This document shows, piece after piece, positions 1 to 39,506 of a stretch of 39,506 bases of DNA; within the stretch, counting starts at the first letter, position 1; every line of letters starts with the position of its first letter. The DNA is from Desulfobulbaceae bacterium. Its GTDB lineage: Bacteria > Desulfobacterota > Desulfobulbia > Desulfobulbales > Desulfobulbaceae. The stretch covers positions 1 to 39,506 of the forward strand of contig JAABPV010000023.1 of NCBI GenBank assembly GCA_011391865.1, written 5' to 3'. A program made the translations under genes and the position numbers. The notes beneath the pieces are model-generated. The model was not told where the DNA came from and did no database searches. It saw nothing but the letters and a program-made list of their open reading frames with translations.

Positions 1-1
1 T

Positions 2-1595
2 CTCTTGGCTTCAACACGCCAAAAAAGCTATTCTTGGGAACTTGCCAAAAAATTGCACTTGGAACTTGAATCCACGGCTCAAATTAAGTTTTTTGTCAAT
101 GACAGCCAAACAGAATTTTATAGCCAACAATTTTATTTTGATGATTTCTATAATCATTCTGAGTCGCATTCTGTTTGCACATCACCATTTGGTATTGAAT
201 TTGATTACAACTTATTAAATTCTAATATTTCTCAGCTGAAAGCTAATTACACTTTACCTTTCAGAGAAATAAACAAAACCCAAGGAGGGTCTAAATACTT
301 TGAGGTGTCAAAGAAATACGTGATTGATGATTTGGCTAAACCAATCATCAAAGTTGAAGTAACTCCACGCAGATTTGTTGAACCTGGCACCGAAGTAACT
401 TTAAACGCATCAAAAACACTTTCATTGTCCAGTTTAGATACTTTTTCCTATGATTGGGATTATTTAGATGGGTAGGATTATCCAAATCTTGGATTCATAA
501 CGCATGGTTCTGGTGAAATCGTCACATTTACCGCACCAAATTTGCCCGCAGATAACTCACTTTATTTATTGCGATTTAAAGTGATAGCCACATCAAACAT
601 CTCGGGCAAAAAAAATGAAGAGTATGTTGTTGTCGTGCGTCATGAAGCACAAGAAGATATCCCCACCGTCACCTCCGCAACAGGCCGGATATGGATGGAC
701 CGCAACCTCCGCGCATCAAGAGTTGCAACGAGCATGACGGACACAGAGGCTTACGGCGATTTGTATCAATGGGGCAGAGGAAAAGACGGGCATGAAAAGC
801 GGACGAGCGGCACAACCGAGACGCTCAGTTCTGCGGATGTGCCGGGTCATAGCAATTTTATCACCGCTGATGACTGGAGGAGTCCTCATAACTCAAATCT
901 CTGGCAAGGTGTTAATGGGGTCAACAATCCTTGTCCTGCCGGTTTCAGGCTTCCCACCGCCGCTGAGTTTGATCAAGAACGCTTATCTTGGTCTTCACTT
1001 GATGCCGCTGGCGCATTCGCATCGCCACTGAAACTTGTAACGGCTGGTGCTCGCATATATTCTAATGGAAGTCTCGTCGGAATGAACGCAACAGGATTCT
1101 ATTGGAGCAGCACTGACGACGGCAACAGTCCGTCTGGTTTATATTTCGACAGCAGCTCTGCCTCTGGTCTGAATAGCTATTATGGACATGGTTTCAGTGT
1201 CCGCTGTATCAAGGACGATCAATTCAAGGAGTATGGGAATCATCTCTACCAACTGGTGGATACGGCCACTACTTGGCACGATGCTAAAAATTATTGCGCA
1301 AGTCAAGGTGGACACTTGACAACGATCATCTTCAGATGAAGAAAATCATTTTGTTTCCTCTTTGGCTTTCAAAGAGGTATGGATTAGAGGAACCGATGAA
1401 GAGAGCGAGTGGAATTGGAAATGGGTGACTGGGGAGCCATGGAGCTATTCCAATTGGGCATATGGTGAACCAAATAACTATATTGTGCCTGAAAGTTATT
1501 TAATGATGCTTACTTCAGAAGATTGGAATGATGCACCAGATGATGTGGCATTATTGCCATTCGTTTGCGAGTTTGATTCTTTGGAATGCAAATAA
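2..1595 (+). pseudogene. Degraded FISUMP / C-type lectin surface protein (5' end outside window)
   Basis: One broken gene read in pieces. The first piece is open from the window edge to an in-frame TAG at 473-475. The same frame then continues without interruption (D-Y-P-N-L-G-F after the stop) to 1339, so a single nonsense codon splits it. The second piece carries a FISUMP-type domain (Fibrobacter succinogenes major paralogous domain): GRIWMDRNLR, YGDLYQWGRG, CPAGFRLPTAAEF, GFYWSSTDDG and FSVRCIKD. It then enters a C-type lectin fold (YQLVDTATTWHDAKNYC). At about 1325-1331 one extra base shifts the frame. The lectin domain resumes as SSDEENHFVSSLAFKEVWIRG with its EPN (GEPNNY) and WND (EDWNDAP) calcium/sugar motifs and ends at 1595. 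The N-terminal part, ending in SYDWDYLDG, looks PKD-like. Such proteins are usually exported ligand-binding proteins. Two lesions imply a pseudogene unless the amber codon is read through. Confidence 0.8.
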
Positions 1596-1650
1596 AGAAA
1601 GTTAAATCAGTTAAATTTAACTCGTTCTATTACGAGAATAAGAAGTCTTA

Positions 1651-2685
1651 ATGAATATGGCACGGCAAAGACAATCCTTATCTATCCGCAGATGGCGGAA
1701 TTTCAAGAAAAATCGGCGCGGTTTTTACAGCCTGCTGCTTTTCAGCCTGCTCTTTGTCCTTTCGCTCTTCGCCGAGATCTTCAGCAATGACAAGCCGTTC
1801 CTCATCCGCTATGAGGGCGGCTATTATTTTCCGCTCTTCAAAATTTACCCGGAAACCGTATTCGGCGGCGATTTCGAGACTGAAGCCGACTATCGCGACC
1901 CATATATGTTGGAAAAGCTGAACAGCGGCGGCAACAAGGTCTTTTTCCCGTTCAATCCGCACAGCAGCACCTCAATCAACCTTGATCTCGGTGAGGCCAT
2001 GCCTGCGCCGCCGAGCGAGACGCACCTGCTCGGCACGGATGACCGGGGCCGCGACGTGCTGGCCCGGCTGATTTACGGCTTCCGGCTTTCAGTGCTCTTC
2101 GGCTTTGCGCTGACTTTGATCGGCACCCTGAGCGGAATTATCGCCGGAGCGGTGCAGGGCTATTTCGGCGGGCGCACTGACTTAATCTTTCAGCGTTTCA
2201 TCGAAATCTGGAGCGCGATGCCGGAGCTGTACCTGCTGATCATTTTCGCCTCGATCTTCAAGCCCAGCGTCCTCCTCCTGCTGATTCTGCTCTCACTCTT
2301 CGGCTGGATGGGCTTGGCCGACTACGTGCGGGCCGAGTTCCTCAAAGGCCGCAATCTGGATTACGTCAAAGCGGCCAAGGCTCTTGGCGTGGGCAATCTG
2401 ACCATCATGCGCCGCCATCTGCTGCCGAACAGCATGACCCCGGTGATCACCTTTCTGCCCTTTCGCATGTCCGGGGCGATTCTCGCCCTGACCAGCCTCG
2501 ATTTCCTCGGCCTCGGCGTACCGCCCGACACGCCGAGCCTTGGCGAGCTGCTGGCCCAGGGCAAGGCGAACATCGAAGCATGGTGGCTTTCCCTTTCAAC
2601 CTTCATCGTGCTGGTCGGAACGTTGATTTTATTGATTTTTATCGGAGAGGCTCTGCGGGAAGCCTTTGACCCGCGCAAACAGTGA
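1651..2685 (+). CDS. yejE: YejE-type oligopeptide/microcin C ABC transporter permease
   Basis: 344 aa inner-membrane permease of a peptide ABC importer, the size of E. coli YejE (about 341 aa). It shares the YejE N-terminal layout: a basic segment (RRWRNFKKNRRG), one membrane helix, then a periplasmic stretch with NDKPFLIRYEGGYYFPL. The hallmark GTDDRGRDVLARLIYG follows, with about five further helices, the cytoplasmic EAA-type loop (YVKAAKALGVGNLTIMRRHLLPN) that contacts the ATPase, and the SLDFLGLGVPPDTPSLGELL signature. In known yej operons E follows A (binding protein) and B (partner permease) and precedes F (ATPase). None of these is in this window; the gene directly follows an unrelated pseudogene. 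The start at 1651 (or the second ATG at 1657) has only a weak AAGAAG ribosome site. The identification is firm; whether the transporter is complete is unknown. Confidence 0.9.
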   Translation: MNMARQRQSLSIRRWRNFKKNRRGFYSLLLFSLLFVLSLFAEIFSNDKPFLIRYEGGYYFPLFKIYPETVFGGDFETEADYRDPYMLEKLNSGGNKVFFPFNPHSSTSINLDLGEAMPAPPSETHLLGTDDRGRDVLARLIYGFRLSVLFGFALTLIGTLSGIIAGAVQGYFGGRTDLIFQRFIEIWSAMPELYLLIIFASIFKPSVLLLLILLSLFGWMGLADYVRAEFLKGRNLDYVKAAKALGVGNLTIMRRHLLPNSMTPVITFLPFRMSGAILALTSLDFLGLGVPPDTPSLGELLAQGKANIEAWWLSLSTFIVLVGTLILLIFIGEALREAFDPRKQ

Positions 2686-2740
2686 ACCTGCGCGGAACGC
2701 GCTGTGTTCTCCATTGATGCTGAAATATTAGGAGCATACG

Positions 2741-3136
2741 ATGACAACAGCACGTCAGGCTGACAAGCGGCGGCATCATCGAATCATTTTCAAAGAACCA
2801 AAAAAAATCGCCGCGCTGATTTCTCCCCTTGATCACGAAGAACCGGAAGAAGCTGTGCCCTCCTCCATCCTCAACATGAGCGAAGGCGGCATTCAGATTT
2901 CTGTTGAGCGCAGCCTGCTGGACGGCATCCGCTGCGGGCGGAAAATCTTGCTCCACTGCATCAGCGGCTTGCCGGACCTGCTTGCTTTCGCCGATGTGCC
3001 CATGCAGGTGATCTGGGTCATGGACAACGAGCATCTTGACCATGTCTTGGTCGGCGCGGCCTTCGGCGACCTATCGGAGGAGCAGGAAGAAAGTCTGCGT
3101 TCCTTTGTTGACATCAGCCTACAGGAGAGCTGCTGA
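2741..3136 (+). CDS. PilZ domain protein (c-di-GMP binding)
   Basis: 131 aa, a single-domain PilZ protein. The two c-di-GMP-binding signatures are present: an RxxxR arm (R10-R14 in KRRHHR) and a D/NxSxxG motif (N45-M-S-E-G-G50). The remainder gives the expected beta-barrel pattern and a short acidic C-terminal helix. Single-domain PilZ proteins act as cytoplasmic c-di-GMP adaptors affecting motility, exopolysaccharide or gene expression; no partner is evident here. AGGAG lies just before the ATG at 2741. The gene follows yejE by 55 nt and converges on the NERD gene with only 7 nt between stop codons. Confidence 0.85.
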   Translation: MTTARQADKRRHHRIIFKEPKKIAALISPLDHEEPEEAVPSSILNMSEGGIQISVERSLLDGIRCGRKILLHCISGLPDLLAFADVPMQVIWVMDNEHLDHVLVGAAFGDLSEEQEESLRSFVDISLQESC

Positions 3137-3143
3137 GAGGTGC

Positions 3144-3929
3144 TCAGTCTGCGTTTCTTGTGCCTGCGCAGTCAGGAAAGGCTGCGCAGCCCCAGAAACT
3201 CCGGCCAGCAGTCGTGCCTTTTTTCGCCTCACGCAGCACCATCGGACCGCCGCAGAGCGGACAAGGCTGTAGCTTTTTTCGCCGGCCTGCGGCAATGGCC
3301 TGCACATGCTGGACGTGTCTGCGCCGGTTGCTGAAGCTGTCTTGCAGCCGGACAGTCTGAACCGCTTTGGCAAGGGCAGCCGCCTGCGCCGCGCTGAACA
3401 GCCGTTTTTTCTTGGAGGCAATGCATGCAACCAAACTGTCGAGATCAACCACGTTATCCGGCATCGCCGCACTGAACGAGCTGCTGCCGACAAAGACCAC
3501 GAGAGAAAAAACGTGCTGTTCAGGAATGCCGAGCAGCTCGCGCAGAGTCTTCGTGTGCTTGTAATTTTGCCGCAGGGGATTCTGAAAGCTGCGCGTCCGT
3601 CCGCCGATCTCCTGCGTCCAGTCCCTGTCCTGTCCGCCGCCGCTGATCAGCCCCTGCATGTTTTTGGTCTCAATGACAAAAATACCCTGCGGCGTGATCA
3701 ATAGGTGGTCGAGCTGAGTGCTACCATCCTTGGTTGGCAGAAGGAGATTGTTGAACAGCCAGCAGTCCGACCTGCTGAACTGCCGCCGAAGGGCTGAGCG
3801 CACCCGCCGCTCGCCGAGCCAGCCCTTGCATTGGCGGGAGCGGAGTAGCTTGACCAGCAGGACAGCAGGCAGCAGCAGCCAGAAGACTTTGATCAGCCCG
3901 ACAGCGAATTGAAGAAAAGCGGCGGCCAT
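3144..3929 (-). CDS. NERD domain protein with N-terminal membrane helix and C-terminal zinc ribbon
   Basis: 261 aa. A hydrophobic helix at about residues 5-26 anchors the protein. A NERD (nuclease-related) domain follows with WLFNNLLLP, TQLDHLLITPQGIFVIETKN (the D...E-K residues of a PD-(D/E)xK-like core) and the conserved NPLRQNYKHTKTLRELLG segment. The C-terminus is a topoisomerase-type zinc ribbon: CPLCGG, then GRSFWGCAAFPDC followed by the usual G-T-R. NERD proteins are suspected nucleases; the ribbon suggests nucleic-acid binding. It is convergent with the PilZ gene and divergent from the gene at 4046. The domain call is strong, but the biochemical role is inferred. Confidence 0.85.
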   Translation of the reverse strand: MAAAFLQFAVGLIKVFWLLLPAVLLVKLLRSRQCKGWLGERRVRSALRRQFSRSDCWLFNNLLLPTKDGSTQLDHLLITPQGIFVIETKNMQGLISGGGQDRDWTQEIGGRTRSFQNPLRQNYKHTKTLRELLGIPEQHVFSLVVFVGSSSFSAAMPDNVVDLDSLVACIASKKKRLFSAAQAAALAKAVQTVRLQDSFSNRRRHVQHVQAIAAGRRKKLQPCPLCGGPMVLREAKKGTTAGRSFWGCAAFPDCAGTRNAD

Positions 3930-4045
3930 GCGGCGGCTTGTGCTGAGGTTTCAGAAGAACAGTGCGCCGCTCATCTTGCCATCCTGTTTCGGCAGGGGCA
4001 ATAAAAATCACAGACCGCCTGAATGCCTGCAAACAGAGGATGCCC

Positions 4046-4723
4046 ATGAACACCCCTGCGCCGAAACCGAAAACAGGTTTTTCCCTCAAACAGCTACTGG
4101 CCGTGGCAGCCGCAGCAATGCTGCTTACTGCGGCGGGCGCGGCCTTGGCTGTAAAAATCTGGCTTTTTCCCCAGTCTCTGAAGCCGGTGGTGCTGGATCA
4201 GCAGGAAGAGCGACGGCTGGAGGAGAAGCTGGAGCGGTTGGAGGCGTTTTCCGTTCCCAGCGCACCGCAGCAAGGGGATTTCGAGGAAGACGGGCGGCTC
4301 CGGTCTGAGCGGTATTCCGAGGACGGGGCTAGCCGGGAGATCAGCTTCAGCGAGCGGGAGATCAACAGCCTGCTGGCGAAAAATACCGATCTGGCCGACA
4401 AGCTGGCTGTAAATTTTTCTGACAACTTAATCAGTCTGCGTCTGCTCCTGCCGCTCGATCCTAATTTTCCGGTCATGGGCGGCAAAACTCTGCGGCTGCG
4501 GGCCGGGGCCGAGCTGTCGTACCGCGACGGGCGGCCCGCAGTGATACTGAAAGGCGTTTCGCTGATGGGTGTGCCACTGCCCAACGCGTGGCTGGGCGGC
4601 ATGAAAAACATCGACCTGATGCAGGAGTTCGGCGGCCAGCCCGGTTTCTGGCAAAGCTTGGGCGCAGGGCTGGAGAGCGTCAGCGTGCAGGACGGCAAAA
4701 TTTCGCTCAGGCTGCGGGAATAG
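4046..4723 (+). CDS. Membrane-anchored protein of unknown function
   Basis: 225 aa from the ATG at 4046, chosen because AGAGG sits 6 nt upstream; an in-frame ATG at 4040 is the alternative. The short basic N-terminus is followed by one transmembrane helix (LLAVAAAAMLLTAAGAALAV) and a charged, probably helical linker (QQEERRLEEKLERLEAF). The extracytoplasmic domain begins FSEREINSLLAKN and has alternating beta-rich segments (LISLRLLLPLDPNFP, LRLRAGAELSYRDGRPAVILKGVSLMGVPLP). The 'SEREINSLL' start and lipid-binding-like beta pattern faintly recall YpmS/DUF2140 proteins, but I do not claim membership. A terminator overlaps its stop codon, so it is probably monocistronic. Confidence 0.7.
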   Translation: MNTPAPKPKTGFSLKQLLAVAAAAMLLTAAGAALAVKIWLFPQSLKPVVLDQQEERRLEEKLERLEAFSVPSAPQQGDFEEDGRLRSERYSEDGASREISFSEREINSLLAKNTDLADKLAVNFSDNLISLRLLLPLDPNFPVMGGKTLRLRAGAELSYRDGRPAVILKGVSLMGVPLPNAWLGGMKNIDLMQEFGGQPGFWQSLGAGLESVSVQDGKISLRLRE

Positions 4724-4738
4724 CCGCAGCCTGTTTTT
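4708..4738 (+). terminator. Rho-independent terminator after the 4046 gene
   Basis: A perfect 10-bp stem (CAGGCTGCGG / CCGCAGCCTG) with a 6-nt loop containing the stop codon is followed by five T residues (4734-4738). Confidence 0.85.
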
Positions 4739-4743
4739 GTCCA

Positions 4744-5745
4744 TTAAGCCCGGCGGCGGCTCCGGCGGGCCGCCGCCAGCAGCAGGGCGGTCGCCAGCAG
4801 CAGCAGGGCGGCCTGCTGCGCCAGCGTCGCCTCAATCAGCAGCCAAGCAGCGGCAAGCAGCGGCAGTAGAGCTGCCCGCGCTCCCAGCCGAAGCAGCTCA
4901 TGCCGGGCGATGAAGTCCGCCGCTGGCGGGGAATGCTGGTAATACCACGCCACAAACGCCCGGCCCGGCCCATTGGTCAGCAGACGGAGATCGCGGAATT
5001 TCCGCAGCAGAACCACCTGCGGCTCCAGCGCGCTGCCGTAGGCCGCCGTGGCGATGAAGCAGCCGCTGCCGCCTCCTCCCCCGCTGCCGCTGGCAGCCTC
5101 ATCCTCTTGGCGTTTCGCCGTCTGAAGCGGCTCGGCAAAATTCTGAGCGATGATGTAGGCGCCGCTGCTGTTGGGATGCAGCCCGTCAAAGGTCAGATTC
5201 TTCCATTCCGTCACCACTCTGGCGTAATTGTCGACCAGCGTGTGGCCGCCTTTGGCCGCCATCTCCACAATCAAGGGATTGTAGTTTTCCGGGGCGAAAC
5301 TGGAATCTGAATTCGGAGTGATGGTGGATAAAATCGGGGTCGCCCCCGCAGTTTTGGCCTGCTGGGCCATGTTCTCCAAGTTGAAGCTGGTGGTGGCGGG
5401 CGAAATCCGCTCAATGACATCATTCGCCCCTTCCATCAGGAACACGTATTTTGGCTTGTATGCCTCCAGCACCTTGCCAAGACGGGCAACGCCCTGATAC
5501 GTGTCCTCGCCGCCCTTGCCTGCATTGACCACCTTGAATGCGGCCGCATCAAGCATCTTGGTCAGGTAGGTGGGATAGGCCGTGGCGGTTCCGCCCTTGT
5601 AGCCTTGGGTGATGGAGTCGCCGAAGCAGAGCACGCCCGCCGGTGTCGGCGTGGTTGTGGCTGTCCCTTGGGCGTGGCCTGCCGTCGGAGCGGCCAAGCA
5701 AAAAAGCAGGCCGACGCAGGCCAGCCGCCAGCTATTCCTCTTCAT
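4744..5745 (-). CDS. Secreted SGNH/GDSL hydrolase with CFI-box C-terminal tail
   Basis: 333 aa, last gene of the surface-modification operon. A signal peptide (residues 1-26, ending HAQG) precedes an SGNH esterase domain. Block I is GDSITQG (nucleophile S44), the glycine of block II is in NAGKGG, block III is GAND (106-109), and block V is DGLHPN (D187, H190). SGNH enzymes typically add or remove acyl groups on sugars. After a glycine linker the C-terminus carries C229-F-I-A-T-A-A-Y-G, [33 protein letters not shown], then hydrophobic helices and a basic tail. This is the architecture of CFI-box C-terminal domains, thought to be surface-anchoring or sorting signals. Its ATG overlaps the upstream stop codon (ATGA), implying translational coupling. 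Confidence 0.85.
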
Positions 5746-6488
5746 TTACCTGCTCCCTCCTTGGCCGACGACAAATCAATCAGAACGTGCTGGCTGCCGA
5801 CAGGCACGAAGTCCGGTAGCTCCGGCTTCTTTTCATCTTCCGGCTTTTTCTCATCTTCCGGCACTTCCTGTTCCGGGGACCAGCCCGCGCCTGAGTAAAC
5901 CGATACCAGCGGCTTATATTGTCCGCCCCGGAAACCCTGCCAGCGCGCTTCAATCTGCCCCTGCGCGTTCAGAACGATCTCCGGCTTGATGTCTGGCACC
6001 TGATTGGAGGTGTTGACCAACTTCGGCTTCTGCCAGCCTGATGCCGCGTGGCGGCTCCAGTAAATTTCATCCTGTCCGCCGCCGCTGCCGCCTGACCAAG
6101 CCAGCCAGACCGAGCCGTCCTGCGCGGCCAAAGCCGACGGCGCAATGGCGGTGCTGCCCTCTTCCAGCTCCAGCTTGACTGGCTCCGCCCATTGTCCGTC
6201 CTTGCCTGTCGTGTATTCGATGGCGATGCCGTCCGGGTTGACCGCCGACCAAAAGATCCAGCGGCTGCTATCCGGGCTGATGACAAAGGCCGGATGAAGG
6301 TTGTTGGCGTTGTTGTCCGTCAGCTTCTGCGGCAGCTCCCAAACGCCCTCATTGCGGACGCTGTGGTATATTTCATAACGCAGGCCGTCCGACTGCGACC
6401 AGACCAGCTCCTGCTCCGCTCCCTGACCGGGCGCGGCGGAGAGGACGAACAGGGCTGTAAGTCCGAAGAAAATGTTTTTGCGCAGCAT
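5742..6488 (-). CDS. Secreted beta-propeller-like repeat protein
   Basis: 248 aa from the ATG at 6488, which has AGAGGG upstream; the open frame extends further 5' but without a signal peptide. A signal peptide ([24 protein letters not shown]) is followed by about four repeated blocks: '[16 protein letters not shown]', '[18 protein letters not shown]', '[19 protein letters not shown]', '[20 protein letters not shown]'. This W-S-x(n)-I-Y-x-S pattern is typical of BNR/sialidase-like propeller blades, but catalytic residues of a sialidase are not evident. Near the C-terminus a short direct repeat ([14 protein letters not shown]) forms an acidic/lysine-rich linker. The stop overlaps the start of the SGNH hydrolase gene. 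It is probably a periplasmic or surface accessory of the hydrolase. Confidence 0.7.
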
Positions 6489-6510
6489 GGAATCCCTCTG
6501 AATGGAAAAA

Positions 6511-8469
6511 TTACAAGACTGACTTGCCGATGTCATGCAGGCCGATGAAAATGAAATTATACACCGAAAGGCAAAAAAGGAGCACGAACAAACCGTAAAA
6601 GACCGGTCTAAACACAAGCCGCTGGCAGTGATAGTGCAGGATGGCGAACATCGGAATCATCGGCAGCAGATAGCGGCCTTGAGCCTGAAAGTCCACCGTC
6701 CAAGCATGGTGGATTAAGGCTGCGATGAAGAACAGCGACCAGCCCCAGGCCAGCGCGAGCAGGGTCAGGCCGGAATGTCCGCCGCGCCAGGCTGCGGAAA
6801 CGGTCAGCATCAGGAGAATGAGCAGGCCGACGGCCCGGACATAATCGTAATAGGCAAAAGAAGCGGCATATTGGGTGTAGCCGTAGACACCAACGGCGGT
6901 GCGGAAGGTCTTCTCACCCCAGCGGTCAAGCTCGATGAGCTGCTGAAGGGTCTTGCCCCGGTCGCGCATCTGGAGATACAGATGCTTTTGATTCAGCGGG
7001 GTGCTGGGTTTGTACATGAATTCAGCATGCTGCTCGCGGGCTGCCAGCTCCAGCTGCCCTTTTCTGAAATCGTTCACCCAAGCGTCCGTGACTTTGAAGG
7101 CGGTGAATAGCAGGCCGCCGACAAGGACAAGAGCGGTGAAGCGGGCCAGCGTCCTTTTGCTCCAGCTCGGCGGCATTTGACGTATCCGCCATATAAAATA
7201 AAGGAAATAAAAAAGATAGAGAAAATAAAAATTCTGCTTCTGGAGCAGCAGCAGGCCGAAAAGCAGGCCCAGCCACAGCGGCGCGAACCAGCGCCTCTTC
7301 TCAGGCTCGTCGCGCAGTAGGCGGTTGAGAGATGAGTGTTCCGCCGCAAGCTGCCAAGCGGCCAGCAGGCAGACAGTGACAGACAGTGCCTCGGAATCCG
7401 CATAACTGAAAATGTACCAAATTTGCGGGGAGATCAGCAGCGGCAGAAAAAAAGGGCGAAATTCCGGCTTGCCGAACGCCCAAAGTAGCAGGCAGGAAAA
7501 AAGCAGCACGTTGAACAGCCGCTGGGCGAAATAGGGCTTCAGGTGCAGCGGCGCGGCAAAGCGCAGAAATTTGCCTGCCAGCAGATAGTAGATTTCTCCA
7601 GAGTGCAGGCGCGAAACGCCATACATGCTGTAGGTGTGAGCGATGGCCGGATCGCCGACCTTGGGCGGCAGGCTGTGTTCTTTGTAATACTCGGCGGCGG
7701 CCACATGCACAAATTCGTCAGGATGGGTGTTGTAATCGCTGATCGCTGCCATGACCAAAATCAGGGCCAGCACAAAGATCGCAAAAATTGGAGCAAATTC
7801 AAGCTGCCGGGAAAAAAGGCGCGATGCCGCCCAGCAGGCGGCGGCGAGCAGGAGGATTGCCAGCCCGTGCTCCAGCTCCTTCAGCCAGGAAATATCCCGC
7901 TCCATTTTGGGCAGGACAAGCTCCAACTGCGGATCGTGCCTGCCCACGGTCATGCTGACACCGCCATCCGGCAGGGGAGTCAGCGGCTCCACCTCGGCGA
8001 CAGGCCGGAGTCTGTCGGCAAAATCCTCTTTGCTTTGCAGCTGATAAAGAGGAAAATCTGTCTGCCGCAGGGCAATGCGGCGGATGATGATATTGGCCGC
8101 TTTGTTTTCGCTCGGATCGAGCCGCAGACGGTCGAGGCGGGAAATATCCGTCACCCGCACAGTGTAATATTTCTGCCCCGGCTTGATAACAAGCTGGGAT
8201 GAGTTCTTTTCGCTGTAATTGCCCTGCTTGTTGGGCCAGTAAAATTTTAAAGTGGTGCGGGTGTCGGTCTCCAGCTCCAGCTCCGCCAATGCGCGGTTGA
8301 AGATCAAAAAATAATAGCCGCTGCTGAAGAGCAGAAAAAGCAGCAGGATGAAGAGCCAAGGTTTCTGCCAAGCGGCTTGGTTATCGTCAGAAGCTATGTC
8401 GAGGTCGAAACCAAGGCCGTGCAGCGGCTGAACGGAGGAGCACTTGAAAAAAAAACGAAAGAGCTGCAT
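6511..8469 (-). CDS. DUF2142-like polytopic membrane protein (GT-C glycosyltransferase type)
   Basis: 652 aa. One membrane helix (about residues 37-56) is followed by a roughly 140-residue extracytoplasmic beta-rich domain and then about ten further helices. At the first loop of the multi-helix core is DYNTHPDEFVHVAAAEYY..HSLPP, the acidic H-P-D-E-x-x-H loop typical of DUF2142 and related GT-C enzymes that use polyprenyl-phosphate sugars. A C-terminal QGRYLLPMIP motif also fits that family. It lies 14 nt downstream of the acyltransferase gene and 22 nt upstream of the secreted repeat protein, so it belongs to the same operon. Likely role: transfer of a sugar to a surface glycan on the periplasmic side. 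The start has no strong ribosome site. Confidence 0.7.
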   Translation of the reverse strand: MQLFRFFFKCSSVQPLHGLGFDLDIASDDNQAAWQKPWLFILLLFLLFSSGYYFLIFNRALAELELETDTRTTLKFYWPNKQGNYSEKNSSQLVIKPGQKYYTVRVTDISRLDRLRLDPSENKAANIIIRRIALRQTDFPLYQLQSKEDFADRLRPVAEVEPLTPLPDGGVSMTVGRHDPQLELVLPKMERDISWLKELEHGLAILLLAAACWAASRLFSRQLEFAPIFAIFVLALILVMAAISDYNTHPDEFVHVAAAEYYKEHSLPPKVGDPAIAHTYSMYGVSRLHSGEIYYLLAGKFLRFAAPLHLKPYFAQRLFNVLLFSCLLLWAFGKPEFRPFFLPLLISPQIWYIFSYADSEALSVTVCLLAAWQLAAEHSSLNRLLRDEPEKRRWFAPLWLGLLFGLLLLQKQNFYFLYLFYFLYFIWRIRQMPPSWSKRTLARFTALVLVGGLLFTAFKVTDAWVNDFRKGQLELAAREQHAEFMYKPSTPLNQKHLYLQMRDRGKTLQQLIELDRWGEKTFRTAVGVYGYTQYAASFAYYDYVRAVGLLILLMLTVSAAWRGGHSGLTLLALAWGWSLFFIAALIHHAWTVDFQAQGRYLLPMIPMFAILHYHCQRLVFRPVFYGLFVLLFCLSVYNFIFIGLHDIGKSVL

Positions 8470-8483
8470 TATCTTGGAATTTG

Positions 8484-10076
8484 TCAGGAAGAGCGGAGAA
8501 AAGGCCGTTCAATCAGCGCGTAGGTGACGCAGGCGAACAGATAACTCAGCAGCAGTGTGGAAATAAAGAGAGGTGCTCCTGCCAGATGCCCGCCGCTGTA
8601 CAGTTCCGCGCCTTTGCGGAGCACGTCGATCACCAGCGTGTGAAAAATATACATGCTGAAAGACACCAAGCTCAGAGCGCGCAGCGGCAGGCTGGAGAGG
8701 AAACTCACAAGCGGCGATTTCCCTGCCTCCAGCACGGCCAGAATCAGCGCGGCGGCGGCGGCGGCGAACCAAGGATAATAAATGAGGGCGAAGAATCGTT
8801 TGCCGCCCCACACTCTCTCATGCGAGAAAAGGACGAAAACGAGCAGAATCAGAACAGCTGCCGCAGCGGCTCCATGTCCGCCGCCTTGGCGCAGCAGTTG
8901 GCTCAGCTGCGGCCCGAAACCGTAATGCAGCCACGAGGCCAGCATTCCGCCAAGAAAAACTCCCAAATACAACGGAATCGGAGCATCCATGCCGCCGATC
9001 AGCAGCACTGATTCCGAGAACCAGTTGGCCAGCATGATCATGCCCAGTAGGCCGGGCAGAACCAGCCAAGGCCGGATGCGAAAAAGCAGCAGGCAGAGCA
9101 GCAGCACCGGCGGAGTGAGCAGGTAAAAGCAGATTTCTTGCGGCACGACCCAAAGATGGCCGTTTCCCTTGAGAAAGAGGAAATGCAGAGCCGCCTCTTC
9201 TATCCTCCCATGCAGAAGGAAAACCAGCAGGATGTAGGTGTAGTACACCGGCACTATCCGTTTTATCCGCCTGACAAAAAAATGGCGCAAGAACGGCAGG
9301 GAGAGGATGCGCTCCGGCTGCTGGACAAAGGGCTTGGCAAGCAGAAAGCCGCTCAAGGTCATGAAAATCCAGACTCCACTGCGGCCTGCGCCGGAAAAAA
9401 ATCCCCACGTGTGATCAGCCACCACTAAGAGCAGAGCAAAGGCCCGCAGGCCGTCCAGCGCGTCGATATTTTCGCCCACAGAAGGCCGCTTGCCGCGCAG
9501 ATCGGCAAAGGGCGCAAAACTGGCGATATCAGCCTGCTGAAGCAGCAGAAAAAGAAAAAAAGCGAAGAGTGACGGCAGCCCCCAGAGCAGCAGCGGTTTC
9601 GGCTGAAGCAGTGGCTCGTTGCAGACGATATAGGAATCGTCGTCGTTTGTCTGAATCGCCACATGATCCTGCTCTAGCCGCACCGCCGCGCCTGCGGAAT
9701 GGACGCTGAAGAAACTGAAAATTTCCGCAGGCTCAAGAACAACACGCTGCGCAAAATAACCGTCTATGATCAGCTTGTGCAGGCGGACAGCTCCCGGCTC
9801 TGCGCCCAAGTCGAGCCGCAGACGCTTGATTGGAGCATGGTTGAGCCGGATTCGCGCCTTTTGCGGCATGTTCGGCTCAATCACCGCAGAAACAGCGGAA
9901 TGCTGCTCGGCAAAATCCCTGCCGCCAGAATAGTACACTTGCAGGCGGTCGGGGCGATCAAACTGCACTACAGCTTCAATAAAAGCAGCACCGGGCAGAA
10001 CGGCGTTGCAGACGGCGAAGAGCACCGCGAAGCAGAGCAGAGCTGCGGCCAGAGCGTGCATGTTCCGGCTGCTCAT
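8484..10076 (-). CDS. Acyltransferase 3 family membrane protein (OafA/YrhL-like) with extra N-terminal extracytoplasmic domain
   Basis: 530 aa. The acyltransferase-3 core starts at about residue 200 with ENIDALDGLRAFALLLVVADHTWGF and continues with GVWIFMTLSGFLLAKPF and FFVRRIKRIVPVYY. These contain the catalytic-type histidine, the SGFLL segment and the RxxR motif of the family, followed by about ten helices. The family transfers acetyl or other acyl groups across the membrane to sugars. The core is preceded by a separate helix and about 130 residues of beta-rich extracytoplasmic sequence (for example KRLRLDLGAEPGAVRLHKLIIDG). A comparable domain precedes the core of the neighbouring DUF2142-like protein. 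The ATG overlaps the stop of the small upstream gene. Confidence 0.88.
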   Translation of the reverse strand: MSSRNMHALAAALLCFAVLFAVCNAVLPGAAFIEAVVQFDRPDRLQVYYSGGRDFAEQHSAVSAVIEPNMPQKARIRLNHAPIKRLRLDLGAEPGAVRLHKLIIDGYFAQRVVLEPAEIFSFFSVHSAGAAVRLEQDHVAIQTNDDDSYIVCNEPLLQPKPLLLWGLPSLFAFFLFLLLQQADIASFAPFADLRGKRPSVGENIDALDGLRAFALLLVVADHTWGFFSGAGRSGVWIFMTLSGFLLAKPFVQQPERILSLPFLRHFFVRRIKRIVPVYYTYILLVFLLHGRIEEAALHFLFLKGNGHLWVVPQEICFYLLTPPVLLLCLLLFRIRPWLVLPGLLGMIMLANWFSESVLLIGGMDAPIPLYLGVFLGGMLASWLHYGFGPQLSQLLRQGGGHGAAAAAVLILLVFVLFSHERVWGGKRFFALIYYPWFAAAAAALILAVLEAGKSPLVSFLSSLPLRALSLVSFSMYIFHTLVIDVLRKGAELYSGGHLAGAPLFISTLLLSYLFACVTYALIERPFLRSS

Positions 10077-10312
10077 CGCCGCCTGACGCGCTGATAGAGC
10101 CGGTGAAGCCTGTCTTCATGGGGCGCGAGCAGCGGGAAAATCAGCCCGCCCAGCCGGTGCGAGACCAAGAGCACAAGCAGGCCGCGCAGTCGCGCTCCGC
10201 CGCCAAGGTTGCCTATAGGGATCAGTTTGCTGCACAGCAGGGTGCGGATAATCCGTCCGATCTCGCCTGCGCCCAGATCGTAGTTTTTGCCAGTGATGAA
10301 CTGTTCTTTCAT
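10073..10312 (-). CDS. Small protein of unknown function, first gene of the acyltransferase operon
   Basis: 79 aa. The gene is supported by a GAGGA ribosome site 6 nt before the ATG at 10312 and by an ATGA overlap with the acyltransferase start. The N-terminal part (FITGKNYDLGAGEIGRIIRTLLCSKLIPIGN) is amphipathic. A hydrophobic segment (LRGLLVLLVSHRLGGLIFPLL) follows, then a very basic tail (HRLYQRVRRR). It could be a small membrane-associated partner of the acyltransferase or the remnant of a longer glycan gene. I recognise no family. Confidence 0.55.
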   Translation of the reverse strand: MKEQFITGKNYDLGAGEIGRIIRTLLCSKLIPIGNLGGGARLRGLLVLLVSHRLGGLIFPLLAPHEDRLHRLYQRVRRR

Positions 10313-10521
10313 GCTATTTCCTCAGCCAGTCAGAGCCAGTCAGCAGCGACCGGCGCAAATGAATGAATCTTAACATTGCCTTCTTTTTTGTCCACTGTTT
10401 TTCGGCCCGACCGGTTCAGCCGCCTGACAACTCAATTGGCCAAAAAAAGCTGAAGATTTCATTGTATCCATCTAATATAACGGAACAAAACTTCTCTCCA
10501 TTCCCGATGCTGACTTTTTTC

Positions 10522-10552
10522 TTGACACAATGCGGGGAAAACGGTATATAAT
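10522..10552 (+). promoter_or_regulatory. Sigma-70 promoter of the tRNA operon
   Basis: TTGACA at 10522-10527 is followed by TATATAAT at 10545-10552. Read as TATATA the spacer is 17 bp; read as TATAAT it is 19 bp. It ends 14 bp before tRNA-Lys. Confidence 0.8.
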
Positions 10553-10565
10553 AGCCCTCTACCAA

Positions 10566-10641
10566 GGGTCGTTAACTCAGTCGGTAGAGTATCTGCCTTT
10601 TAAGCAGAGAGTCGCGCGTTCGAGTCGCGCACGACCCACCA
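10566..10641 (+). tRNA. tRNA-Lys (anticodon TTT)
   Basis: A 76-nt cloverleaf with acceptor stem GGGTCGT/ACGACCC, a D-arm with GGTAGAGT, anticodon stem TCTGC/GCAGA and loop CTTTTAA (anticodon TTT). The T-arm has GTTCGAGTC and the 3' CCA is encoded. It closely matches bacterial tRNA-Lys. Confidence 0.97.
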
Positions 10642-10656
10642 TGCAGCAGCTTAAAA

Positions 10657-10731
10657 GTCCCCATCGTCTAGCCAGGTCTAGGACATCGGCCTTTCACGCC
10701 GACAACACCGGTTCGAATCCGGTTGGGGACG
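10657..10731 (+). tRNA. tRNA-Glu (anticodon TTC)
   Basis: A 75-nt cloverleaf with acceptor stem GTCCCCA/TGGGGAC, anticodon stem TCGGC/GCCGA around loop CTTTCAC (anticodon TTC) and T-loop GTTCGAATC. The CCA end is not encoded, unlike the tRNA-Lys 15 nt upstream. The two are cotranscribed. Confidence 0.97.
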
Positions 10732-10744
10732 CGAAATAAAATCA

Positions 10745-10776
10745 GGCGGTCAGCTCAATAGAGCTGACCGCCTTTT
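10745..10776 (+). terminator. Terminator of the tRNA operon
   Basis: A perfect 12-bp stem (GGCGGTCAGCTC / GAGCTGACCGCC) with an AATA loop is followed by TTTT. Confidence 0.9.
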
Positions 10777-10854
10777 CATTTTGTTTAGGCTGCCGTGTTA
10801 GGCTTTTTAGAATCTGGCATGGAATCAAAAGATAATGCGGCATTTATTCAAACT

Positions 10855-11652
10855 ATGCGATTTTCGATCATAACTCCGAATTACAACAGCGGAAGATTCC
10901 TTGAGCAGACGCTCTCCAGCGTCATCGCGCAAGCATCTGACGGCATCGAGCTGGAATACATTGTCGTGGACGGCGGCAGCACAGATTCGTCCCACGATAT
11001 CATTGCCAGATATTCCAACAGTATCGCCAGAACGATCATTGAAAAAGACAGCGGCCCGGCCAATGCCATCAACAAGGGGCTATCGGCGGCGACCGGCGAC
11101 GTACTGGCATGGCTGAATGCCGACGACATTTATTATCCCGACGCACTGCGGCGGGTGCGGCAGGTCTTCGAGCAACGGCCTGACGCGGCCATCTGCTTCG
11201 GCGGCTGCCCGATTGTTGATGCGCAGGGGCAGGAAATCCGCGCCGCCATCACCCGTTTCAAGGAGATCTTCTATCCTGTCTCCTCGCGCTTCACCTATCA
11301 GTGCATCAACTATCTTTCGCAGCCCGCGCTGTTTTTCCGCCGCTCGGCGTTTGAGCAGGCCGGGCCGCTGCGCGAGGACATGCGGGCGGCGTGGGATTAT
11401 GAATTCATCCTCAGGCTGTGGCGCAGCGGCGGCGCAGCGCAGGCGCAGGGCGCGCCGCTGGCCGCCTTCCGCTGGCACGAGCAGTCCATCAGCGGCCAGC
11501 ACTTCGCCCGGCAGTTCAAAGAGGAATATGAGGCGGCGCGGGCCGACGCAGGCCGTCTTGCCCCGCAGACGCTGATTCATTTTTGCGTCCGCTGGGGCAT
11601 TGTCGGCATCTATTCGCTCATGGCCCGCCGCCGGAAAAAATCATGCGCATAG
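10855..11652 (+). CDS. Glycosyltransferase family 2
   Basis: 265 aa from the ATG at 10855. Starts at 10819 (ATG) or 10795 (GTG) are possible, but the fold begins MRFSIITPNYNSGRFLEQTL, so the shorter form is complete; no start has a good ribosome site. GT-A motifs are visible: the nucleotide-binding strand SIITPNYN, IVVDGGSTDSS, KDSGPANAINKGL, the metal-binding WLNADD (DxD equivalent) and the acceptor-side AAWDYEFILRLWRSGG. It probably transfers a sugar from a nucleotide donor in surface glycan assembly. It lies 78 nt after the tRNA terminator and overlaps the next glycosyltransferase by 10 nt, so the two are cotranslated. Confidence 0.88.
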   Translation: MRFSIITPNYNSGRFLEQTLSSVIAQASDGIELEYIVVDGGSTDSSHDIIARYSNSIARTIIEKDSGPANAINKGLSAATGDVLAWLNADDIYYPDALRRVRQVFEQRPDAAICFGGCPIVDAQGQEIRAAITRFKEIFYPVSSRFTYQCINYLSQPALFFRRSAFEQAGPLREDMRAAWDYEFILRLWRSGGAAQAQGAPLAAFRWHEQSISGQHFARQFKEEYEAARADAGRLAPQTLIHFCVRWGIVGIYSLMARRRKKSCA

Positions 11653-12800
11653 GCATCAACACGCTGTTTCTCGTGCCCGGCGACGTGGGCGGCACCGAGA
11701 TCTATCTGCGCGAGACGCTGAAGGCGATGGCCGCGCTTGCCGACGGCGACACCTTGGTTTTGTTCACCAACCGCGAGAACGACAGTCTGCTGCGGGCCGA
11801 TCTGGCCGCCTTTTCCCAGACTGAATTTCATCAGATTCCCTGCCGGGCGGCGGTGCGGCCGCTGCGGATTCTCGCTGAACAATTTCTGCTGCCCTGCGCC
11901 GTCCGCAGAGCGCGAGTGGACGCGCTCTGGTCGCCGGGCTATACGGCTCCGGCAGTCTGCTTTTCGCCGCAGGCGGTGACTGTGCATGATCTGCAATATA
12001 AAAGCTGCCCTGAAGACATGAGCTGGATCGAACGGACAGTGCTGGATATTTTGGTTCAGACCGCCTGCCGCCGCTGTCAGGCGGTGATCGCCATTTCCAA
12101 TTTTTCCCGGCAGGAGATTATCAGGCATGGCTTTGCTGAAGGCTCCAAAGTCCATGCTGTGCTGAACGGAGTGAGCGAGGATTTTGCCAAGAGCTTGGCA
12201 TCAGAGGGAGAAGTTGATCTTCTTTTGGATCAGCTGTCTGTCCGCAGGCCATTTCTGCTCTGCGTGGCCCACAGTTATCCGCATAAAAATCTTGACAAGC
12301 TGGTTGATGCCTTCGCCCTGCTGCAAGAAGAAATTCCGCATCAGCTTGTGCTGGTGGGCAAGGGCCGCCGGGGCGAGGAGGCGTTGCGGAAGAGTTTGCG
12401 GAAGATCAAAAATCAAGAACAGGTGCTGCGCCTGAGCGGACTGACCGAGCAGGAGCTGCGGGCACTCTATCAGGCCGCTGAGTTGTTTGTGCTGCCTTCC
12501 GCCTACGAAGGCTTTGGCCTGCCGGTGATCGAGGCACTTTCCGCCGGGCTGCCGGTGCTGACGGTGCGGGCGGCTTCGCTGCCGGAAGTGGGCGGCGAGG
12601 CCGCGTTGTATGTGGATGCGCCAACGGCGGAGATTTTGGCTGAAAAGATGCGTGACGCGCTGCGCCAGCCTGAATCGGAACGCCGCCGCCGGGCCGAGCT
12701 AGGCCGGAGCTGGGCGGAGCGTTTCACGTGGCAGCGCACTGCGGAGGAAACCTTGCGCGTGCTGCGCCTCATCACGCAAAAGTCATGCTCTGACCGCTGA
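11643..12800 (+). CDS. Glycosyltransferase family 4 (GT-B, GT1 superfamily)
   Basis: 385 aa from the ATG at 11643, which begins the fold (MRIGINTLFLVPGDVGGTEIYLRETL). It has the GGTE donor/acceptor loop and the interdomain segment FLLCVAHSYPHKNLDKLVDAF. The C-terminal donor site PSAYEGFGLPVIEALSAGLPV contains the E-x7-E motif of retaining GT4 enzymes. It likely works with the overlapping GT2 on a cell-surface polysaccharide. The hairpin at 12801-12818 after its stop may end the operon. Confidence 0.9.
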   Translation: MRIGINTLFLVPGDVGGTEIYLRETLKAMAALADGDTLVLFTNRENDSLLRADLAAFSQTEFHQIPCRAAVRPLRILAEQFLLPCAVRRARVDALWSPGYTAPAVCFSPQAVTVHDLQYKSCPEDMSWIERTVLDILVQTACRRCQAVIAISNFSRQEIIRHGFAEGSKVHAVLNGVSEDFAKSLASEGEVDLLLDQLSVRRPFLLCVAHSYPHKNLDKLVDAFALLQEEIPHQLVLVGKGRRGEEALRKSLRKIKNQEQVLRLSGLTEQELRALYQAAELFVLPSAYEGFGLPVIEALSAGLPVLTVRAASLPEVGGEAALYVDAPTAEILAEKMRDALRQPESERRRRAELGRSWAERFTWQRTAEETLRVLRLITQKSCSDR

Positions 12801-12818
12801 GGCGCGGCCAGCCGCGCC
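12801..12818 (+). terminator. Possible terminator hairpin after the GT4 gene
   Basis: GGCGCGG and CCGCGCC form a 7-bp stem with a 4-nt loop immediately after the stop codon. There is no T-run, so intrinsic termination is uncertain. Confidence 0.35.
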
Positions 12819-12834
12819 AATCTGCACAAAACCC

Positions 12835-12862
12835 TTTACGCCGCAGCGTTTGCTGGTAAGAT
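12835..12862 (+). promoter_or_regulatory. Candidate ilvC promoter
   Basis: TTTACG (12835-12840), a 16-bp spacer and TAAGAT (12857-12862) lie 47 bp before the ilvC start. The match to sigma-70 consensus is only moderate. No leader-peptide attenuator is visible. Confidence 0.35.
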
Positions 12863-12908
12863 AGCACCATTCGATATTTTTCAACAACTCTGCACAAGGA
12901 GAATCATC

Positions 12909-14378
12909 ATGTCTAACTATTTTAACAGCCTGCCCCTGCGCCTTCAGCTGGACGAGCTGGGCCGCTGCCGTTTCATGCAGGCCTCCGAGTTCAATGGTGT
13001 GGAAGCCCTCAAGGGCAAGAAGATCGTCATCGTTGGTTGTGGGGCGCAGGGACTCAATCAGGGGCTGAACCTGCGCGATAGCGGTTTGGACGTGTCTTAC
13101 ACCCTGCGCGACGCGGCCATTGCCACCAAGCGTCTGTCCTGGCAGCGTGCTACAGAGAACGGCTTCAAGGTCGGCACCTATCAGGAGATGCTGCCGAGTG
13201 CTGATCTGGTCATCAACCTGACCCCGGACAAGCAGCACTCCAGCGTGATCAAGGCGGTGATGCCACTGATGAAGGAGAACGCCTGCCTCTCATATTCGCA
13301 CGGTTTCAACATCGTCGAAGAAGGGATGCAAATCCGTAAGGACATCACCGTCATCATGGTTGCGCCCAAATCGCCTGGCACTGAGGTGCGGCATGAGTAC
13401 CAGCGCGGCTTCGGCGTGCCGACCCTGCTGGCTGTGCACCGCGAGAACGACCCGCTCGGCATGGGCTGGGACATTGCCAAAGCCTACGCCGCAGGCACCG
13501 GCGGCCACCGCGCAGGCTGCTTGGAGTCCTCCTTTGTCGCTGAGGTGAAGTCTGATCTGATGGGCGAGCAGACCATCCTCTGCGGCATGTTGCAGACCGG
13601 CTCGCTGCTCTGCTTCGAGCGGATGGTTGCGCTGGGCATGGATGCCCGCTATGCGGTCAAGCTGATTCAGAACGGCTGGGAGACCATCACCGAGGCTCTC
13701 AAGCTCGGCGGCATCACCAACATGATGGACCGGCTGTCCAATCCGGCCAAACTGCGGGCCTTCCAGCTTGCTGACGAGCTGAAGCGCATTCTCAGGCCGC
13801 TCTTCTGCAAGCACATGGACGACATCATGTCCGGCCAGTTCTCCACAACCATGATGCAGGACTGGGCCAATGACGATGCCAACCTGCTCACATGGCGCAA
13901 GGCCACTGGCGAGACCGCCTTTGAGAAGACAGAAGCGGCGGATATGGCCATCAGCGAGCAGGAGTATTTCGACAAGGGCATCCTGATGGTGGCGATGGTC
14001 AAAGCGGGCGTGGAGCTGGCCTTCAACACCATGGTCTCTTCCGGCATCAAGGCGGAGTCAGCCTATTACGAATCCTTGCACGAGCTGCCGCTGATCGCCA
14101 ACCTGATCACCCGCAAGAAGCTGTATGAGATGAACGTGGTGATTTCTGACACCGCCGAGTACGGCTGCTATCTCTTCAACCATGCAGCCTATCCGCTGCT
14201 GCAAGGCTTCATGAAGACCCTGGGCGCGGATGTGATTGGCAAAGGGCTGGATGTGAAGGACAACTCTGTCAGCAACAAGGAGCTGATCGAGGTTAACCGG
14301 ATCATCCGCAGCACCGGCGTGGAGACCATCGGCGCGGAGCTGCGCGGCTATATGAGCGCGATGAAGGCGATTATTTGA
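12909..14378 (+). CDS. ilvC: Ketol-acid reductoisomerase, class II (long form)
   Basis: 489 aa, colinear with E. coli IlvC (491 aa). It catalyses the NADPH-dependent isomerisation and reduction of acetolactate in valine, leucine and isoleucine synthesis, in the cytoplasm. The Rossmann motif is VGCGAQG (G43, G45, G48). [10 protein letters not shown], the metal-site segment [20 protein letters not shown] and the duplicated class II C-terminal knotted domain ([36 protein letters not shown]) are present. AGGAG precedes the ATG. No other ilv gene is nearby. Its last 39 bases plus 10 downstream bases recur at 18163-18211. Confidence 0.97.
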
Positions 14379-14388
14379 GGTTGGTTGC
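14340..14388 (+). repeat. Direct repeat copy 1: ilvC 3' end
   Basis: This is the 49-bp end of ilvC including the stop and 10 bp downstream. Copy 2 at 18163-18211 differs at two adjacent positions only (AT here, GC there), with the last 37 bp identical. The pair brackets about 3.8 kb of accessory genes and resembles the duplicated gene ends left by site-specific integration, though no integrase gene is present. Confidence 0.85.
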
Positions 14389-14407
14389 CTTTGGAATTGT
14401 AGAATTG

Positions 14408-14433
14408 TAGGGTCACGGCATGCCGTGACCCTA
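14408..14433. repeat. REP-like 26-bp perfect palindrome
   Basis: Half-site TAGGGTCACGGCA is followed directly by its exact reverse complement, 30 bp after the ilvC stop. It may act as the ilvC terminator or be a dispersed REP-type element. A different palindrome sits at the same relative place after the second ilvC-end copy. Confidence 0.75.
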
Positions 14434-14502
14434 ACTGCTGTATATTTTTCTAAACTGGCAGGACGGATGTACGGTTCAAATAATATATAAGGAGCGCATA
14501 TC

Positions 14503-15021
14503 ATGAAAAGCGATGTCTCTACGCGGCTTACACACAGGATTTCCTCTATACTTGAGGACTGTCATTATATCAGGCCACACATAGACAGCTATTTGAGGGA
14601 AACAGATGCTCGCCGGGATATAGACCGCCACATTCTCAGAATACTCAGCAATTCGATAGCAACTCTTGAGATGTTTGTCCCCAGTAAGGAAGGTGCCGAG
14701 TATCACGGGCTACCACGAGAAGTATGCTCGCCGACACCTACACCGAATCTGAATATCCGTCATATTGAGCGCGATGCTACTTGGGACTTTCAACCTTGGA
14801 TTTGCGAAAAGCTTACCCGTATGAATGCCGCATCAAGAGACCTTGCACACTATTGGCTTATTGAGATAGGAGATGTTCAGCTAAAACCTGATGCACCCAT
14901 GTCGCCAAAAAAATGGCTTAAGGGTCTCATTGCAGCCCATTTTGAGGAAGTATTTAGTGAAGCGAGCATCATATTTGAGCAATTCTGTGCAGGCAAGATA
15001 GTGATTGACGAGAAGGGCTAA
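14503..15021 (+). CDS. Hypothetical protein
   Basis: 172 aa with a good AGGAG site before the ATG at 14503. The sequence is mostly helical, charged and soluble, with no signal peptide or membrane helix. Features include SILEDCHYIRPHIDSYL, RHILRILSNSIATLEMF and a C-terminal helix (HFEEVFSEASIIFEQFCAG). Base composition is lower in G+C than ilvC, consistent with accessory origin. It lies immediately inside the ilvC-end repeat. I recognise no family. Confidence 0.65.
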   Translation: MKSDVSTRLTHRISSILEDCHYIRPHIDSYLRETDARRDIDRHILRILSNSIATLEMFVPSKEGAEYHGLPREVCSPTPTPNLNIRHIERDATWDFQPWICEKLTRMNAASRDLAHYWLIEIGDVQLKPDAPMSPKKWLKGLIAAHFEEVFSEASIIFEQFCAGKIVIDEKG

Positions 15022-15108
15022 CCAATGGCTACAGCCGATAGGCTTTGCCTGCGATTGAACGGTAGCGTAGACAGCGATATAGCTCTGCTTTCGTGTAACG
15101 AGAAACTA

Positions 15109-15130
15109 GGGGCACATCATTCCGTGCCCC
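15109..15130. repeat. Small hairpin between the hypothetical and toxin genes
   Basis: GGGGCAC and GTGCCCC pair over 7 bp with an 8-nt loop. It lies between two convergent genes and may act as a terminator or be a degenerate REP element; there is no T-run. Confidence 0.4.
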
Positions 15131-15165
15131 CTCACACCATTTTCACACCCGCCAGCCTGTGCGCC

Positions 15166-15639
15166 CTATTCCCCGCACTCAGCCTTCAGCCGCTCCACAA
15201 GGCGGAGATGATAGCGCAGGCCATGCCGCCGCATCTCCTCCACGCACTGCGAGAAAGACGCAATCAGGCCCTTCCGCTTGGCGTTCAGCAGGATGCCCAA
15301 GGTGCCGATGACGGAAAGGCCGAGATACTCCGCCACATTGCGGCCAATCTTCTCATCAATGATGACCAGATCAGCCTTATGCTCGCAGGCGGCATGAATG
15401 GTGTGCTTCTCGCCTTTGTCGAGTTCAAGCAGGGCAAGGGTGCTGATCTCAGGAGAGGACGGCACTGTTTGCAGCCAAGGCAGTGCTGCCAGATCAGGCA
15501 CAGCAATCAGCCCGCCTGCGCGGCATTCTTCGACAACTTCTGGCACCACGCAGACTTGGGCAAACAGGCTCGGCAGCAGGTCAAGCTGGCCGATTGAGGA
15601 AAGCGCAATGAACGGCGTGGTGTTGGAGAAAACAATCAC
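15166..15639 (-). CDS. DUF3368-type PIN domain toxin
   Basis: 157 aa. The PIN RNase pattern is visible: an N-terminal strand with IVFSNTTPFIALSSIGQLDLL, where the usual first Asp (S-D-T/S-P) is replaced by Asn (S-N-T-T-P). The mid acidic residues are in LDKGEKHTIHAA (GE) and ADLVIIDEKIGRNVAEYLGL (DE), with IGTLGILLNAKRKGLI typical of DUF3368. Such proteins are toxin RNases of type II toxin-antitoxin pairs. The gene overlaps the antitoxin stop by 4 nt (ATGA). Asn at the first acidic position may still permit folding but could weaken metal binding; many DUF3368 members carry this variation, so inactivity is not assumed. Confidence 0.8.
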   Translation of the reverse strand: MIVFSNTTPFIALSSIGQLDLLPSLFAQVCVVPEVVEECRAGGLIAVPDLAALPWLQTVPSSPEISTLALLELDKGEKHTIHAACEHKADLVIIDEKIGRNVAEYLGLSVIGTLGILLNAKRKGLIASFSQCVEEMRRHGLRYHLRLVERLKAECGE

Positions 15640-15890
15640 AGCAGCATCGTCTCCCGGCGGAAGTCGTCTGCGGAGTCCTCAAGCAGCGCGGCTCCCTGCT
15701 CCATCGCCTTGAAAAGAAAGGCAGGCCGTGGCATATCCAGCCATTTTGCTGCCATGCCGGAAGAAATGCTTCCTTTCCTGAACAAGGCAATTGCCGCCTC
15801 CAGCTTGACCATCTCCGCAAGGCGTTCCACATTCACATGCAGGCCCAGCAGCAGCTCTGCCGGGCATTCTATGCGCATGACCTTTTCCAT
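15636..15890 (-). CDS. UPF0175 family antitoxin
   Basis: 84 aa; an internal ATG at 15878 is an alternative start. The C-terminal half (LEAAIALFRKGSISSGMAAKWLDMPRPAFLFKAMEQG) is the UPF0175 helix-turn-helix, and the N-terminus begins with a strand and helix. UPF0175 proteins pair with DUF3368 PIN toxins and autoregulate the operon. The gene follows the DUF4469-type gene by only 16 nt, so the toxin-antitoxin pair is probably cotranscribed with it. Confidence 0.8.
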   Translation of the reverse strand: MEKVMRIECPAELLLGLHVNVERLAEMVKLEAAIALFRKGSISSGMAAKWLDMPRPAFLFKAMEQGAALLEDSADDFRRETMLL

Positions 15891-15906
15891 GACCTCAGTT
15901 CCCCCT

Positions 15907-16983
15907 TCACCCCACCCTCACATCCAGCACATCCACCAGCCTGCCGTCGTACTCGTTGACGACCAGCGTCTTCAAGGCGGCGTAGTTATCCACCCGAATA
16001 CTCAGGCTGCTCACTGCCGAGCCGCTGAAGCCGGGCAGAGTGAATTCCCCGTTCCCGGTGGCCGGGATCATCGCTCCTTGCCTGCCGCCGTCCTGCATGT
16101 CAAGCAACCTGAAGGCGAGAAGATCCTCCTGCACGTTGTGTTCGACCTGGATGCGCAGTTGCGTGTCTTCAGCCAGACTGCCTGCGGTGATGACCACATA
16201 GGGCGCAGCCGCGCTGCCGGTGAGAATACCGGTCTCAGACGGGATAGGCATTCCCAGCCCCGGCACGGTCAGAGGTGCGCGCAGTCTGCGGCCATAAATG
16301 CCGGTGCGGATCGAGCCGTGTTCGGTGTACTGGGTGGTGATGGACACCGTATACTCGTTATTCCAAAGGTTGGACTGGGCCGGAAGGTGCGGCACCAGCA
16401 GGACTTCCGTGTCGCTGATGCTGGCGAACTGGGTCTGCGTCGTGCTGCCGCTCTCGGTTCCAGTCAGCACGCAATGGCTGTTCGGCGACCGCCAGTCAAA
16501 GGCAAGATGGCTGCCGGTCAAACGGAGGACACCAGCCGGGTTGAGGACATTGTTCAGCCCGGTCATTGTGTCTGCGGCGGCAAGAAGTGCTGGCATCTTT
16601 TCTGTATACGACTCACGCACCAAATTGGCGGCAGCCTGCACATGCTTGACAAAAGGACGTGAGGCGGAGATATTGATCCTGAGGAGTTCTTTGACAGGCG
16701 GCAGCGGTGTATTTGGCGAGGCCAGCCGGGCCGTGAAGGCGGGCCGGAAGGTCATGGCATTCTCCAAGGTGACTTGCAAGCCCTCAAGCAGCATTGCCTG
16801 AATTTCCTCCATTGTCGAGCGCAGATGCGTTTTGATCTGCTCTGCTGAGGAGCCGGGATTCTTTTGGGCAACCCGCGCCGCCACCTCGTCGTAGCCTGCT
16901 GTCCATTGTGGGACAAAGCGGAGCCGGTAGGAAGCGGGTTTGGTCAGGGGATTATGCTCAACGCGGTAGTGAATGCCTTGCAT
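15907..16983 (-). CDS. DUF4469-type protein with HU-like N-terminal DNA-binding domain
   Basis: 358 aa. The N-terminus (IHYRVEHNPLTKPASYRLRFVPQ...VAARVAQKNPGSSAEQIKTHLRSTMEEIQAMLLEGLQVTLENAMTF) has the layout of the IHF/HU-like domain found before DUF4469 regions. The middle and C-terminal parts (residues about 150-358) are beta-rich, with a final Ig-like repeat ending NEYDGRLVDVLDVRVG. DUF4469 proteins are poorly characterised; DNA binding is inferred from the family. GGAGG precedes the ATG. A strong promoter at 17042-17070 and a 23-bp repeat array lie upstream. It heads an apparent operon with the toxin-antitoxin genes. Its C-terminal coding tail recurs at 18330-18432 and more divergently at 17223-17261. 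Confidence 0.7.
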   Translation of the reverse strand: MQGIHYRVEHNPLTKPASYRLRFVPQWTAGYDEVAARVAQKNPGSSAEQIKTHLRSTMEEIQAMLLEGLQVTLENAMTFRPAFTARLASPNTPLPPVKELLRINISASRPFVKHVQAAANLVRESYTEKMPALLAAADTMTGLNNVLNPAGVLRLTGSHLAFDWRSPNSHCVLTGTESGSTTQTQFASISDTEVLLVPHLPAQSNLWNNEYTVSITTQYTEHGSIRTGIYGRRLRAPLTVPGLGMPIPSETGILTGSAAAPYVVITAGSLAEDTQLRIQVEHNVQEDLLAFRLLDMQDGGRQGAMIPATGNGEFTLPGFSGSAVSSLSIRVDNYAALKTLVVNEYDGRLVDVLDVRVG

Positions 16984-17041
16984 GATGTCCTCCGTGAGGA
17001 TTTAAGCTGCTGATGCAACTGGATAACAAGCTGGTTCGCTC

Positions 17042-17070
17042 AAGATACGGAGCAGCAGGTTCTTTGTCAA
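17042..17070 (-). promoter_or_regulatory. Promoter of the DUF4469-type gene
   Basis: On the minus strand, TTGACA (17070-17065), a 17-bp spacer and TATCTT (17047-17042) precede the gene start by about 59 nt. Its spacer end (GCTCCGTAT) matches the promoter of the lamin-tail-like gene at 17985-18013. Confidence 0.65.
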
Positions 17071-17086
17071 CACAAATATGGGCAAA

Positions 17087-17178
17087 GTCCATGCAAGCAT
17101 GGAGCGAGTCTCCATGCTACGTTGGAGGCATCCTCCATGCTGGCATCGAGATTTTCTCCATGCTGGCATGGAGCGGAG
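17087..17178. repeat. Four-unit 23-bp palindromic tandem array
   Basis: Four units start at 17087, 17110, 17133 and 17156. The last is the cleanest, with CTCCATGC, a 2-bp centre, GCATGGAG and a 5-bp spacer. Units diverge by substitutions but keep exact 23-bp spacing. The array begins 16 bp upstream of the -35 element of the DUF4469-type gene. It has no distinct spacers and so is not CRISPR. It could be operator sites or protein-binding iterons. Confidence 0.85.
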
Positions 17179-17202
17179 GTCTGTCGGCTGCGTTGCCGGG
17201 GT

Positions 17203-17217
17203 TTCTCTGTTGACGCA
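17203..17217. repeat. Shared upstream block, copy 1
   Basis: TTTCTCTGTTGACG on the plus strand recurs at 18039-18052 upstream of the lamin-tail-like gene. Together with the similar promoters it shows that the two upstream regions are related. Confidence 0.6.
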
Positions 17218-17222
17218 GGGAC

Positions 17223-17261
17223 ACACCATCTTCACATCCCAAATATCCAACAGCCTGAGTT
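17223..17261 (-). pseudogene. Remnant of a DUF4469-type C-terminal tail
   Basis: Read on the minus strand this encodes QLRLLDIWDVKMV, in codon register with the tail GRLVDVLDVKMG of the copy at 18.34 kb (R-L-x-D-x-x-D-V-K-M conserved). It sits directly downstream of the lamin-tail-like gene in a different frame. It is a divergent second copy of the coding tail seen at 15907 and 18337. Confidence 0.55.
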
Positions 17262-17273
17262 GCTCTTCATCAG

Positions 17274-17891
17274 CTATTTCAGCAGCAGGAAACGAATACC
17301 TTGAAGGCTGCTGTGCGCCGAGCTGGCTACTTTGGGGAAAACCTGCCCTGTATTAACAGTGCCCGGCGTGGCAGGGGCAGTGTCAGCCCATGTGAAATCT
17401 TCATACACCCTGCCAGTTCCTGTTAGTTGCAGGGAGTCTCCCGATGTTGCGCCGGTCTGAGACACTCTAATATCAGTGCTTGTCATGCCATTGGCTGGGC
17501 CATCCGCAGCAGTTAACGTACCTTCATAGCTGAGAAACTGGACAACCTTGTTTGTGTTGTCAACCAGAGCCAGCCCGTCCGGGGGGCCGTTCTGAATCCC
17601 TATCTGATAGACAGCAATCATGCCCATGCCATTGCTTGCATCGAGGAGCGTGCCGACAAGGTTTTTGGTCGCATACGTCAATCCATTGTCACCATTGTAA
17701 AACACGACTGACCAGCCGCTAAAGTCGGTGCCGCTTGGGCCGGTTATCTCGACAAACTCATTAATATCTGCGCCGGCATTGTCGTAGTGAATCTCATTGA
17801 TAAAGATCGGCGTAGCCGCTTGCGCTGACAGGGCGGTAGCAAAGCAGGCCGTGAAAGACAGCAGTGAAAGTGCTCCAATATTTTTGATCAT
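17274..17891 (-). CDS. Secreted lamin-tail-domain-like protein
   Basis: 205 aa from the ATG at 17891, which has GAGGAAG upstream; a longer start at 17903 is possible. A signal peptide (MIKNIGALSLLSFTACFATALSAQA) precedes a lamin-tail-like domain: IFINEIHYDNAGADINEFVEITGPSGTDFSGWSVVFYNGDNG, then VQFLSYEGTLTAADGPANGMTSTDI and a cysteine-free beta-rich end. Such domains occur in exported proteins, often attached to nucleases or adhesins. Here the domain stands alone and the C-terminus (SSAHSSLQGIRFLLLK) looks unnatural, suggesting truncation or frame change at the 3' end. It has its own promoter at 17985-18013. Confidence 0.7.
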   Translation of the reverse strand: MIKNIGALSLLSFTACFATALSAQAATPIFINEIHYDNAGADINEFVEITGPSGTDFSGWSVVFYNGDNGLTYATKNLVGTLLDASNGMGMIAVYQIGIQNGPPDGLALVDNTNKVVQFLSYEGTLTAADGPANGMTSTDIRVSQTGATSGDSLQLTGTGRVYEDFTWADTAPATPGTVNTGQVFPKVASSAHSSLQGIRFLLLK

Positions 17892-17984
17892 TTTCTTCCT
17901 CATGCTATTATGCTCGTCCTGCACCTGAAACCGTGCTGGAGGATCAAGCAGCTGGTAAAAAATGTATAATATGCTGACCCCAAC

Positions 17985-18013
17985 ACAATACGGAGCCGCA
18001 ATGTTCCTGTCAA
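17985..18013 (-). promoter_or_regulatory. Promoter of the lamin-tail-like gene
   Basis: On the minus strand, TTGACA (18013-18008), a 17-bp spacer and TATTGT (17990-17985). The spacer end GGCTCCGTAT and the flanking bases align with the DUF4469 promoter, showing common origin. Confidence 0.6.
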
Positions 18014-18162
18014 TGAAAAAGTGCCTCGGCTACAGGATTTTCTCTGTTGACGTGGGGGGATACAGTCTGTAATGTGCAGAGGGGCGGCACCCTTTCCGTC
18101 GCCGCCGCAACGATGTCCTTCAGCCAAGCAGGCCTGCTTTAGCTGCGCTTCATCATACGCAA

Positions 18163-18211
18163 CTGCGCGGCTGCATGAGCGCGATGAAGGCGATTATTTG
18201 AGGTTGGTTGC
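18163..18211 (+). repeat. Direct repeat copy 2: displaced ilvC 3' end
   Basis: This is the 49-bp match to 14340-14388, including the ilvC codons for the last 12 residues and the stop, but with no ilvC body upstream. It marks the right edge of the accessory segment, before the palindrome and glcD-like gene. Confidence 0.85.
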
Positions 18212-18221
18212 GGGGGAATCA

Positions 18222-18256
18222 GTAGGTTGGGGTTCATGCAATGAACCCCAACCTAC
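18222..18256. repeat. REP-like palindrome after the second ilvC end
   Basis: A perfect 16-bp stem (GTAGGTTGGGGTTCAT and its complement) has a GCA loop. The sequence is of the common dispersed 'GTAGGTTGGGGTT...AACCCCAACCTAC' kind seen in many bacterial genomes. It lies 11 bp after the ilvC-end copy. Confidence 0.8.
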
Positions 18257-18329
18257 GTTACTGGATGGAACAACGGCGTGTTGACCAAGACTATCGAATA
18301 ACTGAACCCAGCAAGAGCAGGCGCAAGCC

Positions 18330-18432
18330 TTCCCCCTTACCCCATCTTCACATCCAGCACATCCACCAGCCTGCCGTCGTACTCGTTGACGACCAACGTC
18401 TTCAAGGCGGCGCAGTTCTCCACCTTGATGCC
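18330..18432 (-). pseudogene. 3' fragment of a second DUF4469-type gene
   Basis: On the minus strand this encodes the last 30 or so residues of a DUF4469-type protein (ending CAALKTLVVNEYDGRLVDVLDVKMG) plus a few downstream bases. It matches 15899-15996 at about 85-90% identity by eye. No remaining gene body precedes it; the sequence continues into the glcD-like gene on the other strand. It ends about 20 bp before the glcD-like start. Confidence 0.8.
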
Positions 18433-18453
18433 ACCAGCACTATTTCCTTGCGC

Positions 18454-19830
18454 ATGGATAAACACATCCTCAAAGAACTCCGGCGCATTCTCGGCCCGGA
18501 CAGCCTGCTGACGAGCTGGGAAGACCGCGCCTGCTACAGCTACGACGCGACCGGCCAGAGCTTTCTGCCGGATGCCGCCGCGCTGCCGGAAACAGCGGAG
18601 CAGGTCGCGGCAATCCTGCGGCTGGCCAACGAACACCGCTTTCCGGTCATCCCTCGCGGCGCGGGCAGCGGCGTGACCGGCGGCGCGCTGCCGACAACGG
18701 GCGGGCTGGTCATCACCTTCAGCCGGATGAACCGGATTCTGGAGATTGATGCCGCCAACATGATCGCCGTGGTTGAGCCGGGCCTGATCACCGGCGAGCT
18801 GCAAGCGGCCCTGAAAAAACGCGGCCTGATGTACCCGCCCGATCCTGCCAGCCTGAAATTCTGCTCCATCGGCGGCAACGCGGCGGAATGCGCGGGCGGC
18901 CCCAGCGCGGTCAAGTACGGCGTGACCCGCGACTACATCATCGGCTTGGAGGCGGTGCTGCCCACCGGCGAGATCATCAAGACCGGGGTGCGCACAGAAA
19001 AAGGCGTGGTCGGCTACGATCTGACCCGCCTGCTGATTGGCTCGGAAGGCACGCTGGCGGTCTTCACCAAGCTGATCCTGCGCCTGCTGCCGCTGGCCGA
19101 GAGCAAAGCCACCTTTCTCCTCACCTTCCCTGATTTGGCTGAAGCGACGACATTGGTGGCGGAAATCCTCGCCGCCGGGCTGCTGCCCTGCACCTTGGAA
19201 TACATGGATAAAACCGCCATCGCCGCTGTACGCGACCGGCTGAAGCAGCCGCTGCCGGACGGAACTGCGGCCCTGCTTTTGGTGGAATTCGACGGCAGCA
19301 AGGAGGAGGTAAGTCAGCAGGCGGGCCGCTTTGCCAAATTTGTTGCGGAAAAAGGCAACTGTGCGCTCCGGCAGGCGGCGGACGAGCAGGAGACGGCGGA
19401 GCTGTGGCTGGCGCGGCGGTCGATCTCGCCTGCGGTGCTCTCGCTCAGGCCGCACAAAATCGCCGAAGATGTGGTGGTGCCGCGCTCCAAGATTCCCGAT
19501 CTGGTCGCCTTCACCGAGCGGCTGGCCGTTGAGCTGAAGCTGCTCATCCTCACCTTCGGCCACGCGGGCGACGGCAATATCCACGTCAACATCATGCTCG
19601 ACAAGAGCCAGCCCGACGAACACAGCAACGGCCTTGAGGCTAAGGAGCGGCTCTTCCGCTTTGTCCTCAGCCTCGGCGGCACGCTCTCCGGTGAACACGG
19701 CATCGGCATCACCAAATCCACCTTCCTGCCGCTGGAGATTGACCCAGCCAGCCTCCAGCTCATGCGCAAACTGAAGCAGCTTTTTGATCCGAACGGCATT
19801 CTCAATCCGGGCAAAATCTTCCCTGAGTAA
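18454..19830 (+). CDS. FAD-linked oxidase, glycolate oxidase GlcD / D-lactate dehydrogenase type
   Basis: 458 aa from the ATG at 18454. It oxidises a D-2-hydroxy acid (glycolate or D-lactate) with FAD. The FAD PCMH domain is visible: RFPVIPRGAGSGVTGGALPTTGGLVITFSRMN, VEPGLITGELQ, YPPDPASLKFCSIGGNAAECAGGPSAVKYG. The C-terminal cap has HAGDGNIHVNIM and LSGEHGIGITK, the metal/FAD-side signatures. Substrate cannot be set from sequence. Neither the GlcE nor the GlcF/iron-sulphur partner is in the window. No ribosome site is seen, and the DUF4469 fragment ends just upstream, so the native leader may have been replaced. Confidence 0.9.
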   Translation: MDKHILKELRRILGPDSLLTSWEDRACYSYDATGQSFLPDAAALPETAEQVAAILRLANEHRFPVIPRGAGSGVTGGALPTTGGLVITFSRMNRILEIDAANMIAVVEPGLITGELQAALKKRGLMYPPDPASLKFCSIGGNAAECAGGPSAVKYGVTRDYIIGLEAVLPTGEIIKTGVRTEKGVVGYDLTRLLIGSEGTLAVFTKLILRLLPLAESKATFLLTFPDLAEATTLVAEILAAGLLPCTLEYMDKTAIAAVRDRLKQPLPDGTAALLLVEFDGSKEEVSQQAGRFAKFVAEKGNCALRQAADEQETAELWLARRSISPAVLSLRPHKIAEDVVVPRSKIPDLVAFTERLAVELKLLILTFGHAGDGNIHVNIMLDKSQPDEHSNGLEAKERLFRFVLSLGGTLSGEHGIGITKSTFLPLEIDPASLQLMRKLKQLFDPNGILNPGKIFPE

Positions 19831-19931
19831 ATCTGGGCAAGCTGTCGCAGGGGCAGCTCCATCGTCGCAGTCCTCAACTGTTTGCCGCATCCGGCTCGCG
19901 CTTGGATCAGGCGGCAATTCTAACAAATGCA

Positions 19932-19960
19932 TTGACAACGCGGAAAAGCCGAGCTATAGC
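19932..19960 (+). promoter_or_regulatory. Promoter upstream of the 21-bp array
   Basis: TTGACA (19932-19937), a 17-bp spacer and TATAGC (19955-19960). If used, the whole 21-bp array would be transcribed as the 5' leader of the 122-aa gene. Confidence 0.55.
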
Positions 19961-19971
19961 AAGTAGAAGCA

Positions 19972-20244
19972 GTGGGAAATCCCGGCTCGGCCATGAACGT
20001 TCTTGGCTCGCTTTTGCACCTTCCCGGCCAGCTTTGGAAGGTTCCTTGCCGAGCCAATAATCTTCCCGGCTTGGCAGCGGACATCTCTGATCAAGCCGGG
20101 AAGCTCCGCTGCCGACTTGGAAACGTTCATAGCTCGGCCAAGAAGATTCACGGCCAAGCCGGGAAGGTTCTTGGCCGAGCCGTGGACATCCGCAGGCGGG
20201 CCGTGAACGTCCCTGGCTTGGCTGCGGATGTCCGCAGCGCACCG
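19972..20244. repeat. 21-bp dyad tandem array (about 12-13 units)
   Basis: Degenerate units of exactly 21 bp have the consensus GCC-N3-AAN-NTT-N3-GGC, each separated by a variable triplet, so dyads repeat along the array. Because the period is a multiple of three, both strands read as open heptads (for example NLPGLAA, KVLGRAV on plus; NLPGLAV, NLLGRAM on minus). The array ends about 40 bp before the 122-aa gene. I read it as a nucleic-acid element rather than protein coding, since the ribosome site and start follow it. In a transcript it would form a chain of hairpins. Confidence 0.85.
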
Positions 20245-20283
20245 CTCCGCATGGAGCAGCAACTTTTCTCAGGAGGAAAGCTC

Positions 20284-20652
20284 ATGTCGTACAAGCGCAG
20301 AATGTCTCAAATCATCGCCGACGCGCGGCAGCGTTCCGGCGGCCTGAAAACGATTGACCCGGCCCTGGATTTGGGCGGCGGCCTCAGCGTAGCGGAATTC
20401 GATGCCCGGATCGCCACGGCGCAGGCCTCGCTGGATGCCTACAACGCTCTGCTCGCGCAGGCGGACGCGGCGGGTAATAATTTCGGCGATGACGAGAAGG
20501 AGGTGCGGACTATGTCGGCGCGGATGCTGGCCGGAGTGGGCGCATACTACGGCAAGGACAGCAATCAGTACGAGATGGCAGGCGGCACCCGCACCAGCGA
20601 CATTGACTATCATCCAAACAAACCGCCGGAGGAAGGTGACGGCGGCGCGTGA
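20284..20652 (+). CDS. Small hypothetical protein with coiled-coil-like core
   Basis: 122 aa. TCAGGAGG precedes the ATG at 20284, which decides the start against a read-through from the upstream array. Basic N-terminus MSYKRRMSQIIADARQR, then an LDLGGGLSVAEFDARIATAQASLDAYNALLAQADAAGNNF helix-forming segment, then MSARMLAGVGAYYGKDSNQYEMAGGTRTSD and an acidic end (PPEEGDGGA). I recall similar small proteins in cyanobacteria and other bacteria (…YGKDS.EYEMAGG.R.SD), with no known function. Neighbours are the 21-bp array upstream and the MmeI-like gene downstream. Confidence 0.75.
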   Translation: MSYKRRMSQIIADARQRSGGLKTIDPALDLGGGLSVAEFDARIATAQASLDAYNALLAQADAAGNNFGDDEKEVRTMSARMLAGVGAYYGKDSNQYEMAGGTRTSDIDYHPNKPPEEGDGGA

Positions 20653-20679
20653 GCCGGGGCAAAGCGCGATGAGCTGCGT

Positions 20680-20709
20680 CATGGGCAGTTGCTGAGAAAA
20701 CTGCCCATG
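20680..20709. promoter_or_regulatory. Hairpin upstream of the MmeI-like gene
   Basis: CATGGGCAGTT and AACTGCCCATG form a perfect 11-bp stem with an 8-nt loop, 30 bp before the MmeI-like start. There is no T-run. It could be a weak terminator of the 122-aa gene or an operator for the restriction gene. Confidence 0.6.
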
Positions 20710-20739
20710 AGCGCGTTCTTACTCCAACACAGGAAAAAC

Positions 20740-23499
20740 ATGCCCCCACTGAGCTGGAACGAAATCAAATCCCGCGCTCTCGCCTTTGCCCGCGAATGGG
20801 CGGACGAGGCTTCTGAAGATGCGGAAGCGAAAACCTTCTGGAACGAGTTCTTTCAGATCTTCGGCATAGAGCGGAAAAGGGTGGCGCGCTTTGAGCAGCG
20901 GGTGCGAAAGATTGATGGCCGCGACGGCTACATTGATCTGCTCTGGAAAGGGGTGCTTTTAGTCGAGCACAAATCGCGGGGCAAAGACCTTGACCGCGCC
21001 CACGAGCAGGCTCTCGGCTATTTCCCCGGCCTGAAGGAGCGCGAGCTGCCGCGCTACATCCTCGTTTCCGATTTTGCCCGCTTTAGGCTTTATGATTTAG
21101 ACGAAGACAGCCGCCACGACTTTGAGCTGAAGGATTTGCACAAGCACGTGCGGCTCTTCGGCTTCATTGCAGGCTATCAAACCCATGCCCTGCGCGAGCA
21201 AGATCCGGTCAACATCAAGGCGGCGGAGCGCATGGGCCGCCTGCACGACCTGATCAAGGAGAGCGGCTACGGCGGCCATCCCTTGGAGGTCTTTCTTGTC
21301 CGCCTGCTCTTCTGTCTCTTTGCTGAGGACACGGGCATTTTCGAGCGGCAGCAGTTTCAGGAGTTCATCGAGCAGCGCACGCGCGAGGACGGCAGCGATC
21401 TTGGCCCGCAACTGGCTGCCCTCTTCGATGTGCTCAACCGGCCTGAAGTCAGCCGTCTGAAAACCCTGGATGAGCAGCTGGCCGCCTTTCCTTTCATCAA
21501 CGGCAAACTCTTTGCCGAGCCGCTGCCGCTGGCTGCGTTTGACACCGCCATGCGGCAAACCCTGCTCGACTGCTGCGGCTTGGACTGGTCGCGCATCTCG
21601 CCCGCCATCTTCGGCTCGCTGTTCCAGTCGATCATGGACAAGCGGGCATGCCGCAACCTCGGCGCGCACTACACCAGCGAGCGCAACATCCTCAAGCTGA
21701 TCAAGCCGCTCTTTCTCGACACGCTGCGGGAGGAATTTGAGAAGGTCAAGGCAAACCGCAACCGTCTGGCCGAGCTGCACAAGAAGCTGCGCAGTCTGAC
21801 CTTTCTTGATCCGGCCTGCGGCTGCGGCAATTTTCTGGTGATCGCCTACCGCGAGCTGCGTTTGCTCGAATTGGACATCCTGCGGGAGCTGCACAAGAGC
21901 GGCCAGCAGACTCTGGATGTGCGCAATCTGCTCCGTTTGGACGTTGACCAGTTTTTCGGCATCGAGCTGGAGGAGTTTCCCGCGCAAATCGCGCAGGTGG
22001 CTCTGTGGCTGACCGATCACCAGATGAACCAGCAGGTCTCTGAGGAGTTCGGTCTATACTTCGCCCGCATTCCGCTGAAAACCAGCGCGAACATCGTCTG
22101 CGGCAATGCTCTCCGCCTTGACTGGAACGAGGTGGTTCCGGTGGAGCGGCTGAGTTACATCATGGGCAATCCGCCGTTTGTGGGACATCAATGGCGGAAT
22201 GCGGAGCAGGTGGCGGACATGAACGCCATTTGGGGGAAAGAAGGACGTTTTGGCCGCCTTGATTATGTGGCCTGCTGGCACAAAAAGGCTGTCAGCATGA
22301 TGCGGGAAAATGATTCAATCGCCGCCGCGTTTGTTTCAACAAATTCCATCTCGCAAGGCGAGCAGGTCGGCATCTTGTGGCCGGAGCTGATGTCCGCTCA
22401 GGTGAAGATCAACTTTGCGCACCGCCCGTTTCAATGGAACTCTGAGGCGCGGGGCAAGGCGGCGGTGCATTGCGTCATCATCGGTTTCTCTTTGCGCGAT
22501 CAGCCGGAGAAGTGGCTTTTTGAATACGAAACGCCCAACTCCGAACCTCAAGCGCACAAAGTCGGTCAGCTCAATCCGTACTTGATTGACGCAGCCAACG
22601 TTGTCCTGCCTTCGAGATCAGGCCCGTTTCCCGGCGTTCCTCCGATGAAGAAGGGAAGCCAGCCGACCGACGGGGGCAATTTGATCATGACGCAGGAGGA
22701 GAAAGAGGAATTTCTGCGGCTTGAACCGGAAGGAAACTGCTATCTCCGTCCGTATGTCGGCGGAGAAGATTTCATTTCGGGCCGCTGCCGCTGGTGTTTG
22801 TGGCTGAAAGATGCCGATCTGGGCAAGCTGCGCCAGCTTCACCACGTTATGAACCGCGTCAAAGCAGTTAAAGAGTTCCGGTTGAAAAGCCCGACCGCCA
22901 GCGTCCGGGAATTCGCCGATCAGCCGACCTTGTTCACGCAAGACAGGCAGCCCGATTCCCCGTATCTCGCGCTGTCCGAGGTTTCTTCGGAGAACAGACG
23001 GTATATTCCCATCGGTTTTATGGAACCCGACATCATTGCCAGCAACACCTTGCAGATTGTTGTCGGGGCAACGCTGTATGGCTTCGGCGTGATGAACTCC
23101 GCCATGCACATGGCGTGGGTTCACACCGTCTGTGGTCGCCTTGAAAGCCGTATCCGCTACACGCCGTCCGTCTACAACAACTTCCCTTGGCCCGAAAATC
23201 CCAGCGACAAGCAGCAGCAGGCGGTGGAAGCTGCGGCGCAGGCCGTTTTGGATGCCCGCGCTCAGTTCCCGGACTCCTCGCTCGCTGATCTCTACGACCC
23301 GCTGACCATGCCGCCTGTGCTGCTCAAGGCACACCGCGCCTTAGACAAGGCCGTGGACGCTGCCTACGGTCGGCGTGACTTCAAATCCGAGGCCGAGCGG
23401 GTGGCCTTCCTCTTTGATCTGTATCAGAAATACACCGCCAGCCTGCTGCCGCTTGCGGCCAAAGAGAAAAAGACGGGAAGGAGGAAGAAGACGGCGTAG
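20740..23499 (+). CDS. MmeI-like type IIL restriction-modification enzyme (fused nuclease and adenine methyltransferase)
   Basis: 919 aa from the ATG at 20740 (AGGAA upstream), the classic size of MmeI. The N-terminal PD-(D/E)xK nuclease has D66, nine residues, then E76-H-K78 (IDLLWKGVLLVEHKS), the exact spacing of this family. A helical spacer leads to the gamma-class N6-adenine methyltransferase with FLDPACGCGNFL (motif I, about residue 355) and NPPF (motif IV, about 475). A target-recognition domain follows (about 620-800; FISGRCRWCLWL, RRYIPIGFM), then the C-terminal bundle. Type IIL enzymes cut about 20 bp from a short asymmetric site and protect one strand by methylation. No stop or lost motif is seen, so it looks functional. 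Specificity cannot be read off here. Confidence 0.92.
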   Translation: MPPLSWNEIKSRALAFAREWADEASEDAEAKTFWNEFFQIFGIERKRVARFEQRVRKIDGRDGYIDLLWKGVLLVEHKSRGKDLDRAHEQALGYFPGLKERELPRYILVSDFARFRLYDLDEDSRHDFELKDLHKHVRLFGFIAGYQTHALREQDPVNIKAAERMGRLHDLIKESGYGGHPLEVFLVRLLFCLFAEDTGIFERQQFQEFIEQRTREDGSDLGPQLAALFDVLNRPEVSRLKTLDEQLAAFPFINGKLFAEPLPLAAFDTAMRQTLLDCCGLDWSRISPAIFGSLFQSIMDKRACRNLGAHYTSERNILKLIKPLFLDTLREEFEKVKANRNRLAELHKKLRSLTFLDPACGCGNFLVIAYRELRLLELDILRELHKSGQQTLDVRNLLRLDVDQFFGIELEEFPAQIAQVALWLTDHQMNQQVSEEFGLYFARIPLKTSANIVCGNALRLDWNEVVPVERLSYIMGNPPFVGHQWRNAEQVADMNAIWGKEGRFGRLDYVACWHKKAVSMMRENDSIAAAFVSTNSISQGEQVGILWPELMSAQVKINFAHRPFQWNSEARGKAAVHCVIIGFSLRDQPEKWLFEYETPNSEPQAHKVGQLNPYLIDAANVVLPSRSGPFPGVPPMKKGSQPTDGGNLIMTQEEKEEFLRLEPEGNCYLRPYVGGEDFISGRCRWCLWLKDADLGKLRQLHHVMNRVKAVKEFRLKSPTASVREFADQPTLFTQDRQPDSPYLALSEVSSENRRYIPIGFMEPDIIASNTLQIVVGATLYGFGVMNSAMHMAWVHTVCGRLESRIRYTPSVYNNFPWPENPSDKQQQAVEAAAQAVLDARAQFPDSSLADLYDPLTMPPVLLKAHRALDKAVDAAYGRRDFKSEAERVAFLFDLYQKYTASLLPLAAKEKKTGRRKKTA

Positions 23500-23502
23500 A
23501 TA

Positions 23503-24002
23503 TGGCGTTTGACGCTCTGCTGGACTTCAGCGCGGGCGACATGCAGCCTGTTCATCTCCTGCGTCCTCATGCGCTCCAGCGCGTCGCGGCGCATGACAAG
23601 GGAGCGGAGTTCCGCAGGAACAGGCGGAGACGGCTCCCAGAGCGGCGGCCTCCGCTCGGCGCAGAAACGGGCGATGAGGCGGGCATCTTTTTTGTCCGTC
23701 TTGGTGCGGCTCAGGGCGGCGGAGCCGAACGCTTTGATCTGGGCCGGGTTGACCACGCTGACGGCATGGCCCTTTTCCGCGAGAAATGCAGCGGCGGATT
23801 CCCAATAGATTCCGGTCGCCTCCATGCAGGCGTGAACCTGCACGGCATCGTTCCGCTCCAGCCAGACGGCCAGCTTTTCAAAGCCTTCCGGCGTGTTGGG
23901 GATGACTTCGCTCCTGAACTTCCCGTCCGGGAGCAGCAGGGCGATGTCCAGCTTGGCTTTGGCAACGTCGATTCCGAGGATGCGCATCTGACTGACACTC
24001 AT
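23503..24002 (-). pseudogene. Truncated IS110-family transposase
   Basis: About 165 residues of the DEDD (RuvC-like) N-terminal domain: MRILGIDVAKAKLDIALLL, the catalytic-region VHACMEATGIYWE, VVNPAQIKAFGSAALSRTKTDKKDARLIARFC and the start of the coiled region (RRDALERMRTQEMNRLHVARAEVQQSVKRH). The homology stops at about 23503, exactly at the end of the MmeI-like gene. Beyond that the frame only reads antisense of it, so the C-terminal serine-containing domain is missing. GGAGG precedes the ATG at 24002. It is a dead remnant. Confidence 0.88.
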
Positions 24003-24492
24003 GATAAAACCTCCTGCAAACTTAACCTTGCGAATGCGGGCTTCCGGCGGGCCGGGCCATTGATACTGTCCAAGTTCCAGCAGGAAAAAACTGGAGATGC
24101 CGGTGCGTTATCTACGTCGCGGACTCTTGGGTCCAAGGGGCAAAACGGCATCCGGCTCTCCTTGCTTCAGCCAGTTATATTCCGGCTGCGATAAATCTCA
24201 ACCAGAATATAACTGATGGCTCATAATACAAGGGGCAAAAGATTTTTGGCCCCTCGTCTTCATGACTGCCTAGTGAAGGTGACAAAAAGAATTTCATCGA
24301 CAGCCAGCTCCTGCTCCAGCAGAAGGCGGAGGAAGAGCAGAGCGATGGTGTAGGTCTTGTGCTCGTGCCTACGCTGGTTTCAATCAGAATTTGCCCGCGC
24401 AGGGGGAATCAAGGAAAAACATGGGGAAGAAAACGAGGGCGGCCTGAATCAACGCGGCATTTTCTGATGTTGCCGCCAGCATCATCAGAGAT
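24003..24492. other. 490-bp stretch with IS and gene debris
   Basis: This stretch contains the IS110 leader, an 11-bp inverted repeat (CAGTTATATTC at 24172-24182, GAATATAACTG at 24205-24215), an imperfect hairpin (AGGGGC / GGCCCCT at 24231-24254) and the RecB fragment described separately. Nothing else is recognised. Confidence 0.6.
24262..24371 (-). pseudogene. Fragment of RecB-like helicase/exonuclease beta subunit
   Basis: On the minus strand about 32 codons read HKTYTIALLFLRLLLEQ then ELAVDEILFVTFTRQS and a stop. This matches the region after Walker A in RecB (GTGKTYTI...LRLLLE...VDEILVVTFT). The Walker A glycines are already degraded (RRHEHKT) and nothing of the gene remains on either side. 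It indicates that a recBCD-type locus, or part of one, once stood here or was moved here. Confidence 0.55.
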
Positions 24493-25905
24493 TCATAAAA
24501 GATCTTTCAACTCTTTTATCGTGAAAATATTCAATGCTAAGGAAAATGGAATAAAAATAAATGCAAATACTGATAATTGAGCTGCAAACCCAAGAGGCTT
24601 AGTTGCAATCAAACACAATGTCACAACTAAAGCAAGGATAACTGCCTTTACTAAATATTTAATTTGAATTATGTTTTTAACTATATATTTTTTAGTTATA
24701 AATAAATATGATAACGACACTGCCATCTCTGTGAATAGTGTTGACCATGCCGCGCCTACAAACGAATATTTCTGAATCATAAAAAAATTTAAAATAATAT
24801 TCAATAAAGCACCTCCGATACCAATAAATAGAGAAATATGTTGCCTGTCTGTTGCTTGAACTGTTACATTGCATATGGAGGCTGGCATAATAAATGCAAC
24901 ACTCGCAATCAAAACAGGAAGAACTTTTGATGAAGAATAATAATTATCTCCGTAAATAATATGTATTATATCTTCCGACATAAAAATGACAATGCAGGCC
25001 ATAGATACACCGATTGTAAATGCTATGGAAAATAATCTGGGCACAACATTGAAAAGCTCTGGGGATTTTTCTGAATATAGACGTGATATTGCTGGGAATA
25101 AAGCGACTATAATGGATTCAATAAAAAAAATAGGTATATCAAGAAGGCGGTAAGAAGCGTTGTAGTAACCAACACTTTCTGGTCCGACAAAAAAATCAAT
25201 CATGACTGTATCTATATATGAATATATAGATAAAAACAAGCTTGACAGATAAAAAATATAACTATTTTTTAAAATATTTTTTATCACATAAAAATTAAAA
25301 ATACAAAATATTTTTTTATATTTATAAAAATACAAAAATACGAAAAGAACCATCCTGATAAAAGCCCCTGAAATTATAGCAAGACATAAAAAAATCAGAT
25401 TATTGAAATAATAAATAACAAGAATTCCAATAGCAGACATGGCAACATTGCTGACAAGTATAGATATAGCCGGAAGGCGCATGTCTTCATGCGCTTCAAA
25501 TACAGATGAAAAAGATGCTGTAAAAACGTCGAGAGCAGCTCCCGTTCCAAGTATAAGAAGCACTTGCATTGTCAGATTATCTTTGCCTAAAAGAGATGAA
25601 AATGCATATATAAAGATATACGAAAACAATACGAGGAAAAGTTTAATAAAAATACCTGATCCTAAATAGATATGCGATCTTTCACGATCACGGCTCATTT
25701 GCTGGATGCTGTACCGGGACACCCCAAAGTCCATGAATAGCCTGAGAACGTTTGTGAATATCTGGGAAAATGCAAAAATTCCGAAATGATGTGCTCCAAG
25801 TGACCGGGCGGCGTAAATAAACATGAAAAATTGAGCTATGCGGCTCAACAGGCGTGCGGAGGTCAGCAACGCCGTGTTTTTGAATATGATTTTTTTCGCT
25901 TGCAT
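24493..25905 (-). CDS. Wzx-type polysaccharide flippase
   Basis: 470 aa, strongly hydrophobic with about 12-14 membrane helices: oligosaccharide/polysaccharide flippase of the MOP superfamily. Typical start KNTALLTSARLLSRIAQFFMFIYAARSLGAHHFGIFAFSQIFTN, and the conserved loop GYYNASYRLLDIPIFF...ALFPAISRLYSEK. It would move undecaprenyl-linked glycan units to the periplasmic side. It is much richer in A+T than its neighbours, with long A/T runs, which suggests horizontal acquisition, as is common for wzx. No wzy or glycosyltransferase is adjacent, so its substrate is unknown. The two GTs at 10.9-12.8 kb are possible partners. Confidence 0.88.
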   Translation of the reverse strand: MQAKKIIFKNTALLTSARLLSRIAQFFMFIYAARSLGAHHFGIFAFSQIFTNVLRLFMDFGVSRYSIQQMSRDRERSHIYLGSGIFIKLFLVLFSYIFIYAFSSLLGKDNLTMQVLLILGTGAALDVFTASFSSVFEAHEDMRLPAISILVSNVAMSAIGILVIYYFNNLIFLCLAIISGAFIRMVLFVFLYFYKYKKIFCIFNFYVIKNILKNSYIFYLSSLFLSIYSYIDTVMIDFFVGPESVGYYNASYRLLDIPIFFIESIIVALFPAISRLYSEKSPELFNVVPRLFSIAFTIGVSMACIVIFMSEDIIHIIYGDNYYSSSKVLPVLIASVAFIMPASICNVTVQATDRQHISLFIGIGGALLNIILNFFMIQKYSFVGAAWSTLFTEMAVSLSYLFITKKYIVKNIIQIKYLVKAVILALVVTLCLIATKPLGFAAQLSVFAFIFIPFSLALNIFTIKELKDLL

Positions 25906-25999
25906 AAAAATTCGTATAACAAGTAAATATTTTCAGGACTTATGCATTAACAACAGCCTGAAATTGTGGGTTTAGATATTCTTTACCCGGAATAAAGTA

Positions 26000-26111
26000 G
26001 GAGTTACACAGTTGAAATAATAAGATCAACTATTATAGCCAGTTGTCTTCTTACCGCTTAAATCGCCAGTTGAATAAAATCAACGTGTTGGCAATCGAAC
26101 TACGTAACTCA
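26000..26111 (-). mobile_element. MITE-like element, copy 1 (inverted)
   Basis: About 111 bp bounded by GGAGTTACACAGTT on the left and the complement of GAGTTACGTAGTTCGA on the right. The interior matches copy 2 at 28499-28607 in opposite orientation (TTCGATTGCCAAC.CGTTGAT and TAATAGTTGA blocks shared). It has terminal inverted repeats, no coding capacity and A+T-rich flanks with TAG on both sides. Confidence 0.75.
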
Positions 26112-26154
26112 TAGCCTTTTTGATTTCTCCCGCTTCCTGAAGATATCAGACGAT

Positions 26155-27561
<1,407 letters not shown>

Positions 27562-27600
27562 GATCAATCCTTTGCGGTGAAAAGAGGCAGCAGCGCGGCA

Positions 27601-28197
27601 TTATTCCTCTGCGCCGCCGTCCTGTGATTTTATTTTTTGCAGCTCGATTTGGAAGCAGTCCGGGCAGTAATTGTGCGAGCAGTCCACATCCCAGCTGTTT
27701 TTGAAATAGGATTCAACCTTTGTCCAGGTTTTGTCCTCGTCCTGCATTTTGCCGCAGACCGGGCAGATGAAAATCATCCGGTAGAGCGCGGCAAGCTCGC
27801 TGATGTCTTCAATCACCAGCAAGGCATGATCCTTTCCCTCGAAAGCAAAAAGCGAGACCGTGACCAAACCGTACATCTCGCGCTTGCTGCCGCTGCGGAG
27901 CAGCTCAATCTTGGCCCGGCGGCGGACAACCCGCTTGCCTGCAAAGGCCAGATTGACCGAATTTCTGATGATGCAGTCTTTACATGAAGAAGAACGACCG
28001 CAGCCTTGGGGCACGTCATCGGCATGAATGCAGTGGAGAATTTCTCCGGCCCGCCGCCGCAGGATGGTCTCCCGCTCGGCCATCATCAGCTCGGAAGCCG
28101 CCGCGTTGTACTCCTGAATCCGCACGTCCCGGTCAACCACAAAAACCAGCGAGGGCAGCGCGTCAAACACTGCCCGAAGCAAAGTGCGTTCATTCAT
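27601..28197 (-). CDS. PAS domain protein with cysteine-rich C-terminus
   Basis: 198 aa from the ATG at 28197; an earlier TTG at 28245 is possible, and no ribosome site decides. A PAS domain (AVFDALPSLVFVVDRDVRIQEYNAAASELM ... LLVIEDISEL) encloses a cysteine cluster C-x9-C-x2-C (HADDVPQGCGRSSSCKDCIIRNSV), often seen in metal- or redox-sensing PAS proteins. A second cluster follows at the C-terminus (CPVCGKMQDE...CSHNYCPDC), a likely zinc or Fe-S site. No histidine kinase or GGDEF output is attached. It probably senses redox state for or with the adjacent FAD oxidoreductase. Confidence 0.75.
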   Translation of the reverse strand: MNERTLLRAVFDALPSLVFVVDRDVRIQEYNAAASELMMAERETILRRRAGEILHCIHADDVPQGCGRSSSCKDCIIRNSVNLAFAGKRVVRRRAKIELLRSGSKREMYGLVTVSLFAFEGKDHALLVIEDISELAALYRMIFICPVCGKMQDEDKTWTKVESYFKNSWDVDCSHNYCPDCFQIELQKIKSQDGGAEE

Positions 28198-28240
28198 AAG
28201 CGCGAGTTGCATCACAGATGCGATGTATTTTATTAGCCCT

Positions 28241-28490
28241 GACAAATAGTTTGCAAATCAGGCTCAATAATCTTTTTTCATGAAACACTTCAGATTCACT
28301 GGTTGAGCAACACACGCTTGCCATCCGCTTTAATGGCGTGATTAACCAGCATGAACGGATTCCGGCTTGAAAACAGTTACCAAGTTTATCCAGAAGTTTT
28401 TGAGCAGCCTGCGTTGGCGAGAGAATTTTTATAACTGCGAGCAGCAGTTCAGTCATGCGGAGGATGTCTTTTTCAGTCAGATTTATTTTT
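28241..28490 (-). pseudogene. Remnant of a Uma2 family (DUF820) endonuclease gene
   Basis: About 80 codons encode LTEKDILRMTELLLAVIKILSPTQAAQKLLDKL then FQAGIRSCWLITPLKR, the C-terminal half of Uma2-type PD-(D/E)xK proteins (compare 'EILSPTQ...K...YF..G..SCWLV.P'). The glutamate expected before ILSP is Lys here. The 5' half is missing, cut at the MITE copy at 28499. The reading frame runs on into the PAS gene leader. It is non-functional. Confidence 0.6.
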
Positions 28491-28498
28491 TTTGATTA

Positions 28499-28607
28499 GG
28501 AGTTACGCAGTTCGATTGCCAACCCGTTGATCTTATTCAACCGGTGATTTATGCGGCAAAAAGATAACTTGCTGTAATAGTTGAATTTTTCGTTTCAACT
28601 GAGTAAA
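28499..28607 (+). mobile_element. MITE-like element, copy 2
   Basis: About 109 bp starting GGAGTTACGCAGTTCGATTG and ending near CAACTGAGTAA. It matches copy 1 at 26000-26111 in inverted orientation, with the right end more decayed. It lies at the truncated end of the Uma2 remnant. The rest of the 28608-28724 stretch is A+T-rich with nothing recognised. Confidence 0.75.
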
Positions 28608-28724
28608 TTCTATTGATATAGAAAAATATCAGAAGCATAACCCTTGTTGTCAATTTGCTGCATACATAACCGTGATGACACAGATCGAGTCATACATCCC
28701 TTCTCTGAGCAGAATCCTTAATGT

Positions 28725-29369
28725 TTATTTTCTTCTACTCTGCAATGCTTCAAATCGTTTTGTTAGAGAAAATATATAAATAAGGATTGCTTCAGTGAAA
28801 TCGAATATATCCCGCGCATCCTCTTTTGTGACAATGATATCTATGTCGTGAGCAGCCTCATTGCCAATAAGACGAATTTGATGCGCCCAATTAAGAAGAC
28901 GCGAATCAATGTGGCCATCCTGATGAAGTCTGTCTAACCGCGCGCTAAGATTTTTTCCATCGGCGTTGAGTATCTTGCAAACAGCCTCCAAGCATTTGCG
29001 TGACATTAATACACATGGCTCGAAGAGAGAAACATGAAACGAACGCGCTGCTTGGTCGTAGGCAGCTTTCACTTTATCTGGCAACGCCTCTGGAAGCAGC
29101 TTTGATTCCTTCGGATAGAGCACTGTTTCTTCTGTGACAGTCTCGAATTCACCCGGTATTCCATAACGAGACTGTCGCACTAAAAAAGGCTGGCTGCACC
29201 GACGGCATAAACAAATATAATAACAATCTCCGTGATACTCTGCATCAATCTCATCCATCGGATTGATAGCGTTACTGCGGAATCCTCCTGCTCCTTTGGC
29301 AATCACCTTCGCATCTACGAGGATATTGCATTGCGGACAGAAGACATCGAAAATTTCTTTCTCAGGCAT
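28725..29369 (-). CDS. DUF4145 domain protein
   Basis: 214 aa. An N-terminal zinc-ribbon-like part (FCPQC...ICLCRRCSQPFLVRQSRYG) precedes the DUF4145 helical domain (ARSFHVSLFEPCVLMSRKCLEAVCKIL ... LLNWAHQIRLIGNEAAHDIDIIVTKEDARDIFDFTEAILIYIF). The R-x-x-G-N-E-A-A-H segment resembles the RxxxxH of HEPN-type folds. DUF4145 occurs alone and in restriction and other defence genes; its function is not established. There is no clear ribosome site. It is A+T-rich relative to the dap operon next to it. Confidence 0.8.
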   Translation of the reverse strand: MPEKEIFDVFCPQCNILVDAKVIAKGAGGFRSNAINPMDEIDAEYHGDCYYICLCRRCSQPFLVRQSRYGIPGEFETVTEETVLYPKESKLLPEALPDKVKAAYDQAARSFHVSLFEPCVLMSRKCLEAVCKILNADGKNLSARLDRLHQDGHIDSRLLNWAHQIRLIGNEAAHDIDIIVTKEDARDIFDFTEAILIYIFSLTKRFEALQSRRK

Positions 29370-29415
29370 ATTTATCTTTTTGAAAAGGGCGATCCAACGA
29401 CCGCCCCTATACGAA

Positions 29416-30306
29416 TCAAATCAACCCCACCTTCTTCATCTCAGCAGCCAGCTTGTTCAGCGACGGCTCATCCATCTCGGTCATCGGCAGGCGCACTTCC
29501 GGCGTGGTAATCTTGCCGATCAAATGCACAGCCTTTTTCGCCGGGGCCGGGCTGGGATAGCAGAACATCGTGCCCATGAGCGGGAAGAGCTTGTAATGAA
29601 TCTGCTTGGCTGTGGCTAAATCGCCGCGCAGGGATGCCTCCATCAGCTCGGCCATCGCCTTCGGGGCCACGTTGGAGGTCACGGAGATCACACCCTTGCC
29701 GCCGATCAGCACTGTGGGCATTGAGGTAAAGTCATCGCCGGACAGCACAATAAAGTCTTTCGGGCAGATGCGGATGATCTCGGAAATTTGGTTCAGGCAG
29801 CCGCAGGCCTCTTTAATGCCGATGACATTGGGCAGCTCGGCCAGCCGTGCAACCGTGGCCGGGGCCATGTTGGTGACGGTTCGGCCCGGCACGTTGTACA
29901 CCACCACCGGAATATCCACCGCTTCGGTAATCGCCTTGAAATGCTGATACAATCCTTCTTGGCTCGGCTTGTTGTAATACGGCACAACCGACAGCACCGC
30001 GTCTGCGCCGCTCTCCTTGGCCGATTCGGTCAGCTCGATGGCCTCGATGGTGTTGTTGGCCCCGGTTCCGGCAATGACCGGCACCCGGCCCGCCACGGTC
30101 TTCACGGTTAGCTCAATCACCCGCTTGTGCTCGGCAAAGCTGAGGGTGGCGGACTCGCCGGTGGTGCCGCAGGGTACAAGACCATGAATGCCGTTGTCGA
30201 TCTGAAAATTGATCAGATTGACGAGGCTTTCCTCGTCAACCCTGCCGTCGCGCATCGGGGTGACAATCGCGGTGATCGCGCCCTGAATTCGTTGTGCTGC
30301 TGTCAT
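29416..30306 (-). CDS. dapA: 4-hydroxy-tetrahydrodipicolinate synthase
   Basis: 296 aa, full length. It condenses pyruvate with aspartate semialdehyde, the first committed step to diaminopimelate and lysine, in the cytoplasm. GTTGES (47-52) is the substrate loop, Y137 in VVYNVPGRT is the catalytic tyrosine and K165 in GIKEA forms the pyruvate Schiff base. AAGGAG precedes the ATG. It is third in the operon GT2-dapF-dapA, 17 nt after dapF. A weak hairpin with TTTT follows at about 29386-29406. Confidence 0.96.
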   Translation of the reverse strand: MTAAQRIQGAITAIVTPMRDGRVDEESLVNLINFQIDNGIHGLVPCGTTGESATLSFAEHKRVIELTVKTVAGRVPVIAGTGANNTIEAIELTESAKESGADAVLSVVPYYNKPSQEGLYQHFKAITEAVDIPVVVYNVPGRTVTNMAPATVARLAELPNVIGIKEACGCLNQISEIIRICPKDFIVLSGDDFTSMPTVLIGGKGVISVTSNVAPKAMAELMEASLRGDLATAKQIHYKLFPLMGTMFCYPSPAPAKKAVHLIGKITTPEVRLPMTEMDEPSLNKLAAEMKKVGLI

Positions 30307-30323
30307 CTTGTTCTCCTTGGGGA

Positions 30324-31178
30324 TTAAAGCAATGCCTCGGCGGTCAGCTCGCCCTGATAGACCGCATGGGCAGGCCCTTTGAGGAAAACATTATAAACAA
30401 TTGGCGCGGTTCCGCCAGCCTTATGCTCCAGCAGGCTGAATAAAATCGTCAGGCGGTCGTTGCCAGAGGTGATGATTTCGACGGGCGAGGTAGCTTGTCC
30501 AAGCAGGGCGGCGATGATCGCGCTGGCGGCGGAACCTGTGCCGCAGGCAAGGGTTTCATCCTCGACACCGCGCTCATAGGTGCGCACCTTGAAGGTCTCG
30601 CCACGCTTTTGGACAAAATTGACATTGGTGCCCGCAGGCTGAAAGGTCTCGTGATAACGAATTATTCTTCCAAGGCCGCGCACGTCGGTTTCTTCGATAT
30701 TGTCAACAAAGACAACGGCATGAGGCACGCCGGTGTTGAGACTGTGCAGAACAAGCTGCGCATTGTTGACAGAAATAGTCTGATGCAGACGCAGATCATG
30801 CGGCTCAGTCATCTTCACCGCCACTTCTTGGTCGGCAACCTCAGCCTCAATCAGCCCGGCCAAGGTTTCAAAGCGCATCTTCGTTGGGGCAATGCCTTGC
30901 ATGAAAGCAAAGCGGGCCGCGCAGCGCGCTCCGTTGCCGCACATCTCGGCAACCGACCCGTCAGCATTGAAAAAACGCCAGCGGAAATCCGCTCCCTCGG
31001 CGTTCTCAATCAAAATCAAGCCGTCCGCGCCGACAGAAAATTTGCGGCGGCAGACAGCGGCGGCAAAGGCGGACATTGAATCCGGCTCAATCAGCGGCTG
31101 GCGGTGGTCAATGAGAATGAAATCATTGCCGGTGCCGCTCATTTTGACAAATGGGATGGGAAAATCAGGTGTTTTCAT
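30324..31178 (-). CDS. dapF: Diaminopimelate epimerase
   Basis: 284 aa. It converts LL-diaminopimelate to the meso form for peptidoglycan and lysine. Both catalytic cysteines are present: C80 in MCGNGARC and C212 in ACGTGSA. The start motif FVKMSGTGNDFILID and the substrate Asn-Asn region (GTNVNFV, YERGVEDETLACG) are intact. It lies 12 nt after the GT2 gene. Together with dapA and the pbpC/DUF882 genes nearby it gives this region a cell-wall theme. Confidence 0.96.
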   Translation of the reverse strand: MKTPDFPIPFVKMSGTGNDFILIDHRQPLIEPDSMSAFAAAVCRRKFSVGADGLILIENAEGADFRWRFFNADGSVAEMCGNGARCAARFAFMQGIAPTKMRFETLAGLIEAEVADQEVAVKMTEPHDLRLHQTISVNNAQLVLHSLNTGVPHAVVFVDNIEETDVRGLGRIIRYHETFQPAGTNVNFVQKRGETFKVRTYERGVEDETLACGTGSAASAIIAALLGQATSPVEIITSGNDRLTILFSLLEHKAGGTAPIVYNVFLKGPAHAVYQGELTAEALL

Positions 31179-31190
31179 GATGAATATTCT

Positions 31191-31901
31191 TCAGTTCTCA
31201 AAAAAACGGTATTTGATGATGCAGTAGAGGGCGCGGAATCCATCCTTCATGCCGATCTTTTTGCCTTCGGCGTAGGTGCGTCCGCTGTAGGAAATACCGA
31301 CTTCATAAATCCGCCAATCGCCTTGAGAAATTTTTGCGGTGATCTCTGGCTCAAAACCGAAGCGGTTTTCTTTGATTTCGATTTGCTGCAATACCTCTCG
31401 GCGGAAGACTTTGTAACAAGTTTCCATGTCGGTCAAATTCAGGTTGGTGAACATGTTCGAGAGCAGCGTCAGAAAACGGTTGCCCATCATGTGCCAGAAA
31501 TACAGCACCCGATGCGCCTCTGAGCCGACAAATCGCGAGCCGTAAACCACATCCGCCTTGCCGTCGAAGATCGGCTGGAGCAGCTTGGGGTATTCCGCAG
31601 GATCGTATTCCAAATCAGCATCCTGAATCAGAATGATGTCGCCAGTCGCTTTGGCAATACCGGAACGCAGGGCCGCTCCCTTGCCTTGATTTTTTCCGTG
31701 AAAGACTTTAATGATATTGTCTGCTTGAAACTGACTCATCACCTGCTTTGTGCAGTCAGATGATGCATCATCCACAAGGATTATTTCCCTGTCAATAGGC
31801 AAATTAACCGCCTGAATGGCATCAACCACTCTTTTCAGAGTATGCTCTTCATTGTATGCAGGAATGACAACAGACAGCTTGGCGACATGGGTATTTTTCA
31901 T
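31191..31901 (-). CDS. Glycosyltransferase family 2, polyprenyl-phosphate sugar synthase (DPM1-like)
   Basis: 236 aa. GT-A motifs are [66 protein letters not shown] (DxD) and the DPM1-like [33 protein letters not shown]. This subfamily usually makes polyprenyl-phosphate-linked mannose or glucose donors for GT-C enzymes. The DUF2142-like protein at 6.5-8.5 kb would be a suitable user, though the link is only inferred. It lacks C-terminal membrane helices. It is first gene of the operon with dapF and dapA. Confidence 0.88.
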
Positions 31902-31922
31902 TTTTCAGAATATTTTTTATGC

Positions 31923-31947
31923 AAAAAAGCCGCCTGAAAGGCGGCTT
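31923..31947 (-). terminator. Terminator of the DUF882 gene
   Basis: A 9-bp stem (AAGCCGCCT / AGGCGGCTT) with a 3-nt loop is followed on the minus strand by a T-run (A-run at 31923-31928 on plus). It lies between the DUF882 gene and the GT2-dapF-dapA operon. Confidence 0.8.
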
Positions 31948-31971
31948 GCTCGCAGACCTGCTTTGGCGGGG

Positions 31972-32526
31972 CTACCAAACGCGGACTTTGCCAGTGTCGA
32001 TGTGGACAAAATCTGAAGAGGCGTAATAGCCCACGCCGCCTTGCTCCAAGGCCACTGCGCAGTCGCGCACCAGCCGGGTATTTTTGCCGGAGAGACGGAT
32101 GTCAAGTGCCTGGCCTTTCATGTGCAGGCTGCGCTTGGCCACGCCGCCGCTTTTGCCGCGCAGTCTCCGATTGGTTCCTGGCGAACGGTAGCCGGAAATA
32201 ATCTCGTAGGTGCTGCGGCAGCCGATTTCCTGCTGGATATGCCAAAGAATGTCGAGTATATCCGGGTCGATGGGATACACCTCGCTGGTGCGGAAATCCC
32301 GGAGATACCTGTTGATCTGGTGGAGGGCTTTCGGGTCGCACACCCCGTTGCGGGCGTAGGTGATTTCAAGGCATTCGCGGGTATGGGTGTGGTAAAAGGC
32401 CAAATTTCTGGAGCCTTTTTCTGCACGGGAACGGGATGAAGCCAAGACTGGGGCGGGAACGGCTTGCGCGAGGAGAATTCCAGCGGCAGCCTTGGCTCCG
32501 AGGGCAAGGAAAGAACGTCTGTCCAT
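31972..32526 (-). CDS. Tat-exported DUF882 (M15-like, MepK-type) murein peptidase
   Basis: 184 aa. A Tat signal (MDRRSFLALGAKAAAGILLAQAVPAPVLA) precedes a DUF882/peptidase M15-like domain: LAFYHTHTRECLEITYARNG, then SGYRSPGTNRRL, RSLHMKGQALDIRL (zinc His and Asp) and GGVGYYASSDFVHIDTGKVRVW (second His). Relatives such as E. coli MepK (YcbK) cleave peptidoglycan crosslinks. All expected metal ligands are present. It has its own terminator. The ribosome site is weak. Confidence 0.9.
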   Translation of the reverse strand: MDRRSFLALGAKAAAGILLAQAVPAPVLASSRSRAEKGSRNLAFYHTHTRECLEITYARNGVCDPKALHQINRYLRDFRTSEVYPIDPDILDILWHIQQEIGCRSTYEIISGYRSPGTNRRLRGKSGGVAKRSLHMKGQALDIRLSGKNTRLVRDCAVALEQGGVGYYASSDFVHIDTGKVRVW

Positions 32527-32940
32527 GATGGCTGTCTCTCATTGGCAGATCAGGACGCAGGCAAGGGAAGAACAGCATCCAGCAGGATGTGTTTGCTGCC
32601 GCGCCTTGATACATTTTTTTGAACGGTATAAAAAATGAAACAGAGCTGAACATGTTTCATTAAACAGAATATTGACCTCTCTGTCAATATCCCTCCGCAC
32701 AGAAAAAATGTCCGACAATGAAGGACTCCCCAATTTTATGCCGCTGCGAGCAAAGTTGAGAAAATGTGGCTGAAATGAAAAAAACAGGTTGTTCTGCGGC
32801 GAATTTCCGTGTATCTTAGTGTCTTCCATCTTCCGTTCGTTCGGTCATTGTATCCATCCCAATCCGCGCCTTGCCGCAGACCTCCCCGCAGGACTGCTTT
32901 TTTCCACTAATTGCATTCAGTTGAAACAGGAACACCTTTT
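32527..32940. other. Intergenic region upstream of the helicase
   Basis: A 414-bp divergent intergenic region. A candidate plus-strand promoter is TTGTTC (32789-32794), 17 bp, TATCTT (32812-32817), which would give a leader of about 120 nt before the helicase. Long leaders are common for DeaD/CsdA-type helicase genes. No gene is seen. Confidence 0.4.
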
Positions 32941-34746
32941 ATGAGCACATTCGCAGATCTTGGCATCAGCAGCGAAATCATCAGCGCGCTTACCGATCTC
33001 GGCTTCACCGAGCCTACTCCGATCCAGGAGCAGGCCATTCCTCTTATTTTGAAAAATCACGCGGACATTGTCAGCCTGGCCCAGACCGGCACCGGCAAGA
33101 CCGCCGCCTTCGGCCTGCCGCTGATCCAGCTCCTTGACCCGGCGAGCCGACGGACGCAGGGCTTGGTACTTTGTCCGACCAGAGAATTATGCATGCAGGT
33201 CTCACGGGACTTAGAATCTTTTGCCCGCCACATCAACGGGATCAACATTGTCGCTATTTACGGCGGCGCGAGCATTGAGCAGCAGAGCCGCGAGCTGCGG
33301 CGCGGGGCGCATATCATCGTCGCCACGCCCGGACGGCTACGCGACATGATCCGCCGCAATCTGGCCGACATCGCCGCTGTGCGCTTCGTTGTCCTTGACG
33401 AGGCCGACGAAATGCTGAACATGGGCTTCCAGGAGGAGCTGAACGGCATTCTGGCTGAGACCCCGAAGGAGAAGAACACACTGCTCTTCTCCGCCACCAT
33501 GTCCAGAGAAGTGGCTGAAATCGCCAGCAAGTACATGAGCAAGCCGGTGGAGATCACCGTCGGAACGCGCAACGCCGGCTCGGAGACCATCAGCCACGAA
33601 TACTACCTGATTCACCCCAGAGACCGCTTCGCCTCCCTGAAGCGGGTTTTGGATAGCTGCCCGGAGATTTACGCCATCATCTTCTGCCGCACCCGCATGG
33701 ACACCCAGGAAATTGCGGACAAGCTGATTCAGGACGGCTACAAGGCCGACGCGCTGCACGGCGACCTGACCCAGAGCCAGCGCGATCTGGTGATGAAAAA
33801 ATTCCACGGTCGCAATCTTCAGCTTTTAGTAGCCACTGATGTGGCCGCGCGCGGGCTGGATGTCAGCGATCTGACTCACGTCATCAACTACAGCCTGCCG
33901 GATGACACGGCCAACTACACCCACCGCAGCGGACGCACTGGCCGCGCCGGGCGGACTGGCATTTCAGTGGTGCTGGCGGATTCTCGCGAGCTGTACAAAA
34001 TCCGTCAGCTGGAAAGCAGGCTCAAGCGGCAGTTCCAGCCGCGACAGATTCCGAACGGACAGGAAATTTGCCAAAAGCAGTTAGTCAGTCTGATTGAGCG
34101 CATCAGTAGCACAGCCGTGGATCAGGAGCAGGTCGGGCCGTTGTATGCGGAAGTTGCCGGACAGTTGGAGCATCTGAGCCGGGAGGAGTTGGTCAAGAAG
34201 ATCATCGCCTTGGAGTTCGGCAGGTTTATGAATTATTACAAGAACGCGCCGGATCTCAATCCCAAGGCGGGCGAGCGGCGCGCTGCTCCTCCGCGCAACG
34301 ACGGCCCTGTCAAAACCTTTGGCGGCGGACGAGAGACGAGAAGACCGTTTGCAGCACGTGGCGGGTCAGAAGGCGGCAGAGAAGAGCGGCCCAAACGGTC
34401 GTTTCCGACAGCAGGCGAGCGGGGCGAGAGCAAAGATTTCGCCCAGTTCCACCTGAATGTGGGCCGCCGCAACGGCATTCTCCCGGAAAACCTGATCAGC
34501 ACGATCAACGAGGTGACGGGCTGTGGCCGGATCAAAGTCGGCAAGATCGAAATTCAGCGCAACACCGCCATGCTGGAGGGCGAAAGCCGTTATATCACCC
34601 AGATTGTCAACGCCTTTGAGCGGGCTGACTTCAACGGCAAGCCGGTGACGGTGCGGGTGGTGCAGGACGAACGGCCCGCCTATCGAGGCGACCGGGCGGC
34701 GGACAGCAGCAGAAAGTTCCGCCGGGAGCGCGAGCAGCACCGATAA
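32941..34746 (+). CDS. DEAD-box ATP-dependent RNA helicase, DeaD/CsdA type
   Basis: 601 aa from the ATG at 32941 (AGGA upstream). Helicase motifs are complete: Q motif (GFTEPTPIQEQAI), Walker A AQTGTGKT (47-54), DEAD (153-156), SAT (184-186), and in domain 2 ATDVAARGLDVSDLTHVINY and HRSGRTGRAGRTG. A Gly/Arg-rich linker (FGGGRETRRPFAARGGSEGGREERPKRSF) leads to a DbpA-type RNA-binding domain (FHLNVGRRNGILPENLISTINEVTG ... VTVRVVQDE). It unwinds structured RNA in ribosome assembly and cold adaptation. It ends in a terminator shared with the convergent MFS gene. Confidence 0.93.
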   Translation: MSTFADLGISSEIISALTDLGFTEPTPIQEQAIPLILKNHADIVSLAQTGTGKTAAFGLPLIQLLDPASRRTQGLVLCPTRELCMQVSRDLESFARHINGINIVAIYGGASIEQQSRELRRGAHIIVATPGRLRDMIRRNLADIAAVRFVVLDEADEMLNMGFQEELNGILAETPKEKNTLLFSATMSREVAEIASKYMSKPVEITVGTRNAGSETISHEYYLIHPRDRFASLKRVLDSCPEIYAIIFCRTRMDTQEIADKLIQDGYKADALHGDLTQSQRDLVMKKFHGRNLQLLVATDVAARGLDVSDLTHVINYSLPDDTANYTHRSGRTGRAGRTGISVVLADSRELYKIRQLESRLKRQFQPRQIPNGQEICQKQLVSLIERISSTAVDQEQVGPLYAEVAGQLEHLSREELVKKIIALEFGRFMNYYKNAPDLNPKAGERRAAPPRNDGPVKTFGGGRETRRPFAARGGSEGGREERPKRSFPTAGERGESKDFAQFHLNVGRRNGILPENLISTINEVTGCGRIKVGKIEIQRNTAMLEGESRYITQIVNAFERADFNGKPVTVRVVQDERPAYRGDRAADSSRKFRREREQHR

Positions 34747-34759
34747 GAGCAGCAGCGAG

Positions 34760-34789
34760 GGGGAGCTTTTCAGCTCCCCTTGTTTTTTT
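34760..34789 (+). terminator. Terminator between helicase and MFS genes
   Basis: An 8-bp stem (GGGGAGCT / AGCTCCCC) with a 4-nt loop is followed by TTGTTTTTTT on the plus strand. The stop codon of the convergent MFS gene lies inside it. Confidence 0.85.
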
Positions 34790-36047
34790 GCAGATGCCAG
34801 ATCCAGGCGAGGCCGGGCAGGATATAGAGCAGTGCCAGGCCGAAAACGATTCGTCGTGGGCTGATACCTGCGTCCATTGCCGCGCCGGTGAGCCAGATGG
34901 ATAAGCTCATCACCAAGGTGAGCATGGCCATTTCCGCTGAAAAAACTCGCCCCCGGAAGCGGTCTTCGACGCTGCGATGAATGAGGGTGGTGCTGAACAC
35001 CCACTGCACCGAGCCTGCGGCGTGGCCGCAGCAGACCCAGAGCGCGGCCCAGAGCATGTCCGGGGCTTGACTAAAAAAGAGGTAGGCACCGGCGGAAAGA
35101 AAAAACGCCACACCAACCGCCCGCCGCATGGCCGCTTCGCCTTCTCCGATCAGCCGCCAAGCGAGGATCGGGCCTATCGCCGCGCCCAAGCCGCGCATGG
35201 AGAACAATATCCCGCTTTTCCCGCCCTCGCCGCCTGCGCCGAAGACCTGCTCCCCAAACACCGCCAGCATCACCAGCACCCCACCTGCCAAGGCCCAACC
35301 GCTTTTGATCAGCAGTAGGGCGGCGATTTTTGGCTGCGATTGCAGATATAAAAAACCTTCGCGCAGATCATGCCAACCGGTGAGCCGTCCGACGGAGAAG
35401 GCTGCTGGTTCTGTTGCGCGTTCGCGGTGTGGCAGAAAGACCGCAGTCATGACCGCCGAAGAAAGGAGAAAGCTGAGACTGTCGGCAATTATTGCCGCTT
35501 GCCAGCCGAGATGGGCGGTGAGAAAGCCGCCCAAGGCCGCGCCGACCGCCAGCATCACCGACCACGACGCACCGGACAGCCCGTTGGCGATGCCCAGCTC
35601 CTCCTTGCTGCACAGATTCGGCAGCGATGCCTGCCGGGCCGGGTTGTAGAAGGTCCAGACCGCCTCCTGCGTGAAAGCGAGCAGATAAATGAACCAGACC
35701 TGCGATTTATCTTCCACAAGCAGATAGCCCAGCACCAGCCCGGCCCGGATCAAATCGCAGCTGATCAGAATGGCTTTACGGCTGTATCTGTCCGCAATCA
35801 CGCCAGCTACCGGGCCGAAGAGGGCCGGAGCCAGATGCTTGGCGATCAGAAACCAGCTCACCGCCTTGCCGGAGCCGGTGAGCTGACTGAGTAGGACAAA
35901 AATGGCGATGTAGTTGAACCAGTCGCCGATCTGGCTGATGCTGCCGGAGAGCCAATAACGGCGGTAGTTGGCGTTGTTCCGCAGCAGGCGGCAGTAGGAA
36001 GAAATATGCCCGGCTGCGTAAGGCACGTCCGTTTTTTTGCTCTGCAT
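34770..36047 (-). CDS. MFS transporter (MFS_3/enterobactin-exporter-like)
   Basis: 425 aa with 10-12 membrane helices. Family marks: NYRRYWLSGSISQIGDWFNYIAIFVLLSQLTGSG at the start, GPVAGVIADRYSRKAILISCDLIRAGLVLGYLL (motif A region), FTQEAVWTFYNPARQASLPNLCSKEELGIANGLSGASWSVMLAVGAALGG and RFRGRVFSAEMAM in the C-half. Members export drugs, siderophores or other small molecules; the substrate is not predictable. It lies 25 nt after the membrane protein gene at 36073-36864 and may be cotranscribed with it. The start has no clear ribosome site. Confidence 0.88.
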   Translation of the reverse strand: MQSKKTDVPYAAGHISSYCRLLRNNANYRRYWLSGSISQIGDWFNYIAIFVLLSQLTGSGKAVSWFLIAKHLAPALFGPVAGVIADRYSRKAILISCDLIRAGLVLGYLLVEDKSQVWFIYLLAFTQEAVWTFYNPARQASLPNLCSKEELGIANGLSGASWSVMLAVGAALGGFLTAHLGWQAAIIADSLSFLLSSAVMTAVFLPHRERATEPAAFSVGRLTGWHDLREGFLYLQSQPKIAALLLIKSGWALAGGVLVMLAVFGEQVFGAGGEGGKSGILFSMRGLGAAIGPILAWRLIGEGEAAMRRAVGVAFFLSAGAYLFFSQAPDMLWAALWVCCGHAAGSVQWVFSTTLIHRSVEDRFRGRVFSAEMAMLTLVMSLSIWLTGAAMDAGISPRRIVFGLALLYILPGLAWIWHLQKNKGS

Positions 36048-36072
36048 CAGGAGTGGGCAGCGGAGGAAGGCA

Positions 36073-36864
36073 TCATTTCACGCTGCTTTTATGCAACTCC
36101 GCGTTGGTGGCATCAATCAGCGCGGTGATGCTGCTGACGATCTTCTCGTAGGATTTCTTCCTGACTTCATCATCTTTCACATCTTCCGCGAGCCGCTGCG
36201 CCATGACGATATGATCGTTGATGACCGGCTGAGTGAAATAACGGTTGAGCTGCGTGAGCGACAACTTGTGGACATCAAGGAAGGTTGTGGTGATGTACGC
36301 GCTGATGCCGCCGCCAATGGCGGAAATGGCCGCGCCTGCCGCGACATGGTTGGCGGTTGGATCTGCGAGGATGAAACTGCCGCCCCAGAACATGAAGCCC
36401 ATGCCAGCGCACATGGAGAGGATGGCGAAAAGGAATGACAACGAGGCGCGAATTCTTGTCTCTTGCTGGTACTTTTCAATCTGCTTGCTATAGAGATTGA
36501 AAAGATTTCCTAAAATAATAGCTTTTTGATTATCCTCTATAATCTTGCTGATGTTTTCAGCTTTTTCCTTCAATCCATCATGAGATTCATACAATATTGA
36601 TATTGTCTTTTTGATTTCTTCTGGGGTTGTGCTATAGGCTTTATTTTCAGCTTCTTCTAATTTTTCGTTTGTCCTTCTATATGAACCAAGAGAAACAACA
36701 AATCCCAGTGATACAATAGCAACAAGAGTTCCGATAACAGATATTATATCTGCTATGCTAATATGTGATTTAGTTAAAATAAAAAATGAATTAGTTGAGA
36801 TGTACCCAATGCTAATTCCAGTAAAAAGAAATGTCGATATACTAAAGAGATTAAAGTTCTTCAT
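36073..36864 (-). CDS. Four-helix membrane protein resembling the TRADD-N-associated membrane domain
   Basis: 263 aa. Two N-terminal helices (ISTFLFTGISIGYISTNSFF; IISVIGTLVAIVSLGFVVSL) are followed by a long charged helical linker (NEKLEEAENKAY...SKIIEDNQKAIIL). A second helix pair comes in the context QETRIRASLSFLFAILSMCAGMGFMFWGG ... AAISAIGGGISAYITTTFLDVHKLSLTQLNRYF. This second part has the pattern of the TRADD-N-associated membrane domain of bacterial conflict systems (R-x-x-S-x-x-F, two helices, GG, then a helix). Such proteins are proposed to act with Death-like or TRADD-N sensors. No sensor gene is adjacent. The 5' half is markedly A+T-rich while the 3' half matches the genome, suggesting a mosaic gene. 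Confidence 0.6.
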   Translation of the reverse strand: MKNFNLFSISTFLFTGISIGYISTNSFFILTKSHISIADIISVIGTLVAIVSLGFVVSLGSYRRTNEKLEEAENKAYSTTPEEIKKTISILYESHDGLKEKAENISKIIEDNQKAIILGNLFNLYSKQIEKYQQETRIRASLSFLFAILSMCAGMGFMFWGGSFILADPTANHVAAGAAISAIGGGISAYITTTFLDVHKLSLTQLNRYFTQPVINDHIVMAQRLAEDVKDDEVRKKSYEKIVSSITALIDATNAELHKSSVK

Positions 36865-36874
36865 TCAGTTATTT

Positions 36875-36967
36875 TTATTGAAATTGATAGTCTTTAGCGC
36901 AAGAACGCTGCTTCTCAAAGAAGGCGACACCCTCTGTCCTTAGCTGGCTATCGGTTATGCTGTTCAT
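36875..36967 (-). pseudogene. Small ORF, probable antitoxin-like remnant
   Basis: 30 codons from an ATG with a strong GAGGGGG site: MNSITDSQLRTEGVAFFEKQ... The first 20 residues resemble the start of small proteins of the pattern 'M..MTD.QLR..GM.AL..KLG', which I recall as short toxin-antitoxin-like or hypothetical proteins. The remainder is lost. It may be a decayed gene. Confidence 0.35.
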
Positions 36968-37077
36968 ATCCCCCCTCTTTTTCCTGCGCTCCAAAACACG
37001 GTCACGTGTACGACTGTAAATCAGTTCCCTGCCGCAAGCAAGCGGAAAAGCGGCTGGCGCAGCCGCCATCGCCCCGC

Positions 37078-39102
37078 TCAGTCCTCCAAATTCACCCAGA
37101 CCGAAACCCGGTCGCGGCGGCCTTGGCTGTCAATCAGAGTGATGCGGGCAAGGCCCGGCCCTGGCGGCGGGCAGGAGATGATCTCGCCCTGCTGCTCCTT
37201 GGCCACTGGCTGGCCGTTGATTAGCCAGTGAAAAGGCGGGGTTCCGCCGTGCGCTTTGAGGACAAAAACAGGATTGTCACCCAGATTTAGACTACTGCCA
37301 TCGACCGGATAATAAATGCGGGGCTGGCTCTGCTCGACAGCCGAACGGCTGAAATATTGCAGATGCGGCGGCAGTTGATTGTGACTGAGCCGCTGAAAAC
37401 CAGCAGGCGGGCTGTCGACAGCCTCGACCTGCGCGGGCAGGGCGGCAAAGGCTTGCAGCAGCACCGGCACAGCCAGTTCAGCTCCGGTCGTCCGTTTGCC
37501 GTAGCCGCCGTCGGGCCGCCCGACCCAAACCCCGACCGTGTGCTGCCGGGTGTAGCCGATCGCCCACGCATCGCGGAAACCGTAGGATGTTCCGGTTTTA
37601 TAGCGAATTTTAGCTGAGGTTTGCAGTCCGGCGGCGGCAGGCAGGCTGCGCAGAATTTCATCTACCTGCCACGCCGCTGCCGGAGCCAGCAGGCGATTTT
37701 CCGGGCCGGGCGGCGCAGCAGGGTTGAAAGTGATGGGCCGGAATTCGCCCTGATCAGCCAAGGCGGCGTAAAGGGCGGTGAGGTCGCGCAGATTCGTCGC
37801 TGTGCCGCCCAGTGCCAAAGACAGCCCCGCTTCGCCCTGATTGCTGCCCATGAAAATGCCGACCGAGGCAAAGCGCGCCAGCAGCGTCTGCGGGCCGATG
37901 CGCTCCAGCACCTGCACCGCAGGCAGGTTGAGCGAACGCTGAAGTGCCTCGCGCACGGAAACCCAGCCATGATGCGTGCGGTCGAAATTGTCCGGGCCGT
38001 AGCTGCCGAAGCGGCCCGGTCGGTCGAGGATCAGAGTTTCCGGGTGAAGAATGCCTTGTTCAAAGGCAAGACCGTAAATAAAGGGTTTGAGGGCCGAGCC
38101 GGGCGAACGCCGCGCCTTAGTCAGATCAAGGCTGCTGATCCGCCAGCCGCCAGAGCCGACATGCGCCAGCACTTGGCGGCTCCGGTTGTCCACCGCAAGC
38201 AGGGCCAGCGTCTGCTTGCTCTCCCCGCCGAGACGCTGCTGGGCCTGCGCGGCGATGGCCTCCATTTTTTCCTGCACGGCCCGGTCTAACGAGCTGAGGA
38301 GCATTTCCTTTTCTGGCTGAAGAGCGCGGAGCTGGCGGCTGAACTGCGGCGCGAGAAAAGGCGCGGGCTGCCGTTTGGCAGGCACTGGCTGCGTCCGCGC
38401 CAAATTAGCTTGATCAGCACTGAGCAGGCCGTTTTCCGCCAGCCGGTCGAGCACCCGGTTTCTGGCTATTTCTGCCTGCTCCGGGCGGCGGTCAGGCCGC
38501 CTTCGTTCCGGCGACTGCGGCAGGCTGATCAGCAAGGCGGCCTCAGAAGGCGTGAGTCGGGCCGCGTCTTTCTGGAAATAAAAAAAGCAGGCTGCCTCAA
38601 TGCCTTCAATATTGCCGCCATACGGTGCTAAAGTCAGATAGGTTTCAAGAATTTCCTGCTTGCTCAGATGCCGCTCAAGGCGCAGAGCCTCGGCCATTTC
38701 GATCAGCTTGCTCACCACCGTGCGCGGGCGGGGATGCAGCAGGCGCACGGTCTGCATGGTGATGGTGGACGCGCCGGAAACCGCACGACCATGTCCGGCC
38801 AGCTGCATGACCGCCCGGCCCAGCGCGAGCGGATCCACGCCCCAATGCGACCAGAAGCGTTTGTCCTCGCAGGCTAAAAGCAGGCGGAGGAAATCTTGGT
38901 CAATGCGCTCCAGCCGGGCAGGTCGCCGCCAGTAGCCGCCTTGAGTCGTGAATAAATGCAAAAGGTTGCCGTCTCGATCCAGCACTTGCGCCGAGCACGG
39001 AACAGGGAGCTGGCGCAGCGACGGCGGCAGGGCGAGATATAAAAGAAAAAGGCCGCCGCTCAGGAGAGCGGCGGCAAGCGTGGCAACACGGTATTTTTTC
39101 AT
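37078..39102 (-). CDS. pbpC: Penicillin-binding protein 1C (bifunctional)
   Basis: 674 aa; E. coli PbpC is about 770. An N-terminal anchor helix (VATLAAALLSGGLFLLYLAL) is followed by the GT51 glycosyltransferase domain with ACEDKRFWSHWGVD (catalytic E79), STITMQTVRLL and KQEILETYLTLAPYGGNIEGIEAA. The transpeptidase domain has SxxK in SPGSALK (S336, K339), SLN (390-392) and KTGT (502-505). A PBP1C C-terminal beta domain (IYYPVDGSSLNLGDNPVFVLKAHGG...WLINGQPV) completes it. It polymerises and crosslinks peptidoglycan in the periplasm. The alpha-2-macroglobulin gene that usually accompanies pbpC is not seen; a TPR gene overlaps its start by 4 nt instead. Confidence 0.93.
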   Translation of the reverse strand: MKKYRVATLAAALLSGGLFLLYLALPPSLRQLPVPCSAQVLDRDGNLLHLFTTQGGYWRRPARLERIDQDFLRLLLACEDKRFWSHWGVDPLALGRAVMQLAGHGRAVSGASTITMQTVRLLHPRPRTVVSKLIEMAEALRLERHLSKQEILETYLTLAPYGGNIEGIEAACFFYFQKDAARLTPSEAALLISLPQSPERRRPDRRPEQAEIARNRVLDRLAENGLLSADQANLARTQPVPAKRQPAPFLAPQFSRQLRALQPEKEMLLSSLDRAVQEKMEAIAAQAQQRLGGESKQTLALLAVDNRSRQVLAHVGSGGWRISSLDLTKARRSPGSALKPFIYGLAFEQGILHPETLILDRPGRFGSYGPDNFDRTHHGWVSVREALQRSLNLPAVQVLERIGPQTLLARFASVGIFMGSNQGEAGLSLALGGTATNLRDLTALYAALADQGEFRPITFNPAAPPGPENRLLAPAAAWQVDEILRSLPAAAGLQTSAKIRYKTGTSYGFRDAWAIGYTRQHTVGVWVGRPDGGYGKRTTGAELAVPVLLQAFAALPAQVEAVDSPPAGFQRLSHNQLPPHLQYFSRSAVEQSQPRIYYPVDGSSLNLGDNPVFVLKAHGGTPPFHWLINGQPVAKEQQGEIISCPPPGPGLARITLIDSQGRRDRVSVWVNLED

Positions 39103-39437
39103 CCTTTCGGGGCGTTGCCGCTTCCCTTGCTTTTTTTCTTCGCGCTTGCCTGTTTCTTCTTAGCCCAGCTATAACGAACAGGATCAATTTTAAGCAGATA
39201 CTCTCCCATTTCATCCTGACGGGACTTTTCCGCTCGCATGAAAATGCTTCGCAGCTCATCGTCCATTGCTCTTTCGCTGTAGCCTCGCTCTATCGCTTTA
39301 TCATACCAAGAGCGGCCTAAATCATAATTGCGGATTTCCATATTCACTGCGCCCAGCAACGTGCAGGGACGGAAATCCTTTGGAGTCAGCAAATGCGCTT
39401 GTTCGCCTAAATTGAGAGCTTTTTTCCAGTCGTGGAT
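39099..39437 (-). pseudogene. TPR-type protein, 5' end cut by an IS-like end
   Basis: The remaining 112 codons begin HDWKKALNLGEQAHLLTPKDFRPCTLLGAVNMEIRNYDLGRSWYDKAIERGY (about two tetratricopeptide-like units) and end in a basic tail (AKKKQASAKKKSKGSGNAPKG). Translation upstream stops at 39438-39440, exactly where the IS-like sequence begins, so the N-terminus has been removed. The stop overlaps the pbpC start (ATG within 39099-39102), so it was cotranslated with pbpC. A TTG at 39392 is a poor start candidate. Confidence 0.7.
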
Positions 39438-39506
39438 TCAAGTTGTAAGTGCAACTTTTGCTGAGTTGAGAAAAGAGTGAGTTATGGTAACATGATGGCT
39501 CAATTC
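39438..39506 (+). mobile_element. Left end of an insertion sequence, probably IS30-like (truncated by window end)
   Basis: The segment begins TCAAGTTGTAAGTGCAACTT, which contains AGTTGTAAGTGCAACTT (a near-palindromic end). A promoter-like TTGAGA...TAACAT and a reading frame start ATGGCTCAATTC at the edge follow. The end sequence resembles terminal repeats I associate with IS30-family elements; the transposase itself is outside the window. Confidence 0.5.

Follow-up and report, generated by a model that had tools for sequence, protein, structure and literature searches.

Why do copies of gene 3' ends lie, detached from their genes, among unrelated small genes between ilvC and glcD? We analyzed a window of 39,506 nt, the whole stretch of DNA considered here, from a cable bacterium of the genus Candidatus Electronema. 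A preliminary description, with coordinates correct to within a few bases, had read a common promoter and a common coding tail as the fixed parts of a bracket around exchangeable gene bodies. The tails in the window are one case of a broader pattern, in which displaced gene 3' ends lie beside inserted cargo, often toxin-antitoxin (TA) genes. These gene-end copies beside small inserted genes of cable bacteria suggest cassettes that spread by gene-end recombination with no enzyme of their own.

The locus begins with ilvC (12909..14378, plus strand), a host gene encoding ketol-acid reductoisomerase (Pfam KARI_N/KARI_C) whose 3' end is also duplicated; its gene-attached tail, consisting of the 3' end plus flank, spans 14322..14389 (plus). 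An ORF of 172 aa without Pfam or PADLOC match (14503..15021, plus) separates ilvC from a TA module of two adjacent minus-strand genes, both at or above the family cut-off: a DUF3368 gene (15166..15639; PADLOC candidate PDC-S70), whose product we take to be a PIN-like toxin, and a UPF0175 gene (15636..15890; weak PDC-S70 match), presumably encoding the antitoxin. The DUF4469-like gene, with an HU-like N-terminal domain and Ig-like domains, occupies 15907..16983 (minus), its gene-attached tail 15902..15994 (minus), and its promoter, TTGACA plus GCTCCGTAT, 17045..17070 (minus). Then come a palindromic REP-like element (17075..17215; partial copies on contigs C7 and C38), an eroded DUF4469 tail (17223..17261, minus) directly after the lamin-tail-domain (LTD) gene, and this cargo gene itself (17274..17924, minus; Pfam E 2.8e-6, below the curated cut-off), with a promoter at 17988..18013 (minus) that aligns with the DUF4469 promoter. 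A block at 18035..18130 is 94% identical to C24:20024-20120, a copy located upstream of a UPF0102 (YraN) gene. It is followed by a displaced copy of the ilvC 3' end (18158..18211, plus), a perfect 16-bp hairpin 3' of that tail (18222..18256), and a displaced DUF4469 tail (18332..18424, minus) abutting the glcD-like FAD-linked oxidase gene (18454..19830, plus). A possible eroded DUF4469 tail 3' of the TA module (15139..15163, minus) is weak: local alignment gave a shuffle p of 0.0005-0.002, with a null maximum slightly above the observed score, and the profile of tails missed it.

The DUF4469-like family comprises 28 full-length copies in the genome, plus broken ones. The window gene scored 22.3 bits against DUF4469 (PF14734), below the curated cut-off of 22.6, and is therefore named DUF4469-like. 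Pairwise alignment of the tails at 15902-15994 and 18332-18424 gave 92% identity across 93 nt, and a genome search returned the latter at 94% (E 3.3e-35), showing that the tail reported there is real. Over 35 nt, the eroded copy at 17223-17257 shares 77% and 83% identity with the two other window tails. A nucleotide profile of 29 tails found this remnant (17283-17224, minus) at E 0.021 in a search space of 876 kb, placing it above chance, as had been proposed; gene ends and long solo tails aside, only one match ranked better (G000:C86:24038, E 0.0022), and it is an eroded tail too. Whichever query was used, the local alignment at 17216-17273 outscored 2000 of 2000 mononucleotide shuffles. Gene conversion of the tail at the codon level was rejected, as the excess codon identity (0.15, versus 0.09 elsewhere) was too small. 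A near-identical second 3' end near a gene is also a feature of diversity-generating retroelements, in which template and variable repeat show adenine-specific differences; such an element was rejected too, since the 93 nt contain seven mismatches, of which three are at adenines in the solo copy, and show no variable-repeat pattern.

The two window promoters are indeed alike beyond their consensus boxes: TTGACA-N11-GCTCCGTAT has three exact sites in 2.8 Mb (the two in the window and the promoter of another DUF4469 gene) and two further sites with one mismatch. At up to two mismatches there were 10 sites versus five for a reversed control, and we therefore place weight only on sites with zero or one mismatch. 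All 29 DUF4469-like genes tested have TTGACA no more than 130 nt from the start codon; the promoter is therefore not a bracket-specific part and is largely that of the 28-copy family. The proposed shared upstream block, TTTCTCTGTTGACG, occurs without mismatch at 17202-17215 and 18039-18052 and has five exact copies in the genome (reversed control pattern, none). The first site forms the edge of the palindromic element that also occurs at C7 and C38, and the second falls inside the 18035-18130 repeat; lying thus in different longer repeats, the block is not a single part of a shared bracket. Promoter sharing was seen once more, on C86, where a ParD/RelE-like pair is preceded by a 38-nt copy (97%) of a DUF4469 promoter. 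The idea of promoter and tail as fixed parts gains from this case and loses from the family-wide occurrence of TTGACA.

If a DUF4469 unit had been duplicated in tandem and its body then replaced, with no horizontal cassettes, this would explain why the LTD gene has a DUF4469-like promoter on one side and an eroded tail of that family on the other, and body-deleted copies do exist, with the promoter/start region and tail kept and the body mostly gone (G002:C111, G002:C112, and G003:C28). We nevertheless consider this reading unlikely, because unrelated genes show the same displacement. Tails beside varied cargo recur in related genomes, as had been anticipated; a DUF4469-specific system is not what recurs, since the same arrangement was found for ilvC, NACHT, STAND-WD40, DUF1015, and other genes. 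For ilvC, NACHT, STAND-WD40, DUF4469, and others, the gene 3' end stands as a direct repeat at both edges of the cargo.

The cargo at these loci is diverse and often consists of TA modules. In G021, a DUF4469 gene is followed by a HigB toxin gene, a 138-aa ORF, and a tail, and in G000:C44 a STAND-WD40 gene is followed by a MazE-like/PIN pair and a tail. G001:C45 carries nearly the same STAND-WD40 tail twice, beside Phd/ParE genes. An array on G000:C22 runs from a NACHT gene through a 75-aa ORF and PIN gene, a tail, HigB/HTH genes, a tail, and DUF2442 plus Gp49/HI1420-antidote genes to a further tail. At G001:C2, the 3' ends of a 2-phosphosulfolactate phosphatase gene and a DUF4469 gene are both duplicated, with an NTase-HepT pair between them; at 95%, the displaced DUF4469 tail resembles its own gene most, consistent with simple local duplication. 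The cargo is two small genes with no integrase at G001:C2, G000:C44, and the ilvC locus of G003. In G000:C1, the TA pair is oriented against the host gene. Upstream of glcD, E. aureum GS has an ORF230 tail, a 128-aa ORF, and an 849-aa TPR-bearing ORF, and the junction of DUF4469 tail and glcD is common to G000 and G004, with the other side differing in sequence. The first tail on G002:C107 borders a run of N and was left out of the solo count.

One cassette has moved between species. G003 and G001 share, at the same locus, the order ilvC, PIN module, displaced ilvC tail, the cargo in G003 being the PIN gene and a 62-aa ORF. Their ilvC genes are 80.7% identical in nucleotides, agreeing at 77 of 177 four-fold sites, versus 96.0% for the PIN gene (43 of 50; Fisher p 5e-8); identity is 91-100% in alignment windows across the PIN module and ends after the displaced tail. 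The displaced tail of G001 is of foreign ancestry, with four differences in 57 positions to the native ilvC of G002 and 11 in 57 to its own ilvC, and is thus not the local duplicate that tandem duplication calls for. In G003, differences to G002 number 5/57 for the displaced tail and 8/57 for the gene-attached end; the displaced tail being nearer to G002, the gene-attached end could be the import there, unlike in G001. The 3' neighbor of ilvC is the PIN module in G003 and G001, the 172-aa ORF plus TA module in G000, and, judged by eye, a ClpB-like start in G002. One constant flank per locus was seen (ilvC and glcD); in G003, ilvC is on contig C2 and glcD on contig C26.

Plain decay of a large paralog family, with internal deletions taking the bodies, conserved 3' ends remaining, and neighbors being incidental, is similarly improbable. 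One genome holds the 28 full-length DUF4469-like copies plus broken ones, internal deletions are clear, and the protein's C-terminal residues show good conservation, all of which this explanation expects. It does not expect displaced tails of ilvC, for which no second full copy was among the matches listed for five genomes, nor an excess of tails over heads. A scan of 901 ORFs (1.14 Mb, two cable-bacterium genomes) found a solo downstream tail for 11 genes and a solo upstream head for three (p 0.057, uncurated), and nine tails and no heads after curation (p 0.004). The lack of significance before curation counts against the cassette reading. Curation dropped the tails at C11:91304 (an ORF seemingly made of a short repeat) and C1:48869 (a copy resembling, by eye, an internal argS piece) and the heads at C22:91474 (a frame antisense to tail copies), C33:56744 (a 70% repeat extending 194 nt in), and C86:24910 (a promoter copy, the ORF call having extended upstream). 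Classes left unused were five upstream tail matches in two genes (one being the C22 antisense frame), one downstream head (C22), one opposite-strand tail, 25 internal matches, and 28 paralog matches. TA genes were enclosed in five of the nine curated cases, one of them an array with three tail copies, and the other four had no recognized TA gene. A control genome gave no tails in 280 ORFs, which is not significantly fewer (p 0.08-0.13).

Direct repeats were also enriched around PIN genes (5/11, versus 6/268 other ORFs of similar size; p 1.4e-5), which again argues against paralog decay. The 268 do not include ORFs lying up to 1.5 kb from a PIN gene (4/17 with repeats), and their six positives include the ORF beside the DUF2283 gene of C86. 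The same test scored 5/116 ORFs in the control genome. Among 20 PIN loci of G000, six had flanking repeats, only two of them clear gene-tail repeats; the others were cobalamin-riboswitch copies (one), an antitoxin gene start (one), and short repeats (two). Repeating the TA test with the ParE family covered only four loci, two of which had flanking repeats.

Our preferred reading, whose chances we put at about even, is that small cassettes gained entry at resident-gene 3' ends through tail recombination, with no recombinase of their own, and that toxin addiction has kept them in place. The cassette would carry a host-gene tail at its distal end, and homologous recombination in that tail, as a single crossover or a one-sided recombination with taken-up DNA, would need no recombinase of the cassette's own; we infer this route from the identity shifts only. 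Entry would leave a second, non-coding copy of the resident 3' end (~30-130 nt) near the cargo edge, which would then decay, and a TA cassette would be retained because its loss is toxic. In the window, the residents would be the convergent pair of ilvC and the DUF4469-like gene, and the cargo the UPF0175-DUF3368 module, the 172-aa ORF, and the LTD gene. The likeness of the promoters would be mostly family likeness, with occasional promoter copying by the same type of short duplication. At 18332, the displaced DUF4469 tail is found on the upstream rather than the downstream side of its gene, and the window is therefore no simple case of gene, cargo, and tail; the LTD cargo, which is not a TA module, also counts against the cassette reading. 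A stronger version is possible but rather doubtful: [TA + gene tail] cassettes of cable bacteria would be recombinase-free, with the tail as a portable homology arm, a crossover that keeps the host gene intact, many genes able to act as host, arrays like that of the NACHT gene built by repeated rounds, and addiction in place of an integrase as what keeps and spreads the cassette. Displaced gene tails would be an entry footprint. They could be tallied in any genome, their age gauged relative to the host gene, and their donor identified; if general, this footprint would offer a direct test of whether addiction alone can spread a gene.

Minimal mobile elements are the nearest known kind. In Neisseria, they are varied whole-gene cassettes adjoining conserved genes and gained by homologous recombination (PMC3082526, in part). 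Here, too, different whole-gene cassettes lie beside the same conserved gene (upstream of glcD and downstream of ilvC). The loci described here differ in their resident 3'-end copies at the cargo edge, their common TA cargo, and their repeated-tail array, and such tails go unmentioned in the part of PMC3082526 available to us. A literature search that reached few subscription papers found none on point for TA modules in cable bacteria or cargo flanked by direct repeats, none on TA modules with homology-facilitated illegitimate recombination, and none on DUF4469, which does not show absence from print.

It is very unlikely that a site-specific element or integron-like system is at work, served by a recombinase encoded elsewhere in the genome. 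The order of gene, cargo, and displaced 3' end is the signature of 3'-end integration, and the C22 array resembles a cassette array. Integrons hold small cassettes in arrays, including TA modules in superintegrons, with a repeated site between them; these attC sites are strongly folded imperfect palindromes. The arrays here are likewise of small, partly TA cassettes with a repeated site, but that site is the 3' end of the array's host gene and is not attC-like in folding. All eight tails tested folded like their shuffles (z -0.18 to -0.97), and the tails come from unrelated genes, for which reasons integron-like and other site-specific sites were rejected. An associated recombinase, which the preliminary description would have taken as decisive, was not found among 30 window ORFs scanned (of 130 ORFs of at least 80 aa), nor was an integron integrase. 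Genomic islands such as SGI1 duplicate their target 3' end on insertion, as the gene ends are duplicated here. SGI1 integrates at the 3' end of trmE (PMC8409611, in part). Unlike such islands, the cargo here can be <1 kb with no integrase in it, and several unrelated genes are targeted.

Chimeric assembly or an amplification artefact is extremely improbable, even though the genomes are drafts and artificial joins are reported in an amplified single-filament cable-bacterium assembly (PMC10926707, in part), because the tail copies differ by 2-26%, the order ilvC, PIN, tail occurs in two assemblies, and the tail/glcD junction occurs in both G000 and G004. The predicted fold of the DUF4469-like protein matches 4fmr, a putative Bacteroides DNA-binding protein (E 1.3e-11).

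The window corresponds to contig C23 in a draft genome (G000) of 2.8 Mb and 95% completeness, and its glcD protein is 96% identical to a protein of Candidatus Electronema aureum GS. The preliminary description had reported three copies of the DUF4469 gene end (tails) in the window, and genome search, pairwise alignment, and profile and shuffle tests showed all three to be real. The likeness that it noted between the promoters of the DUF4469-like gene (15907-16983, minus strand) and of the lamin-tail-domain (LTD) gene (17274-17924, minus strand) is real as well. The upstream block TTTCTCTGTTGACG, which it took to be shared by these two genes, does occur twice, but each occurrence belongs to a different repeat. 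A further, weak DUF4469 tail trace, the fourth, lies 3' of the toxin-antitoxin (TA) module (15139-15163), and a second copy of the 3' end of ilvC, displaced from the gene and absent from that description, lies at 18158-18211. A palindromic element of TCCATGCNNGCATGGA-like units occupies 17075-17215 and is also found on G000 contigs C7 and C38 (loci L111, from 1969, and L113, near 1493).

Displacement of tails is not a DUF4469 matter. A total of 1,139,676 bases of G000 and G003 (another genome of the genus), comprising 901 ORFs of 100 aa or more, were scanned for short copies of an ORF end or start within 6 kb. Solo tails on the same strand and downstream gave 13 matches in 11 genes, and solo heads (copies of gene starts) were found upstream of three genes (11 versus 3, p = 0.057 before curation). 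After curation, nine tail genes stood against no heads (p = 0.004), with G003:C2 and C86 not blind in the scan, as a tail or DUF4469 gene there was known beforehand. The control genome G011 (400 kb, 280 ORFs) yielded no tails and heads in two genes; the difference between the scanned cable-bacterium genomes and this control was not significant (p = 0.08-0.13).

Five of the nine curated tail genes enclose TA-family genes: ilvC (PIN), a NACHT gene (PIN, HigB, Gp49-HI1420 antidote, and DUF2442), a STAND-WD40 gene (MazE-PIN), a 117-aa gene (DUF2283), and an ABC-F-like gene (Phd-ParE); DUF2442 and DUF2283 are families that we take to be TA-associated. The cargo of the remaining genes had no TA match and comprised WXG100 and FtsK genes (DUF1015 gene), an HD-domain gene (DnaA gene), a 239-aa ORF (C86 DUF4469 gene), and a 257-aa ORF (hexapeptide gene). 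At G003:C2 89194-95100, where WXG100 and FtsK/SpoIIIE genes lie between the DUF1015 gene and its displaced tail, a FitA-like antitoxin ORF adjoins.

One site next to glcD (18454-19830, plus strand) holds tails of different genes. A DUF4469 tail abuts glcD in G000 and in G004, with different sequence beyond the tail in the two genomes, and on the same glcD side E. aureum GS carries, at L145 5758-5946 and standing alone, the terminal 63 codons of a gene homologous to window ORF 23502-24194 (87% identity over 217 nt). On the other side of glcD, intergenic degenerate GC-rich repeats (19907-20262) precede a small ORF and an MmeI-type restriction-modification gene (20689-23499).

On G003:C2 and on G001:C14 alike, a PIN module comes after ilvC, with a displaced ilvC tail beyond it. 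The ilvC genes of these two genomes share 80.7% identity and agree at 77 of 177 four-fold sites, whereas the adjacent PIN genes share 96.0% identity and agree at 43 of 50, which makes it most likely that the cassette passed between the species after their split. Over 57 sites, G003 and G001 show 14 differences between their gene-attached ilvC tails and 8 between their displaced tails. In G001 the displaced tail shows, over the 57 sites, 11 differences from the ilvC of the same genome and 4 from the native ilvC of G002; such a tail would be hard to obtain by local duplication and easy if carried in with the cassette. The direction is less clear in G003: its displaced tail differs from G002 at 5 of 57 sites, its gene-attached tail at 8 of 57, and the two from each other at 8.

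Tails also recur within single loci. On G000:C22 the order is the NACHT gene, a 75-aa ORF and PIN, a tail, HigB/HTH, a tail, DUF2442 and Gp49/HI1420-antidote, and a third tail; by eye, the first copy runs beyond the stop codon into the NACHT gene's flank. On G000:C44, the host-gene tail recurs as a 51-nt copy (98% identity) after a MazE-like/PIN pair. Two copies of nearly the same tail occur on G001:C45 (96% and 91% over 55 nt), each placed after a ParE-type gene end. There, at 43990-43006 (loci L360 and L362), the ParE-type gene end and STAND-gene tail stand twice consecutively around a Phd/ParE pair, an arrangement that looks like joint duplication of module and tail.

Direct repeats lie on both flanks of 6 of the 20 PIN-domain gene loci in G000. 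Across eight G000 contigs taken whole, 5 of 11 PIN ORFs had flanking repeats, compared with 6 of 268 among other ORFs between 90 and 260 aa long (p = 1.4e-5); in the control genome, 5 of 116 ORFs had them. Plain gene tails account for only 2 of the 20 loci, the other repeats being one cobalamin riboswitch with a partial copy, one antitoxin-gene start, and two short repeats. PIN modules are thus marked by flanking repeats, among which gene tails form one type. At locus L367, the riboswitch (790-964) and its partial second copy on the opposite side bracket a PIN toxin module. Two of four ParE-type loci also have flanking repeats. In G009, which represents a different genus within the family, one of four PIN loci has direct repeats of 164 nt (86% identity; reversed locus L368, 927-1086 and 1937-2100), so the effect may extend beyond cable bacteria.

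The data document tail copies, their recurrence, and cassette transfer in one case. Such cassettes would arrive by uptake of DNA, enter by a crossover within the gene tail, and be retained through addiction. Among known systems, minimal mobile elements are the closest parallel; relative to their definition in PMC3082526, the cassettes here add the tail footprint and an excess of TA genes, and they occur at several host genes.

The DUF4469-like family was found in 6 of 37 genomes searched, namely all five of the window's genus and one of another genus of the same family, at a guess Electrothrix, judging solely from DUF4469 pieces in a contig of Ca. Electrothrix aarhusensis. G000 has 34 matches to the window gene, of which 28 are full-length, one is truncated at a contig end, four are distant, and one is the solo tail. 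In the 37-genome search, 13 matches span at most the 60 C-terminal residues. Three adjoin the remainder of their own broken gene (G003:C69, G003:C3, and G004:C17) and one of the other 10 abuts a run of N, leaving nine, besides two longer 3' pieces (G003:C28 and G003:C2). The match list also includes three short heads away from the contig's first bases (G002:C67, G002:C102, and G021:C153). Three 3' pieces, in which a promoter or start region is fused to the tail (G002:C111, G002:C112, and G003:C28), are internal deletions. Tails follow foreign cargo in G021 (HigB toxin and a 138-aa ORF) and on G001:C2, where the 3' ends of a 2-phosphosulfolactate phosphatase gene and a convergent DUF4469 gene are both repeated, flanking an NTase-HepT pair; this displaced DUF4469 tail is closest to its own gene (95%).

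A search of the 130 nt nearest the start codon located TTGACA, at 71-105 nt, in all 29 DUF4469-like genes of G000 examined (28 full-length and the contig-end-cut copy), so the promoter is a feature of the family. It precedes other genes in two cases, the window LTD gene and G000:C86, where a 38-nt copy (97% identity) lies upstream of genes for ParD and for a RelE-like protein, the latter scoring under its family cut-off; a third near-match (C38:10753) lies upstream of a coding stretch. The proposal that the promoter is a fixed part bracketing different genes is thus not empty, yet thin.

A literature search under DUF4469 found no publication. The predicted structure of the DUF4469-like protein (mean pLDDT 90.4, pTM 0.62) fits an HU-like N-terminal domain followed by Ig-like domains. 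Among solved structures 4fmr matches best (E = 1.3e-11); individual chains of HU fold match at E = 0.007-0.01. In this model, the tail forms a predicted strand-helix-strand at the extreme end of the protein.
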